The notes beneath the pieces are model-generated. The model was not told where the DNA came from. It did not search any database and saw nothing but the letters and a program-made list of their open reading frames with translations. Below are positions 1 through 64,000 of a stretch of 64,000 nt of DNA, piece by piece. Origin of the DNA: Aliidiomarina sedimenti (lineage in GTDB: Bacteria > Pseudomonadota > Gammaproteobacteria > Enterobacterales > Alteromonadaceae). Numbering within the stretch: the stretch's first letter is position 1; every line of letters begins with the position of its first letter. The stretch is taken from the NCBI RefSeq assembly GCF_003986955.1, contig NZ_PIPN01000006.1, forward strand, positions 1-64,000, in the 5' to 3' direction. The position numbers were made by a program, and so were the translations under genes.

Positions 1-84
1 TTCTTCAGCCCTTGTGCTCGACTAATTCATAATGAACTCAGGAGCTTCAAGGGTTGTCTGTGCGCTCAATGTGCCCTGACAACG

Positions 85-145
85 GAGGCGAATTATAGAG
101 ATCTTCTCGCTGCGCGCAACCCCTTTTCTTAACTTTAGTGAAAAA
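85..145 (-). promoter_or_regulatory. rRNA-type (P1-like) promoter pointing out of the left edge
   Basis: Read on the minus strand there is a perfect -10 TATAAT (92-97), a 16-bp spacer and a -35 TTGCGC (114-119). The discriminator right after the -10 is GC-rich (TCGCCTC), as in stringently controlled rRNA promoters such as E. coli rrn P1. An A/T-rich block at 120-146 resembles an UP element. No coding frame follows down to position 1, which fits a long rRNA leader. I infer that an rRNA operon starts just left of the window; the genes themselves are not visible. Confidence 0.6.
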
Positions 146-194
146 ACCGCGCCAAGCGCTCATTTTCCGCCCGAAATGGCTATGTATCATACGA

Positions 195-218
195 AAAAAG
201 GCCCCTCAGGGCCTTTTT
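195..218 (-). terminator. Rho-independent terminator of pssA
   Basis: A 10-bp perfect stem (195-204 with 209-218) and a CTCA loop, flanked by A and T runs, lie 33 bases after the pssA stop on the minus strand. The A/T tracts on both sides mean it could work in both directions and so shield pssA from the rRNA-type promoter. Confidence 0.8.
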
Positions 219-250
219 AAATATAAACTCAAGCGTAACTGCAGTGCTGA

Positions 251-1126
251 CTAGGTTTTCGGTTGGTTCTCATCCTGGTCAACTGAATCATCCACTTCTT
301 TACTTTCGGCTTTCGCTTTTGCAGCTGCCTTCTCTTGTTCTGGCTTAAAGTCCGCGTCTGAATCATCCGGCTGGTCACCCAACACGTGTTCGAGCTTCAG
401 TTTGTGCACATTCTTGATAGTCAGGACCGGACCTGAAATAGCATAGGCTGTAAAGAGAACGAAGAGGACTAAAGCTGGTTCAGTCGCAACCACTACAAAC
501 ACCAGTACTACCATTAAAATAACAAGGAAGTTAACCTTACCGCGCCAATCGACATCCTTAAATGAGTGATAGCGGAAGTTACTCACCATCAACAGACCAC
601 ACGCAATGGTAAAGAGTGCGACCAGCAGGCTTACATTTTCAGGATCAATTTCATACTTAGCGCCAACCCAGACCATACCAGACACAATGGCTGCAGCACT
701 TGGAATTGCCAGGCCCTGGAAGTAACGCTTATCGGAAACCCCTAACATGGTATTGAAACGAGCCAAACGCAAGGCGCCACCCGCTACGAATATAAACGCT
801 GCCAGCCAGCCTAGCTTCCCTAAATCGGCAAGCGCCCAGTTATACGCTACTAAGGCAGGCGCCATCCCGAATGAGACAATATCTGCCATGCTGTCATACT
901 CAGCACCGAAATCACTCTCAGTGTGGGTCATGCGTGCAACACGTCCGTCGAGACCATCAAATACCATGGCAATAAAAATTGCGATAGCGGCCATTTCAAA
1001 CTGGCCGTTCATTGAGGAAACGATGGCGAAAAAGCCTGAAAAAAGACCAGCAGTTGTCAATAAATTTGGCAGCAAATAAATACCGCGTCGTTTATGACTT
1101 GCTGAATCCTGATGCTGTTCTGACAT
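251..1126 (-). CDS. pssA: CDP-diacylglycerol--serine O-phosphatidyltransferase
   Basis: Condenses CDP-diacylglycerol with L-serine to phosphatidylserine, the precursor of phosphatidylethanolamine, in the inner membrane. The CDP-alcohol phosphatidyltransferase signature (DGLDGRVAR, then G and two spaced Asp in FGAEYDSMAD) lies at about residues 57-82. Several hydrophobic segments follow, and the last 40 or so residues form a charged, hydrophilic tail. The 291-aa length fits the integral-membrane PssA type found in Pseudomonas rather than the peripheral E. coli enzyme. The ATG start is preceded by AGGA at a workable distance. Terminators bound it on both sides, so it is probably monocistronic. 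Confidence 0.93.
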   Translation of the reverse strand: MSEQHQDSASHKRRGIYLLPNLLTTAGLFSGFFAIVSSMNGQFEMAAIAIFIAMVFDGLDGRVARMTHTESDFGAEYDSMADIVSFGMAPALVAYNWALADLGKLGWLAAFIFVAGGALRLARFNTMLGVSDKRYFQGLAIPSAAAIVSGMVWVGAKYEIDPENVSLLVALFTIACGLLMVSNFRYHSFKDVDWRGKVNFLVILMVVLVFVVVATEPALVLFVLFTAYAISGPVLTIKNVHKLKLEHVLGDQPDDSDADFKPEQEKAAAKAKAESKEVDDSVDQDENQPKT

Positions 1127-1217
1127 ATCATAAGTCCTGTCGGAGAAAATGAATAAAGAATACTGGCACTAAGAATACCATAGACTTAAATAAGTGCATA
1201 AATACCGGCGAATGAAG

Positions 1218-1243
1218 AAAAGGCTCCCGCAGGAGCCTTTTTT
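1218..1243 (-). terminator. Terminator of clpB
   Basis: A 10-bp perfect stem (1218-1227 with 1232-1241) with a CGCA loop lies about 30 bases after the clpB stop. Minus-strand reading ends in TTTT after the stem. The T run on the plus side makes it possibly bidirectional. Confidence 0.8.
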
Positions 1244-1269
1244 CAGTGCTGATAGTTACAGGTGAATGG

Positions 1270-3843
1270 TTACTGGTGAATGGTTAAACCATCGCCACCT
1301 GCATCGACATGAATGGTTTTGCCAGGTTGCAGCTCTCCGGCAAGCAACTTATGCGCTAATGGGTTTTCCAGTTCGTGCTGAATCGCTCGTTTCAGCGGTC
1401 GTGCTCCAAAAACAGGATCGAACCCAACCTTAGCCAGTTGTTCCAGCGCTGAGTCGCTAACCTCAAGTTCAAAGCCTTTTTCCTGAAGTCGCACCAATAA
1501 CCGCTTCATCTGGATGCCCGCAATTTTCTTAATATGGGTGTTACTGAGCGGGTGGAAGACCACGGTTTCATCGACACGGTTCAAAAACTCAGGGCGGAAG
1601 TGGCCCGCCAGAACCTGCATAATCAGATTCTTCATTTGCTGATAGTCCACTTCACCCGCTTTTTCCTGAATCAATTCAGAACCAAGATTCGAGGTCATAA
1701 TGATCACAGTGTTTTTAAAGTCCACCGTACGCCCCTGGCCATCGGTCAAACGCCCATCATCCAACACCTGAAGCAGAATATTAAAGACATCGGGATGTGC
1801 TTTCTCGACCTCATCCAACAGAATGACTGAGTAGGGACGCCGTCTTACAGCTTCGGTCAGGTAGCCACCTTCTTCATAACCAACATAGCCAGGAGGCGCA
1901 CCGACCAGACGTGACACCGAGTGCTTCTCCATGAATTCAGACATATCAATCCGCACCATCGCGGCGTCGGTGTCGAACATGAAATTAGCTAAAGCTTTGC
2001 ATAATTCGGTCTTACCAACACCGGTAGGGCCAAGAAACATAAAAGAGCCGATCGGACGATCCGGGTCGCCCAAACCAGCTCGCGACCGACGAATCGCGTT
2101 GGCCACCGAGACCACCGCTTCATGCTGACCGATAACCCGCTTATGCAACTCATCTTCCATTCTCAATAGCTTATCGCGCTCGCCTTCGAGCATGCGCGAG
2201 ACCGGAATGCCGGTCCAGCGCGATAGTACTTCAGCAATCTCTTCTTCTGAAACACGGTTTCGCAACAGGCTCATATCCTGCATTTCAGCTTGCAGTGCAA
2301 GATCTAACTGGCGCTCAAGTTCAGGAATGCGGCCGTATTGCAGCTCGGACATCCGATTTAAATCGCCAGCCCGACGAGCCACTTCCATATCCTGACGCGC
2401 CTGATCCAATTGTTCTTTAATATGTTGGTGCCCTTGCAGAGCCGCTTTCTCCGTATTCCAGATTTCATCCAGCTCTTTGTACTTGATTTCAAGCTCACCG
2501 ATTTCATCTTCCAGCAATTCAAAGCGCTTTTTACTGGCGTCGTCTTTCTCTTTACGCAATGCTTCACGTTCAAGTTTGAGCTGAATCATTCTGCGCTCGA
2601 GACGGTCCAGCTCCTCAGGCTTTGAGTCAATCTGCATACGGATGCTTGAGGCTGCCTCGTCAATCAAATCGATCGCTTTATCAGGCAACTGACGATCGCT
2701 GATGTAGCGATGGGACAAGGAGGCAGCAGCAACAATAGCGGGATCAGTAATCTCGACTGAGTGATGAAGTTCGTACTTTTCTTTTAGTCCGCGCAAAATT
2801 GCGATGGTATCTTCCACTGACGGTTCATCAACCAGCACTTTTTGAAAGCGTCGCTCTAAGGCGGCATCTTTTTCAATGTACTGACGATACTCGTCGAGGG
2901 TGGTGGCACCCACACAATGCAGCTCACCGCGGGCTAGTGCAGGCTTGAGCATATTACCGGCATCCATGGCCCCGTCCGCCTTACCGGCGCCAACCATGGT
3001 ATGGAGTTCATCAATAAAGAGGATAACGGCGCCCTCTTCCTGTTGCAGCTCATTGAGCACCGCTTTTAAGCGTTCTTCAAACTCGCCCCGGTATTTTGCA
3101 CCGGCCAACAGCGAGCCTAAATCAAGCGACAACACCCGCTTGTGTTTTAAACCCTCAGGCACCTCGCCATTGATAATTCGTTGCGCCAGGCCTTCCACAA
3201 TAGCTGTTTTACCGACACCGGGCTCACCGATCAGCACTGGATTATTCTTTGTCCGACGCTGGAGAACCTGAATGGTACGGCGGATCTCTTCGTCACGGCC
3301 GATCACCGGATCCAGCTTGCCCTGCTCTGCTCGCTCGGTTAAATCAATGGTGTACTTGTCGAGCGCCTGGCGTTGCTCTTCGGCATTCGGATCATCGATC
3401 TGCTGACCATTGCGTATATCGTTAATCGCTTTGTCGACCTTGCCAGCCTCAACACCCTGCTTTTTCAGTAACTCACCAAGCTTACCTTTGTCTTCCAGTG
3501 CCGCCAGCACAAAAAGCTCGCTGGAGATGTATTTGTCTTTACGCTTTTGCGCATATTTGTCACACAGATTAAGCAGCGTTGCAGAGGCAGAACTCAGCTG
3601 AACTTCACCGCCGGTTCCTTCAACCTGAGGAATATCATCTAACGCCTTTGATAACTGGGCGCGAAAGGTGGGAATATTTACTCCAGTGTTCTGCAATAGC
3701 TGACGCACTGTGCCGCCGTCCTGATTGAGCAATGCGCTCATCAGATGGATGGGTTCTATGTATTGGTGGTCGCGGCCGAGTGCTAACGACTGAGCATCGG
3801 AAATCGCTAACTGAAATTTACTGGTGAATCGGTCCAGGCGCAT
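1270..3843 (-). CDS. clpB: ATP-dependent disaggregase ClpB
   Basis: Hexameric AAA+ chaperone that extracts polypeptides from aggregates together with DnaK/DnaJ/GrpE. At 857 aa it matches the E. coli protein exactly in length. Visible in order: N-terminal Clp repeats (about 1-145), first AAA+ module with Walker A GEPGVGKT (about 206-213), the long coiled-coil M domain (about 400-525), second AAA+ module with GPTGVGKT (about 605) and the C-terminal D2-small domain. The ATG start has an AAGGAG ribosome-binding site 7 bases upstream. It lies downstream of rluD-pgeF in the same direction, but a heat-shock promoter in the gap suggests its own transcript. Confidence 0.97.
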
Positions 3844-3874
3844 TTACCTTCTCCTTAAAAACATCATTGCTTTT

Positions 3875-3903
3875 AATGTGGGTATTATTTACCCAATTTC
3901 AAG
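3875..3903 (-). promoter_or_regulatory. Sigma-32 (heat-shock) promoter of clpB
   Basis: On the minus strand CTTGAAA (3897-3903) is separated by 14 bases from CCCACATT (3875-3882). This closely matches the RpoH consensus CTTGAAA - 13-15 bp - CCCCATNT. It lies about 32 bases upstream of the clpB start codon. Confidence 0.75.
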
Positions 3904-3922
3904 GTCACTGGTTGATTCAGGA

Positions 3923-4654
3923 TCAACTTTTCCAAAGTAAGTTAGCCATCCGGCCGGTGGTGCCATCACGACGGTAGGAATAGAACAGTTTGCTTTCTGT
4001 GTAGGTGCAGTGGTCACCACCGCCAATAAAGCCCACTTTGCCAGCCAGTTGCTGGCGGGCTATTTCATACAAATCGGCTTTCCAGTGCATCTGGTAGCGC
4101 TGAAACGCGCTGGCATGTTCAGCGTTACGGCCGATAATTAAATCCCGCACGTCGTCACCCACTTCAAATGCCTGCTGGCTGATAGCAGGGCCCAGCCAGA
4201 CACAAATTTCGTCGGCCGGAGCCTCAAATTGCTTCAATGCACGACCAATAATGCCATTGACCATGCCACGCCAGCCCGCATGAACCAATGCCAATTCACT
4301 ACCGTCTTTTGTCGCCAGAAAAACCGGCAGACAATCAGCGGTCATAATCACCAGGACCTGACCCGCAACATCGGTATAGGCTGCATCGGCGTCAGGCAAA
4401 TCCTGCAACCCCTGCTCGCCGATGCGCACCATTCCATTACTGTGGGTCTGGCTCAACCAATTAGGTTCTGTCGGCAATTCTAACTGCTGACTGAGTCGAC
4501 GTCGGTTCTCCTGAACCGCAGCCGGTAAATCGCCAACATGAGTCGCCACATTCAATTGGCCAAACGGCGACACACTGACGCCGCCGCTGCGGGTCGTGGT
4601 TAAAGCATTCACTTCACTGGTAACAGGCCAGTCGGCTTTAAAGGTTGTAATCAT
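3923..4654 (-). CDS. pgeF: Peptidoglycan editing factor PgeF (YfiH/DUF152 family)
   Basis: Purine-nucleoside-phosphorylase/laccase-like fold protein; family members remove misincorporated L-Ser from muropeptides (PgeF) and were once called polyphenol oxidases. The diagnostic motifs TADCLP and HAGWRG (metal-binding Cys/His) are present at about residues 105-130. I chose the ATG at 4654 because GGAG lies 6 bases upstream and the resulting N-terminus aligns with the 243-aa E. coli protein; ATGs at 4666 and 4672 are alternatives. The start lies inside the end of rluD (17-base overlap), so the two are translationally coupled, as in related genomes. Confidence 0.88.
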   Translation of the reverse strand: MITTFKADWPVTSEVNALTTTRSGGVSVSPFGQLNVATHVGDLPAAVQENRRRLSQQLELPTEPNWLSQTHSNGMVRIGEQGLQDLPDADAAYTDVAGQVLVIMTADCLPVFLATKDGSELALVHAGWRGMVNGIIGRALKQFEAPADEICVWLGPAISQQAFEVGDDVRDLIIGRNAEHASAFQRYQMHWKADLYEIARQQLAGKVGFIGGGDHCTYTESKLFYSYRRDGTTGRMANLLWKS

Positions 4655-5564
4655 CGTCCACTCCATGCGCATCCTTACGCAATAACTCGGCTATCGCTAA
4701 CATGTCATCGGGCACTGGCGCTTCCCAGCTCATCAGTTCGCCACTTATCGGGTGATGCAATGCTAACTTGACCGCATGCAACGCCTGCCGTTTGAATCCA
4801 CGCAGCGCGGTCAAAAGTTCATCACTACCGCCCTGTGGCGGACGTGGCCGGCCACCATATTGCAGGTCACCCACTAGTGGATGCCGCAGGTGCGCCATGT
4901 GGACCCGGATTTGGTGAGTACGCCCACTTTCCAAACGCAAACGCAGTCGGGTATGCAGGCGGAAACGCTCGGCAACCCGATAATGTGTTACCGCCGGTTT
5001 ACCACTGCTCACCACTGCCATATGGGTTCGCTTCGTTGGGTGCCGGCCGACTGGTTCGTCAACCTGGCCGCCCGCCGTCATCACCCCATTTACTATAGCT
5101 TCATATTCGCGGGTAATGTCTCGCGCCTGCAATGCAGTGACTAAATGGGTTTGAGCGGCAATGCTTTTCGCTACCACCATCAGACCTGTGGTGTCTTTAT
5201 CCAGCCGATGCACGATGCCGGCGCGGGCCAGTTGAGCCGCGCCTGGATGATGGTGCAACAGGGCATTGAGGATAGTTCCGTCCGGGGTACCAGCGCCCGG
5301 ATGGACAACCAGCCCGGCGGGTTTGTTCAGTACCAGAATGTGCTCGTCTTCGAAAACAATATCCAGGTCTATAGGCTGGGCTTCAAAGCGTTCTTCGCTT
5401 TCTACCTGCGCGTCCAGACGGACTGCCATACCAGGCAGAACTTTCTCGCGAGGCTTGGTAACTACCTTGCCATCCAGAGTAACTTTGCCGTCAACAATCC
5501 AGTCTTTCAAACGTGAGCGTGAATAATCCGGGAACAATTCCGCCAGCACCTGGTCGAAACGCAT
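4638..5564 (-). CDS. rluD: 23S rRNA pseudouridine synthase D, N-terminally disrupted
   Basis: Forms pseudouridines 1911, 1915 and 1917 in 23S rRNA helix 69. Most of the S4-like RNA-binding domain and the catalytic domain with the RLDKDTTG motif (catalytic Asp) are intact and very close to E. coli RluD. The frame open from ATG 5564 gives only 308 aa and lacks about 17 residues of the S4 domain. These residues are encoded upstream from ATG 5626 (MTQQITHEAVIDEH) but in another frame, because an 11-bp tandem duplication (5573-5594) intervenes. Removing one copy gives 325 aa, against 326 in E. coli. Either translation restarts at 5564, or this is a recent mutation or assembly error. It overlaps pgeF. 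Confidence 0.85.
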   Translation of the reverse strand: MRFDQVLAELFPDYSRSRLKDWIVDGKVTLDGKVVTKPREKVLPGMAVRLDAQVESEERFEAQPIDLDIVFEDEHILVLNKPAGLVVHPGAGTPDGTILNALLHHHPGAAQLARAGIVHRLDKDTTGLMVVAKSIAAQTHLVTALQARDITREYEAIVNGVMTAGGQVDEPVGRHPTKRTHMAVVSSGKPAVTHYRVAERFRLHTRLRLRLESGRTHQIRVHMAHLRHPLVGDLQYGGRPRPPQGGSDELLTALRGFKRQALHAVKLALHHPISGELMSWEAPVPDDMLAIAELLRKDAHGVDDDYNL

Positions 5565-5572
5565 TCCAAAAT

Positions 5573-5594
5573 GATGCTCGTCAGATGCTCGTCA
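5573..5594. repeat. 11-bp perfect tandem duplication in the rluD start region
   Basis: GATGCTCGTCA occurs twice head to tail (5573-5583 and 5584-5594, plus strand). One copy is needed to join the upstream start at 5626 in frame with rluD. Eleven is not a multiple of three, so the second copy shifts the frame. Confidence 0.95.
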
Positions 5595-5743
5595 ATAACT
5601 GCTTCGTGAGTAATCTGTTGGGTCATAAATATCTGCTGTGAAACCTGTAGTCGCTAAGGTAGAATGCCGAATTAATCGCAAGTGTACCTGTTTTATATGG
5701 GTATGACTAAAGCAAAAGCAATAAAAGGTAGCAAAGGTTCCTT

Positions 5744-6502
5744 ATGAAAGTTGTGCTCCTCTCCGTATTCCTGATGTCATTCATTCTGACTGGCTGTTCT
5801 TCAAATCCTGATCGTGAGCGTGAACGCCAGATGCAGGGTTCTGCTGAGCAAATGTATGAACAAGCGCAAGGCTATTTAAATTCAGGCAATTTTACCATGG
5901 CCTCACAAACCTTGCGCAACATCGAAAGCCGTTATCCGTTTGGTGCCCATATTAACCAGGTTCAACTCGATCTGATTTATGTTTATTACCATTTGGCTGA
6001 TCAGGACCGTGCGCTGACTGCTATTGACCGCTTCCTGCGCTTGAATCCAAACCACGTGGATGCGGATTACGTGCGCTATATGCGCGGCCTGGTTCACCTC
6101 CAGTTGGAAGACAATGCCTTCCACCGTCTGGTTGGTATTGACCGTTCAGACCGCGATAAAAGCTATTCCGAGCAGGCTTTTGAAGACTTTCGTCAATTAC
6201 TGGAACGTCACCCGGAAAGCCAGTATGCGGCCGATGCCCGCTTACGCATGATCGGGATCCAGTCACGTTTAGCGAAGTATGAACTAAGCGCTGGCGAATA
6301 TTACATGCGCCGCGAAGCCTATATGGCTGCCGCGCGTCGAGGGCAATATATTCTTGAAAGCTTCCCTCAAGTGCCGGAAGTTGAGCAAGCACTGGAAATG
6401 ATGATTACCGCCTACGACGCGCTGGGCTTAGAAGACCTGCGTGACGACGCTCTGGCCGTGTTACGTTTGAACTTCCCTCAGCATCGGCTTGCTGGTGGCT
6501 AA
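5744..6502 (+). CDS. bamD: Outer-membrane assembly lipoprotein BamD
   Basis: Essential BAM-complex lipoprotein that helps insert beta-barrel proteins into the outer membrane. A lipoprotein signal peptide ends in the lipobox LTGC (Cys18). The rest is a TPR-like helical solenoid starting with AEQMYEQAQGYLNSGNF, typical of the YfiO/ComL family, and the 252-aa length is normal. It is divergent from rluD, the arrangement also known in Pseudomonas. A strong terminator follows. The ATG has a weak purine-rich site upstream (AAAGG). Confidence 0.94.
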   Translation: MKVVLLSVFLMSFILTGCSSNPDRERERQMQGSAEQMYEQAQGYLNSGNFTMASQTLRNIESRYPFGAHINQVQLDLIYVYYHLADQDRALTAIDRFLRLNPNHVDADYVRYMRGLVHLQLEDNAFHRLVGIDRSDRDKSYSEQAFEDFRQLLERHPESQYAADARLRMIGIQSRLAKYELSAGEYYMRREAYMAAARRGQYILESFPQVPEVEQALEMMITAYDALGLEDLRDDALAVLRLNFPQHRLAGG

Positions 6503-6533
6503 AACAGGACGTTTAAGCACCACAGAAGCGGAC

Positions 6534-6564
6534 AAAAAAAGCCAGCAATTGCTGGCTTTTTTTT
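6534..6564. terminator. Bidirectional terminator between bamD and glnB
   Basis: GCCAGCAATTGCTGGC (6541-6556) is a perfect palindrome flanked by seven A and eight T residues. It lies between the convergent ends of bamD (+) and glnB (-) and should stop transcription from both sides. Confidence 0.9.
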
Positions 6565-6601
6565 ACTGAACCCGGAGTATTTGCACTACTAGCGCCAGAT
6601 C

Positions 6602-6979
<378 letters not shown>

Positions 6980-8608
6980 TTAATCTTCAGTCCGCGCCAA
7001 CATACTCTGCAAGTAGCGGCTGGTAATCGGGTAGCGTCTGTCACGACCAAAATTACGTCGGGTAACCTTCGGCCCGACAGCGCCCTGGCGCCGCTTATAT
7101 TCATTGCGGTCAACCAGAGTAACTACGCGCTTTACAGTTTCAGCGTCATAGCCTGCATTAATCATATCAGCAAGTGACTGATCTTGCTCAACATAGGCGG
7201 CGATAATTTCATCAAGCACAGAATAAGGCGGCAATGAGTCCTGATCTTTCTGATCCGGTGCCAGCTCTGCAGACGGCGGTCGGGTAATGACCCGCTCCGG
7301 AATAACCTCGCCTAGCGTATTACGGAATCTGGCCAGATCATAAACGCGTTCTTTATAGACATCTTTGATCGGGGCGAAACCGCCACACATATCGCCGTAC
7401 AAGGTGCAGTAACCCACCGCAAGTTCACTTTTATTCCCGGTGCTGAGCAGCAGGCTACCTTCTTTATTCGACAATGCCATCAATAACACACCGCGACAAC
7501 GGGCCTGTAAGTTCTCTTCTGTGGTATCACGCGGCTTATCGGCTGTCAGCCCCGGGACAACCTGCATAAAGCTGTCGACCATGGGGGCAACTGGCACCAC
7601 ATCGAACTGGCAACCCATCCGCCCGGCTTGTTGTCTGGCATCTTCAATACTGATATCAGCGGTGTACTGATACGGCATCATAACGGCGCGCACCCGCTCC
7701 GCCCCCAGCGCATCCACCGCCAGCGCCAGCGTCAGTGCCGAATCAATGCCCCCCGATAAGCCAAGCAACACCGAGGAAAAACCGTTTTTGCTGACATAGT
7801 CATGGAGGGCCAGTGTCAACGCCTGATACAGCGCCGCATCGGCGTTATCGGTTCCGTGGTCGACGCTGTTCACCAGCTTTCCGTCAGTGAACTCGGCGGT
7901 TACCACATCTTCAGCGCAATGCTTTAAGGTAATCGCGGCCTGACCACGCTCATCCACGACCATCGAGTTACCATCAAACAGCAATTCGTCCTGGCCGCCG
8001 ACCTGATTCACGTAAACAATTGGAAGGCCACTTTCAACCCAGCGCTGGTGCAGGACCTGAAGTCGTTGAGCCGCTTTATATTCTTCGTAAGGCGATGCAT
8101 TGGTCGACAGAATTAATTCCGCACCAGCCGCCTTGGCGCCGGCTATCGGAGCCTGCTGCCAGAGATCTTCACATATCAGCAAGCCTATCTGATGGCCTTT
8201 GAATTCGAAGACGGTGCTCCCGGTACCTGCGGTGAAGTAGCGCTTTTCATCAAATTCACCGTAATTCGGGAGTATTTGCTTACGGTAGTGGGCAATACGA
8301 CGGCCCTGATAAAATACCGACACCGCGTTGAAAATGGCCTGCCCATCGGTCTCCGGGTAGCCAACCATAATAGCGACATCTGTGCTGGCTGCTTTAATGC
8401 GTTCTAACGCATGCTCAAGCCCCGCATATAAATCTGCGCGATAGACAATATCTTCTAGCGGGTAACCAGTTAAAGTCAGTTCAGGAAACACCAGAATATC
8501 GGCGTCTGAGTGCCTGGCGACGGTGTTCACCACCTGATCCGTGTTCGCTTCTATCGCGCCCACCGTCAGTTTAACTTGCGCCAGAGCGACGTTTAATTTT
8601 CTAGTCAT
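6980..8608 (-). CDS. nadE: Glutamine-dependent NAD+ synthetase
   Basis: Last step of NAD biosynthesis: amidation of nicotinate adenine dinucleotide with ammonia released from glutamine. The N-terminal nitrilase-type glutaminase domain has Glu (FPELTLTGYP), Lys (RKQILPNYGEFDEKRYF) and Cys (LICEDLW). The C-terminal synthetase domain has the PP-loop SGGIDSA at about residue 285. I take the ATG at 8608 (MTRKLNVALAQ, 542 aa), with AAGG about 8 bases upstream. A TTG at 8641 extends the frame by 11 residues but has no ribosome-binding site. It sits 50 bases after flhB on the same strand, so flagellar readthrough is possible. Confidence 0.93.
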   Translation of the reverse strand: MTRKLNVALAQVKLTVGAIEANTDQVVNTVARHSDADILVFPELTLTGYPLEDIVYRADLYAGLEHALERIKAASTDVAIMVGYPETDGQAIFNAVSVFYQGRRIAHYRKQILPNYGEFDEKRYFTAGTGSTVFEFKGHQIGLLICEDLWQQAPIAGAKAAGAELILSTNASPYEEYKAAQRLQVLHQRWVESGLPIVYVNQVGGQDELLFDGNSMVVDERGQAAITLKHCAEDVVTAEFTDGKLVNSVDHGTDNADAALYQALTLALHDYVSKNGFSSVLLGLSGGIDSALTLALAVDALGAERVRAVMMPYQYTADISIEDARQQAGRMGCQFDVVPVAPMVDSFMQVVPGLTADKPRDTTEENLQARCRGVLLMALSNKEGSLLLSTGNKSELAVGYCTLYGDMCGGFAPIKDVYKERVYDLARFRNTLGEVIPERVITRPPSAELAPDQKDQDSLPPYSVLDEIIAAYVEQDQSLADMINAGYDAETVKRVVTLVDRNEYKRRQGAVGPKVTRRNFGRDRRYPITSRYLQSMLARTED

Positions 8609-8658
8609 GCCGTTGCCTTTTACCACCTTATCATCCATCAAAGCGCGCTATGATAGCA

Positions 8659-9786
8659 TCAGTCGTGTTGCAATTCGTCCGGAATAGGTGGATTACGAGG
8701 CGCTTTTGGCCGCTTACCACGGCCCTTGCCGTATTCCTTCAACTGGAACACATAGGCGAGGATTTGAGCGACTGCCATAAACAAACCTTCGGGGATTTCC
8801 TGCCCTATTTTGGTGCTGTAATAAACTGCCCGCGCTAGCTCCGGTGACTGCACCAGAGGCACGTCCGAGTCCACTGCAACTTCGCGAATTTTCGCCGCCA
8901 CTTCGTCATTGCCTTTGGCAACTACGCGCGGCGCGCCTTTTGAAAGCGGGTCGTAAGTCAGAGCCACCGCGAAATGCGTCGGGTTGGTCACCACCACGTC
9001 TGCATTGGGAATGTCCTGCATCATCCGCTTCATCGCCATGGAAAGCTGCATCTGACGAATTTTACCTTTAATTTCCGGGCTACCTTCGGCATTTTTGCGT
9101 TCGTCTTTGATTTCCTGCTTAGTCATGCGTAATTGCTTGGTATGGTTGTAGCGTTGAAACGGCACATCAATAGCGACGATAAACAGCATTGAACTGGTTA
9201 GTAGCAAGAACATAAAACCAAGCATGGTCAGGGCGTCCGCCAGCGTTTGTTCAATAATGCCATTGGAAAGCTGAAGGATATTAGGAAACTGCCAGCGCAA
9301 CAGAAAGTAAGCAAACACTGCGACAATAGTAAATTTACCCACCGCTTTAAGGAGCTCGATCAATGCCTGGGTCCCGAGCATACGTTTAAGCCCTTTTAAG
9401 GGGCTCATCTTGGACGGTTTCGGCGCTGCTCCCTGCCAGCTGAAATTAAAGCCACCAACCACTGTATTGCCGATAAAAGCACCTAAAACGACAATAAAAA
9501 AGAACGTACCTAAGGGATACAACAACGCATTAAAAATACCGGACCAGATATTCAAGGTGGCGTTGTCATCAAAAATAACCGCCCGTTCAACCGAAAAATA
9601 CTGATAAAAGATACTGAACATAGCCTCGGCCATGGCATCGCCCATCGCCAGCAGGCCAATGGCTGCTGCCGCGAGGACGCCAAGGGTGCCCATCTCTTTG
9701 GAGCGCGCTATCTGCCCTTTCTCTTTCGCGTCATCGAGTTTTTTCTGCGTGGGCTCTTCTGTGCGTTCCTGATCCGTTTCAGCCAT
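8659..9786 (-). CDS. flhB: Flagellar export switch protein FlhB
   Basis: Membrane component of the flagellar type III export gate that switches substrate class from rod/hook to filament. Four hydrophobic segments occupy about residues 35-210. The cytoplasmic domain carries the autocleavage motif NPTH at residues 268-271. A proline-rich basic tail ends the protein. It is the last gene of the fliK-flhB run, 9 bases after fliR. flhA and the later genes do not follow; nadE does. Confidence 0.97.
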   Translation of the reverse strand: MAETDQERTEEPTQKKLDDAKEKGQIARSKEMGTLGVLAAAAIGLLAMGDAMAEAMFSIFYQYFSVERAVIFDDNATLNIWSGIFNALLYPLGTFFFIVVLGAFIGNTVVGGFNFSWQGAAPKPSKMSPLKGLKRMLGTQALIELLKAVGKFTIVAVFAYFLLRWQFPNILQLSNGIIEQTLADALTMLGFMFLLLTSSMLFIVAIDVPFQRYNHTKQLRMTKQEIKDERKNAEGSPEIKGKIRQMQLSMAMKRMMQDIPNADVVVTNPTHFAVALTYDPLSKGAPRVVAKGNDEVAAKIREVAVDSDVPLVQSPELARAVYYSTKIGQEIPEGLFMAVAQILAYVFQLKEYGKGRGKRPKAPRNPPIPDELQHD

Positions 9787-9795
9787 TGCCGTCTC

Positions 9796-10578
9796 CTAAC
9801 AAGTGCCGCCAAGAATAAAACACATCCCGCTCACTGCCCGTTCCCATTGATTTTCGAAATGAACAATAAAGTTACCCACAGTCAGCCATAAGATCAACAA
9901 ACCAGAGACCATGGTAATCGGAAAACCAACCGTAAAAATGTTGAGTTGCGGGGACGCCCGCGTCATGACACCAAATGACAGGTTAATCAGCAGAATCGAA
10001 ACCATTGCCGAAATGGAAAACCCAAGGGCTACATTAAACATCCACACTGCCCAGGTGGCTATGTAGTAGAAAGCATCTGCATCGAGCCCGACCTGCCCCA
10101 CAGGAATCGCCTGAAAGCTAACAGCGATCATCTGAATCATTACCAGGTGGCCATCCACAGCAAGAAATATTAACGTCGCCAACATCAGGTAGAACTGAGC
10201 AATAACCGGCACCTGCTGGCCACTGTTCGGATCGACCATCGCGGCAAAACCAAGACCGATCTGCATACCCAGCACCTGGCCGGCAAGGGCAAAGGTATTA
10301 ATTGCCAGTAACGACATAAAGCCCAGGGCGACGCCGATCAAAATTTGCTGAATGGTGGTCAGCATTCCGGCAGGTGAAACGGTTTCGAAGGGAACATCTA
10401 TCGGTGGCAGTGCCGGGGAGATCGCAATGGTGATCGCCATTGCGAAGAAAATCTTAATCCGTGAGGGCAAACCGCGACCACTAAATACTGCCATGGTCAA
10501 AAACATACTGCTGACACGGACAAATGGCCAGTAGTGTTGCGCCAGCCATTCCATAATGACGCTTTCGTAGATGTTCAT
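9796..10578 (-). CDS. fliR: Flagellar export apparatus protein FliR
   Basis: Integral membrane subunit of the export gate, built with FliP and FliQ into a helical complex at the centre of the MS ring. About six hydrophobic segments and the family motif FSGRGLPSRIKI near the N-terminus are visible. The start ATG overlaps the fliQ stop (TAATG), and a 260-aa length is usual. It is followed at once by flhB. Confidence 0.95.
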   Translation of the reverse strand: MNIYESVIMEWLAQHYWPFVRVSSMFLTMAVFSGRGLPSRIKIFFAMAITIAISPALPPIDVPFETVSPAGMLTTIQQILIGVALGFMSLLAINTFALAGQVLGMQIGLGFAAMVDPNSGQQVPVIAQFYLMLATLIFLAVDGHLVMIQMIAVSFQAIPVGQVGLDADAFYYIATWAVWMFNVALGFSISAMVSILLINLSFGVMTRASPQLNIFTVGFPITMVSGLLILWLTVGNFIVHFENQWERAVSGMCFILGGTC

Positions 10579-10847
10579 TAGCCAACAACTTCAGGAATGC
10601 GCATGTACATGCCGATGGTAAAATCCATCAGCATCCGCACCAACCAATGTCCACCGAGGCCAATTGCAGTCAGGGTTACCAACAAACGTGGGAGGAAACT
10701 TAAAGTTTGTTCGTTAATTGAGGTAGCAGCCTGAAAGACCGCCACAATCAGGCCCACAATCAGCCCGGGTACGATGATAAAGCTCACCAGCACAACGATG
10801 AGAAACAGAGCATCACGAAACACATCCAGAAAGACTTCAGGTGACAT
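10578..10847 (-). CDS. fliQ: Flagellar export apparatus protein FliQ
   Basis: Small two-helix membrane subunit of the FliPQR gate. The ATG at 10847 gives the standard 89 aa (MSPEVFLDVFRDAL...), with GAGG upstream. A longer frame from a GTG at 10904 would run far into fliP and adds nothing conserved, so I reject it. It sits 11 bases after fliP and overlaps the fliR start. Confidence 0.96.
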   Translation of the reverse strand: MSPEVFLDVFRDALFLIVVLVSFIIVPGLIVGLIVAVFQAATSINEQTLSFLPRLLVTLTAIGLGGHWLVRMLMDFTIGMYMRIPEVVG

Positions 10848-10858
10848 TAAGAACCTCG

Positions 10859-11614
10859 CTACAAGCCGTAACTGCCAGCCAGAGTGCGCATAACCATGCT
10901 CCACCCGTCAACCAACACAAACAACATGAGTTTGAACGGCAGCGACACGATCATTGGTGATAACATCATCATACCCATGGCCATAAGGACACTGGCAACC
11001 ACCAGATCGATGATCAAAAACGGAATAAACAGCATAAACCCAATCTGAAACGCTGTCTTCAATTCACTGGTGATAAAGGACGGTATCAGAATGGTCATCG
11101 GCACATCTTCTGGTCCGTCGATGCCTTCATAGCCGGAAATATCAATGAAGGTTTCCAGATCAGTCAAGCGCGTTTGCGACAGCATAAATGCTTTGATCGG
11201 ATCGCGCGCCCTCTCAACCGCCTCAACCGGCGTTATTTCCTCGGCTATATAAGGCTGTACCGCGTCTTCATTAATGGTTGTCAGCACCGGGGTCATGATA
11301 AAAAAGGTCAGGAACAGCGTGATACCGATGAGGATCTGATTGGATGGTGAGCTTTGCAGACCGATCGCCTGACGCAAAATTGCCAGGACGATAATAATTC
11401 GGGTAAATGAGGTCATCATAATAACCGCAGCTGGAATAAAACTCAGCGCTGTCATTATAATCAGGATTTGGAGGGTTACCGAATACTCCTGACTACCGTC
11501 CTCATTGGTGGTAACGGTAATCGCATTAAGTCCGTCCTGGGCCGATACCTGAGGCGTATAGAAAGCGGCTAACGCAAGAAGGGCGACTACTATCGCCAGT
11601 GTCCATGATTTCAT
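10859..11614 (-). CDS. fliP: Flagellar export apparatus protein FliP
   Basis: Core pentameric subunit of the FliPQR export gate. It has a cleavable N-terminal signal peptide (cut after about QVSA, residue 25), as FliP of enterobacteria does. The conserved block [16 protein letters not shown] and the C-terminal hydrophobic hairpin are present. Length is 251 aa. It lies 33 bases downstream of fliO. Confidence 0.96.
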
Positions 11615-11647
11615 AATGGAATGTTCCGCATCCGTCGGCTGTAAAGG

Positions 11648-11995
11648 TTAGCGGTCACGTCTTAGCGCCGATAGTACCTGTTCAGCAAAAGAGGATGATG
11701 CTGTCTGTTGTGTGTCCTTTACCTTAAAGTCATCAGGCAAGGTCTGCAAGAGCTGGATTTGTTGTGAGGTTACCCCAAGCAACAACTTTTGGTCACCAAC
11801 GGCGACTATCACCAGTCGTTCTTTCGGCCCAATGGATACTGAACTAAGCACCGTTACTGGCCCGTTCCGACCCGGCATGCGCATATTCATTTTACGGACC
11901 AATGCTGCCAGGCCGACAATAACCGCTAACACCACCAGTAACATCAGCAAAGTCGCCCCTGCATCTGCCATGGTAAGAGTACCAGATTGGTTCAT
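11648..11995 (-). CDS. fliO: Flagellar biosynthesis protein FliO
   Basis: Assembly chaperone for the FliP ring. One transmembrane helix (about residues 14-34) is followed by a small basic cytoplasmic domain with the SIGPKERLVIV motif typical of FliO. Its ATG has GAGG 5 bases upstream. The family is poorly conserved, so position between fliN and fliP adds most of the certainty. Confidence 0.92.
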   Translation of the reverse strand: MNQSGTLTMADAGATLLMLLVVLAVIVGLAALVRKMNMRMPGRNGPVTVLSSVSIGPKERLVIVAVGDQKLLLGVTSQQIQLLQTLPDDFKVKDTQQTASSSFAEQVLSALRRDR

Positions 11996-12016
11996 ATGTG
12001 CCTCGTCGGTTGCCCT

Positions 12017-12037
12017 CGCCTGCTACGCTAGCAGGCG
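12017..12037 (-). other. Intercistronic hairpin between fliN and fliO
   Basis: A 9-bp perfect stem (12017-12025 with 12029-12037) closes a 3-base loop in the 55-base gap between fliN and fliO. No T run follows on the minus strand, so it is not a standard terminator. It could stabilise or stall the transcript and set fliO-flhB levels below fliMN; that role is inference. Confidence 0.55.
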
Positions 12038-12050
12038 CAAGGCCGATACC

Positions 12051-12488
12051 TTAACGCAGTTTGCGGATCCGTTCTAGCTGGCTGATGACATCGGTTAAAC
12101 GAATACCAAATTTGTCATTTACAACAACCACTTCGCCGTGCGCAATTAAAGTGCCGTTGACCAAAACATCCAACGGTTCGCCAGCGACGCGTTCAAGTTC
12201 AACCACTGAACCCTGGTTTAACTGCAACAGATTACGAATACTGATCTGGCTGCGGCCAACTTCCATCGAAATGGTAACCGGAATATCCAGAATCGCATCC
12301 AGCTTACGGCGCTCTTCCGGACTTTTATCCGATTCATCCGTCAGCTCTTCCAGATCAGCGGTTTTAACACCCTCATTCCCTTCTGCTGTAGCTTCTGTTT
12401 CTGCTTCCGCCTGGTCTTGCTGACCAGCCATCGCTTCTTCCCAATCGTCCATTTCGCCGTTGTTTCCGTTATCGTTTTCGTTACTCAT
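12051..12488 (-). CDS. fliN: Flagellar motor switch protein FliN
   Basis: C-ring subunit that, with FliM and FliG, sets rotation direction and helps dock export cargo. The SpoA domain fills about residues 60-143 (DIPVTISMEVGRSQISIRNLL). The N-terminal 55 residues are highly acidic and low in complexity, a longer tail than in E. coli. It is 26 bases after fliM. Confidence 0.95.
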   Translation of the reverse strand: MSNENDNGNNGEMDDWEEAMAGQQDQAEAETEATAEGNEGVKTADLEELTDESDKSPEERRKLDAILDIPVTISMEVGRSQISIRNLLQLNQGSVVELERVAGEPLDVLVNGTLIAHGEVVVVNDKFGIRLTDVISQLERIRKLR

Positions 12489-12514
12489 AAAAGCCTCTTG
12501 CCTATCGGCTACTA

Positions 12515-13585
12515 TTAAACGTCAAAATCTTCTTCCAGCTGCTGTAACTCTGCATCGCCACCGATACGTTGTCCGCCTCTGGTTAACATGTGGATATCCG
12601 ACTTCACGGTTTCTGGTCGTGGAATCTTCTTCGAAATCTTCAGTGCAATATTGTCGCGTGAACGGCCCATTTTGGCCCGGAACGTCGGCAGATCTTCGAT
12701 ATAAACCGTTAAGTTCTCTGGCATATCGACCGGAATAATATCGCCCGACTGCAGGTCCATCACTTCACGTAAGGACAGCTCTGTATCCAGTAACTTGGCC
12801 TTAATCTCGACTGGCACATCCATGATCTCGTCACGTAGTGCCTTACCCCAGCGCAGGTCGGTGTCTTCTTTATCACTCTGTACACCCGCGTCAAGTAATT
12901 CGCGTATTGGCTCCAGCATCGAGTAAGGCAACGCGATGTGAAAGTCACCACCGCCGCCGTCGAGCTCTATATGGAACGAGCTAATAACTATGACTTCGGT
13001 GGGGCTAACAATGTTTGCCATCGCCGGGTTAACTTCAGAGTCGAGGTATTCAAAACCGACATCCATAACCGGTGCCCAGGCTTCTTTGTAGTCTTCAAAG
13101 ATAAGCTTCAGCAGCATCTGGATGATACGACGTTCGGTAGGGGTAAATTCACGCCCTTCGATCTTGGCATGATAGCGCCCGTCACCACCAAAGAAGTTAT
13201 CCACCAGAATAAAGACCAGACGCGCTTCCATGGTAATCAGCGCGGTCCCTTTCAACGGACGAAAGCGCACCATGTTAAGACTGGTTGGGACGAATAAGGT
13301 ATGCACGTACTCGCCAAATTTGAGCATTTGCACGCCATTAATCGACACTTCGGCACTGCGACGCATCATATTAAAGAGGCTGATCCGCATATGACGGGCA
13401 AAGCGCTCATTAACGATTTCAAGCGTTGGCATCCGCCCACGCACAATGCGATCCTGTGACGAAAAGTCGTAATCGAGGGCATCGGACGCAGCGCCCGACA
13501 TTTCGATACTATCTTCTTCAACGTCATCGACACCATGCAATAGTGCGTCAATTTCATCCTGTGAGAGTAAATCGCTTACAGCCAT
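12515..13585 (-). CDS. fliM: Flagellar motor switch protein FliM
   Basis: C-ring subunit that binds phosphorylated CheY. The N-terminal CheY-binding peptide LLSQDEIDALLHGV is present at residues 5-18, followed by the CheC-like middle domain and a C-terminal SpoA domain. At 356 aa it is somewhat longer than the E. coli protein. A 201-base gap to fliL holds a sigma-54 promoter, so fliM starts a separate transcript through flhB. Confidence 0.97.
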   Translation of the reverse strand: MAVSDLLSQDEIDALLHGVDDVEEDSIEMSGAASDALDYDFSSQDRIVRGRMPTLEIVNERFARHMRISLFNMMRRSAEVSINGVQMLKFGEYVHTLFVPTSLNMVRFRPLKGTALITMEARLVFILVDNFFGGDGRYHAKIEGREFTPTERRIIQMLLKLIFEDYKEAWAPVMDVGFEYLDSEVNPAMANIVSPTEVIVISSFHIELDGGGGDFHIALPYSMLEPIRELLDAGVQSDKEDTDLRWGKALRDEIMDVPVEIKAKLLDTELSLREVMDLQSGDIIPVDMPENLTVYIEDLPTFRAKMGRSRDNIALKISKKIPRPETVKSDIHMLTRGGQRIGGDAELQQLEEDFDV

Positions 13586-13717
13586 ACTCAGCTCGCTATT
13601 TCAGTTATTCGTTATAAACTACGGCGCACGTCAGCACTACTAAAGGTCGATCGCGGCTAGTCTGTAGTTTTAATTGCTACTAGCATTACCGTTATTACCA
13701 CTAATTATCAGTAATTC

Positions 13718-13733
13718 TGCAATTAGCGTTCCA
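13718..13733 (-). promoter_or_regulatory. Sigma-54 promoter of fliM-flhB
   Basis: Minus-strand TGGAAC-N5-TTGCA, with GG (-24) and GC (-12) exactly 10 bases apart, matches the RpoN consensus TGGCAC-N5-TTGCW. It lies in the AT-rich 201-base gap between fliL and fliM. Start of transcription is expected near 13707, leaving a leader of about 120 bases. Confidence 0.75.
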
Positions 13734-13786
13734 ACTTTAAATCAAACTCTTCTATCGCGGGTTTTTTATTACCGTTGCTGACTTGA

Positions 13787-14293
13787 TTACTGCAAAACCA
13801 TGCCGGTAAACAGCACTTCTTCAACCACCGGGCTGCCACTGGTCGCCTCGCGCATGACTTCACGCAACGCGTCCAGTGTTTGCACCCGCAACTCGCGTTT
13901 ACCTTCCGGAGAGTTCAGGCGATCCGCACTGGCTCGCGAGAAAACATCCAGTAAGGTACTTTCAATCAACGGAATGTTTTCCAGCGCTAAGCGTTCATTC
14001 CGCGATCCGCGAACCATCAATTGCACACTGATTTGCGCCATGCGGTCACGTTGGTCGCCTGCCACATTGAAAATGAAATCTTTCGGTAGTGGGACATAGC
14101 GCGCACTTTCGGAATCCTCTGCTGCAACCTGCTCCGGCCCGACTTGTTCACTGACCGAGGGCTGGTCGTCCCCTCGCAGAAAGAAAAACCAGACAAGCAC
14201 CAAAATAAGCAGCACCACCACAACGCCGCCCGCAATCAAGCCGATCTTGCTTTTAGTTTCCTGTTCCTGAACCTGATCCTGTTCTTCAGCCAT
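13787..14293 (-). CDS. fliL: Flagellar basal-body-associated protein FliL
   Basis: Single-pass inner-membrane protein that surrounds and stabilises the stator. A cytoplasmic tail is followed by one transmembrane helix (about 18-39). The periplasmic domain is stomatin-like, with the motif FIFNVAGDQRDRMAQISVQLMV shortened here to its first residues for reference. At 168 aa it is normal. It lies 40 bases after fliK and is probably co-transcribed from the fliK promoter. Confidence 0.93.
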   Translation of the reverse strand: MAEEQDQVQEQETKSKIGLIAGGVVVVLLILVLVWFFFLRGDDQPSVSEQVGPEQVAAEDSESARYVPLPKDFIFNVAGDQRDRMAQISVQLMVRGSRNERLALENIPLIESTLLDVFSRASADRLNSPEGKRELRVQTLDALREVMREATSGSPVVEEVLFTGMVLQ

Positions 14294-14332
14294 GATCTAC
14301 CCTACTTAAATGTCGTAAATGATGTGTGCCGC

Positions 14333-16009
14333 TTATACAAAGTAATCAACCCGGCCGTCACTATTACTAGTCTGTTCAGGCACGTCGACCTGAGCAATCG
14401 CTATATCGTCCGCATCCTCAGCAAACTCACCGCCAACTCCATTGCCGAACCCCTGGTTGTCACTAAAGGCGCCCGCCTGTTGCTGTCCGTCGCTCTGCTG
14501 TTCACTGACATTGGCATCCGCCAGTTGGATGCCCTGTTCCTGCAGCAACTCACGTAAGCGCGGTAAACTTTGTTCAAGGGCCTCACGCGCCTGCGGCGTG
14601 GTTACCTGAAAACTCACCGATGCCTGTTCCTGGTTCATATTCAGACGAATACTTAAGCGCCCAAGATCCGGTGGATCAAGGCGCATTTCTGCCGCCTGGG
14701 TGCGGGTATTGAACATCACGGATATGCGTTCACGTAATGTATTTGCCGCGCCTGTACCGAGGATATCCACTGCCTGCTGGGTTTGCCGGGCCGCTTCAAA
14801 CGCACTCAGGTTAGAGCGCTCGCTGTTTTGTGTCGCTTGAGCATCACGATTTGCGCCGGCCTGATTTAATGCCTGATTAAAATTGGATGCGGTATTCGCA
14901 TTTCCTTGCTGACCACGGCCATCGTTTGCGTTCGACGCCGGCGTCATCTCGCTGACCATGCGGCGTAAGCTTTCAAACTGACTGTCTGTGGATTCGCCAT
15001 CTGCTGACTCAGTCTGTGCCTGCACTAAAGCTTGTAATTGGTTGCGTAACTGCTGAGCCGCTTCGCTCATTGCCATTGCCGCAGGTGGCAAATTTCTGCC
15101 CCCTAAGGTTCCGCTTTCGCCAGCCAGACCTTCACGACGGTTCTGCGGCATCAACTGTTGCTCGATATGCTCATTCAGATCCTGCATAAAGGCTGCAAGC
15201 TTACTGTTATCGATGCTACTCAGGCTTATTTGCTCTGAGTCAGACAACTGCTGCAGCATACCCGCAAGACGATTTTGTGTTTCAGGATCCTGCAGATCCA
15301 GATTCTCATCCGCCAGCAACTCTCGCAACTGACCAAGCAAGTCGGCCAATTCGCCATCAGCCTCTTTCTCAAGCTGTTCTAACTGAGCGACCAGTTCAGC
15401 CTCAGTGACGGCCTCTTTACCGCCATCAATAAGTTGGCTGAGTTTCTCCTGCAAGCCAGCCAGGGCGGCTGAATCGAGTTGCTCCAGTTCGCCCATCAAC
15501 TGGTCAATATCCAGCACGTCACCGCTTACCATTGACGAGTCGAGCTGTAGCTTTTCAAGCAGTCCAGCCAGGTCGCCATCTACGCTGTCCAAAGCCTGTT
15601 GCAACTGAGCTTTGAGATCGTCTAACTGGCCTTCACTGGCCCCACCTTCAGCCAGCGATTTGATTTCACTAATCAAATCAAGCCAGCTTTCATCGGATAC
15701 GGTATCACCCTCTTCAAGTTTCAGCTCAAGCTCCCCCAGCTTTTGCTGAACGCCAGCAACGGATGCTTCATCCGTTTTCGTTGCTTTGCCGTTATTCTCG
15801 CCGTTGGTGGACCCTGTGCTGGTTCGACGGTCCTGTTCACCCTGTGTGTTTTTCACACTGGACTGGTGGCCAGCATTGGCCTGACTTAACTGGCTTGAGA
15901 AGCCGCGATCGTCGTTGGCTTGCTGCGTGCCAGGCTGACGATGCTGGTCTACGGACGACTGAGTCGACGTAGCTGCTGATGGCGTCCGTCCTACGTTCAT
16001 GTGTTGCAT
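14333..16009 (-). CDS. fliK: Flagellar hook-length control protein FliK
   Basis: Secreted molecular ruler that stops hook growth and signals FlhB to switch export specificity. The first 400 residues are low-complexity, rich in Gln, Asp, Glu and Leu with helical leucine patterns, as expected for a ruler. The conserved Flg_hook domain lies at about 430-515 (RLDPPDLGRLSIRL). At 558 aa it is longer than E. coli FliK (405). Its own sigma-54 promoter lies just upstream. Confidence 0.93.
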   Translation of the reverse strand: MQHMNVGRTPSAATSTQSSVDQHRQPGTQQANDDRGFSSQLSQANAGHQSSVKNTQGEQDRRTSTGSTNGENNGKATKTDEASVAGVQQKLGELELKLEEGDTVSDESWLDLISEIKSLAEGGASEGQLDDLKAQLQQALDSVDGDLAGLLEKLQLDSSMVSGDVLDIDQLMGELEQLDSAALAGLQEKLSQLIDGGKEAVTEAELVAQLEQLEKEADGELADLLGQLRELLADENLDLQDPETQNRLAGMLQQLSDSEQISLSSIDNSKLAAFMQDLNEHIEQQLMPQNRREGLAGESGTLGGRNLPPAAMAMSEAAQQLRNQLQALVQAQTESADGESTDSQFESLRRMVSEMTPASNANDGRGQQGNANTASNFNQALNQAGANRDAQATQNSERSNLSAFEAARQTQQAVDILGTGAANTLRERISVMFNTRTQAAEMRLDPPDLGRLSIRLNMNQEQASVSFQVTTPQAREALEQSLPRLRELLQEQGIQLADANVSEQQSDGQQQAGAFSDNQGFGNGVGGEFAEDADDIAIAQVDVPEQTSNSDGRVDYFV

Positions 16010-16061
16010 TGCATTACCTCTTCGGCCATGTCAGGGCCTGACTAATCTCTGAGTAAAGAAA

Positions 16062-16077
16062 TGCAATATCCATTCCA
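16062..16077 (-). promoter_or_regulatory. Sigma-54 promoter of fliK-fliL
   Basis: Minus-strand TGGAAT-N5-TTGCA, GG and GC 10 bases apart, sits in the 88-base gap between fliJ and fliK. Predicted transcription start near 16050, about 40 bases before the fliK ATG. Confidence 0.7.
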
Positions 16078-16097
16078 ACGTTGGTTATAGAGTCTGA

Positions 16098-16550
16098 CTA
16101 ATGTTTCTGCTGTTTCAACCGTCGCATAAAGCCTTGAGTTGCATATTCGTCAGCCGTCGCCTGCTCTCGTCGGTTCTGTCGCAAAGCCGCTTGCTGTCGT
16201 TTTTTCTCCAGCAAATGCTCAATGGCTTTGCGTCGCTGTTGCTTTTCAACCCAATACTGCTGACGGTCGGTCACGACCTGTTCCAGTCGCTGCAATTTAA
16301 TCCGCTGCTGGCCAATACCTTCATCCAGTTTGCCAATAAACGCGTGGTAATGGCCGAAACGCATTGACTGCAGGCCACCCTGGCCGCGCTCAAGAGCGCT
16401 GTTCAGATACTCGGTACGATACTGCTCAAGACCAGCCAGTCGACTGCGCTGCATTTCACATTGCTGACGCGCCTGCTGTAAGCGAACTGCGGCCTGGTCT
16501 TCACGTTTCTTTTCCATATCGAGAACCAGGTAAAGTGACTTGTCCTGCAT
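16098..16550 (-). CDS. fliJ: Flagellar export chaperone FliJ
   Basis: Coiled-coil stalk protein that links the FliI ATPase ring to FlhA and escorts export chaperones. Nearly the whole 150-aa protein is charged helix rich in Gln, Arg and Glu, as in the family. It lies 16 bases after fliI. Identification rests on helical character, length and position. Confidence 0.9.
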   Translation of the reverse strand: MQDKSLYLVLDMEKKREDQAAVRLQQARQQCEMQRSRLAGLEQYRTEYLNSALERGQGGLQSMRFGHYHAFIGKLDEGIGQQRIKLQRLEQVVTDRQQYWVEKQQRRKAIEHLLEKKRQQAALRQNRREQATADEYATQGFMRRLKQQKH

Positions 16551-16566
16551 CGTTTACCTCCGGTAG

Positions 16567-17901
16567 CTAGCGTACCCGCTCAGCAAGTTGAGCCAAAACT
16601 GACACGCAGTCATCAAAAGGCGAGACATCGAGCATGCCCTGTTGCAGAAATCGCTCCACCATTGGCATTAACTGGATCGCCTGGTCAACACGCGGGTCGG
16701 ACCCTTTCGCATAGGCACCAATACTAATCAGATCACGATTTTGTTGGTAACTGGAATAAATCTGCTTAACCGCCATCGCATTCTGTAAATGCTGTGGCGA
16801 AATAACCTGTGGCATGACCCGGCTCACCGACGCCTCTATATCGATAGCCGGATAATGGCCCTGCTCGGCCAAACGCCGACTAAGCACGACATGTCCGTCC
16901 AATATAGCGCGCGCAGAATCCGCAATCGGGTCCTGCATATCATCGCCTTCCGTAAGTACCGTATAAAACGCGGTGATAGAGCCTTGCCCCTCACCACCAT
17001 TACCGGCTCGCTCCACCAACGCTGGCAGACGGGCAAATACCGAAGGCGGATACCCTTTGGTCGCCGGGGGCTCACCAATTGCCAAAGCAATTTCCCGTTG
17101 CGCCATCGCATAACGGGTTAACGAATCCATCAGCAAGAGTACATTGAGGCCCTGATCACGAAAATACTCGGCGATCTGTGCTGCGGTTTCGCACCCGCGT
17201 AAGCGCATTAACGGCGACTGATCCGCTGGCGAGGCAATGACAACACTGCGACGGCGGCCTTCTTCACCGAGAATGTCTTCAATAAATTCTTTTACTTCGC
17301 GGCCCCGTTCACCAATTAAGCCGACCACGATAACGTCAGCGGTTGACCCTCTCGTCATCATCCCCAACAGCACACTTTTACCCACACCACTGCCGGCAAA
17401 AAGCCCCATGCGCTGACCTTTGCCTACCGTTAGCAACGCATTGATAGCGGTGACACCGACGTCCAGCGGTTCACGCACCGGGCGGCGCGCTAACGGGTTT
17501 ATCTTTTCTCGTTGACGGGAACCACGGCGGGCTGTCTCTATCGGGCCCAGTCCATCAAGCGGGTTACCAGCACCGTCAATCACTCGCCCTAAAAGCTCAA
17601 TCCCTAGCGGAATGCCGGCCTGGTCGAGCAAAGGACGCACTTTTGCACCCGGGATAACACCATGGGCGTCATCCGCGGGCATCAGATAAAGGACATCGTC
17701 ATCGAAACCTACCACTTCGGCGATCACCTCGCCCTGACTGGTTTCCACCGAGCACAGCGAGCCGATTGAGGCACGACAGCCAATGGCTTCGAAGGTGAGA
17801 CCAACGACACGGGTCAAACGGCCACTAGTTTGCAGCCGGGCTGGACGAATATATTGCTGACGAGCGGCTAAGCGACGCTCCAGTTCATTCATTGCGCCCA
17901 T
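16567..17901 (-). CDS. fliI: Flagellum-specific ATP synthase FliI
   Basis: Hexameric ATPase of the flagellar type III export system, related to F1-beta. Walker A GSGVGKS lies at about 170-176, with a Walker [12 protein letters not shown] and the signature [10 protein letters not shown] choose the ATG at 17901 (444 aa), with AAGG 8 bases upstream, overlapping the end of fliH; ATG 17892 is an alternative. A longer GTG-type frame to 18087 lies wholly inside fliH and is not conserved. Confidence 0.95.
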
Positions 17902-18868
17902 TGCTATCGCCTTGTGGTTGCTCCGTTGCTGACTGCTCTGTTGGTTGGGGGGCCTGCCCGGAGTCTGCCGCTTGCTCCGCATCCGCTGCCTGTTCAGCCT
18001 GTGCCTTTTGTTCAGCCTCGGCGTGTTGCTTGCTTCGCTGTTGCTCAACCGCATCGACCTGAGGCTCAGAGCGAATGGGCTGGCCATCCGAACCTTTCAG
18101 CCCCTTAATGTAATACTTAAATACATCGTTGATACGTGACTCAAGGGTCGCATCTACTCGTGTAACCGGGGTCGTCACCACACATCCGCCGCGCGTCAGG
18201 CTCGCGTCCTGTTCGATGCGCCATCCCAAGTCAGTCAGCTCCTGCTCATTCCAGCGCTGCTTAATGAGCTCAACATCTAAGGGGTGCAGTGCGATTTTCA
18301 GCTGACCTGCCTGTTCACTCAGATCCGCCACCGCGTGTTGCACCACATGCTGAATAATACTCGGGTTGGTCTCGACCTCATGCATACAGATCGCTTGCGC
18401 CAGCGTCGCGGTCAGAGTGACCAGTTGACGTTCGACACCTTCATTGATTTGCAATGCAGGTTGACGCATGTGTTCGAAAAGTTGTTGCCAACGCAGACTC
18501 AGTTCCTGCTGCAATTGTTCGCCGGCCGCGGCAGCTTCCGCTTCCCCGGCACTCTTACCCGCTAACAGGCCTTCGTCATACCCTTGCTTAAAGCCCTCTT
18601 CATGACCGCTTTTCAGGCCTTCTTCACGGCCTTCCGCGACCCCTTCCTGGCGCGCCTCTTCACGAATCGCTTCGAGCATCTCTGCGGTCAGTTGGGGAGC
18701 TTCGTCTTCCTCTTCTTCCGGTTCTGGTTCCGGCGGTTCAAACTGCCAGCGCATCGGTTTGTTTACCGCATTGCGCCGCATTGAGGTAATGTATTCGTCG
18801 CTGGTTATATCAGGATATTCCCAACGTGCAGGCTGGTCGCCCTTTTGAGGGCGGCGCGAATCACTCAT
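17885..18868 (-). CDS. fliH: Flagellar assembly protein FliH
   Basis: Negative regulator and peripheral-stalk-like partner of FliI. The N-terminal 75 residues include an acidic run ([14 protein letters not shown]). A Gly-rich helical repeat follows ([17 protein letters not shown]), the GxxxG pattern typical of FliH. The C-terminal domain is related to V/A-ATPase subunit E. A Gln/Ala-rich tail extends it to 327 aa, longer than the usual 230-260. Confidence 0.92.
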
Positions 18869-18881
18869 ACCCGCTCCTCAA

Positions 18882-19952
18882 TTAGAATAAGAATTCTTCG
18901 TTGCTACCACCACCAAGCATCAGTTCGCCTGAATCTGCCAGGCGGCGTGCTGTCGCCAGGATATCTTTCTGTGCTGCTTCGACATCACTGATCCGTACTG
19001 GCCCCATCGCCTCCAGATCATCCTGTAGCAGTTCAGCGGCACGTTTTGACATATTGCGGAATATTTTTGCCTTAAGCCGATCGTCAGTACCTTTCAGCGC
19101 TTTCTGCAGTACTTCACCTTCAACTTCACGCAGCAGCGTCTGAATACCACGATCGTCGACATCGATAAGGTTCTCGAACACAAACATAAGATCCTGAATC
19201 TGCTGGCTGAGTTCTTCGTCCTGCTCGCGAATTGAATCCATCAACGGACCTTCGACTGAAGTATCCAGATAGTTCATGATATTTGCAGCTGCTTTCAAGC
19301 CGCCCATTTTCGCAGCCTGAGCGCCTGACTGGCCGGCAAACTGTTTCTCCATAATCTCGTTCAACTCCTGCAATGCAGCTGGTTGTACTTCTTCCAGGTT
19401 GGCAATCCGCATCATCAAATCCAGGCGCACTTTTTCACTGAACTGGGCCATGATTTCTGCCGACTGTTCAGGGTCGAGGTAGGATAAAACAATGGTTTGT
19501 ATCTGCGGGTGCTCATTACGAATAAGCGTGGCAACCTGCTTGGAGTCCATCCATTTAAGCGAGTCCAGACCTTTCGAGCCACTGCCCATAACGATCTGTT
19601 CAATAAGGTTACCGGCTTTGTCTTCACCCAGAGCAGCGGTAAGTGCTTTACGCACAAACTCTTCACTCTTGAAGCCAATGGTGGTGAATTCCTGAATCTG
19701 TTCAAGGAACAGGCTGTGTACCGCGTTAACCTTTTCCTGACTGAAATCTTCCAGACTGGCCATCGCCATACCGACCCGCTGGACCTGTTTGGGTTCCAGG
19801 TGCTTTAAGATCTGTGCCGCGTCCTCTTCAGACAAACTCAGTAGCAAAATAGCGGATTTCTCAACGCCACTCAGTTTATGGACATCAAAAGCTTCGTCTT
19901 CTTCGATACGAGCAAGCGTACGACGTTTTGTTTTAACATCAACTTCAGACAT
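18882..19952 (-). CDS. fliG: Flagellar motor switch protein FliG
   Basis: Rotor protein that meets MotA and generates torque. The three FliG domains are recognisable, including GVEKSAILLLSLSEEDAA near the N-terminus, the EHPQ motif in the middle domain and the charged torque helix near the C-terminus. At 356 aa it is slightly longer than typical, through N-terminal charged residues. Its start overlaps the fliF stop by 8 bases, so the two ring proteins are translationally coupled. Confidence 0.97.
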   Translation of the reverse strand: MSEVDVKTKRRTLARIEEDEAFDVHKLSGVEKSAILLLSLSEEDAAQILKHLEPKQVQRVGMAMASLEDFSQEKVNAVHSLFLEQIQEFTTIGFKSEEFVRKALTAALGEDKAGNLIEQIVMGSGSKGLDSLKWMDSKQVATLIRNEHPQIQTIVLSYLDPEQSAEIMAQFSEKVRLDLMMRIANLEEVQPAALQELNEIMEKQFAGQSGAQAAKMGGLKAAANIMNYLDTSVEGPLMDSIREQDEELSQQIQDLMFVFENLIDVDDRGIQTLLREVEGEVLQKALKGTDDRLKAKIFRNMSKRAAELLQDDLEAMGPVRISDVEAAQKDILATARRLADSGELMLGGGSNEEFLF

Positions 19953-21660
19953 CTTCGTTCAACCACGCTTTTACCACTTGTGAGGACAACTCTGGCTCAT
20001 TCGCCACCAGAGCACGAACAGCTTTTAGCAGATCCTCATCTTTATGCAGATCCGGCAACTGTAAAGTGCCATCCGGCGAGAAGCCGATACTGTCGCTGTC
20101 AAATTGTTCAGTTAGCATATCGATGGTTTCATCGCCGAGATCTTCATCCCGCGCCAGCAACTCATCGATACCATCGTCCGCTGTTTCGTCTGGGTAAATC
20201 AGCTTACGCAGCATCGGACGAACGACCGTCATAATCAGAACGGTAATAACCAGAACACCAGCGCCAAGTCGAACCAGACGCCAGAACCATGCTTCTTCCC
20301 ACCAGGCTTCACCAGCCTCGGCAAATAATGGTTCGTTGATAAACGGAAAGGCAACCACTTCAACATTGTCACCACGGTTAATGTTGTACCCCACCCCGGC
20401 CATCAGCATGCGGCGAATATTTGCCAGCTCTGCATCTGAGAAGGGTTCACGTACTTCTTCGCCGTCCGCATTGGTAGTGGTGCGATAATCCAGTGCTACA
20501 GAGACACTTAGGCGCTCCAACACACCCACTTGCTGACGCGTGTGGCTGATCGTCTGGTCAAGTTCATAGTTGCGGGTTTGCTCGCGATGATTGCGTCCCG
20601 GTACCACGGCGCCCGCCATGCCGGGGCCTACTTCTTCCGGAATATCCGATTCCAGGGGCGGCTGGTTACTCAATGCACCGGGAATTCCGCCTACCGAGCT
20701 GCCCACTGTGTTGTCTTCAATAATCATTTCTGAGCGAACAGCGGGTAAATCGGGGTTATAGGTTCGCTGAGTTTGCTCAACCTGGGTAAAGTCCATGGTC
20801 ACGTCGACTTGCGAGGTGTAGTTACCATAACCCAATACCGGTGACAAAATGTTGTCGATCTTATCCAGATATTCCTGTTCGCGTTGCCGCGCAATTTCGT
20901 ATTCACGGCGCGCCTGAGCGGAAAGCTGGTTGCGCGAACCGGAGTGTAACAGGCGACCATTCTGGTCGGTCACTGTTACCTGACTGGTTTCTAACTGAGG
21001 AACTGCCGACGCCACCAGATCAACCACTGAGTCGATCTCTTCACGGTTTAACTGGGCGCGGCGGATGTTCAGCATGACACTGGCACTGGGTTGCCGCTCG
21101 CGACGCGCAAACACGTTCTCGCGCGGAACCGCCAATAAGACGCGCGCCTTATCGACCGACTGCATTTGTTCAATAGTACGTGCTAACTGCTGTTCGCGGG
21201 AATGCTTCAGTCGTTCAGACTCAAGACGCTGGGACACACCGAAGCCCGGATCCTGCATCAGGAAATCATCACCCGTGCTGGCATGGGCAGGACCCATGCC
21301 CTGACGGGTCATCTGCAGACGAATATCCGCATAGCGGTCCGAGCGCACATACACGGTATTGCCTTCAACCCGATATTCATGGCCGTTGGCGTCCATGAAA
21401 TCCAGGGTTTCAACCAATTCCGCGGTTTCCAGCTCACCCAGCGGACGGTAATCCGGCTCTTGTACCCAAAGCATGATAAAGATCGCGATGGCGACACATA
21501 TCGCCAGCGCTACCACAATTATGATCTGACGCAATGCATCAAAGTTACCCAACCCGCTGAGAAAACCAGATTTCTGCTCTTCGCTCGTCGCGCTGTCGCC
21601 TGACCCTGAATTGGCCGGGAAATCTTGCTTGCCTGCGACCAGATCTGTGGACTCTGCCAT
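19945..21660 (-). CDS. fliF: Flagellar MS-ring protein FliF
   Basis: Forms the MS ring, the base of the flagellum in the inner membrane. Two transmembrane segments (about 36-58 and 450-470) flank a periplasmic region with the YscJ/FliF ring-building motifs. The C-terminal acidic tail (DLHKDEDLLKAVRALVANEPE) binds FliG. Length is 571 aa. It lies 29 bases after fliE. Confidence 0.97.
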   Translation of the reverse strand: MAESTDLVAGKQDFPANSGSGDSATSEEQKSGFLSGLGNFDALRQIIIVVALAICVAIAIFIMLWVQEPDYRPLGELETAELVETLDFMDANGHEYRVEGNTVYVRSDRYADIRLQMTRQGMGPAHASTGDDFLMQDPGFGVSQRLESERLKHSREQQLARTIEQMQSVDKARVLLAVPRENVFARRERQPSASVMLNIRRAQLNREEIDSVVDLVASAVPQLETSQVTVTDQNGRLLHSGSRNQLSAQARREYEIARQREQEYLDKIDNILSPVLGYGNYTSQVDVTMDFTQVEQTQRTYNPDLPAVRSEMIIEDNTVGSSVGGIPGALSNQPPLESDIPEEVGPGMAGAVVPGRNHREQTRNYELDQTISHTRQQVGVLERLSVSVALDYRTTTNADGEEVREPFSDAELANIRRMLMAGVGYNINRGDNVEVVAFPFINEPLFAEAGEAWWEEAWFWRLVRLGAGVLVITVLIMTVVRPMLRKLIYPDETADDGIDELLARDEDLGDETIDMLTEQFDSDSIGFSPDGTLQLPDLHKDEDLLKAVRALVANEPELSSQVVKAWLNEDV

Positions 21661-21689
21661 GCTTTAAACTCCTACTTCAAACGGCCCAC

Positions 21690-22019
21690 TTAGACTGGCA
21701 TGTTCATGATTTTTTCGTACGCATCAACTACTTTGTTACGCACTTGCACACCCGCTTCAAAGGCGATGCTGGACTTTTGTGCCGCAATCATAACTTCTGC
21801 CAGGGACACACTGCTGTCACCCATTTCCATACGGTTACGCAACTCACCGGCTTCCATCTGCAAGCCGTTAATATTATCAATGGCTGATTTCAGCATGCCG
21901 CCAAACTCGGTCTGTGACTGATTGCCAGCATTAACACGATCGAGTTGACTTGCCTGCGGTTGCATTTCCGCCAGCATGTTTTGCATTTCACCGTATAAGT
22001 GGTCGCTTTTGATGTTCAT
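21690..22019 (-). CDS. fliE: Flagellar hook-basal body protein FliE
   Basis: Rod/MS-ring junction protein that links FliF to the rod. The conserved C-terminal half (SVSLAEVMIAAQKSSIAFEA, VRNKVVDAYEKIMNMPV) is clear. I take the ATG at 22019 (109 aa) with a GGGGGA site 7 bases upstream; the TTG at 22034 is less likely. It is the first gene of the fliEFGHIJ transcript. Confidence 0.94.
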   Translation of the reverse strand: MNIKSDHLYGEMQNMLAEMQPQASQLDRVNAGNQSQTEFGGMLKSAIDNINGLQMEAGELRNRMEMGDSSVSLAEVMIAAQKSSIAFEAGVQVRNKVVDAYEKIMNMPV

Positions 22020-22105
22020 GGAAGGTTCCCCCAAAAATTCTTAATGCCTGGTAGTGTCAATTTTTAGTCGCCCAGGCTTGTAATGCGCTTGTGATGACGA
22101 AGTGC

Positions 22106-22121
22106 TGCAAAATAGACGCCA
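22106..22121 (-). promoter_or_regulatory. Sigma-54 promoter of fliEFGHIJ
   Basis: Minus-strand TGGCGT-N5-TTGCA with the invariant GG and GC 10 bases apart, between flrC and fliE. Predicted start near 22094, about 75 bases before the fliE ATG. Confidence 0.78.
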
Positions 22122-22142
22122 ACTTTACGATCAATTTACGAT

Positions 22143-23543
22143 CTAAGGAAGATCGATTCCCTGATCGCGCATCTGCGCCAGTTTGTAGCGTAACGTCCGT
22201 GCGCTAATTCCGAGTTGCTCAGCAACATCCTTGCGTTTGCCATTACAACGATTCAGCGCATCCAGAATGATTTGTTGTTCTTGTTGTTTAAGTTCACTGC
22301 CCAGGCGCTCTGGTGTCGCTCTATCCACCGGGTCAGCATGCGAGTCTGCTGCCAGACCCGGTTGCGCCGACCCCTCCTGCGCTTCAGTGGTCGCTGCCGG
22401 GGCATCGTCGGCATAGGAATCATCCAGCAGCAGGTCATCCGCTTTGATCTCGCCGTCGGTAAAGAGTATCAGCGCCCGTTGAATCACATTCTCCAGTTCT
22501 CGTACGTTGCCCGGCCAGCTATAATTCTGCATTTTGCGCCGCGCACAGTCGGTTAATACCGGTGCAATCTGACCCGCTCGCTCACAGTGCCGTGACAATA
22601 AATGCTCGGCCAACGGAATGATGTCGCCGGCACGGTCCTGCAGCGGACGCCAACTGAGTGGGAATACGTTTAGCCGATAATACAAATCTTCACGGAAAAC
22701 GCCATCCGCCACAGCGGCCTTGAGATCGCGGTTACTGGTCGCAATAATCCGCACATTCAGTTCTATCGTCTTACGCCCGCCAAGTCGTTCCACCTGGCGT
22801 TCCTGCAAGACCCTTAGCAGCTTCGACTGTAAGGCCAGATCCATTTCGGTAATTTCGTCGAGCAGCAAGGTGCCGCCCTGGGCCTGTTCGAATTTACCGG
22901 GCATTGCCTGTACAGCGCCGGTAAAGGCCCCTTTTTCGTATCCGAACAAGGTCGCTTCTAACATGTTTTCCGGGATCGCCGCGCAGTTGATAGCAATGAA
23001 GGGCCCTTCACTGCGTGCCGATTGTTGGTGAATATACTGCGACAGAACTTCCTTACCCGAGCCACTCGGTCCGGTGATCATCACAGTGGCATCGGTGTTG
23101 GCAACCCGTTTCGCCAGTTTGAGCATTTGCTCACTGTAGCTGTCCCCCACCACCGGCTGACCCTTGGTCGTAGAACGAGGTGGTAAGTAACGACTTACCA
23201 GCTCCAGCAAGCGCTCAGTTGAAAACGGTTTACTAAGATAGTCCAGCGCACCAGCACGCATTGCGATCACCGCATCATCGACTTTCGCGTACGCCGTCAT
23301 CATCAGAGTTGGAATCACCAACCCCTGGCTTTGCATACTCTGCAACAGTTGCAAACCGCTCAGGCCGGGCATCTGTACATCGGAGATGACCATATCAATG
23401 GCTTCGTCTTTTAAGGTCAGTAACGCCTGCTCCGCAGAGTCAGCCGTTACGCAATTAAACCCTTCCAGCTCCAATGTATCGACAATGGCTTCCTGCAAAT
23501 TTTTATCATCTTCCACGATCAAGATCTGACGATCATCGGTCAT
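22143..23543 (-). CDS. flrC: Sigma-54-dependent flagellar response regulator FlrC/FleR
   Basis: NtrC-family activator of mid-class flagellar genes. The receiver domain (1-120) has phospho-acceptor Asp55 (VISDVQMPG). The central AAA+ domain carries GPSGSGKE and the sigma-54 contact loop GAFTGA. A Fis-type helix-turn-helix ends the protein (GISARTLRYKLAQMRDQG). Its ATG directly follows the flrB stop, so kinase and regulator are coupled. It is followed by the sigma-54-dependent fliE operon, a likely target. Confidence 0.94.
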   Translation of the reverse strand: MTDDRQILIVEDDKNLQEAIVDTLELEGFNCVTADSAEQALLTLKDEAIDMVISDVQMPGLSGLQLLQSMQSQGLVIPTLMMTAYAKVDDAVIAMRAGALDYLSKPFSTERLLELVSRYLPPRSTTKGQPVVGDSYSEQMLKLAKRVANTDATVMITGPSGSGKEVLSQYIHQQSARSEGPFIAINCAAIPENMLEATLFGYEKGAFTGAVQAMPGKFEQAQGGTLLLDEITEMDLALQSKLLRVLQERQVERLGGRKTIELNVRIIATSNRDLKAAVADGVFREDLYYRLNVFPLSWRPLQDRAGDIIPLAEHLLSRHCERAGQIAPVLTDCARRKMQNYSWPGNVRELENVIQRALILFTDGEIKADDLLLDDSYADDAPAATTEAQEGSAQPGLAADSHADPVDRATPERLGSELKQQEQQIILDALNRCNGKRKDVAEQLGISARTLRYKLAQMRDQGIDLP

Positions 23544-24551
23544 TTACTGTTCCCCCTGATAACGAGGCAGGACAAACCTGAATGTGGTCCCCTGACCTAC
23601 CTCACTACGTACCTGTACATCCCCCTGATGGGCTTTCGCTACCGATTTCACCACCGCTAAGCCAAGGCCTGTGCCCTGTGACTTGCGAGTGAAAAACGGG
23701 GTAAATATCTGTTCTACATCAGCGCTGGCAATACCAGGGCCGTCGTCACTCACGCCTATATACAGCTCTTCGTCGTCTGTTTGTGCGTAGAGCACTACCC
23801 TACAGCCTGCACTGCACGCTTCAAATGCATTTATAATCAAATTTTGCAGCGCGCTGGTCAAGGCCGACTGGTTACCCAGAAAAGTGGCATCCTGCTCAGC
23901 TGGGACTACTTCAAAACTTATCTGAGTGCGTTCAGCGATGACTTCGACCTGCTCGCGCACGGTTTCTAATACCGTGTTCAGTTGCAGTCGTTCAACCGGG
24001 AGTTGTTCGCCACTTTTGGCAAACAGCAGCATATCATTGACCTGCTGCTCAAGATCCTGCAGCCGGGCACTTAGCTTGGAGGAGAATTTGGTTCGTTGTA
24101 CCAACGGCAGATTATCGCGGCATAAATTCTGCGCATACAGCATAGCGGCGGACAACGGGGTACGGATCTGATGGGCTAGCGACGCCACCATCCGGCCCAT
24201 TGCGGAGAGACGCTGCATCTGGCTCACCCGAGCCTGCAAGGCACGTGTTTCCGACATATCGGTAATCACGATTAGCTGCCCGGGATGCGGACTTAAGGCT
24301 GATATATCAAGCCGTACCCGGCGCCCGGACACCAACGACACTTCGTGCCCGTCGTCGTCGCGTGGGGCAAAGGTATGCGCAATAATTTCACGCCATAGCT
24401 GACCCACCAGCTGGGTATCCAGCAATTGCACGGCGGCAGGATTAGCGTGACTAATACAGCCGCGTGGATCCAGCATAACGACACCATTTGGCATCGCAGC
24501 CAAAACGGCATCTAATGGCAGTTCTGAAGAAATCGCAGTTGCCTGCGTCAT
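23544..24551 (-). CDS. flrB: Flagellar sensor histidine kinase FlrB/FleS
   Basis: Cytoplasmic kinase that phosphorylates FlrC. An N-terminal PAS domain (about 10-100) is followed by HisKA with the FlrB/FleS-type H-box SLAHQIRTPL (His127) and a HATPase_c domain with GTGLGLAVVKS. No transmembrane segment is visible. At 335 aa it is slightly short for the family but complete. It is preceded by a sigma-54 promoter. Confidence 0.93.
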   Translation of the reverse strand: MTQATAISSELPLDAVLAAMPNGVVMLDPRGCISHANPAAVQLLDTQLVGQLWREIIAHTFAPRDDDGHEVSLVSGRRVRLDISALSPHPGQLIVITDMSETRALQARVSQMQRLSAMGRMVASLAHQIRTPLSAAMLYAQNLCRDNLPLVQRTKFSSKLSARLQDLEQQVNDMLLFAKSGEQLPVERLQLNTVLETVREQVEVIAERTQISFEVVPAEQDATFLGNQSALTSALQNLIINAFEACSAGCRVVLYAQTDDEELYIGVSDDGPGIASADVEQIFTPFFTRKSQGTGLGLAVVKSVAKAHQGDVQVRSEVGQGTTFRFVLPRYQGEQ

Positions 24552-24586
24552 GATAATGTCCCCCTACAACTCAGGGAACGAGAGAA

Positions 24587-24602
24587 TGCAACGGTTATGC
24601 CA
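24587..24602 (-). promoter_or_regulatory. Sigma-54 promoter of flrBC
   Basis: Minus-strand TGGCAT-N5-TTGCA, one mismatch from TGGCAC-N5-TTGCA, with the GG and GC 10 bases apart. It lies between flrA and flrB, about 36 bases upstream of the flrB ATG. FlrA is the expected activator. Confidence 0.85.
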
Positions 24603-24633
24603 GCTTGTGGGACTGATTTTTGACGCCAGCCTT

Positions 24634-26076
24634 CTACTCATCCCGTTTCAGGCTGTACTTACGCATTTTTTCTACCAGCGTGGTTCGACGCATTTTCAAA
24701 AGCTCTGCGGCTCGCGCCACAACCCATTCCGTTTGGTCCAGGGCCTGCTCGATTAAATCAACTTCAAGCTCACCCAGAAGCGCCTTAAGGTCAACACCCT
24801 CGGCAGGTAATTCGGTTCGTCCGTCTTGCGCGGACAGGCCTTCGCTCATGCTGTCGTCACTAAAGAGCGCATTCAAAGCATCCCGTTCATCGAGCCCGTC
24901 GACATATTCGGCAACAAACTGTGGCGCATCAACATGCCGGTATTTCACCGGCAGATCATGCACATCGACCACTCCGTCCGGATGAGTAATGCTCATACGT
25001 TCAATTAAATTAGCCAGTTCCCGTACGTTACCGGGCCAGTGATGCTGACACAACGAGGCCGTGGCATGGTCAGTGAACTTCAGCGTTAAGCCCTGATTGG
25101 TGTGCAGCCGCCGCAGCAGCTCAGTGACTAATAGCGGGATATCTTCCTGACGGTCGCGTAGCGAGGGCATTTCAACCGGGAATACATTGAGCCGATAATA
25201 AAGATCTTCGCGGAACTGGCCATGCTTGATCATGTTATCCAGTTTGCGGTGGGTGGCAGCAATAATACGGACATCCGCCTCAATTGGACGTGAGCCGCCG
25301 ACCCGTTCAAACACCCGTTCCTGTAATACCCGCAGCAGTTTTACCTGCATCGGCATTGGCATGTCGCCGATTTCATCCAGAAACAGCGTGCCGCCCTGGG
25401 CCATTTCAAAGCGCCCTTTACGGGTACTGATAGCACCGGTGAAAGCGCCTTTCTCGTGCCCAAATAATTCACTTTCCAGCAAATCGCCTGGAATAGCACC
25501 GCAGTTAACCGGAACAAAAGGGCCTTCATGGCGCGAGGACAGTTCATGGATACTGCGTGCGGTGACTTCTTTACCTGTGCCTGACTCGCCCAGAATAAGT
25601 ACATTCGCCTGGGTCGTGGCAACCTGAGTAATCAGGGTACGGACCTCTTCAATGCCCTGACTCTGGCCAACCAATGCACGCATTAATTCGAGATGATGCC
25701 CTTCACCCAGCATACTATTAGCGGGAGTTGGCCGTTGCCGGTGGTATTCATGGCAATAATGGAGTAACTGGGTTAGCTCGGAATAATTCACGCAACTACT
25801 AATCTGTCCAACCACATTGGCAGACGACAAGGTTGCGCCGGCTCTTTCTTCAGTGACCAACACAGGAACGCGCGGTAACTTTTTGGCCAATGCGGAGGCA
25901 TCGGGCACGGCCCCTACGACCATGCAGAACGGAAAACCATTTTCTTTAACTTGCTTTTCTAACTGACTGGCAGCCAGTAATCGCGGACGTTCACCAATAA
26001 ATTCGAACAATGATGCCAGGCGTTGACAGCGTTCGTCCGACTCATCGATTAAATAAATGGTTTTGTTATGTTGCAT
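24634..26076 (-). CDS. flrA: Flagellar master regulator FlrA/FleQ
   Basis: Sigma-54 activator at the top of the flagellar cascade; FleQ homologues also bind c-di-GMP. The N-terminal domain (1-120) is a FleQ-type degenerate receiver with no typical phospho-acceptor motif. The AAA+ domain has Walker A GESGTGKE and GAFTGA. The C-terminus is a Fis-type helix-turn-helix ([18 protein letters not shown]). It begins 9 bases after the DUF1285 gene, so there is no room for a promoter in the gap and it is probably co-transcribed with the two genes before it. Confidence 0.94.
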
Positions 26077-26085
26077 CCACTAGCC

Positions 26086-26613
26086 TTATGACGCTGGTCC
26101 AAAGTAAAATCTGCAGCTTCCACTCTGCAGATAAAAACCGTCGGCTTCCCCTTTTTGTGCCGGAGTCACCAATTCAGCCCACTGATAATACACGTTTCTG
26201 TGGACGCGCGCCAAAAAACCGTCACGAATTTGAATAGCCGGTTGTTTATTATGCAGAATTAGGGGATGTGACTCGCTAAGCTGGTATCGTTCCCCAGTGT
26301 TAGTGCTTACTTCGATAACCGATTGCGGAGTGTCGCCCGCCTGCCAGTCAACCACCACAAAAGGTAAGTCCTCGACTTCAATGCGCACTTTTTCGGCTGG
26401 AGTTTTAAGGTAGTAGTCGTCGTTTTCTTTCCATAACACACTGGCAAAAAGCCGGACCAGGGCCGTTCTGGTGATTTCGCTGCCCTGATAAAACCAGCGA
26501 CCATCCTGCTTAATACAGATGTCGATGTCGCCACAGAAGGGAGGATTCCACTTTTCCAGTGGTGGTCGTTGGTAATCGCTGAGCGACCCCTGCAGGGTTT
26601 TAAGATCGACCAT
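26086..26613 (-). CDS. DUF1285 family protein
   Basis: 175-aa protein of the DUF1285 family (function unknown; structures known). The family start PPLEKWNPPFCGDIDI and DGRWFYQGSEI are recognisable, and there are no membrane segments. I take the ATG at 26613, which overlaps the stop of the upstream LuxR-type gene (TAATG); the longer frame to 26649 lies inside that gene. Sandwiched between a regulator and flrA in one apparent operon. Confidence 0.82.
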   Translation of the reverse strand: MVDLKTLQGSLSDYQRPPLEKWNPPFCGDIDICIKQDGRWFYQGSEITRTALVRLFASVLWKENDDYYLKTPAEKVRIEVEDLPFVVVDWQAGDTPQSVIEVSTNTGERYQLSESHPLILHNKQPAIQIRDGFLARVHRNVYYQWAELVTPAQKGEADGFYLQSGSCRFYFGPAS

Positions 26614-27242
26614 TACGCACTGAGCTTGTTTTGCCGCAATAAGTACCAAAGGGTTGCTTCGGTACGGTTCGAAACCTTAATCGCTTTAAAGATGGCCGAT
26701 AAATGCACCCGAATGGTGCCCTCGGTGATGCCCAGAATATTAGCGATTTCCTTGTTCGACAGTCCCTGTGCCAGCAACTGCATGATTTCTTGCTGACGGG
26801 GTGATAAATGGCGCTCAATGTCGTTGCGCGCACCATGCCCGGAGCTCGTGTTGCTGGTTTCTGCTGGTAAGTACTCCCGCCCTTGCAGTAAGCCGTGAAT
26901 CGCCAGTTTCATTTGCTCGGCTACCGAGCCCTTGCACAAATAACTGCGTGCCCCCTGAACCAATGCATGACGGATATCCGCATTGTGCTGTCGCCAGGTA
27001 AACAGCACAATGTGACTCTGGGGCGCCAGACTATACAACTTCTGGGTAACATCCCGGTGATCAAGGTCAGGCAAATCCAGCTCAGCAAAAATCATGTCAT
27101 AGCTTTCGCCGCTGGCGAGGTAGTTTTGCGCAACAGCAAAGCTATCCGCTTCGTAAATAGAGACTTTCTCGCTATAACTGGTTAGCAGATGGATCAACCC
27201 TGAACGCGTCAAAAACTGTGGATCTAGAATAAGTATTTTCAT
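26613..27242 (-). CDS. LuxR/NarL-type regulator with atypical receiver domain
   Basis: Receiver domain (1-120) joined to a GerE/LuxR helix-turn-helix at about 145-205 (LSPRQQEIMQLLAQGLSNKEI). By alignment to NarL the phospho-acceptor Asp is Glu54 here (FAELDLPD), and the N-terminal acidic pair is reduced to one Asp (Asp7 in LILDPQF). The conserved Lys (YLCKG) is kept. Glu at that place often mimics phosphorylation, so the protein is probably active without a kinase; this is inference. The ATG at 27242 is preferred over TTG 27251. First gene of an apparent operon with DUF1285 and flrA. Confidence 0.86.
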   Translation of the reverse strand: MKILILDPQFLTRSGLIHLLTSYSEKVSIYEADSFAVAQNYLASGESYDMIFAELDLPDLDHRDVTQKLYSLAPQSHIVLFTWRQHNADIRHALVQGARSYLCKGSVAEQMKLAIHGLLQGREYLPAETSNTSSGHGARNDIERHLSPRQQEIMQLLAQGLSNKEIANILGITEGTIRVHLSAIFKAIKVSNRTEATLWYLLRQNKLSA

Positions 27243-27273
27243 TGTAACCAAGCTTCGCTATTGTTATTTGATG

Positions 27274-27373
27274 TTATCTGCAATTGGCAGAGGTCACAGC
27301 GTACATGTTGTAACCACTAGGGCATCCTGCCCAGCGCGTCAAACTCAACAGATAACGTAAAAACCTATCTGTT
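27274..27373. promoter_or_regulatory. Repeated TATCTG boxes in the divergent gap
   Basis: AACAGATA (27347-27354) and TATCTGTT (27366-27373) form an 8-bp inverted repeat with an 11-base loop. A further TTATCTG occurs at 27274-27280. They lie between the divergent LuxR-type gene and the lipoprotein gene and may be operator half-sites. No function is shown. Confidence 0.35.
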
Positions 27374-27436
27374 TAACTTTCCGCATAGTGATTAGGTCAT
27401 GCTAATTTTTATTACTTTAACAAATATCCTATACCA

Positions 27437-28420
27437 ATGTTAAGGGCTTTCGCTGCAACTTTCCTGCTCAGCGTCTTTTTACTGACCGCCTGCACTCCCC
27501 CAGATGCGTTACAGCGTAGCCATCAGCTATCGCCTTCGAGCTTAATGAATGCCCGCTTCAGCCCAATGGGGACGCTTGCAGTGGCGACGTTAGAGCAAGT
27601 GGCGGTGTACAATAAAAACGGCGAATTAGAGGCCTTGCTTGAACTCCCTCCAACGGAGGGTAGCTGGAATCTGACCTGGCTCACGGCGGGGCAGTTGGCT
27701 ATAACAGATGATAAGCATGTCTATAGCTGGGATTACCAGCAGGCGAAACTGGCCGGTCCCTGGGTCAGTTCGCAGCGGATGCGATTGATTGACGCTCATC
27801 AGCACCAGCTTGCTCTGGCCTTCGACGCGCCGGTCCTGGAATGGCTGCACTTCAATGATGCTGGCCATCCGATACATCGTACAACGATTGAGGTTGCCGG
27901 ACGGATTAGTCAGTTGCACTTCGATAACGACGGCGGACTGCTGGTTGCGGATGAAAGTGGCAGATTAAGCTATTTGCAGGGAGCAGACCGCGACCCACTG
28001 TGGACCATTCAGTTCGCCAATATGCACGTCGTCCAGTCGATTGCCTCGTCCCCGGAGCAGGTCGTGGTGGTGACTCAACCGCCGGGCGACCGTTTTGCCA
28101 CGGGCAGTGGTCAGCAAATTGTACAGATCGATAGAAATAGCGGTAAAATTAACCACCGCGCCGATCCAGCTGTCGATGGTCAGGTTGCCAGCCTGATGAC
28201 TGAAGGGCAACGGCTATGGCTTGGCAGCAGCGGTAATTGTATGTATCTGCACAGGCTACAACGAACAACGAGCGCTCACTGTTATCCGCGCCCGCAACGT
28301 CTTGGTCGACAGACTGGGCAGGTTATTGCGCTGCATGTAACGGACACTAAAGTGTACGGGGTTACCTCAGCCGGATACCTGCAAGTTTGGCAAAAAAAGG
28401 ATATAGTCTCTCCACTCTGA
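27437..28420 (+). CDS. Predicted lipoprotein with beta-propeller-like repeats
   Basis: A lipoprotein signal peptide ends in LLTAC (Cys19). The mature part, about 305 residues, has repeating beta-strand patterns with GxLxV/W-D turns (VYSWDYQ, GRLSYLQG, GYLQVWQK), like a degenerate WD40/PQQ-type propeller. I do not recognise a defined family. No clear ribosome-binding site precedes the ATG. The next gene starts about 20 bases after its stop, so the two may form an operon. Confidence 0.7.
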   Translation: MLRAFAATFLLSVFLLTACTPPDALQRSHQLSPSSLMNARFSPMGTLAVATLEQVAVYNKNGELEALLELPPTEGSWNLTWLTAGQLAITDDKHVYSWDYQQAKLAGPWVSSQRMRLIDAHQHQLALAFDAPVLEWLHFNDAGHPIHRTTIEVAGRISQLHFDNDGGLLVADESGRLSYLQGADRDPLWTIQFANMHVVQSIASSPEQVVVVTQPPGDRFATGSGQQIVQIDRNSGKINHRADPAVDGQVASLMTEGQRLWLGSSGNCMYLHRLQRTTSAHCYPRPQRLGRQTGQVIALHVTDTKVYGVTSAGYLQVWQKKDIVSPL

Positions 28421-28440
28421 GGCTCAAAATATTGAAACTA

Positions 28441-30129
28441 ATGATGAAACTTCGACATTGCACAGCCCTGCTCGGGCTCCTGGTGGCGTTATATACGCCT
28501 TTAAGCATCGCTGAAAGCCAGCTTTACCATAATTTTACCGGTTATACCTTCACCGGTGAAATGGGCCCGGAAACGAATTTACAAAGCTTCACCCACATGG
28601 TGGTTGAAGACGGCCGGGTCGCCGCTATTGGCGGTGATGAATTGCGCGAGCAGTTCCCTGATGCGCGAGCACATAACCTTGCCGGCAGAACTCTGTTGCC
28701 AGGTCTGATTGACTCGCACGGACATGTTCAGATCCTTGGCGAAAACCTTATTCAGGTGGACTTACGCGGCATCAATAACCGCACCGCCACGGTGGCCAAA
28801 GTTGCCAACTACGCGGATGCGAATCTGGAACTGGACTGGGTGGTCGGACGCGGTTGGAACCAGGAACTCTGGCCGGTGACTGATTACCCAACACGTCAAG
28901 ACCTTGACGAACTGATCAATGACCGACCTGTGTATCTGACCCGCGTAGATGCCCATGCCGCCTGGGTTAATACAATGGCGCTGGAAATGGCCGGAATCGA
29001 CGCCGATACACCGGATCCCGATGGTGGCCAGATTATTCGCGACGAGGAAGGTAACCCTACCGGTATTTTAATTGATACCGCGATGGCACTGGTTGGCGAC
29101 ACCATTCCGGAAGTCACCGAGGAAACGCGACTGGGCGCGCTTAAAGTTGCACAGGAGCATTTACTGGAACTGGGTCTTACTCAGGTTCTCGACGCCGGAG
29201 TCAGCCGCCAGGGGCTGGATGACTTCAAAGCGATGAATGAAAACGATGAGCTGAAACTGCGGATAAACGCCATGGTTGCAGCCACCGATCCGGACCTGTA
29301 TGCAATTCTGGACGAAGGTATCTACCTTAGTGACAACCACCGTCTGCGCATCGGCAACGTAAAAATGTACGGTGACGGTGCACTTGGCAGTCGCGGCGCG
29401 CGCTTAATCGAACCTTACTCCGACGATCCCGACAACTACGGGTTGCTAATCACCCCGGAAGAGCGTGTGCGGAGTTTATTTGAGCAGGCGCATGAGGCTG
29501 GTTTTCAGATCAGCTACCATGCGATAGGTGACTATTCCAACCGTCTGGCGCTGGATGAATTTGCCCGCCTTGCGGACGAGGAAGAGAGCGGCAGCCTTGC
29601 CGCCTATCGCCACCGTATTGAGCATGCACAAATTGTTCAGCTTGAGGACATTCCCCGCTTTAGTGAACTGGGTATTATTCCGTCGATGCAACCGACCCAT
29701 GCGACCAGCGACATGAATATGGCCGAGAATCGCATCGGTGAGCAACGAATTGCCGGAGCGTATGCGTGGCGTCGCTTTATCGATAACGGGTCGATTATCG
29801 CTGGCGGCTCAGATTTTCCGGTTGAACTGGCGAACCCCTTCTATGGTATTCATGCGGCGGTGACCCGCCAGGATCGTCATAACCAGCCAGTTGAAGGCTG
29901 GCATCCAGAGCAGGCGCTGTCGTTACTGGAAACCATGCGTAGCTTTACTATTGACGGTGCCTGGGCGGGCTTTGCTGACGAGTACTCAGGGTCGTTGCAG
30001 GTCGGCAAGTATGCCGACTTCATTGTCGTCGACCGTGACCCGTTCCGCACCAGTAATAAGGACTTATGGAAAGTTCAGGTCCTCTCTACCTATGTCGGTG
30101 GTGAACGTGTATTTCATACCACCCGCTAA
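28441..30129 (+). CDS. Secreted YtcJ-like amidohydrolase (amidohydrolase_3)
   Basis: Metal-dependent hydrolase of the YtcJ/amidohydrolase-3 group; the substrate cannot be told from sequence. The metal ligands are all visible: HGH (DSHGHV), the bridging Lys (VKMYGDGALGSRGA), His (SYHAIGD), His (RIEHAQ) and Asp (GGSDFPV). A Sec signal peptide (KLRHCTALLGLLVALYTPLSIAES) predicts export. I place the start at ATG 28441; the frame runs further back into the lipoprotein gene without conserved sequence. A terminator follows. Confidence 0.87.
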   Translation: MMKLRHCTALLGLLVALYTPLSIAESQLYHNFTGYTFTGEMGPETNLQSFTHMVVEDGRVAAIGGDELREQFPDARAHNLAGRTLLPGLIDSHGHVQILGENLIQVDLRGINNRTATVAKVANYADANLELDWVVGRGWNQELWPVTDYPTRQDLDELINDRPVYLTRVDAHAAWVNTMALEMAGIDADTPDPDGGQIIRDEEGNPTGILIDTAMALVGDTIPEVTEETRLGALKVAQEHLLELGLTQVLDAGVSRQGLDDFKAMNENDELKLRINAMVAATDPDLYAILDEGIYLSDNHRLRIGNVKMYGDGALGSRGARLIEPYSDDPDNYGLLITPEERVRSLFEQAHEAGFQISYHAIGDYSNRLALDEFARLADEEESGSLAAYRHRIEHAQIVQLEDIPRFSELGIIPSMQPTHATSDMNMAENRIGEQRIAGAYAWRRFIDNGSIIAGGSDFPVELANPFYGIHAAVTRQDRHNQPVEGWHPEQALSLLETMRSFTIDGAWAGFADEYSGSLQVGKYADFIVVDRDPFRTSNKDLWKVQVLSTYVGGERVFHTTR

Positions 30130-30135
30130 ACCAGC

Positions 30136-30164
30136 AAAGGCGTCTGTTGCCAGACGCCTTTTTT
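30136..30164 (+). terminator. Terminator after the amidohydrolase gene
   Basis: An 11-bp perfect stem (30136-30146 with 30151-30161), loop TTGC, then a run of T. It ends only about 14 bases before the next start codon. Confidence 0.8.
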
Positions 30165-30177
30165 GAGTATGCAGACC

Positions 30178-31146
30178 ATGACTGATACCTTTTTATTTGC
30201 TGACGAAAACAACGCTTCCGCGGCAGCACCGCGTAAATCACCGTATAAAATATTAATTGTCGACGACGATGATGAAATTCATGTCATCACCCGCATGGCA
30301 TTAAGTGATTTTCAGCTGAATGGCCGTGGTCTTGAGTTTATTTCTGCTTACTCCGGCCAGGAAGCACAACAGGTATTGCAGGAGCAGGAGCAGATTGCCT
30401 TAGTCCTGCTTGATGTAGTCATGGAAACTGACCACGCTGGTCTTGATGTCGCGCGCTGGATCCGTGAAACCCTCAAAAACCGCCTGATACGCATTGTGCT
30501 GCGTACCGGCCAACCCGGGCAAGCGCCGGAAGAAGAAATCATCGCACGTTACGAGATTGACGACTACAAAGAAAAAACCGAGCTCACCTACCGTAAACTG
30601 GTCACTTTGATGTACTGCAGTTTACGTGCATACCGCGAGCTCTTGCGCATTGAACGTAACCGACAGTCCCTTGAGCAGATCATTAAAGCCTCAGCAGAGC
30701 TGTTCAGCGCCTCCTCCGTACGTGAACTAAGCCGCGGTATTCTGGCGCAACTGGTAACGCTGGTAACCCACGCCGATACTGCCGCTTACTGCAGCGTGGA
30801 CGGCCTGACAGCGAAAAGCAGATCAAACGGCTTCGAAGTCCTCGCTGCCACTGGCCATTATGCCGGCGACGAAGGGTCACGCCTGCAGCAGCAGGTCGAA
30901 CACTCGGTAATAGAAGCCCTGGTGCAACGTCCTGAACCGGTCTCTTTCGTTATTCATCAGCATGACTACTATGGTCTGTATAAAACCAGCAACGGTCGCT
31001 CTTACCTGCTTTTTATCGAAGGGATAGTCAAAGATGATGCACCGAATGATGAACTCAGTGAGCATGATCAACATCTGCTGGAATTATTTATGAATAATAC
31101 TGCAATTGCCTTCGAGCATGCCAAAGATCACAATCTGGACGGCTAG
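30178..31146 (+). CDS. Response regulator, REC-DUF3369
   Basis: The receiver domain (about 20-150) has the acidic triplet DDDDE and a phospho-acceptor Asp in VLLDVVME. A DUF3369 domain follows (about 165-300). In relatives DUF3369 usually precedes an HD-GYP, GGDEF or kinase output; here the protein ends after it, at 323 aa. I choose ATG 30178 (MTDTFLFADE), which resembles the start of other DUF3369 proteins; ATG 30169 and TTG 30163 are alternatives. The upstream terminator overlaps the region where a promoter would be expected, so transcription may depend on readthrough. Confidence 0.82.
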   Translation: MTDTFLFADENNASAAAPRKSPYKILIVDDDDEIHVITRMALSDFQLNGRGLEFISAYSGQEAQQVLQEQEQIALVLLDVVMETDHAGLDVARWIRETLKNRLIRIVLRTGQPGQAPEEEIIARYEIDDYKEKTELTYRKLVTLMYCSLRAYRELLRIERNRQSLEQIIKASAELFSASSVRELSRGILAQLVTLVTHADTAAYCSVDGLTAKSRSNGFEVLAATGHYAGDEGSRLQQQVEHSVIEALVQRPEPVSFVIHQHDYYGLYKTSNGRSYLLFIEGIVKDDAPNDELSEHDQHLLELFMNNTAIAFEHAKDHNLDG

Positions 31147-31179
31147 CGCCGCTTCCCTTTTGTCAGGAGCATCACAACC

Positions 31180-31821
31180 ATGAAACTGGATGACATTCGC
31201 CGCGATTATCAGCGCCAGCAGCTGCAGCGCAAAGACCTCGCTGAAGACCCTTTACTGCAGTTTGAGCGTTGGTTTGATGTCGCTAAGCTGGCTGAGCTAA
31301 GCACTGATCCGACCGCTATGGTTGTGGCAACCAGTGGTGCAGACGGCCGCGTCAGTCAGCGGGTGGTTCTCCTCAAAGAATATGACCAGCGGGGATTCGT
31401 GTTCTACACCAACCTGCAAAGCAGAAAGGCACGCCAACTCAGCGAAAACCAGCAATGCTCAGCGCATTTCGCCTGGTTGCCGCTCGAGCAACAAATTAGC
31501 ATCGAGGGACAGGTTGAGTTTTTATCTGACGCAGAAAATGCTGCCTACTTTCACAGCCGCCCCCGCGCCAGCCAAATTGCAGCCTGGGCATCGCAACAAA
31601 GCCAGACAATCAGTGACCGTGCCCACCTGGATGCACAATACAAAGCACGCGAAGATGAGTTTGCCAGCCACGACGAAATTCCGTTACCGCCCTTCTGGGG
31701 CGGCATCCGCATTAAACCCAGCTACATTGAATTCTGGCAGGGCCGGGCCTCTCGCTTGCACGATCGTTTTAGCTACCAACGACAGCAAGACGGCTGGACA
31801 CTGCAACGGTTGCAGCCTTAA
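31180..31821 (+). CDS. pdxH: Pyridoxamine/pyridoxine 5'-phosphate oxidase
   Basis: FMN enzyme that makes pyridoxal 5'-phosphate from PNP or PMP. The whole 213-aa protein aligns with the PdxH family: RVVLLKEYDQRGFVFYTN, SRKARQL, the FWGGIRIKP block and the C-terminal SRLHDRF. AGGAG lies 10 bases upstream of the ATG. Its stop codon overlaps the stop of the convergent dehydrogenase gene in TTAA. Confidence 0.95.
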   Translation: MKLDDIRRDYQRQQLQRKDLAEDPLLQFERWFDVAKLAELSTDPTAMVVATSGADGRVSQRVVLLKEYDQRGFVFYTNLQSRKARQLSENQQCSAHFAWLPLEQQISIEGQVEFLSDAENAAYFHSRPRASQIAAWASQQSQTISDRAHLDAQYKAREDEFASHDEIPLPPFWGGIRIKPSYIEFWQGRASRLHDRFSYQRQQDGWTLQRLQP

Positions 31822-32876
31822 TCGTCCTTCGGTGTCGGCGGGGTAACAGAAAATCGCTGCGCGGCGCGCTGAAGACGTCCCCAGGTGGCGTCATCTAACT
31901 CGACACCCTGTTGCAACTGGCAGGCGCGGTTAGCCAGGGCCCGCTCCCCGGGGATGCGCACCGGAGAATCAGAATCGAGTGGCGGACACGCCTTACAGCG
32001 CGCAACCAGGTCATCGGTCACACGCAGGAAATCGGCTGTTTCACCAAAAGCGGACGGGTCCAGAACCTGAACGAAAAGGGCGTTACTTTCGCCGTCACTG
32101 GCGCCGTCTAAACGACCATAATTACTAAGCGACATGGTCCAGATTTCACTCATCAGACACAAGCCATAGCCTTTGTAACCAAGGTCAGTCCCACCCAGAG
32201 GAAGTATGGCCGCGCCCTCCCCCTCGATATAATCAGCAGGGTCGGAAGACAGTTGGCCGTCCGCACGTACAATCGCCTGCCAGGGTAACGGCTGCTGACG
32301 CTCCCAGTACTGACGAATTTTACCCGCCGCAGTCATTGAGAAGCTCATATCAAGTAGCAAAGGTTTGTCTGATGTTGGCACCCCAATCGCAAACGGATTC
32401 GGCGAAAACACCGGCGCTTTACCTCCAAAGGGCGCGACGCTCGCCTGCGCTGGGGTTGAACAGAGCAAACTAATTAATAACCCCTGCTCAGTCGCCAGTT
32501 GCAAGTAAGCAGCCAGGCTGGCAACGTGCTGGGCCCGGCGAACAACTATAGTTGCAGTCCCTGCATCACGCGCCATGTCACATGCCTGGCGTACAGCTTT
32601 GGCGGCAACGAAGGGTCCTGGCAAAAAGTTGGCATCCCAGCTTGCTACCGCTGCCCGCTGTTTCAGTACGCTGATATCGCCCTCGCCCCTGGCCTGCCCC
32701 TCAGCCAATAGTTTGGCGTTGAAATAAAGGCGTTTGTAGCCATGGGTGGAATAGCCAAGCAGGTCGCCTTCGAGCAGGTACTTGGCGGTATCAGCAGCAA
32801 TATCCGGGCTGGCACCAGCGGCGGTTAATACCGACTGGCCAAAATGAAGCAAATGTTGGGCGTCAAAACGGGGCAT
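31818..32876 (-). CDS. Ldh2-family malate/lactate-type dehydrogenase
   Basis: NAD(P)-dependent oxidoreductase of the malate/L-sulfolactate/ureidoglycolate dehydrogenase (Ldh_2) fold. The motifs GYSTHGYKRL, the PFGGKAPVFSPNPFAIGVP nucleotide-binding region and GYKGYGLCLMSEI are visible. Length is 352 aa. The exact substrate is not deducible; pairing with pdxH is convergent and gives no functional hint. Confidence 0.85.
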   Translation of the reverse strand: MPRFDAQHLLHFGQSVLTAAGASPDIAADTAKYLLEGDLLGYSTHGYKRLYFNAKLLAEGQARGEGDISVLKQRAAVASWDANFLPGPFVAAKAVRQACDMARDAGTATIVVRRAQHVASLAAYLQLATEQGLLISLLCSTPAQASVAPFGGKAPVFSPNPFAIGVPTSDKPLLLDMSFSMTAAGKIRQYWERQQPLPWQAIVRADGQLSSDPADYIEGEGAAILPLGGTDLGYKGYGLCLMSEIWTMSLSNYGRLDGASDGESNALFVQVLDPSAFGETADFLRVTDDLVARCKACPPLDSDSPVRIPGERALANRACQLQQGVELDDATWGRLQRAAQRFSVTPPTPKDD

Positions 32877-32909
32877 AGGTCATTCTCTTTTGCGGTAATT
32901 GAGCGAAAC

Positions 32910-32938
32910 TTGACTGAAAAAGCAGTGTAACCTTAAAT
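32910..32938 (+). promoter_or_regulatory. Candidate sigma-70 promoter of pfkA
   Basis: TTGACT (32910-32915), 17-base spacer, TTAAAT (32933-32938), about 80 bases upstream of the pfkA start. The -35 is good and the -10 is moderate. Confidence 0.45.
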
Positions 32939-33018
32939 TGGCGCTTGGTCAGCCGCACTCCATTGGTTAAGCTGGTGGGTCTACGTGTATCCTGGAAAAG
33001 TCAGTAAAAGGACCGTCC

Positions 33019-34032
33019 ATGAAGAGAATTGCAGTCATCACCAGTGGAGGTGATGCCCCCGGCATGAATGCCTGTATTCGGGCTATTGTACTTACCGCCA
33101 GCCAGCATGATATTGAAGTGATTGGTTTTCGGCATGGGTTTCGCGGCATTGTCGAGGATCTGAATCAGCCCTTGCATCCAAATGACATGCGTCTGGTCAG
33201 TCAGCGCGGTGGCACTATTTTACTCAGCTCTCGCTATCCCCAGTTCAAGGAAGTCGATGCCGCGCGCCAGGCTGCTGCCGTCCTCGACCAGCACGACATT
33301 AGTGCACTGGTGGTGATTGGCGGCGATGGTTCCTTTCGTGGCGCCCATCACCTTGATCAGTACTGGGATGGCCAGGTCCTTGGCCTGCCAGGCACCATCG
33401 ACAATGACTTAGCCGGTACCGACACCACCATTGGCTTCACCACCGCCGTAGACACGGCGATGGAAGCCATTGACCGCATTCGTGAGACCGCCGAAGCCAT
33501 GGCACGAGTGTTTCTGATTGAAGTCATGGGCCGCCATGCCGGGTTTATCGGTTTGCACGCAGCGATTGCAGGCTCCGCCGAAGCGATGCTTGTACCTGAA
33601 CTGGAACCTCAACCTAAACTGGCCGACCTGGCAGATAGCATCAGGCGCGCACGGCAGGCGTTTCCTGACAGCAGTTATCTGATCGTTGTTTCGGAAAATC
33701 TATGGCCTGGCGGGGTTGAAGAATTAGCCCGCCAGTTAACTCAGGCAACCGGCACCACCTGCCATTCCGCGCCGCTTGGCCATATACAGCGTGGCGGCCG
33801 TCCTAACGCGGCTGACCGCATTCTGTCGATGCAATTAGGTCAGGCCGCGGTGCACGCTGTGCTGGACGGAATAAGCGGTCACATGATCGGTGTCGAGCAG
33901 GGACACGTAGTACGGGTACCACTGCATTTGACCTTTGAGCGCGATAAACAACTGGACTCTCGCCTGGTCGACTTGCAACTTGGCTTGCAACAGCTAAATT
34001 TTGCTTCAAATGTGGTGAAAGAATCCGCATAA
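33019..34032 (+). CDS. pfkA: ATP-dependent 6-phosphofructokinase
   Basis: Phosphorylates fructose 6-phosphate in glycolysis. The motif GGDGS with Gly104 and PGTIDND with Gly125 are those of ATP-using enzymes; pyrophosphate-dependent relatives carry Asp and Lys there. The substrate-site MGRHAGF and GHIQRGG are present. Length is 337 aa. The sequence upstream offers AAAAGGACC before the ATG. Confidence 0.92.
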   Translation: MKRIAVITSGGDAPGMNACIRAIVLTASQHDIEVIGFRHGFRGIVEDLNQPLHPNDMRLVSQRGGTILLSSRYPQFKEVDAARQAAAVLDQHDISALVVIGGDGSFRGAHHLDQYWDGQVLGLPGTIDNDLAGTDTTIGFTTAVDTAMEAIDRIRETAEAMARVFLIEVMGRHAGFIGLHAAIAGSAEAMLVPELEPQPKLADLADSIRRARQAFPDSSYLIVVSENLWPGGVEELARQLTQATGTTCHSAPLGHIQRGGRPNAADRILSMQLGQAAVHAVLDGISGHMIGVEQGHVVRVPLHLTFERDKQLDSRLVDLQLGLQQLNFASNVVKESA

Positions 34033-34095
34033 TTGCGCCCCATTTTGATGTTCAATGGAATGCTTAACCAGAAGCTAACCAAAAGGTAATACGCA

Positions 34096-35016
34096 TTGTC
34101 ACAACCTATCGACTTTAACGTCAGTCTAAGTGAACCGGTTCGCGCCTATTTTGGCGCTGACATCGCCAAACAGGTGTTTCCGGGCCATACCCATATTATC
34201 GGCTTTGGCTTCGACGGCACCGCCTGTTTTCGTAAAGGCACCCGTCATGGACCAGACGGGTTGCGCTCTATCTCCGAAGACATCGAGTCGTACTCACCCT
34301 ATCAGGATTCTGATCTGGACGATTTTGTGTTCTATGACTTAGGTAACCTGGAGCTGGGCGAAAAAGCGGACGTTGAGGCGCAATGGCAGCACGCCACGGA
34401 TGACTTTAACCGTATCTTTAACGGGGTAAATCTGGCCGCTGACGATGTGCGTATTATGACCCTCGGCGGTGAGCATTCTATTTCGTACGCACCTATAGTC
34501 CGCTACCTGCAGCAGTATGACGATCTGGTTCTGCTCCATCTGGATGCACACGCCGATTTGCGCGATGGCTTTGAAGGCTACCATTATTCCCACGCCTCGA
34601 TTATCCGCCGCGTACTCGACCATTTTGGCCCCGGTCATCAGTTAATCCAGTACGGCATCCGCTCAGGCACCCGTGACGAGTATCGTTACATGCACGAGCA
34701 CAAAACCGTGCGGACATCGCGCCAGGACTTCCTCAACAGCGTGGCGGCGATTCCGCCGGAGCGACCGATTTATTTAACCCTGGATCTGGATTACTTTGAC
34801 CCTTCATTTTTGCCAGGGACAGGTACGCCCGAACCTGGTGGCGAAGACTTTCATTCGTTTGTCAGTCTGGTCAAGCTATTAGGTGAGCGCAATCTGGTCG
34901 GCTGCGATGTAGTCGAGCTGTCACCGCAAATTGACCCTACCGGAAACTCCGATGTTTTCGCCGCTAAAATAGTGCGCGAGCTGTTAATAACCTTAGAAAA
35001 AGGACGCCGTCCATGA
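34096..35016 (+). CDS. speB: Agmatinase (ureohydrolase family)
   Basis: Hydrolyses agmatine to putrescine and urea with a binuclear Mn centre. The manganese motifs GGEHS, DAHADLRD and the Asp pair in LDLDYFDPSFLPG are present. No ATG fits; the frame opens with TTG at 34096, with AAAAGG 9 bases upstream, so a TTG start is likely. It overlaps the speA start (ATGA), making an agmatinase-arginine decarboxylase pair, the arginine route to putrescine. This context favours agmatinase over arginase or formimidoylglutamase. Confidence 0.9.
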   Translation: MSQPIDFNVSLSEPVRAYFGADIAKQVFPGHTHIIGFGFDGTACFRKGTRHGPDGLRSISEDIESYSPYQDSDLDDFVFYDLGNLELGEKADVEAQWQHATDDFNRIFNGVNLAADDVRIMTLGGEHSISYAPIVRYLQQYDDLVLLHLDAHADLRDGFEGYHYSHASIIRRVLDHFGPGHQLIQYGIRSGTRDEYRYMHEHKTVRTSRQDFLNSVAAIPPERPIYLTLDLDYFDPSFLPGTGTPEPGGEDFHSFVSLVKLLGERNLVGCDVVELSPQIDPTGNSDVFAAKIVRELLITLEKGRRP

Positions 35017-36929
35017 CCACTGACCTGAATGAATGGAGCATCGAGCAGGCTGAAGAACTGTATGGTGTTAACCGCTGGAGCTCCGGCTATTTTTCGATCG
35101 GGGACAACGGCAACATTCATGTCAGCGCCAACCATCGTCGGCCTGATGTGAAAATTGATCTTAAAGAGGTGATCGACGAAATGGTCGCCGAAGGCATTCA
35201 GTTCCCTGCCGTTATCCGCTTCCATGATGTCCTCCGCTCACAGGTGGAAATACTCAACGAAACCTTCCGCGACACCATCCAGCAGGCCAGCTATCAGGGT
35301 AAATATGTCGGTGTCTACCCGGTTAAAGTTAATCAGATGCGGGAAGTGGTTGAAGAAATTATTGATGCCGGCGAACCCTACAACTACGGGCTTGAAGCGG
35401 GTTCCAAACCTGAACTCATGGCGGCGATGGCCTACAACGAAAACCCTGAAGCGCTGACTGTTCTCAACGGCTATAAAGACGAAGATTACCTGACCCTGGC
35501 ATTACTCGGCCGCCGTCTTGGGCGGAAAATGATTGTGGTGGTGGAAAAGTTCTCTGAGCTGGAAATGCTGGTCGCTCTGGCGCAGAAGCTCAATATTGAG
35601 CCGATGATAGGCCTGCGCAGTAAAATGATGGTGAAAAGCCAGGGTAAATGGGCCAGTTCCAGCGGTGAACGGGCCAAGTTTGGCCTGAGTATTGCTGAAA
35701 TCCTCAACGCCATCGACTACCTCAAAAAGCACGATATGCTGCACTGTGCCAAGCTGTTGCATTACCATATTGGTAGCCAAATTTCTGATATCCGTAAAAT
35801 CAAAGAAGCGGTCACCGAAGGTGCGCGGTTGTACGCGAAACTGGTGCAGATGGGCGTGCCGATGGAGTACCTCGACATCGGCGGAGGCCTCGGCGTCGAC
35901 TACGACGGCACCAGCTCAACCACAGACTCCTCACGCAACTACTCGACCGAGGAGTACATTGCTGACGTGGTTTATGGGGTTAAACAAATCTGTGATCTGG
36001 AAGACGTGCCCCACCCTAACCTGGTCAGTGAAAGCGGTCGTGCTATTACCGCCTACCACAGTATGGTGGTGACCAATGTGGTGGGCGAAATAAAGCCCGG
36101 CGGCACTGAGTTTGATATCAGTCCGACTGAAGGCGAGCACGTGTTGGTAAGCAATATGCGTGAGCTGATCGGTGATGACAAGACTCACCCTCAGGAACGC
36201 TATAACGACGCCGCCAGTTTTAAAGAAAGTGCCTATGAAGCGTTCAAGCTCGGTGTCGTTGATCTGCCGGAAATAGCGAAGATCGATGTTATGTACTGGC
36301 AAATTCTCACCGATATTCATCATTCACTGGACCGTGACAGCTTTGTCATTCAGGAACTTGAAGCACTGGAAAATACCCTGGCCAGCCAGTACCTGGGCAA
36401 CTTCTCAGTTTTTCAATCCGCTGCCGATACCTGGGCAATTGGCCAGTTATTGCCGATAGTGCCAATTACCCGGCTGGATGAGAAACCCAGTGTCCGCGCC
36501 TCTATCGCCGACATTACCTGTGACAGCGACGGTAAAATCAGCAAGTTTATCGAAGGCACTCAGGTCAGTGAGAACATTCCGTTGCATCCGTTGCGTAAAG
36601 ACGAACCCTACCATATTGGTATGTTCCTGACTGGTGCGTATCAGGACGTAATGGGCGACATGCATAACCTCTTTGGCCGCCTGACAGAAGTGCATATTTT
36701 TGCCCACGACGAAGAGCCAGGTGACTTCTATATTGAAGAGATAGTGCCGGGTAACTCCGCCGCACGTGTGCTGGAAACCATGCAATATAATACGGATTAC
36801 ATGGCAAAAGTGGTCAAAAAAGCGGTTGATCAGCAAATTCGTAAGGGTGGCCTGGCTCCCCGTGAGGGCGTGCGCTGGACCGATTTTTACGAAAAGTGCC
36901 TCGATGGGAGCACCTATCTGCGCACATAA
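35013..36929 (+). CDS. speA: Biosynthetic arginine decarboxylase
   Basis: PLP enzyme converting arginine to agmatine. The PLP-binding Lys105 lies in VYPVKVNQ; KYVGVYPVK, HYHIGSQISD and LDIGGGLGVDYDG are the typical SpeA blocks. At 638 aa it is slightly shorter than the E. coli enzyme (658), lacking a periplasm-type leader. It is translationally coupled to speB and followed by the tRNA-Phe gene. Confidence 0.96.
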   Translation: MTTDLNEWSIEQAEELYGVNRWSSGYFSIGDNGNIHVSANHRRPDVKIDLKEVIDEMVAEGIQFPAVIRFHDVLRSQVEILNETFRDTIQQASYQGKYVGVYPVKVNQMREVVEEIIDAGEPYNYGLEAGSKPELMAAMAYNENPEALTVLNGYKDEDYLTLALLGRRLGRKMIVVVEKFSELEMLVALAQKLNIEPMIGLRSKMMVKSQGKWASSSGERAKFGLSIAEILNAIDYLKKHDMLHCAKLLHYHIGSQISDIRKIKEAVTEGARLYAKLVQMGVPMEYLDIGGGLGVDYDGTSSTTDSSRNYSTEEYIADVVYGVKQICDLEDVPHPNLVSESGRAITAYHSMVVTNVVGEIKPGGTEFDISPTEGEHVLVSNMRELIGDDKTHPQERYNDAASFKESAYEAFKLGVVDLPEIAKIDVMYWQILTDIHHSLDRDSFVIQELEALENTLASQYLGNFSVFQSAADTWAIGQLLPIVPITRLDEKPSVRASIADITCDSDGKISKFIEGTQVSENIPLHPLRKDEPYHIGMFLTGAYQDVMGDMHNLFGRLTEVHIFAHDEEPGDFYIEEIVPGNSAARVLETMQYNTDYMAKVVKKAVDQQIRKGGLAPREGVRWTDFYEKCLDGSTYLRT

Positions 36930-37021
36930 AAGTCGCAAAACGGGCATTTCCTGAGCAATCAGACGCAAAGCCTTAAAAAGCGTTTGACTTGCGCCGCCGT
37001 TTTGCGTTTAATTGCACCCAC

Positions 37022-37097
37022 GCCCGGATAGCTCAGTCGGTAGAGCAGAGGATTGAAAATCCTCGTGTCGGTGGTTCGATTCCGCCTCCGGGCACCA
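37022..37097 (+). tRNA. tRNA-Phe (GAA)
   Basis: 76 bases fold into a full cloverleaf. The acceptor pairs GCCCGGA with TCCGGGC, the D arm has AGCTC/GAGC, the anticodon GAA lies at 37055-37057, the T loop has TTCGATT, and CCA is encoded. A terminator follows at 37108. Confidence 0.97.
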
Positions 37098-37107
37098 TTA
37101 TTATGAG

Positions 37108-37135
37108 AAACCCACCTTTTGGTGGGTTTTCTTTT
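37108..37135 (+). terminator. Terminator of tRNA-Phe
   Basis: AAACCCACC (37108-37116) pairs with GGTGGGTTT (37121-37129) around a TTTT loop, then T-rich sequence. Confidence 0.8.
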
Positions 37136-37161
37136 ATGTGCCCCGGCGTCATCTTCGATTA

Positions 37162-37233
37162 CGAAATGCATCCATGCATTTCGCCCTGCGGGCCAACGCT
37201 GCGCGTTGTTCAAAACCGCTCCCAGCGGTTTTG
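37162..37233. repeat. Cluster of three perfect hairpins
   Basis: Three inverted repeats follow one another. CGAAATGCAT-CC-ATGCATTTCG (37162-37183) has a 10-bp stem. CAACGC-TGC-GCGTTG (37194-37208) has a 6-bp stem. CAAAACCGCT-CCC-AGCGGTTTTG (37211-37233) has a 10-bp stem. The array runs directly into the tRNA 3' fragment. It resembles a REP/MITE-like palindromic element; whether it recurs in the genome cannot be seen here. Confidence 0.7.
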
Positions 37234-37250
37234 TCCGCCTCCGGGCACCA
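37234..37250 (+). pseudogene. Duplicated 3' end of tRNA-Phe
   Basis: Seventeen bases identical to the tRNA-Phe 3' end (37081-37097: T-stem 3' strand, acceptor strand and CCA) recur 153 bases downstream. They are again followed by a terminator, then by TGTGCCCCGGC (37290-37300), which also occurs after the first copy (37137-37147) at the same 56-base spacing. This looks like a decayed tandem tRNA-Phe unit whose body was replaced by the hairpin cluster, or an integration scar. Confidence 0.65.
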
Positions 37251-37260
37251 CTATTTAAGG

Positions 37261-37290
37261 AAGCCTGTCCATTTGGACAGGCTTTTTTTT
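37261..37290 (+). terminator. Terminator behind the tRNA-Phe fragment
   Basis: AAGCCTGTCC (37261-37270) pairs perfectly with GGACAGGCTT (37275-37284), loop ATTT, then eight T residues (37283-37290). Confidence 0.85.
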
Positions 37291-37372
37291 GTGCCCCGGC
37301 TAAATTTGCTTGCAGTACATATTGGATGAACGTAGGGTGCTGGTTGGGCGTTCGTAGCCAAGAGGACTCAAG

Positions 37373-38509
37373 ATGCACCGCCTGGTCACCCGATTTTCAT
37401 TTTCCCCTTATATTTTACCCAGTGTTTATGTGCTTCTTACACTGGTTGCTGTCAGTGACGCGTTAACCCGGCAGGGGTTCGCTCATGGGCTGCTTTATAT
37501 CCCCCTGGTTCTGCTCGCAGCGTTCAGTAACCAGCTGCGCCATCTGGCTTTTGTCAGCAGCCTCGCTATTTTGCTGACCTGGGTTGGCCTATGGTGGGCG
37601 CCTTCTCCATCCGCCGGTTTCAGTCTGACATATGTGGTAGCCAATCGCCTGGCAACCACGGTATGTATTCTGGTGGTGGCCGCCCTCAGCTATCTGGCGC
37701 TACGTTATCAGACCCGGCTAAGCCGTCTGTTTGCAAAGCTCAACAAGCAACAACGCCAGTTACGGCGCACCACCCAGTTGGCCAAAGTAAGTCAGTGGAA
37801 TTACAACCGCACTACCGACAGCGTGCGGATGAGCGGCGCCATCGCGCGTTTAACCGGGGTAGCAGATAATCAGTCAATCCCCCGTACCCAGTTCGCCGCC
37901 CGCTTCTTCGGCGAAGGGCGACTCATGCTTGAAGCGATGAAAGAAGCAGAGGCCCTGCCCAACGCACGAAGTTATGAGAACCGCGAAATAGAAGCTGTGT
38001 TTTTGGATAGCAATAGTCGTAAACGCTTTGTCCGTCTGCTCGCACACCAGGAAAAAGACGGCGATGTGCATGGAATTATGCAGGACGTTACCGATCTGCG
38101 TTTAAAAGAAATGCAGATTTCCCAGCAAATGGAGCGCTACAGGACGATTGCAGAGGAAGCGCCGATTATTCTCTGGCAGGCGAATGCCCAGGGAGTAATC
38201 TATGAAGCAAACGACTCCTTAACCTCAACGGTGGGGGGAGACCGCACCGCGGTGGTCGATAAATGGATTGACTATATTCACCCCCAGGATCAGGGTCGCA
38301 CTGTTAGCCAGTGGAACAAATGTTTGCGCTCAGGCCAACCTTTTCGAATGGAGTACCGCCTGCGCCATGAAGATGGCAGCTACGCCTGGTATCTGGCAAC
38401 CGCTAAACCTGAGCGGAACGAACAGAATCAGGTGACTGGCTGGATTGGCGCCACCATCGATATCGATTACCTAAAGAATAATTCGGCCCTGGTCAGCAGC
38501 GAACTATAA
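37373..38509 (+). CDS. Membrane-bound PAS protein without output domain
   Basis: About four transmembrane helices fill residues 10-115. A short coiled linker (RLFAKLNKQQRQLRR) leads to two PAS domains (about 130-245 and 255-370); the second is a PAS_3 type with YRLRHEDGSYAWYLAT and the PAC ending IGATIDID. Such segments normally feed a kinase, GGDEF or MCP output, but the protein stops 15 residues after the last PAS. No kinase frame follows; the next gene is on the other strand. AGAGGA precedes the ATG. Function unknown. Confidence 0.8.
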   Translation: MHRLVTRFSFSPYILPSVYVLLTLVAVSDALTRQGFAHGLLYIPLVLLAAFSNQLRHLAFVSSLAILLTWVGLWWAPSPSAGFSLTYVVANRLATTVCILVVAALSYLALRYQTRLSRLFAKLNKQQRQLRRTTQLAKVSQWNYNRTTDSVRMSGAIARLTGVADNQSIPRTQFAARFFGEGRLMLEAMKEAEALPNARSYENREIEAVFLDSNSRKRFVRLLAHQEKDGDVHGIMQDVTDLRLKEMQISQQMERYRTIAEEAPIILWQANAQGVIYEANDSLTSTVGGDRTAVVDKWIDYIHPQDQGRTVSQWNKCLRSGQPFRMEYRLRHEDGSYAWYLATAKPERNEQNQVTGWIGATIDIDYLKNNSALVSSEL

Positions 38510-38514
38510 AAACC

Positions 38515-38543
38515 ATAAAAAAGGCAGGCCATCCTGGCCTGCC
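38515..38543 (-). terminator. Terminator of aceA
   Basis: GGCAGGCC (38523-38530) pairs with GGCCTGCC (38536-38543) around a 5-base loop; on the minus strand it is followed by six T residues. It serves the minus-strand ace genes and lies at the convergent end with the PAS gene. Confidence 0.8.
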
Positions 38544-38575
38544 CTGTTCAACATCCGCTGTTAGTAAGCAGTTTG

Positions 38576-39901
38576 TTAACCAAACTGCTCTTCTTCCGTA
38601 GAACCAGTTAAGGCGGTGACTGACGAGGTGCCGCCCTGAATGACATTGGTCAGATCATCAAAGTAACCCGTCCCTACTTCCTGCTGGTGAGAAACGAAGG
38701 TATAGCCTTTCTCGGCCGCCGCGAACTCGTTTTGCTGCAGCTTCACGTAGGCAGTCATGTCATTGCGCGCATAGTCATAAGCCAGCTCGAACATGTTGTA
38801 CCACATGTTATGCACACCCGCTAAAGTAATGAACTGGAAGCGATAGCCCATGCTGGCCAGCTCGCGCTGGAACTTCGCAATGGTGGCGTCATCCAGGTTG
38901 CGCTTCCAGTTAAAGGACGGTGAGCAGTTGTATGCCAGCAGTTTACCCGGGTACTTGGCATGAATGGCTTCGGCAAACTGACGCGCCTCATCCAGATCTG
39001 GTTTGGCAGTTTCACACCACAACAGGTCGGCATACGGGGCATAGGCCAGGCCTCTAGAAATGGCCTGCTCGATGCCAGGTTTAACCCGGTAGAAACCTTC
39101 TGCGGTGCGCTCACCGGTAATGAAGTCCTGATCATTCGGATCAACGTCATTGGTAAGTAAGTCCGCTGCGTTGGCATCGGTGCGCGCCAGAATCAGGGTC
39201 GGCACGTCGGCAACATCAGCTGCTAAACGCGCCGCGACTAACTTCTGCACCGCTTCCTGAGTAGGGACCAAAACCTTGCCGCCCATATGGCCGCATTTTT
39301 TCACCGAGGCCAGCTGGTCTTCAAAATGAACACCGGACGCGCCAGCTTTGATCATGCCCTGCATCAGCTCGTAAGCATTCAGAACGCCACCAAAACCCGC
39401 TTCTGCATCGGCCACAATCGGGGCAAAGTAATCGATGTAGTTGTCCTCTTCGGCGTGGACCCCTTTCGACCATTGGATCTGATCCGCACGACTGAACGAA
39501 TTATTAATCCGGCGTACCACTTCCGGTACTGAATCGACCGGGTACAACGACTGATCCGGGTACATAGTGCCCGAGGTATTGTTGTCCGCCGCAACTTGCC
39601 AGCCTGATAAGTAAATCGCCTGAATGCCTGCTTTGACCTGCTGTACTGCCTGGCCACCGGTTAAGGCACCCAGTGCGTTGACATAGTTTTTGCCGAACTT
39701 CTCCTGTGCTTCACCGTTGACCAGGCGCCACAGTTTATTGGCACCGCGTTTGGCCAGGGTATGCTCGACCTTCACCGAGCCGCGTAGCCGAACCACGTCC
39801 TCTGCACTGTAAGTTCGCTCAACACCTTCCCAGCGCGGATCTGTCGCCCACTCGTGTTCCAGTTCGCGCACTGCTTGTTGAAAATCAGTTGAAGTTGCCA
39901 T
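38576..39901 (-). CDS. aceA: Isocitrate lyase
   Basis: First enzyme of the glyoxylate shunt: isocitrate to glyoxylate and succinate. The catalytic motif KKCGHMGGK (Cys203) and [19 protein letters not shown] are present; length 441 aa, close to E. coli (434). It is the last gene of aceK-aceB-aceA, 87 bases after aceB, with a terminator behind it. Confidence 0.97.
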
Positions 39902-39988
39902 AGTAAAAGTCCTGTTGTTGTTAGCTGCCAGAGCAGCGAATACTAAAAGTTATTAGTTGGTAGTAGTTATCAGTAGAAACGGCGCTGG

Positions 39989-41578
39989 CTAATCAAGTAA
40001 CTGATAACCAGGCAGGGTTAGGAAGTCATCGAGTTGGTCTGCCACTGTCAGGCGGGCAAATAACTCTACAGCCGGGGCGAAATTCTCCGCCTCCCAGCGT
40101 GTTTCGCCGACCTCGTTGCGAACCACCTCGGCTTCCTCAGCCAGCATGCTTTCGAACAGTTCGCGCGTTACGGTGCGCCCGTCACTCAGCAGCTGGGCGT
40201 GAGTAATCCATTGCCAGATTGAGGTCCGCGAAATTTCCGCTGTCGCCGCATCTTCCATCAGACCGTATATAGGTACACAGCCTTTGCCTGAAATCCAGGC
40301 CGCAATGTATTGCACCGAGACCCGGATATTGGCCCGCATGCCCTGCTCAGTGCGTTCACCCTCACATGGCTGCAGCAGCAACGCCTGGTCAATGTCAGTG
40401 TCATTTTCGCGCAGCACCTGCAACTGGTTGTCGCTATCACCGAGGTAACGCTGATAGACCTCCTTCACCGTTGCTGCCAGACCGGGATGAGCGATCCAGG
40501 TGCCATCATGACCGTTGCCAAATTCCTGCTCTTTGTCCGCTTTGACTTTGGCCAGAATACGTTCGTTTTCGGCCTCGTCTTTGCTTGGAATAAAGGCCGC
40601 CATGCCTCCCATCGCCAGCGCTCCGCGCTTGTGACAAGTTTGAATCAACAACCGTGAGTAGGCATTCAGAAATGGTTTATCCATGCTGACGACCTGGCGG
40701 TCAGGCAATACTCGATCGGCATGAGCCCGCAAGGTTTTGATGTAACTGAAAATGTAATCCCAGCGGCCACAGTTGAGCGCGACAATGTGCTCTTTCAGTG
40801 CATGCAGGATCTCATGCATCTGGAACACAGCAGGCAGGGTTTCGATAAGCACCGTGGCACGAATGGTGCCGCGCTTAAGCTCGAAGTAGTCCTCAGTAAA
40901 GGTGAATACCTTTGACCACCAGGCAGCCTCGCGGCTGTGTTGAAGTTTCGGCAGGTAGAAATAAACGCCGCTGCCATTTGCCAGCCGCTGCTGATGGTTA
41001 TGAAAGACATACATAGCAAAGTCGAGTAGTGCCCCAGGCAGCGGTTTACCCTGATGCAGAATATGTTTTTCAGGTAAATGCAGGCCACGCACACGGGCAA
41101 TCAGCAACGCAGGGTTCTCGTTTAGCTGATAACGTTTGCCCTTGGCCGTGTCTTCAAAGCTGATTTCACCGCGGTTAGCGTCGCGCAGATTGAGCTGCCC
41201 GTCGATAAGGCCATCCCAGGTCGGCGACTGAGCATCCTCAAAGTCAGCCATAAACACATCCACATCCGCATTTAAGGCATTAATTACCATCTTGCGGTCG
41301 ACAGGACCGGTGATCTCGAGGCGTCGTTTCTGCAAGTCGCGGGGGATCTCAGCCACTCGCCAGTCACTGTCCCGAATAGCCGCCGTCGCGGGGTCGAAGT
41401 CTGGTAACTCACCGTTGTCGTAGCGGGCTTGATCCGCTTCCCGCTGGGCAAGCAGCGCCGGTATCTCGCCGGCGAAATGCGTCGCCAGTTGGTTGAGGAA
41501 TTCAACCGCGCTGGCGGTAAATATCTGCTCGCTGGCTGCTGTAGCTGGTTTGGTAAACTTCAGTTGTGTATCGCTCAT
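39989..41578 (-). CDS. aceB: Malate synthase A
   Basis: Condenses glyoxylate with acetyl-CoA to malate. The A-type blocks FMADFEDAQSPTWDGLIDGQ (shortened), VLIETLPAVFQMHEIL and LNCGRWDYIFSYIK are present. I use ATG 41578 (MSDTQLKF, 529 aa) rather than the TTG at 41590. It lies between aceK and aceA and is co-directional with both. Confidence 0.96.
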   Translation of the reverse strand: MSDTQLKFTKPATAASEQIFTASAVEFLNQLATHFAGEIPALLAQREADQARYDNGELPDFDPATAAIRDSDWRVAEIPRDLQKRRLEITGPVDRKMVINALNADVDVFMADFEDAQSPTWDGLIDGQLNLRDANRGEISFEDTAKGKRYQLNENPALLIARVRGLHLPEKHILHQGKPLPGALLDFAMYVFHNHQQRLANGSGVYFYLPKLQHSREAAWWSKVFTFTEDYFELKRGTIRATVLIETLPAVFQMHEILHALKEHIVALNCGRWDYIFSYIKTLRAHADRVLPDRQVVSMDKPFLNAYSRLLIQTCHKRGALAMGGMAAFIPSKDEAENERILAKVKADKEQEFGNGHDGTWIAHPGLAATVKEVYQRYLGDSDNQLQVLRENDTDIDQALLLQPCEGERTEQGMRANIRVSVQYIAAWISGKGCVPIYGLMEDAATAEISRTSIWQWITHAQLLSDGRTVTRELFESMLAEEAEVVRNEVGETRWEAENFAPAVELFARLTVADQLDDFLTLPGYQLLD

Positions 41579-41693
41579 AACTTCATCCAAGTTGTTACGT
41601 CGTTGTTAACCTGGATTGAGCATAGCGCTGAGATTTATATCAATGAAATTTATAGTTTATATGACAGCCATTTCTTCTGTGAATTTATAAACG

Positions 41694-43424
41694 TCATTCA
41701 CCAGACTTATAGCGCGGAAAACGAAGCTGGCTGGGGTATGGAAAGATATCGGCAACTTCACCCTGCCGAATACTGCTTTGGAGCGACTGCCAATACTCTG
41801 CCTCAAGTAAGTCGGGATGCTGCTCGGTGAATATCGCCCGCAGCTTAGGTTTGGCAAATACATAGGTTGCCAGCTGCTGTGGAAACACATCGTGCGGGCC
41901 AACCGAAACTGATTCACTATCCATTAGCAGGTCCTGTTGATCTTTCGCTTTTGGCATGGCACGGAAGTTCATGCTCGTCAGGTACTGCACTTCGTCGTAA
42001 TCATAAAACACCACCCGGCGCCCGCGGGTAACGCCAAAGTTTTTCAACAACATATCACCGGGAAAGATATTCGCCGCCAGCATATCTTTCAGTGCCCGCC
42101 CGTAATCATCAAGAATGGCGCGGGTTTCTTCCTCATCCGCATACTCAAGATAGATATTCAGCGGCGTCAGGCGTTTTTCAATATATAAATGACGAATGAT
42201 CAGAGTGTCCCCTTCTATTTTCATCGACTCGCCAATACTCGACTCCAATTCTGCCAGCAGGTCAGCAGAGATCCGGTTAAGCGGCAATGCCACATCAGAA
42301 TACTCGATGGTATCCGCCATCCGTCCAACCCGGTCATGGCGCTTAACCAACTGATAGCGCGCAACCACAGTGTCACGCCCGAACTCTTTGGTGCTGCCAA
42401 AGCGGTCACGGATAACTTTGAACACATAAGGGAAGGACGGCAAGGTAAACACCATCATCACCAGGCCTCGAATACCCGGCGCCGCTACCATCTGATCGTC
42501 ACTGCGCTGCAGGTGAAGCAGCAGTTCGCGGTAAAACTCGGTTTTTCCCTGCTTGTGCAGGCCAATGGCGGAATACAAATCGGCTTTGCTTTTGCGTGGT
42601 AACAGGCTCTGTAAAAAGCGCACCAAGGCCGAAGGCGCCTGCGCCCGGACCATAAAATAAGCCCGTGCAAAACTGAAGATAACGCTCAAATGTTGCGGGT
42701 CTGTCAGTAAGGCGTCAACCAGCAGATGTCCGTCGTTGCCGCGAAGCACAGGCACAATGAACGGGTAAGAACGTTCGGTGGTGACAATCCGGCCAATCAC
42801 ATAGGCCGCTTTGTTGCGGTAAAAGGGGTGCTTAAGCACATCCAGGCGCAGCTGGTGTGCCTGCAGGTTATGTTGCCGCGTTTGCTCGCTGAAGGCCCGG
42901 CGTAATCGTTCGACATCCTCTTTCAGATCAGCAAAGGGCGCTGCAAAGCCAATGTCCTGAATAATTTGCAGCAGCGTCTCAGGCACCCCATGTTCGACCG
43001 GAAAATAGGAACGATACTCGGCCTCGACGGGCACCGGAATGCGCCCCTCAATCGTCGTTTCAACAAAGATAAACTGATTGTGAAAATAGCGGCGATGGAA
43101 CAACTTACAAAACACTGAATTAAAAAAGGTTTCCGCTAATTCGGCCTGCGGATGAAAGCTCAACAGCCCGATATAGTCCTGTTTTACCTGTTGCCACAAT
43201 TCGCTGTCAGGCGACCCGCTCGGCAACTGGGTGGTTAGTTCCCCGACACATTCAGCCACCCGTTCGTCATAATAAGAAATACGTTCACGCGACAGATGCT
43301 GTAAACCCAGCCAGTCCCCCTGCTGGAAACGCTGACCCGCATCATCAGTCAGTTCACCGAAGATCCGGTAGTGGCGTTGAAATCCTTGTAAAATCAAACG
43401 GGCAATGCGGTTTGCCTGAGCCAT
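41694..43424 (-). CDS. aceK: Isocitrate dehydrogenase kinase/phosphatase
   Basis: Bifunctional enzyme that turns isocitrate dehydrogenase off by phosphorylation, sending carbon into the glyoxylate shunt. It aligns over its full 576 aa with AceK (E. coli 578), including the kinase-like C-terminal half with RVVFYDYDEVQYL. In enterobacteria the order is aceB-aceA-aceK; here aceK comes first, next to a divergent LysR gene. Confidence 0.96.
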   Translation of the reverse strand: MAQANRIARLILQGFQRHYRIFGELTDDAGQRFQQGDWLGLQHLSRERISYYDERVAECVGELTTQLPSGSPDSELWQQVKQDYIGLLSFHPQAELAETFFNSVFCKLFHRRYFHNQFIFVETTIEGRIPVPVEAEYRSYFPVEHGVPETLLQIIQDIGFAAPFADLKEDVERLRRAFSEQTRQHNLQAHQLRLDVLKHPFYRNKAAYVIGRIVTTERSYPFIVPVLRGNDGHLLVDALLTDPQHLSVIFSFARAYFMVRAQAPSALVRFLQSLLPRKSKADLYSAIGLHKQGKTEFYRELLLHLQRSDDQMVAAPGIRGLVMMVFTLPSFPYVFKVIRDRFGSTKEFGRDTVVARYQLVKRHDRVGRMADTIEYSDVALPLNRISADLLAELESSIGESMKIEGDTLIIRHLYIEKRLTPLNIYLEYADEEETRAILDDYGRALKDMLAANIFPGDMLLKNFGVTRGRRVVFYDYDEVQYLTSMNFRAMPKAKDQQDLLMDSESVSVGPHDVFPQQLATYVFAKPKLRAIFTEQHPDLLEAEYWQSLQSSIRQGEVADIFPYPSQLRFPRYKSGE

Positions 43425-43449
43425 GTCAGCCTCTTTTTGTGATTGTTTT

Positions 43450-43463
43450 TTAGCGCTTGCTAA
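43450..43463. promoter_or_regulatory. Inverted repeat in the aceK / LysR divergent gap
   Basis: TTAGC-GCTT-GCTAA lies in the 104-base gap, near a TATAAT (43471-43476) that could serve the plus-strand LysR gene. It may be an operator for the LysR protein or another regulator; unproven. Confidence 0.35.
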
Positions 43464-43528
43464 GGCACCCTATAATTCACTTTGCTTATGTAACTTAGCA
43501 TTTAACATTAAAGAAGTTTATTGTATCT

Positions 43529-44464
43529 ATGAACCAGTTTCGTCATATCGATCTCAATTTGCTGGTCTATCTGGACGCATTATTACGCGAGCGTAATGTG
43601 ACCCGCGCGGCTGAGCAGCTCAACATTACTCAGCCAGCTATGAGCAACGGCTTGAAGCGGCTGCGCACGCTTCTTAATGACCCTATTCTGGTGCGCACCA
43701 GCGAAGGCATGATGCCCACTGAGCGAGCCCTGGAAATGCAGTCTCAGGTGCGGCAGATTCTATATAGTGTGGAAGAGGTTATTCAGCCGTCGCGCACCTT
43801 TGTCGCCGCGGAAAGTGAACGTGTGTTCCGCATTATGATTTCAGACTATGCCGCTTCTACCTTGATGGCGCCGCTGCTGGGTGCCTTACGTGAGCAGGCA
43901 CCGCAGGTCACTATTGACCTGATGACACCCAGTGACGTCAGCTTTCACGACGTCGAAAACGGCAAGGTCGACATCGCCGTGAATCGCTTTGACGAGCTGC
44001 CGCAGTCATTCCATCAAAAGCTGTTATGGAAAGATGACTTCGCCTGTCTGCTACATAAAGAGCATCCACTGATCAACAACTACACCCTCGATGAGTACCT
44101 CAACGCACGCCACTCCTGGGTCAGTAAAACGGGTTTTGGGGTCGGCATCGGGATGGACCCGAACGACGTGCAGAAGCTGGGCTGGGTAGATGAAGCACTC
44201 AATCGCTTAGGCCATCAACGCCGGATCAAAGTGTTTACCCGTAACTACCATGTTGCCATGTATCTGGCCAAGGAAGGGCTCATCGCCACCCTGCCGCGCA
44301 AAGCGGCAATGCTGTACGAAGACAGTCCTGACCTGGTATTACGCGAACCACCCTTTGCTATCCCGGAAATTGAATTAAAAATGATCTGGAGCCCGCTGTT
44401 GCAACATGACGACGGCCATCGCTGGTTCCGCCAACTGGTCGCTGAAGTCGCCGCACGCTGCTAA
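43529..44464 (+). CDS. LysR-family transcriptional regulator
   Basis: An N-terminal winged helix-turn-helix (RNVTRAAEQLNITQPAMSNGL, shortened) precedes a substrate-binding domain over 311 aa. The start FRHIDLNLLVYLDALL and the PSDVSFHDVENGKVDIAVNRF region place it in the NodD/SyrM-like group. Divergent placement from aceK suggests it controls the glyoxylate genes, but the effector is unknown. Confidence 0.88.
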   Translation: MNQFRHIDLNLLVYLDALLRERNVTRAAEQLNITQPAMSNGLKRLRTLLNDPILVRTSEGMMPTERALEMQSQVRQILYSVEEVIQPSRTFVAAESERVFRIMISDYAASTLMAPLLGALREQAPQVTIDLMTPSDVSFHDVENGKVDIAVNRFDELPQSFHQKLLWKDDFACLLHKEHPLINNYTLDEYLNARHSWVSKTGFGVGIGMDPNDVQKLGWVDEALNRLGHQRRIKVFTRNYHVAMYLAKEGLIATLPRKAAMLYEDSPDLVLREPPFAIPEIELKMIWSPLLQHDDGHRWFRQLVAEVAARC

Positions 44465-44480
44465 GGGAGCCGTGGCTCCC
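44465..44480. terminator. Hairpin between convergent LysR and MCP genes
   Basis: GGGAGCC-GT-GGCTCCC directly follows the LysR stop. The stem is perfect but no T run follows on either strand, so termination would be weak or Rho-aided. Confidence 0.4.
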
Positions 44481-44500
44481 CAGCATGTCCGCCAGACTTT

Positions 44501-46531
44501 TTATACCGTAAAGCGTGCTGCCAGCCCGCGCAGGCTATCCGCCACTCTGCCCAGCTCGGCACTGGCCTCTGTCATCTTCGCCGACCCTTCCGCTGAACGC
44601 GTCGACATATCATTGATGCCATTAATATTGGTCTGGATTTCCTGAGTCACACTAGCCAGTTCTTCAGAGGCGGTGGCAACCTGATCGTTAATATCCGTCA
44701 TCTCACCCATCGAGCTACGAATAACATCCAGCGCCGTACTCGCCTGGGCTGATTTATCCAGGGTTTGCACCACCTGTGCCTGTGAACTGGTCATGACGTT
44801 CACTGCACTTTGGGTTTCCTGTTGCAGACCCTGAATAATGCTCTGAATATTAAGCGTCGAGTCCTGGGTTTTCTGCGCTAATGAACGCACTTCATCTGCC
44901 ACCACAGCGAAGCCTCTGCCCTGTTCACCAGCACGGGCCGCTTCAATTGCCGCGTTGAGCGCAAGTAAGTTGGTTTGTTCTGCAATATTTTCGATCACTT
45001 CCAGGACTGTGCCAATTTCATGACTCTTCGCTTCGACGCCTTGCACCACACTGGCGGCGCGTTCGACTTCATCAGCAACCTGTTGAATCGCCTGAGCTGT
45101 TTCTTTAAAAGCCTGCTCGGCCTCGTCCGTACGGCTCTGCACCTGTTGGGTGGTTTCAAAGGCTTTTGCAGCGCTATCCGCGATTCCCTGAACCGTCGAC
45201 ACCACTTGTGAAATCGCGGTCACGGTTTGCTCAATCGCCTGCTCCTGCTCCTGAATCAAATCATTCGCATCGCCAGCAATAGCAGTGGTGTTATCTGCCG
45301 AGCGACTCAGCGAGCTGCTCGCCTCAGTGATCTCGGCCAGCAAGTCACGCAGTTTATCTGCCATCACCAGCATAGCGCGCAGCACGCCTCGCTCATCGCC
45401 TTGCGCCTCAACCCGTAAATCACCCTCTGCAATTTGCGTCGCAATTTCCTGCATCTGTGAAGGTTCACCGCCAAGTGGCCGCGTCACGGCATGGGTGACC
45501 CAAATGCCAAGTACAATAGCGAGAATAAAGGCAACCACCACGATGGTAAGAATAATCCAGAACGCCTGGTTCACCGTTTCGCGAGCATCCGTCGCGGCTG
45601 ATGAGTTGAGCGAGTCCGCCGCACTCTCGACGTCATCGAGAGCAAAATTAACGGCATCAACTTCGTTCACCATATCGTCGAGCGACAGACGAACAGTTTC
45701 TGAAATTTGCAGTTGCTCTTCGTATAAATCGAACAGCAGTCCCTCGGCAAACGCCAGTCGCTGCCATTCCTCCAGCAATTCCTCCACCGAGACTGCCACA
45801 GCACGCAAGTCAGCATCGTCGCTCGCCATCACCGTTTCGAGTGGAAACTCGAAGATCATAAACACCTGTTCCAGTTCTTCGCGCAAGGGTCGTGCCGCCC
45901 GCACATGGGACTGACTCAGAAGGTCACGGGTCAGATACTGCACCTCCATCACCAGGCTTTGCAGGTTGACCGCGGCAGAGGTCAGCTCGACGTCTTGCAG
46001 CAGTTGCTCTGCCTGATACGAAATGTCCCCGAGCTCGCCTGTCAGAAACGCCGCCGTGCGGTCAAACTCATTTAAACGCCGCGCCACGTCGGCCTCAACC
46101 GCTATCAGCTCTTGTTGGTGAGCAAACACCACCATCGCTTCCTGTTCAAAGGCCTCACGTGCGGTCTGCGCATCTTCAAGCGATGCCTGCAGTGCCTCGT
46201 CAGTAACCAGCTCGCTAAGGCGCCGGTAGCTGGTAGCAAAAACCTCGCTGGCAATCTCAAAATCCTGTTGCAGTTCACCCAATTCGCTAATTGAGTGAGT
46301 GGTCAGCGCCCGCCCGACCAACGCGTTGGCTGAATACATCGCATTTTTTAGCTGAGCCGCCGTGGTTACTGTCGGTGTTGTGGTATCGCTGACATAGACC
46401 AGGTTTTGTTCTACGTCGTCCATAAAATGGAGACCCGCCAGACCCACCGCGGCGACCAGGATAGCGACCGCAATGAAGCCTGCTATGATCCGCGCTGAAA
46501 TCTTTTTCATTAACTGTTGAAGTCCGTGCAT
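44501..46531 (-). CDS. Methyl-accepting chemotaxis protein
   Basis: Inner-membrane receptor. A transmembrane helix at about 13-35, a large helical periplasmic domain (about 36-325), a second helix at about 328-350, a HAMP domain ([16 protein letters not shown]...) and the cytoplasmic signalling domain with the hairpin tip [20 protein letters not shown] are visible. At 676 aa its sensor part is larger than a four-helix bundle type. No C-terminal NWETF pentapeptide is present. GGGGA precedes the ATG. Ligand unknown. Confidence 0.93.
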
Positions 46532-46747
46532 GACATCCCCTGGTTTTTATTGTTTTTAGGTTTATTTTTTTGTTTGTAAGCGAGTCGCAATGCTGCGTTT
46601 TTTCCTACGCTACCCGCTGAACGTACTTTTTGTAAAGGCCAGTATATCGAATGCTTTTATCAGATGTTAGCGACAATTAGCTGAATAAAACCGCAAACAG
46701 ACCGCCTTTTGCGCTGCATCAAGCGCACCACCCCTGCGCTATTTTTG

Positions 46748-46775
46748 TTGCACTGGCTGCACCATTGAGTATGCT
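46748..46775 (+). promoter_or_regulatory. Candidate sigma-70 promoter before the GAF kinase gene
   Basis: TTGCAC (46748-46753), 16-base spacer, TATGCT (46770-46775), 36 bases upstream of the start codon. The rest of the 279-base gap 46532-46810 is AT-rich and shows no further clear element. Confidence 0.45.
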
Positions 46776-46810
46776 AAACAAATGCCTACCCATCAGGAAT
46801 TAATCAGTCG

Positions 46811-48184
46811 ATGACCTTGCTTAATCATCTGGATGATAAGCTGCTCTATGTATCTCAGTCCGCTACTATCGACAGTGGCGATCTTGATGCTGCCGGCGAG
46901 TTACTGCTGAGCAGCCTGGCTGACGGGCTGCAAATCGAGAGGGTGAGCATTTGGTTTTTTAACCGCAAGGGCACTGCTCTCACCGTCAAACTGGCACTCC
47001 ACCACGGTCAGTTTAGCCAGAAAGGAGCCTTTGAGATCACTCGCCAGGCGTTCCCCCGCTACTTTGCCGCGTTACACAGTGAACGCGCTATTATTGCTGA
47101 CGATGCCCACCATCACCCGGCCACTCTGGAGTTCAGCGACGACTACCTGCAAGCGGAAGGGATAAGTTCAATGCTGGATGCCCCCATTCGTCACCGTGGT
47201 GAAATGGTCGGTATTGTCTGTGCTGAGCACACCGGTGACGGGCGCCAGTGGACCGCCCCCGAAGTGCGCTTTGTTGCCGCTCACGCCGACCTTTACGGGC
47301 GGGCCTTGTCTGCCTGCGAGCGCAACCTTTACGAGCGTCAGCTTATTCAACAGAATGCTGCCCTTGAACAGCAGGTGCAGGAACGCACCGCCAAGTTGCT
47401 GGAAGCGGAAAAAATGGCGGCACTGGGTAAACTGGTTGCGGGTGTGGCCCATGAGGTCAACACCCCTCTTGGCGTAGCGGTCACTGCTATTAGTCACTGT
47501 GAAGAAATGCGCGGTCGGCTGCAGCGGTCGTTCGATGACAAAGCACTCACCCACACCCAGCTCAATGACTACCTTAGCGAAACAGCCCAGGCATACGGCT
47601 TGCTAAGCAACAATTTGCGCCGGGCCAGTACCTTAGTGCAGAATTTTAAACGTACCGCAGTGGACCAGTCGCATTTTGAACTTTCGACCTTCTTACTTGG
47701 GCCCTATCTGCATACCATTGTGGCCAGTCTGCGCCCGTTATTAAAACGTTATGCACCTCAGGTGGTCATTGACTGCCCGAGTGATTTAGAAGTGACGACC
47801 TACCCTGGTGCGCTGGCGCAAATTTTCACCAACCTGATTACCAACACCTGTGAGCATGCGTTTGCAGAATCCGGCCAGCTTCGCTCACCGCGCATCGATA
47901 TCCACTGTGAGCATGATGAACAGGTGCTTTACTGCATTTACCGGGATAATGGGAAAGGCATGTCCGGCAGTAACTTAGAACACGCCTTTGAGCCGTTTTT
48001 TACGACCAACCGCACCGGGGGTGGGTCTGGGCTCGGTCTGTCGATTGTGTTCAATCTGGTCCATCAGCAATTAGGAGGTGAACTGGCGTTAAGCAGCCAG
48101 CCCGGCCAGGGGCTCACCGTTAGCATGCAGTTGCCGCTCAATTACCGGCGCGTCGCCGGTGAAAAAGCATCACATTCAGCATGA
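46811..48184 (+). CDS. GAF-domain sensor histidine kinase
   Basis: A GAF domain (about 20-170) is followed by a short coiled coil, a HisKA domain with H-box VAHEVNTPLG and a HATPase_c domain with DNGKGM and GGGSGLGLSIVFNL. No transmembrane segment, so it is cytoplasmic. No response regulator is adjacent; the nearest receiver proteins are in the convergent operon downstream. The HEVNTPLG box is a variant of HEINNPL. Confidence 0.87.
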   Translation: MTLLNHLDDKLLYVSQSATIDSGDLDAAGELLLSSLADGLQIERVSIWFFNRKGTALTVKLALHHGQFSQKGAFEITRQAFPRYFAALHSERAIIADDAHHHPATLEFSDDYLQAEGISSMLDAPIRHRGEMVGIVCAEHTGDGRQWTAPEVRFVAAHADLYGRALSACERNLYERQLIQQNAALEQQVQERTAKLLEAEKMAALGKLVAGVAHEVNTPLGVAVTAISHCEEMRGRLQRSFDDKALTHTQLNDYLSETAQAYGLLSNNLRRASTLVQNFKRTAVDQSHFELSTFLLGPYLHTIVASLRPLLKRYAPQVVIDCPSDLEVTTYPGALAQIFTNLITNTCEHAFAESGQLRSPRIDIHCEHDEQVLYCIYRDNGKGMSGSNLEHAFEPFFTTNRTGGGSGLGLSIVFNLVHQQLGGELALSSQPGQGLTVSMQLPLNYRRVAGEKASHSA

Positions 48185-48185
48185 G

Positions 48186-49262
48186 TTAGTTCTCGGGCGC
48201 ACCCGTTTCTGTGTCTGCGTGCATGTCTACATCAGTGTTTACATCAACGCCTGCCATTCGATTAATCATCTTTAGTACTGCTTCAATTTGCAGGCCATCC
48301 AGGGTGGCGTAATCAGCACCGGTGTAACCCCACCAGTCCCAGCAACCTTGTGGATTCATTGGCTCCGTCGTAGACGGACGCACCTGCGGGTAAAGAATAA
48401 CCAGACGGTTGCTGTCTGCCCATCGGTTGAGCCCTGACTCACGGGCAAAACGGTCGCCCACCGCGGCGCTATGCTGGTTGCAGCCATGGAAGCTAATATG
48501 CAGGCTGCACGCTTGCCCTTGCGCGCATTCCTCCGGGACGTACAAATAGCCTTCATCGGCCAGGCTGTCAGCAAAACGCCCGCCAGCCATTTGCTGGTCA
48601 AAGGTCACCAGTGCACGCTCGCCGGAACCCGGTTCATGTAAGTAGCCATATAAGGCTGCCAGTAACTCGCCAGCCGCATCGTAGTTGCAGTTACCAAGGT
48701 ACGGGGATTCGCTGCCCGCACAATCGCCGCCACTGGTTAGCGTCGGCCACAAATGGCCGGTTTCAGCACGGGTTATCTGCTCGATATTCGCTGGCTCGAC
48801 AAACTGCTGGTAGATGTCATGGGCGCGGTTGAAGATAGCATCGCCGACCGTGTTATCGCGCTCTCCGCGAAATAGCCAGACCTGATCCTGGCGTAAGTTT
48901 TCCAGTGGCTGGATCGTACGTTGCTCCGCACGCTGCCGAATAAGGGCCAGCAGTTGTTCGCTGTCCGGCGGGTTAGTCCCATTCCCCATACACTGACTTA
49001 ACGCAGTCGCCAGACTGCCCTGAGCACAGTCATAGGGACCGCCCGCTACTAGTGCGGCGCCGCGCACCCGTTCGCTATGAGCAAAATGAAACTGCTGCGC
49101 CATATAGGCACCGGAGGACAAGCCGGAAACGGTTACCCGCAACGGGTCGATATTCAGCCGCGGCAAGCCTGATTCATCAACTTCAGAAGGCTCGTCCTGC
49201 CCGCTGCAGCCACTCAACACGACGCCACATAACAGCGCCACCAGGATAGATTTTTTCATCAT
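48186..49262 (-). CDS. Lipoprotein PHA-depolymerase-type esterase
   Basis: Alpha/beta hydrolase resembling extracellular short-chain-length polyhydroxyalkanoate depolymerases. A lipoprotein signal ends in LSGC (Cys19). The lipase box GLSSG places the nucleophile at Ser49, unusually near the N-terminus as in the type-2 catalytic domain; HISFHGCNQH and GCWDWWGYTG are also typical. No linker or substrate-binding domain is present, and lipidation predicts membrane anchoring, so the real substrate may be another ester. Its start overlaps the end of the LOV-GGDEF-EAL gene by 4 bases. Confidence 0.84.
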   Translation of the reverse strand: MMKKSILVALLCGVVLSGCSGQDEPSEVDESGLPRLNIDPLRVTVSGLSSGAYMAQQFHFAHSERVRGAALVAGGPYDCAQGSLATALSQCMGNGTNPPDSEQLLALIRQRAEQRTIQPLENLRQDQVWLFRGERDNTVGDAIFNRAHDIYQQFVEPANIEQITRAETGHLWPTLTSGGDCAGSESPYLGNCNYDAAGELLAALYGYLHEPGSGERALVTFDQQMAGGRFADSLADEGYLYVPEECAQGQACSLHISFHGCNQHSAAVGDRFARESGLNRWADSNRLVILYPQVRPSTTEPMNPQGCWDWWGYTGADYATLDGLQIEAVLKMINRMAGVDVNTDVDMHADTETGAPEN

Positions 49263-51355
49263 GGCACCTCAGCCAAACGTACCGCTTTGCGCACGACGTC
49301 GCGTAATTCTTTGTCGTCCCACGGCTTGGTTAAGAACTTATAGATTTGTCCCTGATTAATCGCCGCCGTCACCGACTCCAGATCCATATAGCCAGACAAC
49401 ACAATGCGCACAATACCCGGGTACATTGACTTAACATGGTTAAGCAGTTCGGTGCCATTCATATGGCGCATCCGCTGATCAGAAATTATCACCTGCACCT
49501 GGTGCTGAGCCAGTAATTCAAATGCCTCATCAGCGGTTTCCGCCGTCAGTACGTGATACCCGTCACGGCGTAGCAGGCGGTTCAGTGAACGCAGCACATT
49601 TGGTTCATCATCAACCAGCAACAGGGTCGGCCGTATTTCATCGTCTTCCGGCTCTGTCAGCCCCTCATGCAATGCGAGAAACTGGGCGACGTCGTCCAGG
49701 GGCATCGGTCGAGCGCGGTAGTAACCCTGCATCTCATCGCACAACGCGCGACGTAAAAAGCTGTACTGCGCCTTGGTCTCGATGCCTTCAGCAACCACCT
49801 TCATATTAAGGTGATGCGCCATCGACACAATACCCTGAATGATCGCCGCGTCGCCTTTATTGTGCGCAAGGTCAGCAATAAAACTGCGGTCAATTTTAAG
49901 GGTGTCTATGGGCAGCCGTTTAAGGTAGTTCAGGCTTGAAAAGCCAGTGCCAAAATCATCCAATGACAGATGCACACCGAGCTCTTTCAGCGCCAGCATC
50001 TTGCGCACCGTCGTTTCGGGGTCTTTTAGCAGCACTGACTCGGTCACTTCAATATCAAGGTACTGTGCATCCAACTGACATTCGGTCAGCAGTTCAGCCA
50101 GGCGCTCGACAAAGTGTTCACGAAGAAAATGCAATGGGGAGATATTGACCGACACACTGGGCAGATCGGGGTCTGCTAAAACCAGCCGTTTAAAGTCCTC
50201 GGCCGCCCGGCGAATGACCCATTCGCTTAAGGATACGATTAAACCGGTCTTTTCTGCTACCGGAATAAATTCGTTGGGAGATACCTCCCCCAGCACCGGG
50301 TGAGTCCAGCGCGCCAGCGCTTCCACACCGGTACACTGGCCGCTGCGTAAATCAAACTTCGGCTGGTAGACCAGGCTAAACTGGTCAGTTTCGATCGCCT
50401 TCGAAAGTTGATTGCGAATATTAATAAACTGCGCCACTGAGGCGTTAAGGTCACCGCTGTACCACTGGAAGTTATTACGCCCACGTTGTTTCGCCTGGTA
50501 CATCGCCAAATCTGCCTGCTGGATCAGGACCATTGGGTCTTCCACCTCGTCGGAGCTCAGGGTCACCCCGATAGACGCCGACAGCTGCACGTCCATGCCG
50601 CTGACGTTCATCGGTTCGGCTACCTGCGCCAGAATACGTTCGAGTATAATCACGACATCGGTGGCGTTCGCCAGGTCGGAGAGCACTATCGCAAACTCAT
50701 CGCCTTCAACCCGTGCCAGGGTGTCCCCGGGTCGAATCAACGCTTGCAGCCGTTTCGCTACTTTCTGCAATAAACGGTCGCCGAAATGATGGCCAAAGTG
50801 GTCGTTGATCGGCTTGAAGCCATCCAGATCCAGGTACACCACCGCCAGTTCCCGTTTATAACGCTGACTCAGGCGTACGCTTTGCTCCAGACGTTCTTCC
50901 AGTAGCGCCCGGTTAGGCAGGCCAGTTAAAGGGTCATGGCTGGTATAATGATCCAGCTCTGCGCTTAAGTTCGCCTCGCGGGTCGCATCGCGAGACACCC
51001 CCATATAAAATACCAGCGCATCGTTCGCATCCAGCAAAGGCACCAGGGTTAATTCATTCCAGAACGCCTCGCCGTCTTTGCGGTAATTACGTAAAACCGC
51101 CTGCACCGACTGCCCGTTTTGCAAGGCTCGTCGAACCCGGGTGACCTCCTCGGTCGCAGTATCCGGCCCCTGCAGAAAACGGCAGTTTCTGCCCCGGACC
51201 TCGTCGCTGGTGTAACCGGTTAACGCCTCAAAAGCGGGATTGGTATAGACAATGGGCATGTCCGCTACCTTTGCGTCGGCGATAATGACACTCACCGGCA
51301 TGGCGTCAAGCGCGCCTACCATACTGGCGATCGGCAACTGCGGACGTTGCGTCAT
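49259..51355 (-). CDS. LOV-GGDEF-EAL-REC c-di-GMP protein
   Basis: Domain order: LOV/PAS (about 15-128), GGDEF (135-300), EAL (312-560), receiver (575-690). The LOV domain has the photoadduct motif GRNCRFLQG (Cys58), so it probably binds flavin and senses blue light. The flavin-facing Gln that normally ends the domain (GVQxD) is Ser121 (GVSRD). The GGDEF motif is EGDEF (217-221). The EAL domain keeps EALARW, the Asp pair in LDDFGTGFSS, KIDRSF and AEGIET, so phosphodiesterase activity is likely. The C-terminal receiver has its Asp (IISDQRM). It overlaps the genes on both sides by 4 bases. Confidence 0.9.
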   Translation of the reverse strand: MTQRPQLPIASMVGALDAMPVSVIIADAKVADMPIVYTNPAFEALTGYTSDEVRGRNCRFLQGPDTATEEVTRVRRALQNGQSVQAVLRNYRKDGEAFWNELTLVPLLDANDALVFYMGVSRDATREANLSAELDHYTSHDPLTGLPNRALLEERLEQSVRLSQRYKRELAVVYLDLDGFKPINDHFGHHFGDRLLQKVAKRLQALIRPGDTLARVEGDEFAIVLSDLANATDVVIILERILAQVAEPMNVSGMDVQLSASIGVTLSSDEVEDPMVLIQQADLAMYQAKQRGRNNFQWYSGDLNASVAQFINIRNQLSKAIETDQFSLVYQPKFDLRSGQCTGVEALARWTHPVLGEVSPNEFIPVAEKTGLIVSLSEWVIRRAAEDFKRLVLADPDLPSVSVNISPLHFLREHFVERLAELLTECQLDAQYLDIEVTESVLLKDPETTVRKMLALKELGVHLSLDDFGTGFSSLNYLKRLPIDTLKIDRSFIADLAHNKGDAAIIQGIVSMAHHLNMKVVAEGIETKAQYSFLRRALCDEMQGYYRARPMPLDDVAQFLALHEGLTEPEDDEIRPTLLLVDDEPNVLRSLNRLLRRDGYHVLTAETADEAFELLAQHQVQVIISDQRMRHMNGTELLNHVKSMYPGIVRIVLSGYMDLESVTAAINQGQIYKFLTKPWDDKELRDVVRKAVRLAEVP

Positions 51356-52725
51356 GAGTCCTGGCTACCGCTCGTCTCAGCGGATTCAGAGGCTTCATCG
51401 TCCGGCGTCACATGCTCATCACTGGAGACATCGATATGCACCTGATAATGTTCACGCCGGGTACGCTCAAACACCATCAGCTTTTCAATCATGCCCGGTG
51501 TCAGTATGCTGCCAGCATTGAGCAATAAAAACCCACTGTCGGTCAGCAAGTTGCTCTTCACCAACATGCCTGCTTTTAATTGGTTCAGACGACAGGAAAT
51601 AACACCATCCGGCAACGGTTCCAGATCCGGCGCTTTATCATGCACCAGCGCAATAAAACGCGCTGTCATATCCGGGTCATAAACACGGTCAGCAAAAATT
51701 CCCAGGTTCTCCAGTGCATCATCCCGGTTCATCAGCCGATCCAGGATCATGCCCCGTTGCAGCTCAATAAAATCTACTGCAAGCTTTAATAAACGTGACT
51801 CTTCAGGGATGTTGCGTCCTTCCAGCTGTCCCGGGAAGCCGCGGCCGTCCCAGCGCTCCTGATGATGCCGGATAATAATAGCGGCCCGCTGCAATGGCTC
51901 CAGCGACATCAATAAGCTTTCTCCCAGTTCCGGATAGGTCCGGAATTTGTCCCGGTCACGGCCCCGAAAGGTATCACTGGGCGTCATCAGGTGTTCGTCA
52001 CTCCAGGTAACCTTCCCCAGATTATATAAGGCCGCCGCCATGGTCATATCGTTGATCCGGACGGCATCCCAACCAGCCTCTTCAGCATAGGCTTTAACCA
52101 GAGCGCTGACCTTACCATTGGTCTGGCGAGACTTCGGCAACCGCTGGTTAATCAATGCAGCGAAGACCTCAGTCGAATTCATATAACTCTTTTCCAGCTT
52201 TTTATACGCTTTGTCGCGTAACTGGATGGCTTTACGCAGCGCATTGGTGCGTTTAGTAACGCTCAGTTCCAGCTGCTGGTTAAGGTCACGTAGCTTGCGG
52301 TTACGTGCCTGGATCAACTTGGTCAACCGGCTCCGTTCGCGCTCCGCGTAGGCCAGACGGGCAGCCTGGCGCAGCACGCCGCGTACTTCGTTATCATCCC
52401 ACGGCTTCTGAATAAAGCTATAGAGATGCCCCTGATTGATACTTTTGATCAGGCTTTCCATTTCCGGATAGCCCGTCAGCAGAATGCGGATACAGTGCGG
52501 CCAGCGCTTCTGCACCAGGGAGAGCAATTCGCTGCCATCCATTTCCGGCATTTTCGAATCGGACACCAGAATATCAATTTCTTCAGATTCCATCAGCGCC
52601 AGCGCGTCTTTGCCACTGCCGGCCGTACGGATCTGCATGCTTTCGTTGCGAAGCAGACGCTGCAGCGAACTCAACACATTGCTTTCATCATCTACTAATA
52701 AGACTCGAATCGTCGTTGTCGCCAT
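51352..52725 (-). CDS. REC protein with degenerate HD-GYP domain
   Basis: A receiver domain with Asp56 (LVSDSKMP), a coiled coil (about 125-185) and an HD-GYP-like domain (about 195-350). The domain keeps RHHQERWDGRGFP, but the metal-binding His-Asp pair is Tyr234-Asn235 (ALYNLGK) and GYP is GFP, so phosphodiesterase activity is doubtful. A C-terminal domain of about 100 residues follows. I choose ATG 52725 (457 aa) with AGGAAAG upstream; the longer frame lies inside the kinase gene. It is coupled to the LOV protein (ATGA). Confidence 0.85.
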   Translation of the reverse strand: MATTTIRVLLVDDESNVLSSLQRLLRNESMQIRTAGSGKDALALMESEEIDILVSDSKMPEMDGSELLSLVQKRWPHCIRILLTGYPEMESLIKSINQGHLYSFIQKPWDDNEVRGVLRQAARLAYAERERSRLTKLIQARNRKLRDLNQQLELSVTKRTNALRKAIQLRDKAYKKLEKSYMNSTEVFAALINQRLPKSRQTNGKVSALVKAYAEEAGWDAVRINDMTMAAALYNLGKVTWSDEHLMTPSDTFRGRDRDKFRTYPELGESLLMSLEPLQRAAIIIRHHQERWDGRGFPGQLEGRNIPEESRLLKLAVDFIELQRGMILDRLMNRDDALENLGIFADRVYDPDMTARFIALVHDKAPDLEPLPDGVISCRLNQLKAGMLVKSNLLTDSGFLLLNAGSILTPGMIEKLMVFERTRREHYQVHIDVSSDEHVTPDDEASESAETSGSQDS

Positions 52726-52753
52726 GGTCTTTCCTGTTCCTTTCGTTTTCGGA

Positions 52754-54013
52754 TTAAGCCTCGGTTGGGGCTTGTTGAATGCCAGCAACCGGTAATACCA
52801 CGGTAAAACAAGTTCCCTGCCCTACTTCGCTGTCGACCCGAAGGGTTCCACCATGCTTTTTGACAATGTTATAGGTCAGAGCGAGACCCAGCCCGGTGCC
52901 TTCACCAACTGGTTTCGAGGTGTAAAAGGGCTCAAAAATGCGCGGCATTTGCTCATCACTAATACCGCTGCCATCATCGCGGATAGAGATTTCTACCGTA
53001 TCACCTGCGACTGCTGTCTCCACATAAATATTGCCGAATTTTTCAATCGCCTGAGCTGCATTAACTAACAGGTTCATAAACACCTGATTAATTTGCCCCA
53101 GGTTGCAACATACATCAGGTATATCGGCTAACGCAGTATGAACTTCAGCTTTATACTTAAGCTCATTCCACGCCACGCTGATGGTGGTTTCAACGGCTTT
53201 ATTAATATTCGCCGGCTGCATTTCACAGTCGTCCTGGCGCGAAAAGTCCTTGAGCGCGGTAATAATATGCTTTACCCGTTCAATGCCTTCTTCCGACTCT
53301 CGCAACAGCGCGCTGACATCGGTGCGAATAAAGTCGTAATCAAGGGTCTTTTTCAACCGCTTCAGTTCGTCTACAGAGTCAACATGGTCAATCGCCTCGA
53401 TAATCTGGCGCAGGTCAGCGACGTATTCAGCCATGGTTTGCAGGTTCGAATAGACATAGCCAATCGGATTATTAATCTCATGGGCCACCCCTGCTGCCAG
53501 CTGCCCAATAGCCGCCATTTTCTCGGTCTGCACAAAGGTGCTGTTAACGTCTTCTAGTTTACGGATCAGTTCAGCCTGCTGTGATTGCCGGGCCAGTAAC
53601 GACGCTTGCTCACGGGTCAGCGCCTGGGCCGACTCGCGAACCTCATTGCGCTGCGCAATCAGGCTGCGTTCCATATTAATCCGGGTTTCATAAGGCGTGA
53701 GGGTCAAGTGAATAACATCAGACTGTTGTTTAGCACTCAGCAGCAATGAAACCTGCTCGCCGCTTTGCTGCTGCAATCGCATGCTGTATTGTTCGGCGGG
53801 CTTTCCGCTATCCAGTGCAGGCTGCACCATATTGTGCCATGCCAGCCAGTTGGCTTTATTCATCAGGGTGCTGAATGACGCCCCGATAAGTTCGTCGTTG
53901 CGATACCCAAGCAGCGTCAGACACGCCTCATTGACCGCTACAATAGAGTTGCTGCTATCAATCACCAGATAAGGTGCTGGTACCTGTTCGACCCAGTTAA
54001 ACTCAGCATCCAT
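52754..54013 (-). CDS. PAS-domain sensor histidine kinase
   Basis: Soluble kinase of 419 aa: PAS (about 5-115), a coiled linker (125-170), an NtrB/HydH-like HisKA with GVAHEINNPIGYVYSN and HATPase_c with DDGSGIS and GTGLGLALTYNIV. No membrane segment. It lies between a transporter and two receiver-domain proteins in an overlapping operon, which makes those two its likely phosphorylation partners. Its start overlaps the MFS stop by one base. Confidence 0.9.
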   Translation of the reverse strand: MDAEFNWVEQVPAPYLVIDSSNSIVAVNEACLTLLGYRNDELIGASFSTLMNKANWLAWHNMVQPALDSGKPAEQYSMRLQQQSGEQVSLLLSAKQQSDVIHLTLTPYETRINMERSLIAQRNEVRESAQALTREQASLLARQSQQAELIRKLEDVNSTFVQTEKMAAIGQLAAGVAHEINNPIGYVYSNLQTMAEYVADLRQIIEAIDHVDSVDELKRLKKTLDYDFIRTDVSALLRESEEGIERVKHIITALKDFSRQDDCEMQPANINKAVETTISVAWNELKYKAEVHTALADIPDVCCNLGQINQVFMNLLVNAAQAIEKFGNIYVETAVAGDTVEISIRDDGSGISDEQMPRIFEPFYTSKPVGEGTGLGLALTYNIVKKHGGTLRVDSEVGQGTCFTVVLPVAGIQQAPTEA

Positions 54014-55311
54014 TAGTGTGCATCCTCTTGCTCTGCCTGTCGTTGCCCTTCCTGCAAAGGAACCCGAAGCAACAGGACGCCGCCAGCGAGAAAGAAACCA
54101 ATCACCATCAGCAATGCTGACTGGCGGCTGAAGATATCAGCTACAATACCGAAACTTGCCGCCATTAACATCGCAAGCCGGTTAAACACGCCCCACCAGC
54201 CAAACGCACTGCCACCTAAGCGGGCTGAGGTTAACTGCCCCACCAGCGAGCGGCTGGAGGACTGAATCGCTCCAATTCCGGTGCCCGCCAATAAGGCCAC
54301 GCCCATAAAGAGGTGGGCCACATCGATACCGGACCAGGCGACCAGCGTCGGCAACATATACATTGCCACAATGGCCACCAGCCAGATTGCAATCACCGCA
54401 AAAAGCGTAGGCCGGGCCCCTATTCTGTGTTCGACAAAACCAAACGCCAGCGCACCGCCCATCGCACTAAACTGAGTCGCCAGGAACACGCCGACCAGGT
54501 CCGCCTGGGTCAGACCCAGTTCACCAGTACTGTAGATACCAATAAACTTAATGACCGTTTGCACCCCGGCCATATAAAACACAAATGCCATAAAGAAGCG
54601 CCATAAAATAGGCTGGTTTTGGCGCAACAACTGAATATTCAGGCTCGATCGCCAACTCAGCCGCTGGTGCCTGGCCAGTACCGGCCGGCGACGGTCTTTA
54701 AGCAAAATAAAGGTAGGCAATGCAAAGAGGACAAAATAAACCGAAATCGCAAACATCGACCACTGGTTCTGACTAATATACAGCTCAGGTTGCTGCTCAG
54801 GGTTGGCCGTAACCAACACAATGGTCACCAAAACCATGCTGATTAAGCCACCAATGTAGCCCACACCCCAGCCGATCCCGGAAATCAGTCCCATTTGACT
54901 GCGCTTAGCAATATCAGGCAAAAACGAGGAAATAATGGCCTCGCCCAGCATCCAAGCGGTGTTGGTGACCAATATCAGCGCAACCCCTAACCAGACATCG
55001 CCAGGTGAAACCCAGATCAGGGCAGACGTGAAGGCAGCACAGACCAGGGTCGACCAGGCCAGCAGTCGTTTCTTGCTCGCCCCTTCGTCGATACGCTGAC
55101 CGATCCAGGGTGACAGCAACATAGCCAGGATGGTCGATCCAATCAGCGCCATCGACCAGTAGCCATCCTGCCAGCGGTAGCTGTCCGGAACGATGTAAGT
55201 GACGAAAAACGCAGAGTAAATGAACGAAATTACAACCGTGGTGTAGGCTTGATTGGCAACGTCATACATCGCCCAAGCAAAAATCTCACGTTTCGGTGCC
55301 AGCGTTGCCAT
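54013..55311 (-). CDS. MFS transporter, UMF1 (Atg22-like) family
   Basis: Twelve-helix permease. The N-terminal signature FAWAMYDVANQAYTTVV matches the UMF1/Atg22-like family, and the loop SSFLPDIAKRSQMGLISGIG is shared. Substrate unknown. Length is 432 aa. It sits 20 bases after the RsbQ-like hydrolase gene, with GGAGC before the ATG. It could import the hydrolase ligand or export a product; this is inference. Confidence 0.87.
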   Translation of the reverse strand: MATLAPKREIFAWAMYDVANQAYTTVVISFIYSAFFVTYIVPDSYRWQDGYWSMALIGSTILAMLLSPWIGQRIDEGASKKRLLAWSTLVCAAFTSALIWVSPGDVWLGVALILVTNTAWMLGEAIISSFLPDIAKRSQMGLISGIGWGVGYIGGLISMVLVTIVLVTANPEQQPELYISQNQWSMFAISVYFVLFALPTFILLKDRRRPVLARHQRLSWRSSLNIQLLRQNQPILWRFFMAFVFYMAGVQTVIKFIGIYSTGELGLTQADLVGVFLATQFSAMGGALAFGFVEHRIGARPTLFAVIAIWLVAIVAMYMLPTLVAWSGIDVAHLFMGVALLAGTGIGAIQSSSRSLVGQLTSARLGGSAFGWWGVFNRLAMLMAASFGIVADIFSRQSALLMVIGFFLAGGVLLLRVPLQEGQRQAEQEDAH

Positions 55312-55331
55312 AGGGCTCCTGTGAACTCAGA

Positions 55332-56162
55332 TTATGGGCGAGGTAGTGCCGCGTTTAAGATTTTCCGCAGCAACGTGACCACCTCCGCCGGATGACTTAA
55401 CTGGGGATAATGCCCTTGCGCGTCCAGGGTGTAAAGCTCGCATTTCTGCATGGTGCCGACGAGGTAATCACTCACTGCGGGTGGCACAATCGCATCATCC
55501 GCCGCCTGCATTACACTCACCGGGCAGGCAAGTTCAGCGTATTCAGCACGATAGTCCGAGTACAGAATGGCACGGGCAAAGTTGAGCATAATATCGGGCC
55601 GCGCCTGCTGAAAACTGCGTACCAGGCGCTCGGCCAGCTCTGGTCGCTGCTCATTCTTCATCGCCGTGGCCGCCATTACATTGGCCCACTGAAAATAGTT
55701 TTCTTCCATCAGTTCCAGCAACGCATCAATGTCGCTGCGCTCAAAGCCCCCCTGATACGCGCCGTCATTTATATAACGGGGAGAAGGACTTACCATCAGT
55801 AAATGGCGGAAGGTTCCCGGTGCCGCCTGTTCAGCGAGAACGCCGATACTGCCACTTGCCGAGTGAGAAAGCAGGTAGGGCTGGTCCAGGTTCAGGCATT
55901 CAACCACATCAAGCAGGTCATCCGCGTAACCACGCAGTGTTTTATACTTCGCCTCGTTATACTGACTCAGATCAGACTCACCAGCACCGACGTAATCAAA
56001 CAACACAAGACGGTAGTCCGCCGACAGCAGGGGCACCACTTTGTGCCAGATCCGCTGGTCACAGCCAAGCCCATGAGCAAGCACAATGGTCTGCGAGCCG
56101 GTTCCTAGTACAACCACATTATTGCGCCGCATAATGTTGCGTGAGCCACCTGTCACTGACAA
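55332..56162 (-). CDS. RsbQ/KAI2-type alpha/beta hydrolase
   Basis: Strongly resembles Bacillus RsbQ and the plant strigolactone/karrikin receptors D14 and KAI2: FGxGCDQRIW-type region (GLGCDQRIWHKVVP), LFDYVGAGESDL, MVSPSPRYIND and ADDAIVPP. The triad is Ser101 (SHSAS), Asp223 and His251 (GHYPQLSHP). RsbQ works with a PAS protein (RsbP), and here PAS, LOV and kinase genes follow in the same operon. It opens with TTG, 5 bases after a perfect AAGGAGG. Probable role: making or sensing a small ligand. Confidence 0.88.
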   Translation of the reverse strand: MSVTGGSRNIMRRNNVVVLGTGSQTIVLAHGLGCDQRIWHKVVPLLSADYRLVLFDYVGAGESDLSQYNEAKYKTLRGYADDLLDVVECLNLDQPYLLSHSASGSIGVLAEQAAPGTFRHLLMVSPSPRYINDGAYQGGFERSDIDALLELMEENYFQWANVMAATAMKNEQRPELAERLVRSFQQARPDIMLNFARAILYSDYRAEYAELACPVSVMQAADDAIVPPAVSDYLVGTMQKCELYTLDAQGHYPQLSHPAEVVTLLRKILNAALPRP

Positions 56163-56226
56163 ACGGACCTCCTTAAGAATTATCTCAAATGTAGAGTTTG
56201 CAATGAGAGCGTTAACAATATGTTAA

Positions 56227-57579
56227 CTAAGCGGAGAGTTCAACTTCGACAATGCGATTGTGGTTAATGACAATTCGCCAGCGCTGAATAACCACACTGC
56301 CGTCACCTTCAACGTCGCGCGCAACCAGGTTAAGAACATAGCGTTTCTCCACCTGGTCCTCGATAATCTCTTGATTATCCAGGCGAAATACAATGTGGGT
56401 ACTCGGATTCATGACCCGCATAATGAGGTCGAGATCCAGAATAATGCTTTCCCGTGTCTGCGCATAACCACTGAGAAATCGGGTTGGCAGCATTTTTGAG
56501 TCATTGCGGTAGTGCAGAATCGACTCACCACGCTGCGGGGTATTGCCCTGGCGCGCGATGCGAATATCCTCCGGTAAATCGTCAAAACTCTGGTAGTCGA
56601 TCCATTCCAGTGAACGTCCAATGGTCTGCTCGGAATTGACATCAAGATAGGTATGGCGCCATTTCGGTCGCCCTTTGCGCAACCACAGCCATAGTTTCTG
56701 GCGGATATCATCACGGAAAAATTCGCGCACCCCATACAAAAATGCGGCGATAACCAAAAACATCGCGGTGATATCTCCCACCAACAAACGGCTTTCCAGC
56801 AGCAGAAATGAAACAAAGGTCATCACCACCGCCGCCACCGCAGCTTTCAGCCAGCGCTGCTCGCCGACACCTAGCTCCTGGGTACGGCGTTTAAAGGTAA
56901 CCGGATACTCTATCAGGCGGCGCAGCAGACGCATCTTATTCGACATCCGGGTGGAGTCATCATTGACCGCTTTGCTGTTGTATTCCTGCTCTTCACGGTG
57001 CTTATGTTCGCGCCGTGCGACTTTGATCAGCAAGTCTTTTAAATCCTGCTGATCGTCGGCAAAAGGCATCCGTGCAGCGAGCAACAGAAACTGCTGTTCG
57101 GTCTGCCACGACAGGTAGTTATCGATGTTTACATGGTAGCGTGAGAGCGACTCGTCTTTTGGCACATTGCGCCGCAAGCGGCGTAAAATAGTAGCGCTCA
57201 GTTCGAGCAACTCACCTATTTCATCCCGCTTCACCTCGCTGTTGGCCAGCAATGCCCGCGCCGCACTTTCCAGCGCATTGGTATACTGGTACGCATAAAG
57301 GCTGACACTGAGACGGTATTTGGGGTCGGCGCGGTCCTGCTGACCACGGCTGCGGCTAATTAGCCGGCTTTGCACCAAAGGCGAGAGCTGCGCGCTACTG
57401 GAATAGGTACGGCGCACATAAATACCCTGCAGGTAAAATTCCTGCTCAGGAATCAGCTGCGAATCAACGTTTAATTCACCCGGAATAAACAGGTACAGAT
57501 CGAGCCGGTGTTCAGCCTTGTCACCCAGCTCGCGGGTCAGTCTTACACTCTGTTCGTCGTAACGTGCGAGGTGAATCAC
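56227..57579 (-). CDS. Conserved membrane protein of unknown function
   Basis: I do not recognise a family. The 450-aa protein has a soluble N-terminal half (about 1-235) with a charged helical stretch near 190 (VARREHKHREEQEY). Two adjacent transmembrane helices follow (about 245-285, AAVAAVVMTFVSFLLL and ITAMFLVIAAFLYGV). The cytoplasmic-type C-terminal domain is rich in beta strand. It lies 17 bases after a small membrane-protein gene and 64 bases before the RsbQ-like gene, all on one strand. Confidence 0.72.
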   Translation of the reverse strand: MIHLARYDEQSVRLTRELGDKAEHRLDLYLFIPGELNVDSQLIPEQEFYLQGIYVRRTYSSSAQLSPLVQSRLISRSRGQQDRADPKYRLSVSLYAYQYTNALESAARALLANSEVKRDEIGELLELSATILRRLRRNVPKDESLSRYHVNIDNYLSWQTEQQFLLLAARMPFADDQQDLKDLLIKVARREHKHREEQEYNSKAVNDDSTRMSNKMRLLRRLIEYPVTFKRRTQELGVGEQRWLKAAVAAVVMTFVSFLLLESRLLVGDITAMFLVIAAFLYGVREFFRDDIRQKLWLWLRKGRPKWRHTYLDVNSEQTIGRSLEWIDYQSFDDLPEDIRIARQGNTPQRGESILHYRNDSKMLPTRFLSGYAQTRESIILDLDLIMRVMNPSTHIVFRLDNQEIIEDQVEKRYVLNLVARDVEGDGSVVIQRWRIVINHNRIVEVELSA

Positions 57580-57596
57580 AGATTCAGGCTACTCCC

Positions 57597-58325
57597 TTAG
57601 TGGTTAGATGAATCGGACGTGCTGTCCTTGTCATGTGCGTGTAAAAAGTTCTCAACTGACTGACCTGTCAGCTTTTTCATTTGGTAAAACAAATAAAATA
57701 TAGCAGCAAACATAACCAGCATGGTGGGTAACGCAATGACCGGGAAACTCAGCGCGGTCATCCGCCCAAGTTCCTCGTTAAAGGCAGTGGTGCCAGCCGG
57801 GCTTACTACAATCCAGCGCGCCAGAATATAATTGAGAGTCGCTGAAAGAAAAAACGCGCCCGCGACCAGGTAGGTTGACACACGCAGCACCCGTTCAAAT
57901 GCAGGTCGGTTACCCCGTTCATCGACAGCCTGTTCAAAACGCGCCACATTGATTACCTGGTCATTCATCAGTAACTTTTTAATCAATGGGAAACGGGTAA
58001 AGTGACTGACCAACACCGCCACCCCGATTACGCCCGGCACCGCCGCTTCTTTAATCGCGATATATTGTGGATCAAGCTCCAGTAGGCTGATCCCGCCGGT
58101 TAAAATAACACTGACCACACCGAGCACCGAAAAACCATTCACTTTGTGGCTGCGCTTCAGGTCATACAAGCCATAGCCAATCGGAAACGCCAGTGCCACC
58201 ACCACACCCAGTGCCGGCCCCAGATACTCGGGTGAACTGAGCTTCATCAGGATAATGACTGGAATGAGAATATTAAACAGCAGGTTAGAAAAGAAGCCAG
58301 CCTGCCTGGGCTGAGTCTGTGTCAT
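57597..58325 (-). CDS. VC0807-family integral membrane protein
   Basis: About six hydrophobic segments over 242 aa, with the LMKLSSPEYLGPALGVVVAL and PIGYGLYDLKRS pattern of the VC0807 / intracellular septation protein A-like group. Function unknown. ATG 58325 is taken as the start; a TTG two codons upstream has a slightly better-placed AGG. The C-terminus is hydrophilic (Asp, Ser, His rich). Confidence 0.72.
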   Translation of the reverse strand: MTQTQPRQAGFFSNLLFNILIPVIILMKLSSPEYLGPALGVVVALAFPIGYGLYDLKRSHKVNGFSVLGVVSVILTGGISLLELDPQYIAIKEAAVPGVIGVAVLVSHFTRFPLIKKLLMNDQVINVARFEQAVDERGNRPAFERVLRVSTYLVAGAFFLSATLNYILARWIVVSPAGTTAFNEELGRMTALSFPVIALPTMLVMFAAIFYLFYQMKKLTGQSVENFLHAHDKDSTSDSSNH

Positions 58326-58404
58326 GAACAAATAGGCCTGTGGTTAGGTCGTCGGTTAGGTCCGCATAGTAGCTCCCAGTATATGCCTACAGCCCTCAAT
58401 AAAA

Positions 58405-58434
58405 AAGGCCTGCCGTCATATAACGGCAGGCCTT
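58405..58434 (-). terminator. Terminator of the four-helix-bundle MCP gene
   Basis: A 12-bp perfect stem (58405-58416 with 58423-58434), 6-base loop, then six T residues on the minus strand, 25 bases after the MCP stop. Confidence 0.9.
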
Positions 58435-58459
58435 GCAGGCTGTTTACACAGTTTTTTGT

Positions 58460-60082
58460 TTAAACTTTAAAATTGCCAACCAGTTCACTCAGATTAACCG
58501 CCAAACGGGCCAGTTCCTGACTCGATGCGGACGTCTGGTTCGCACCTGATGCAGTCTGGCTCGACAGGTCCTGAATTGCGACCAGGTTCTTATCGACATC
58601 TTTCGCCACCTGAGCCTGCTCTTCGGCCGCACTGGCAATTGAGGCATTACGTTCAGAGATCTGCGAGACCGCTACCGCAATCGTTTGCAGTGCTTCGCCT
58701 GCCGCTTTCGCCACGTCCTGGGTGTGGGTTGCCTGCTCAGTACTGACTTGCATCCCTTTTACTGCATCCCCACTGGATTTCTGTACCGCAGAGACCATGG
58801 TCTCGATTTCCTTGGTCGATTCCTGAGTACGATGCGCCAGCGCGCGTACTTCATCGGCGACGACCGCAAAACCACGACCAGACTCACCGGCGCGGGCAGC
58901 TTCAATAGCGGCATTCAGTGCCAGCAGATTGGTCTGCTCAGCAATACCACCGATGACATCCAACACTGAGGTAATATCTTTTACCTTGCTGGCCAGGGTT
59001 TCTATGTCCGCCGAGGATGCTTTCAGTTCAGCAACCAGGTTTTCGATATTGGACACCGTGGTATTAACCTGCTCGCGACCAAACTGAGCGCGCTCGTCAG
59101 CATTAATAGACTCTTCGGCGGCTGCCTGTGCATTGCGTGCCACTTCTTCAACCGCTGCGGTTAACTCATTAACCGCCGTCGCCGCTTGTTCAAGCTGTTC
59201 GCTTTGTTGATGCAAGCCACGGGTCGAGTCCTCGGTTACTGAGTTCAGTTCTTCAGAGGTCGACGCCAGTTGCTGCGATGAATCTGCAATCAGTGATATT
59301 GAATCACGCAGACTGCTTTGCATCCGCTGCAAGGCGTCCGTCAGCTGAGTCGCTTCATCGTTTCCATCGCTGTCAATATGCCGGGTCAGGTCACCGTCAG
59401 CAATGGTCTGTGCGTGACTTACTGCGTCACGCAGAGGACGTACAATACTGCGAGTGAAGATGGTCGCCAGAATCGCCACCAGAGCAATCGCAGCTACAAT
59501 CAGTACCACCACTAATATCTGCACTCGCTGCGCGATACTGCTCGCTTCGTCGTCGGCGGTATCGACTAGATTCTGCTGCCAATCCACCATGGTTTCGAGC
59601 TGAGTACGCATCTCAGCCACAATCGGATCCAGCTGCTGGTTGCGGGCGCGGACCCCCGGCCCCACTCCCTGATCCCGGGCAATGTTGATAACCTCGACAT
59701 TGGCTTGCCAGTAACTTTGTTCCAGGTCCTCATAATCCTGCAACAATGCCCGGCCACCTTCAGTTGTCATATAGGTACGTAGTGTCTGCTTAAAGTCGTC
59801 CTGTATCTGACGGGATTGTTGCAGCTCCTGCATATACTGACGACGAAAATCCTCGGTCGTTGCAGCGATGGCATTCATGGTGTGCACACGAGTACGCAAA
59901 AATTCACGGTTTATATCCTGCACCTGCATCATCGCGGGTACAGCGACTTCGGTAATATCCTCTTTTTCTTTTTCCATCTGTGATTGCCCCACCAGGGCCA
60001 CAACCCCAAGCACAATCACCAAAAGCCCCATCACTGCAAAAAACAGTGCAGAGCGCACCCCAATATTTATAGTTCGTATCAT
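58460..60082 (-). CDS. Methyl-accepting chemotaxis protein, 4HB type
   Basis: Transmembrane helices at about 10-32 and 188-212 enclose a four-helix-bundle sensor of about 155 residues. HAMP and the signalling domain with [20 protein letters not shown] follow, 540 aa in all. AAGGA lies 7 bases before the ATG. It starts 25 bases after the broken MHYT-GGDEF-EAL gene, and no separate promoter is obvious in that gap. Ligand unknown. Confidence 0.93.
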
Positions 60083-60107
60083 TTAAATTTCCTTGTGGGC
60101 ATTCATC

Positions 60108-60764
60108 CTATACCCGTTGTGTCCTAACTAAGCTGGCAAAGGCTTCCTGTGCCAGCGGCTTGCTAAAATAGAAGCCTTGGAATGCACGGCAATTCCGGCG
60201 CAGTAAAGCCTGTTGTTGTTGTTCGCTTTCCACGCCTTCGGCAATCACCTGCATACGCAGCTTATCGGCCAGGCCGATAATAGCTTCAATGATTATCCAC
60301 TCGCGTGAGCTATCTCCCTGGTTCGCCTTGCTAATAAAACTCTGATCAATTTTCACTTCGTCAAAAGGTAAGGTCGCTAAGTACGACAATGAGGAATACC
60401 CGGTACCGAAATCGTCCATCGAAAAGCGGACCCCATGCGCTTTTAATGCGAGCATGCGTTTAACCGCTTCCTCAATATCTTCAAGGATCAGACTTTCGGT
60501 TAATTCGAGAACCAGATGGTTTGCAACCGGGCCAATTGTAGCCACTTGCTGTAACACCGACTCGACAAAATCCGGCTGATAGAACTGGCGAGCGCTGACA
60601 TTGACTGACAGTGTCAGCTCTGCCAGGTCAGCCGACTGTTGCCACTGAGTCAGCAGCTGACACGCCTGCGCAATCACCCACTGGCCAATCGGCACGATCA
60701 AACCGGTTTCTTCAGCCAGAGGAATAAACTCGCCCGGCGAAATTGGCCCAAAATCAGGGTGTGC
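60108..60764 (-). pseudogene. EAL-domain 3' part of a frameshifted MHYT-PAS-GGDEF-EAL gene
   Basis: This frame carries most of the EAL domain: PGEFIPLAEETGLIVPIG, SVNVSARQF, ELTESLIL, SMDDFGTGYSS, EVKIDQSFI, IAEGVES and a terminal FQGFYFSKPL. It has no credible start of its own; the first start-like codon, TTG 60701, falls inside the domain. It continues the upstream frame after a one-base loss near 60758-60763, where RWHHPDFGPISP would be expected. Catalytic residues of this part are intact, so the break is recent or an error. Confidence 0.85.
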
Positions 60765-62644
60765 CAGCGTAACAACGCCTCGGCCCCTGCAATCTTATTA
60801 GTGGCGTTAACCTGTGGCTGCAAATGCAGACTCAGTTGGTCATCCGGATGATTAACTAAACTGCGTAACGCCTGTTCCAGTTGATAACGGTGTGCTAAGC
60901 CTGATTGCATAGCAGGGTCGAATAAGCGCCACTGGTTGCCCCCTGCACTTTTCGCTTCATGCATTGCAATATCGGCGCGTTTTAGTATCTCGGCCGCATC
61001 AACCTTGTGATGGCGGAACATGCAGATACCCATGCTTAACGCACATGCAAAACGATGCCCCTCAAGATCAAACTCACCATTCAGGGTCGTCAGCAGCTCA
61101 GTCGCGAGCTGCTTTGCGTGCGGTACACAAGCCTGATAGCTGTCTGCCAGTTTAGCCTCGACCACCACAAATTCGTCACTACTAAGGCGCCCGACCAGGG
61201 CACTTTCACTCGACGCTTTTTTCAACCTGGCGCCGATCTGGCGCAACAAGCTATCACCGGCACTATGGCCTTGCGAGTCATTGAGCCGCTTAAAGCTGTC
61301 CACATCGATAAAAATAACAACCCCACACCAGCCTTCGCGCTGGGCGTCGGCCATTTTTTGCTCGAGCTGGCGGTAGATAAGCCGGCGGTTTGGCAACTCA
61401 GTCAGGGCATCGTAGAACGCCAGCTGGTAGACCATCTCGTCATGCTTTTTACGCTCGGTAATGTCGGTTATCACGCCACTCCAGATAACGGCCCCGTCTG
61501 CGTCAGGCAAGGGTGCTGCGCTGCCCAGTAGCCAGCGTTCAGCGCCGTCAGTGCGGCGGATAACCCGATACTCCGATTGCCAGGGCTGCATGGTCCGCGC
61601 TGATTCTTCGATCCCCTGGTAAACCAACGGCAGGTCATCGGGATGTATGATCTGTTCCAGTATCAGTGCATCGTCACGTATCTCCTCCGGAGTCACACCA
61701 TAGATATCGCGTACGGCATCGCTGGTGTACGGGAAGCTCATCTGACCGCTGGCATCTAACCTGAACTCGTAGACCATACCGGGTACCCGTTCGGCAATGG
61801 TGCGGAAGCGGTCTTCCAAAGCTCTCGCTTCGGCTTCGGCGGCTTTCTGACCCAGTTCGACATGCAGTAAACGAAAACGCATTACCACCGCCAGAGATGA
61901 AATCAGCACAATAAACACCGCTGCTGCCACCGCGATGGTAACCAGCGCGCTATTGTCGAGCATGGCTACAGCAGGCCGCTGGTAGGCCTCACTTAACGGC
62001 ATAAAGACCGTCGCGTGCATGGCTACATAATGCATACTGGTGATCGCCAGACCCATAAAAACAGAGGCCAGCAGGTTTAACAGCAACGGGTGCTTAAGCA
62101 CCGACGACAGCAGTGGGCGCACTGACAATGACAGCGTCGCAAGGACAATGGCAATCAAAATAGACAACACAAACATAAGCGGCTGGTACAGGCGCTCGGC
62201 AGGCAATATCATCGCGCTCATGCCGATATAATGCATCAGCCCAATGCCCGCCCCCATCAGCACCCCGCCGACCAGCACATCGCGGATCTGCAGTGTCGGT
62301 TTACTAATCACGGTTAACGTAACGTAACCCGCCAGTACTGCTGGCACCACTGACAGCGCGGTGCGTCCGGTATGGTAGTTAACATCCATCGGCAATTGAT
62401 AAGACAGCATGCCGGTAAAATGCATGGCCCAGACCCCGGAGCCCAATGCCACCGCACCAAGCAAAGTCCAGGACACACGACTATTGGTCAGCTCACGGCG
62501 ACGGATTAGCTGAACGTGATTAAAACTGGCAAAGGAGGCCAGCATCGCAATCAGGATAGAGAATGCAACCAGCCAGGTGGCATGCTCGCCCGCGTAGGCC
62601 TGGGTTAAATCGGTCTGAGCCTGGGTAAAGGTAACAACCTGCAC
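60698..62644 (-). pseudogene. MHYT-PAS-GGDEF 5' part of the frameshifted gene
   Basis: Opens with GTG, AAGGA 6 bases upstream. Seven membrane helices carry three MHYT motifs (MHFTGM 74-79, MHYIGM 137-142, MHYVAM 204-209), thought to bind copper and sense a gas. A PAS_3 domain (about 280-400) and a GGDEF domain follow; its motif is SSDEF (488-492), so cyclase activity is unlikely. The EAL domain starts (AEALLRW) and loses its frame after His628, ending in about 20 unrelated residues. Intact, the protein would have about 845 aa. Confidence 0.85.
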
Positions 62645-62890
62645 GCATAGTCCTTAGGTTAATTTGTCGCGAAGCCCTCGTAAGCATACTAGAAGAATAA
62701 TATAAAAAGGCCCTGAAACTTCGCCAGTGTACCTTCTGCGCCGCAGTGCACACAAATAACCTCAGCAGTGGCAGAGTCCCCCGCGATGTACTATCTATTC
62801 AGGTAGAACGCTATGCAGTACCGCAGGCCGCTTAACCGAGGCTTATTTTTTAACTGAACAATCAAAACAGATTGTTACCGGCACTAGCTT

Positions 62891-63652
62891 ATGCAAAAAA
62901 CATCGTTTCGTAGCGCTAAAATATCCCCGGCCAAACTGGCGCGCTGGCAGCTAGTGGTGGGGTTAATTGCCGTTGTAGCGATAATTGCTCTGGCATTCAA
63001 TGTTTCCAGCCAGCAATGGCAGGTTCTACTGCAGAGCCTGCTTACTGACCAGGGTTGGGCGGCCAGCCTGACCCTGATCGGGATCTATAGTCTGGCCGTT
63101 ATCGTTTTGCTGCCGCTGTCACCCTTTGCGGTCACTGCAGGTCTACTGTTTGGTTTCTGGCAAGGCGCGCTAATCGCACTTATCGCCTTAAATACCGGCG
63201 CTTTACTCAGTTTCTTAATCAGCCGTCATTTGTTAGGCCATTCGCTACGTCATTTGCTACGCCGCGGTAGCTCCAGCACTTCATTCCGGGCGGGCTCCAT
63301 GCGCCTTCTCACCAGTAACAACATCAGGGTTATCACCTTACTACGCATGAACCCCCTGGTGCCCTTCAACCTGCACAATTACCTGTACGGCGCCGCCACC
63401 ACCGACCTACGGCGTTATGTGTGGGGAACCTTGTTCGGTAGCGCCCCTTTTACCCTGGTCATGGTGTACTTCGGAGTGACAGGGCGTGTTATCTACAGCG
63501 CCGGAGCCTCTTTCGGGCCCTGGCAATACACCATGGTCGGGCTGGGGATCGTCTTATTACTTGTTTTGCTGGCGTTAACCAAATATGCCAGCTCAGCCAG
63601 CCATTTAAGTGACTCTGATGATTCAAAGGACTCCCGTGATTTGGGCGACTAA
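62891..63652 (+). CDS. TVP38/TMEM64 (VTT-domain) membrane protein
   Basis: Six or so hydrophobic segments over 253 aa with the VTT/SNARE-associated pattern: PLSPFAVTAGLLFGFWQGAL, the R-x-NPLVPFNLHNYLYG block and FGSAPFTLVMVYFG. Related DedA/VTT proteins scramble or flip membrane lipids. The next gene, a glycolipid-synthase-like glycosyltransferase, begins 9 bases after the stop, so a lipid role in common is plausible. The 246-base gap 62645-62890 in front shows no strong element. Confidence 0.85.
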   Translation: MQKTSFRSAKISPAKLARWQLVVGLIAVVAIIALAFNVSSQQWQVLLQSLLTDQGWAASLTLIGIYSLAVIVLLPLSPFAVTAGLLFGFWQGALIALIALNTGALLSFLISRHLLGHSLRHLLRRGSSSTSFRAGSMRLLTSNNIRVITLLRMNPLVPFNLHNYLYGAATTDLRRYVWGTLFGSAPFTLVMVYFGVTGRVIYSAGASFGPWQYTMVGLGIVLLLVLLALTKYASSASHLSDSDDSKDSRDLGD

Positions 63653-63661
63653 GGAACAGCA

Positions 63662-64000
63662 ATGAAAATATTATTTCTCACCTCGCAGTTAGGCTTTGGT
63701 CATATACGGGCCGCCAATGCGGTGGAGCAAGCGTTGCAAGACCATTACCCAGACGTACGCTGTGAGTATCTTGACTTGTGGTCGCTGGTAGATGAGAAAG
63801 TCGCCGCTGCGGTAAAAGGCAGCTATCTTCGAATGACCCAGGACTACCCGGACTATTATCAAAAACTTTATGACCTGGATAAAAGTGTCTGGCAACAGCT
63901 CAGCGGCGAAACCCCTTTAGACGAAGGCATTAAACAATTCGTCGCCGACCAGCAGTTGCACTGGTTTCCCCGCCAGACCCGCTGGCTGCCTATGAGCCAA
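63662..64000 (+). CDS. MGDG-synthase-like glycosyltransferase, partial
   Basis: The first 113 codons of a gene that runs off the right edge. The start KILFLTSQLGFGHIRAANAV has the nucleotide-sugar transferase loop GFGHxxAA of the MurG/MGDG-synthase group (GT28), followed by DLWSLVDEKVAAAVKGSYL. AAGGA lies 6 bases before ATG 63662. Likely makes a glycolipid; the C-terminal UDP-sugar domain is outside the window. Confidence 0.75.
   Translation, partial: MKILFLTSQLGFGHIRAANAVEQALQDHYPDVRCEYLDLWSLVDEKVAAAVKGSYLRMTQDYPDYYQKLYDLDKSVWQQLSGETPLDEGIKQFVADQQLHWFPRQTRWLPMSQ

Follow-up and report, generated by a model that had tools for sequence, protein, structure and literature searches.

A putative RsbQ input to a proposed branched c-di-GMP phosphorelay in Aliidiomarina sedimenti

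The window analysed here (the whole stretch of 64,000 nucleotides from the marine bacterium Aliidiomarina sedimenti) was found to carry six minus-strand ORFs at 48186..56162, all of which are present as first annotated. These genes and the adjoining features are given below in gene order, with the basis of each assignment in brackets:

58405..58434, minus strand, terminator-like hairpin of 13 pairs with a T tail (ends the MCP gene upstream and marks the limit of the unit)
57597..58331, minus strand, VC0807-family protein, likely the first gene of the unit (domain search and synteny)
56227..57579, minus strand, P0008 (at the front of the locus, in synteny, in all five genomes that carry it)
55332..56162, minus strand, RsbQ-type alpha/beta hydrolase, TTG start, alternative ATG at 56132 (PDB match, triad alignment)
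54013..55311, minus strand, ATG22/UMF1-type MFS transporter, between RsbQ and the kinase (domain search)
52754..54013, minus strand, cytoplasmic PAS-HisKA-HATPase kinase with an N-terminal PAS of the RsbP (Q-PAS) class and a HEINN phospho-acceptor motif (Q-PAS profile, 63.9 bits)
51352..52788, minus strand, REC with degenerate HD-GYP (HD_5; NosR family), likely start ATG at 52725 (NCBIfam match)
49259..51355, minus strand, LOV-GGDEF(EGDEF)-EAL-REC protein (domain search; RxxD I-site and EAL motifs by eye)
48186..49262, minus strand, predicted lipoprotein, type-2 extracellular short-chain PHA depolymerase (family match)

The ORF list, translations and spacing agree with the six tightly packed minus-strand genes of the initial annotation. 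The RsbQ and UMF1 genes are separated by 20 bases, the UMF1 and kinase genes overlap by 1 base, and overlaps of 4 bases join the REC-HD gene to the LOV-protein gene and the latter to the depolymerase (esterase) gene. The kinase and REC-HD genes overlap by 35 bases with a TTG start, or lie 28 bases apart with the likelier ATG at 52725. As read from the sequence, these overlaps and short gaps support operon-like packing. Two further genes, the VC0807-family gene and P0008 (58331-56227), probably precede these six in the unit. A strong terminator-like hairpin sits upstream of the VC0807-family gene. A consensus promoter scan returned 9 matches, with 10.6 expected.

RsbQ is a bacterial relative of the KAI2/D14 receptors of plants, with which the window protein has a homologous fold and the triad in common. 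Ser101, Asp223 and His251 of the window protein align with the RsbQ triad (positions read by eye). The best PDB match was Bacillus subtilis RsbQ at 238 bits, compared with 187-195 bits for KAI2/D14-type chains. The protein is thus clearly nearer to RsbQ than to KAI2/D14, and of the RsbQ/KAI2-like hydrolase first proposed, the RsbQ identity stands. The analysis gave no support for a ligand of the butenolide type. RsbQ and a PAS protein form a bipartite sensing module, represented by B. subtilis RsbQP and 45 homologous pairs, and RsbQ with a PAS kinase or a PAS-GGDEF protein was described in the same 2011 study, in which the RsbQ cue was termed mysterious (PMC3183031).

The window kinase matched a profile of the Q-PAS class, along the full length of that profile, at 63.9 bits. 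The LOV domain was ruled out as the PAS partner of RsbQ, its score on this profile being 1.7 bits. Among the 17 genomes of the genus only six matches above 27.4 bits were found, every one in an RsbQ-bearing genome; three of the six had helped to build the profile, whereas the kinases of the window, A. soli and the Idiomarina MAG G013 had not. Q-PAS adjoins RsbQ in 39 of 42 other RsbQ loci, and is adjacent in 17 of 20 RsbQ loci from the class or phylum, none of which was used in profile building. In one locus (L094) RsbQ, Q-PAS and GGDEF are fused in a single protein. The window PAS is low-scoring for its class (63.9 bits vs 52-196 in the 39 others). It has Ala and Met at the columns mapped to RsbP F55 and Y59, so that both mapped contact positions are changed (columns placed by spacing from a conserved Pro, RsbP itself being outside the alignment), residues that stand there in none of the 39 other Q-PAS domains. 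The PAS protein is also not directly adjacent to RsbQ, being separated from it by the UMF1 gene, which lies between RsbQ and PAS in none of the 42 other RsbQ loci. The kinase core is homologous to H-NOX-linked kinases, with 33-44% identity to the kinases of 10 H-NOX loci.

The REC-HD protein scored 472.9 bits against the NCBIfam NosR family (cut-off 400). The degenerate HD-GYP of the initial annotation was borne out, with YN in place of the catalytic HD, and Asp77 of the REC domain is present; judged from the translations, both receivers keep the usual phosphorylation residues. Within the order, 37 NosR-family loci were retrieved, of which 10 have H-NOX, one has FIST, 26 have neither and none has RsbQ beside the NosR-family gene. 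A search of the window genome for FIST and HNOB (H-NOX) gave no match, and NosP or H-NOX elsewhere in this genome was rejected on that basis as the real sensor. FIST genes occur elsewhere in three of the five locus-bearing genomes (G005, G006 and G013), and an NO sensor acting at a distance is therefore possible there. A further RsbQ and NosR neighbourhood in the order was rejected, as G155 and G230, the two genomes holding both genes, have them on separate contigs or with 1.9 Mb between them. Among 80 REC-HD loci (counted by tblastn, ORF-picking maps of the GC-rich Pseudomonas loci being noisy), RsbQ lies beside the relay in three, only from Aliidiomarina and the Idiomarina MAG, and the order kinase, REC-HD, EAL-REC is also found in 12 Pseudomonas or Castellaniella loci. 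The neighbourhood survey first proposed thus found RsbQ beside this relay in Aliidiomarina and the Idiomarina MAG only among the 80 loci, and in none of the 37 NosR loci of the order.

The LOV domain of the next protein keeps the flavin-binding motif GRNCRFLQ and scored 118.6 bits against a solved LOV protein; the photoactive Cys is present, in agreement with the LOV assignment made at the outset. The column of the active-site signalling Gln holds Ser, and the GGDEF motif reads EGDEF. For these two reasons c-di-GMP degradation by the EAL domain is the surer output. One study reports this Gln to be generally dispensable (PMC9098866), so that Ser in the column does not exclude a photoreceptor. 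SL2-type LOV-GGDEF-EAL blue-light phosphodiesterases (PMC8846402) likewise have a Cys-bearing LOV joined to GGDEF and EAL, but the window protein differs in its additional C-terminal REC, the change from Gln to Ser and the EGDEF motif.

The depolymerase matched its family at 377 bits against a cut-off of 280, and a lipobox was recognised by eye. The UMF1 gene is absent near all of the 37 NosR loci and 42 RsbQ loci; among the 80 REC-HD loci it is confined to the three from Aliidiomarina/Idiomarina, and the A. soli locus is the only one with the depolymerase. On these counts a link of UMF1 or the PHA depolymerase to the relay beyond Aliidiomarina was rejected (for the depolymerase, the 80 REC-HD loci and, elsewhere, gene maps only).

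In A. soli the gene order and proteins are kept (94-100% identity by domain), giving a near-identical neighbourhood in another genome, and dN/dS for the six genes is 0.006-0.08 (0.038 for RsbQ, 0.006 for UMF1), which indicates purifying selection. On both grounds the gene set is not regarded as a chance one. It is matched in G013 as far as the contigs extend and partly lost in two further genomes of the genus; this RsbQ type and the REC-HD gene are both missing from 12 of the 17 genus genomes, and the full set is present in few genomes.

Where one partner of the hydrolase-kinase pair is gone, the other shows signs of decay. The genome G006 is without RsbQ (best match 4e-7), and nine residues are missing from the RsbQ-contacting helix of its PAS; the RsbQ slot is occupied by a different protein that reads by eye as an M28-type peptidase. 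In A. maris, which retains RsbQ and UMF1 without the kinase, RsbQ has 17 unique changes at conserved columns vs 4 in the window RsbQ. Together with the Q-PAS profile, this reciprocal decay supports a functional tie between RsbQ and the PAS kinase at the level of sequence, as the initial annotation had proposed.

Both halves of the system are already known separately, namely RsbQ with Q-PAS, and a kinase that feeds two receivers, one REC-degenerate-HD-GYP and the other REC-EAL, as in relays of the Hno/Nos kind with their haem NO sensor. The window resembles the RsbQ-PAS module (PMC3183031) in its hydrolase type with aligned triad and in the N-terminal PAS class, a kinase being one of three known outputs, but differs in the intervening UMF1 gene, in the change of F55/Y59 to Ala/Met and in a kinase that would feed a two-receiver c-di-GMP branch. 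The Shewanella Hno relay (H-NOX, HnoK, HnoB, HnoD; PMC6335343, PMC8846402) likewise consists of a cytoplasmic kinase, REC-degenerate-HD-GYP and REC-EAL receivers and a separate sensor, whereas the window genome has no H-NOX match, RsbQ stands in the place of the sensor and the EAL protein also carries LOV and GGDEF. With NosP-NosK-NosR (PMC12570481) the locus shares a REC-HD protein passing the NosR cut-off and a kinase with the same HEINN motif, but it differs in having no FIST/NosP match and a second receiver with EAL. The combination is a new variant in which RsbQ probably provides the input of an Hno/Nos-like relay. The locus is less isolated than the initial annotation supposed, as the halves had been described; among the 80 REC-HD loci, RsbQ was not found beside the relay outside Aliidiomarina/Idiomarina.

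The locus is best read as a branched c-di-GMP phosphorelay like Hno/Nos that takes its input from RsbQ (probability about 0.6). RsbQ would bind or hydrolyse a small molecule and thereby alter how the kinase's Q-PAS domain is set; going by homology and co-encoding, the kinase would phosphorylate two receivers, the REC-HD protein and the REC domain at the end of the LOV-GGDEF-EAL protein. Phosphate would favour hydrolysis of c-di-GMP by EAL, the REC-degenerate-HD-GYP protein, lacking the catalytic HD, would probably restrain its partner by contact by analogy with HnoD, and LOV may add blue-light control of the same enzyme. In favour of this reading are the Q-PAS class of the kinase, the reciprocal decay, the NosR-family match, the homology of the kinase core to H-NOX-linked kinases, the H-NOX genes near 10 of the 37 NosR loci and the absence of FIST and HNOB matches from the window genome. 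Against it count the intervening UMF1 gene, the changed contact positions and low score of the PAS, the retention of RsbQ and UMF1 in A. maris without the kinase, the FIST genes of G005, G006 and G013, the 26 NosR loci with neither H-NOX nor FIST and the small number of genomes with the full set.

A rather unlikely alternative is that RsbQ is decoupled from the kinase and forms an uptake and hydrolysis pair with UMF1, while the kinase answers a PAS ligand of its own and the co-location is inherited. The two genes do adjoin in all four genomes with this RsbQ type, A. maris without its kinase included (the RsbQ of G013 is split by a contig end), and the PAS contact positions are changed in the window. 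However, the kinase PAS is still of a class otherwise found beside RsbQ, RsbQ diverges faster once the kinase is lost, the PAS contact helix is gone where RsbQ is lost, and UMF1 survives in G006 without RsbQ. There is only a slim chance that the genes act separately and became adjacent by chance in one lineage; the 12 genus genomes without this RsbQ type and REC-HD gene and the 37 NosR loci without RsbQ point that way, but gene overlaps, strong purifying selection and the relay order in the 12 Pseudomonas or Castellaniella loci speak against it.

An extension of the relay reading to all six genes is a long shot. In Aliidiomarina, RsbQ would have replaced the haem sensor of an NO-type relay, its contact with the PAS having been rewired; the surface PHA depolymerase would free hydroxyacyl esters, UMF1 would import them and RsbQ would bind or cleave them, whereupon the relay and blue light would lower c-di-GMP. 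If true, a class of natural ligands would thereby be known for a bacterial RsbQ.

Under the preferred reading of an RsbQ-fed phosphorelay, the relay parts (kinase, two receivers and EAL) can be rebuilt in vitro, which makes it possible to screen for RsbQ ligands by way of phosphotransfer or phosphodiesterase activity. The locus suggests that a non-haem sensor can serve Hno/Nos-type relays, and that one enzyme may sum a chemical cue, phosphate and light.

The six minus-strand open reading frames at 48186..56162 are all present in the window genome (2.85 Mb, 10 contigs) and the spacing between neighbours ranges from a 35-base overlap to a 28-base gap, so the packed gene set described in the initial annotation is real. 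Family scans identified an alpha/beta hydrolase, an ATG22/UMF1-type MFS protein, a PAS kinase, a REC protein with HD_5, a PAS-GGDEF-EAL-REC protein and a type-2 extracellular PHA depolymerase. In PDB sequence searches the hydrolase grouped with RsbQ, the esterase matched a PHB depolymerase and, in the GGDEF-EAL protein, the first PAS grouped with LOV domains, upholding the annotation of all three. The REC-HD protein scored 472.9 bits against the NCBI NosR model (cut-off 400) and, as had been proposed, is a degenerate HD-GYP protein, since the HD is YN and the later HHQERWDGRGFP stretch is retained. The locus is near-identical in Aliidiomarina soli, and a related version occurs in Aliidiomarina maris. 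A GAF histidine kinase gene (46811-48184, plus strand), also kept in A. soli, lies tail to tail with the esterase gene, their ends being one base apart. The transcript probably begins with the VC0807-family gene and P0008, as suggested by the following hairpin, which precedes the former (27 terminator-like sites were found in the 13.7 kb scanned, vs 14.4 expected):

58434-58405, minus strand: strong terminator-like hairpin of 13 pairs, separating the VC0807-family gene from the MCP gene upstream of it

Excerpts of published work describe 45 pairs of RsbQ and PAS proteins whose output is PPM, kinase or GGDEF, and term their physiological cue mysterious (PMC3183031). At E <= 1e-40, RsbQ was found in 19/394 order, 3/369 class and 20/398 phylum genomes, these samples overlapping and each containing the window genome. 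Outside the window's own type, 42 RsbQ loci were collected (all 20 other order places, G004 and G015 of the genus, the 2 class places and the new phylum places except G985:C5, 18 of 19), and a profile of the RsbP-class PAS (Q-PAS) was built from 20 partner PAS domains of the first 22. By profile search Q-PAS adjoins RsbQ in 39 of the 42 loci, including 2/2 order and 17/20 class and phylum loci not in the profile; none was found beside RsbQ in loci L247, L265 and L266. The output downstream of RsbQ (some assigned by Pfam) is GGDEF in 19, kinase in 2 and neither in 1 of the first 22 loci, and kinase in 13, GGDEF in 3 and neither found in 4 of the other 20. UMF1 occurs within 4.5 kb downstream of RsbQ in none of the 42. 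One 582-aa ORF (L094:6178-7926, minus strand) fuses RsbQ, Q-PAS and GGDEF, a natural fusion which supports direct RsbQ-PAS contact. A second, different RsbQ type, about 40% identical, is found in the genus at L074 and L075 (G009 and G004; about 3.8-10.4 kb), with a PAS-GGDEF and flanking GGDEF-EAL proteins, one carrying a LOV-like PAS.

With the 20-row profile the PAS of the window kinase scored 63.9 bits and its homologue in G013, an Idiomarina MAG, 56.4 bits, compared with 1.7 bits for the LOV domain; the PAS of the RsbQ-less genome G006 reached 20.4 bits, over its first part only. A second profile of 17 rows, searched against 17 genus genomes, gave six strong matches, the next scoring 27.4 bits. 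Three were PAS-GGDEF proteins of G004, G009 and G015, each beside its own RsbQ, which are no test because those domains are profile rows; the others, none of them a row, were the kinase of the window and its counterparts in A. soli and G013. RsbQ is present in 7 of the 17 genomes and Q-PAS in 6 of these 7, and no genome among the 17 has a strong Q-PAS without RsbQ. By profile match, the PAS of the window kinase is a Q-PAS.

Several observations count against a simple RsbQ-kinase pairing. The UMF1 gene separates RsbQ from the kinase PAS gene, and A. maris has RsbQ but no kinase. At the columns mapping to RsbP F55 and Y59, the residues contacting RsbQ (placed by spacing from a conserved Pro, RsbP itself being outside the alignment), the window PAS carries Ala and Met, respectively. 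The 39 other Q-PAS have F 26, Y 8, V 2, L 2 and M 1 at the F55 column, and H 20, Y 14, Q 2, F 1, I 1 and K 1 at the Y59 column. The F55A change in RsbP-PAS is described as abolishing RsbQ binding (excerpts of PMC3183031). The G013 PAS has the same two residues, so that Ala/Met is a kept lineage state, which would reflect either a rewired RsbQ contact or a weakened one. FIST (NosP-type) genes are found in 4/17 genus genomes; in three of these that have parts of the locus they lie away from it, at G005:C1 (A. maris), G006:C1 and G013:C32, and NosP acting from afar is therefore possible in these three; FIST is absent from the window genome and A. soli.

Absence of the neighbourhood elsewhere had been named as counting against the proposal; the locus occurs in some form in 5/17 genus genomes, all five of which carry UMF1 and the VC0807-P0008 front. 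The G013 copy lies on two contigs, so that its RsbQ may or may not be complete, and its LOV protein is truncated. RsbQ is missing from G006, which retains UMF1, the kinase core, REC-HD, the LOV protein and the esterase; in both alignments the contact helix of its PAS shows a gap of nine residues, and its LOV protein has Met at the LOV Cys and ESDEF as GGDEF motif. A. maris retains RsbQ, UMF1 and REC-HD; its genome gave no kinase match, and its locus lacks the LOV protein. Identity to the window proteins is 52–53% (RsbQ), 80–81% (UMF1) and 78% (P0008) in A. maris, and 73–75, 79–80, and 80%, respectively, in G013. The A. maris RsbQ is farther than the window RsbQ from 42/42 outgroups and has 17 unique changes at columns conserved in them, vs 4. 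Judged by the G006 gap and the A. maris divergence, RsbQ and kinase PAS thus each appear to change where the partner is gone, in two events with neighbouring genes as the only yardsticks. In G007, a PAS-less kinase follows an ORF that starts inside an EAL domain and ends in REC (L073:6015-7895, plus strand); this pair is possibly related to the relay, in disrupted or reduced form.

The LOV domain is near solved LOV proteins, with the Cys present and Ser in the Gln column; the Gln is described as generally dispensable in LOV signalling (excerpt of PMC9098866). Among the domains measured against A. soli, dN/dS was highest for LOV (0.149) and PAS (0.112) and lowest for the GGDEF (0.015) and REC (0.013) of the LOV protein.

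The downstream half resembles known relays. In the Hno relay with its H-NOX sensor, HnoK acts on HnoB (EAL) and HnoD (degenerate HD-GYP), and HnoD restrains HnoB (review excerpts, PMC6335343, PMC8846402); NosP-NosK-NosR phosphotransfer is likewise described, NosR being a degenerate HD-GYP (excerpts of PMC12570481). Among the best 80 of 305 REC-HD relatives in an alignment scan of named genomes, mostly Pseudomonas, 26 are immediately preceded by a kinase and the other 54 showed no kinase in that position; in 13 of the 26 (ten Pseudomonas, two Castellaniella and one Aliidiomarina) EAL and REC follow as well. The neighbourhood survey suggested earlier places RsbQ beside the relay, but near only 3 of these 80 loci, all Aliidiomarina or Idiomarina MAG. 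Pseudomonas loci such as L099 and L105 (about 6.7-15.7 kb) hold a related relay without RsbQ: kinase, REC-HD, a 180-aa REC and an about 1900-aa protein with C-terminal LOV-like PAS-GGDEF-EAL-REC. At E <= 1e-60 the NosR family matched in 36/394 order genomes, and 37 of 40 places were taken together with their flanks, the exceptions being the window's own place and two partial matches. Of the 37, 24 scored above the family cut-off and 13 under it, and 3 stretches were short at contig ends. H-NOX was found in the flanks of 10/37 (6/24 above and 4/13 under the cut-off; Pfam confirmed nine and tblastn the remaining one), FIST in 1/37, RsbQ or UMF1 in 0/37, and none of the four in the remaining 26. 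The window kinase core is 33–44% identical to kinases of the H-NOX loci (no tree). The relay type therefore exists with haem sensors elsewhere and, as the window genome has no FIST or HNOB match, RsbQ is the simplest candidate for the position of the sensor here.

The gene set is not described among the open-access matches listed for RsbQ with c-di-GMP, KAI2, PAS/GGDEF, strigolactone or histidine kinase, as judged from titles and abstract beginnings; the earlier claim of novelty holds to that extent, but both halves are known separately. Hno/Nos relays are defined by a haem sensor, and none was matched in the window genome; the RsbQ-PAS module is defined by direct RsbQ-PAS adjacency and contact residues, whereas here UMF1 lies between and the residues are changed. 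Because the check for a defining feature of each gave a negative result (haem sensor; direct adjacency with unchanged contact residues), the locus is classed in neither. The initial observation is therefore confirmed, and its model of a hydrolase signalling through the kinase to both receivers, together with light, is partly supported. Most likely the locus works like an Hno/Nos relay with RsbQ input, a mechanism that we infer beyond the anatomy, and RsbQ may have taken over from a haem sensor or been added to a kinase that had none.
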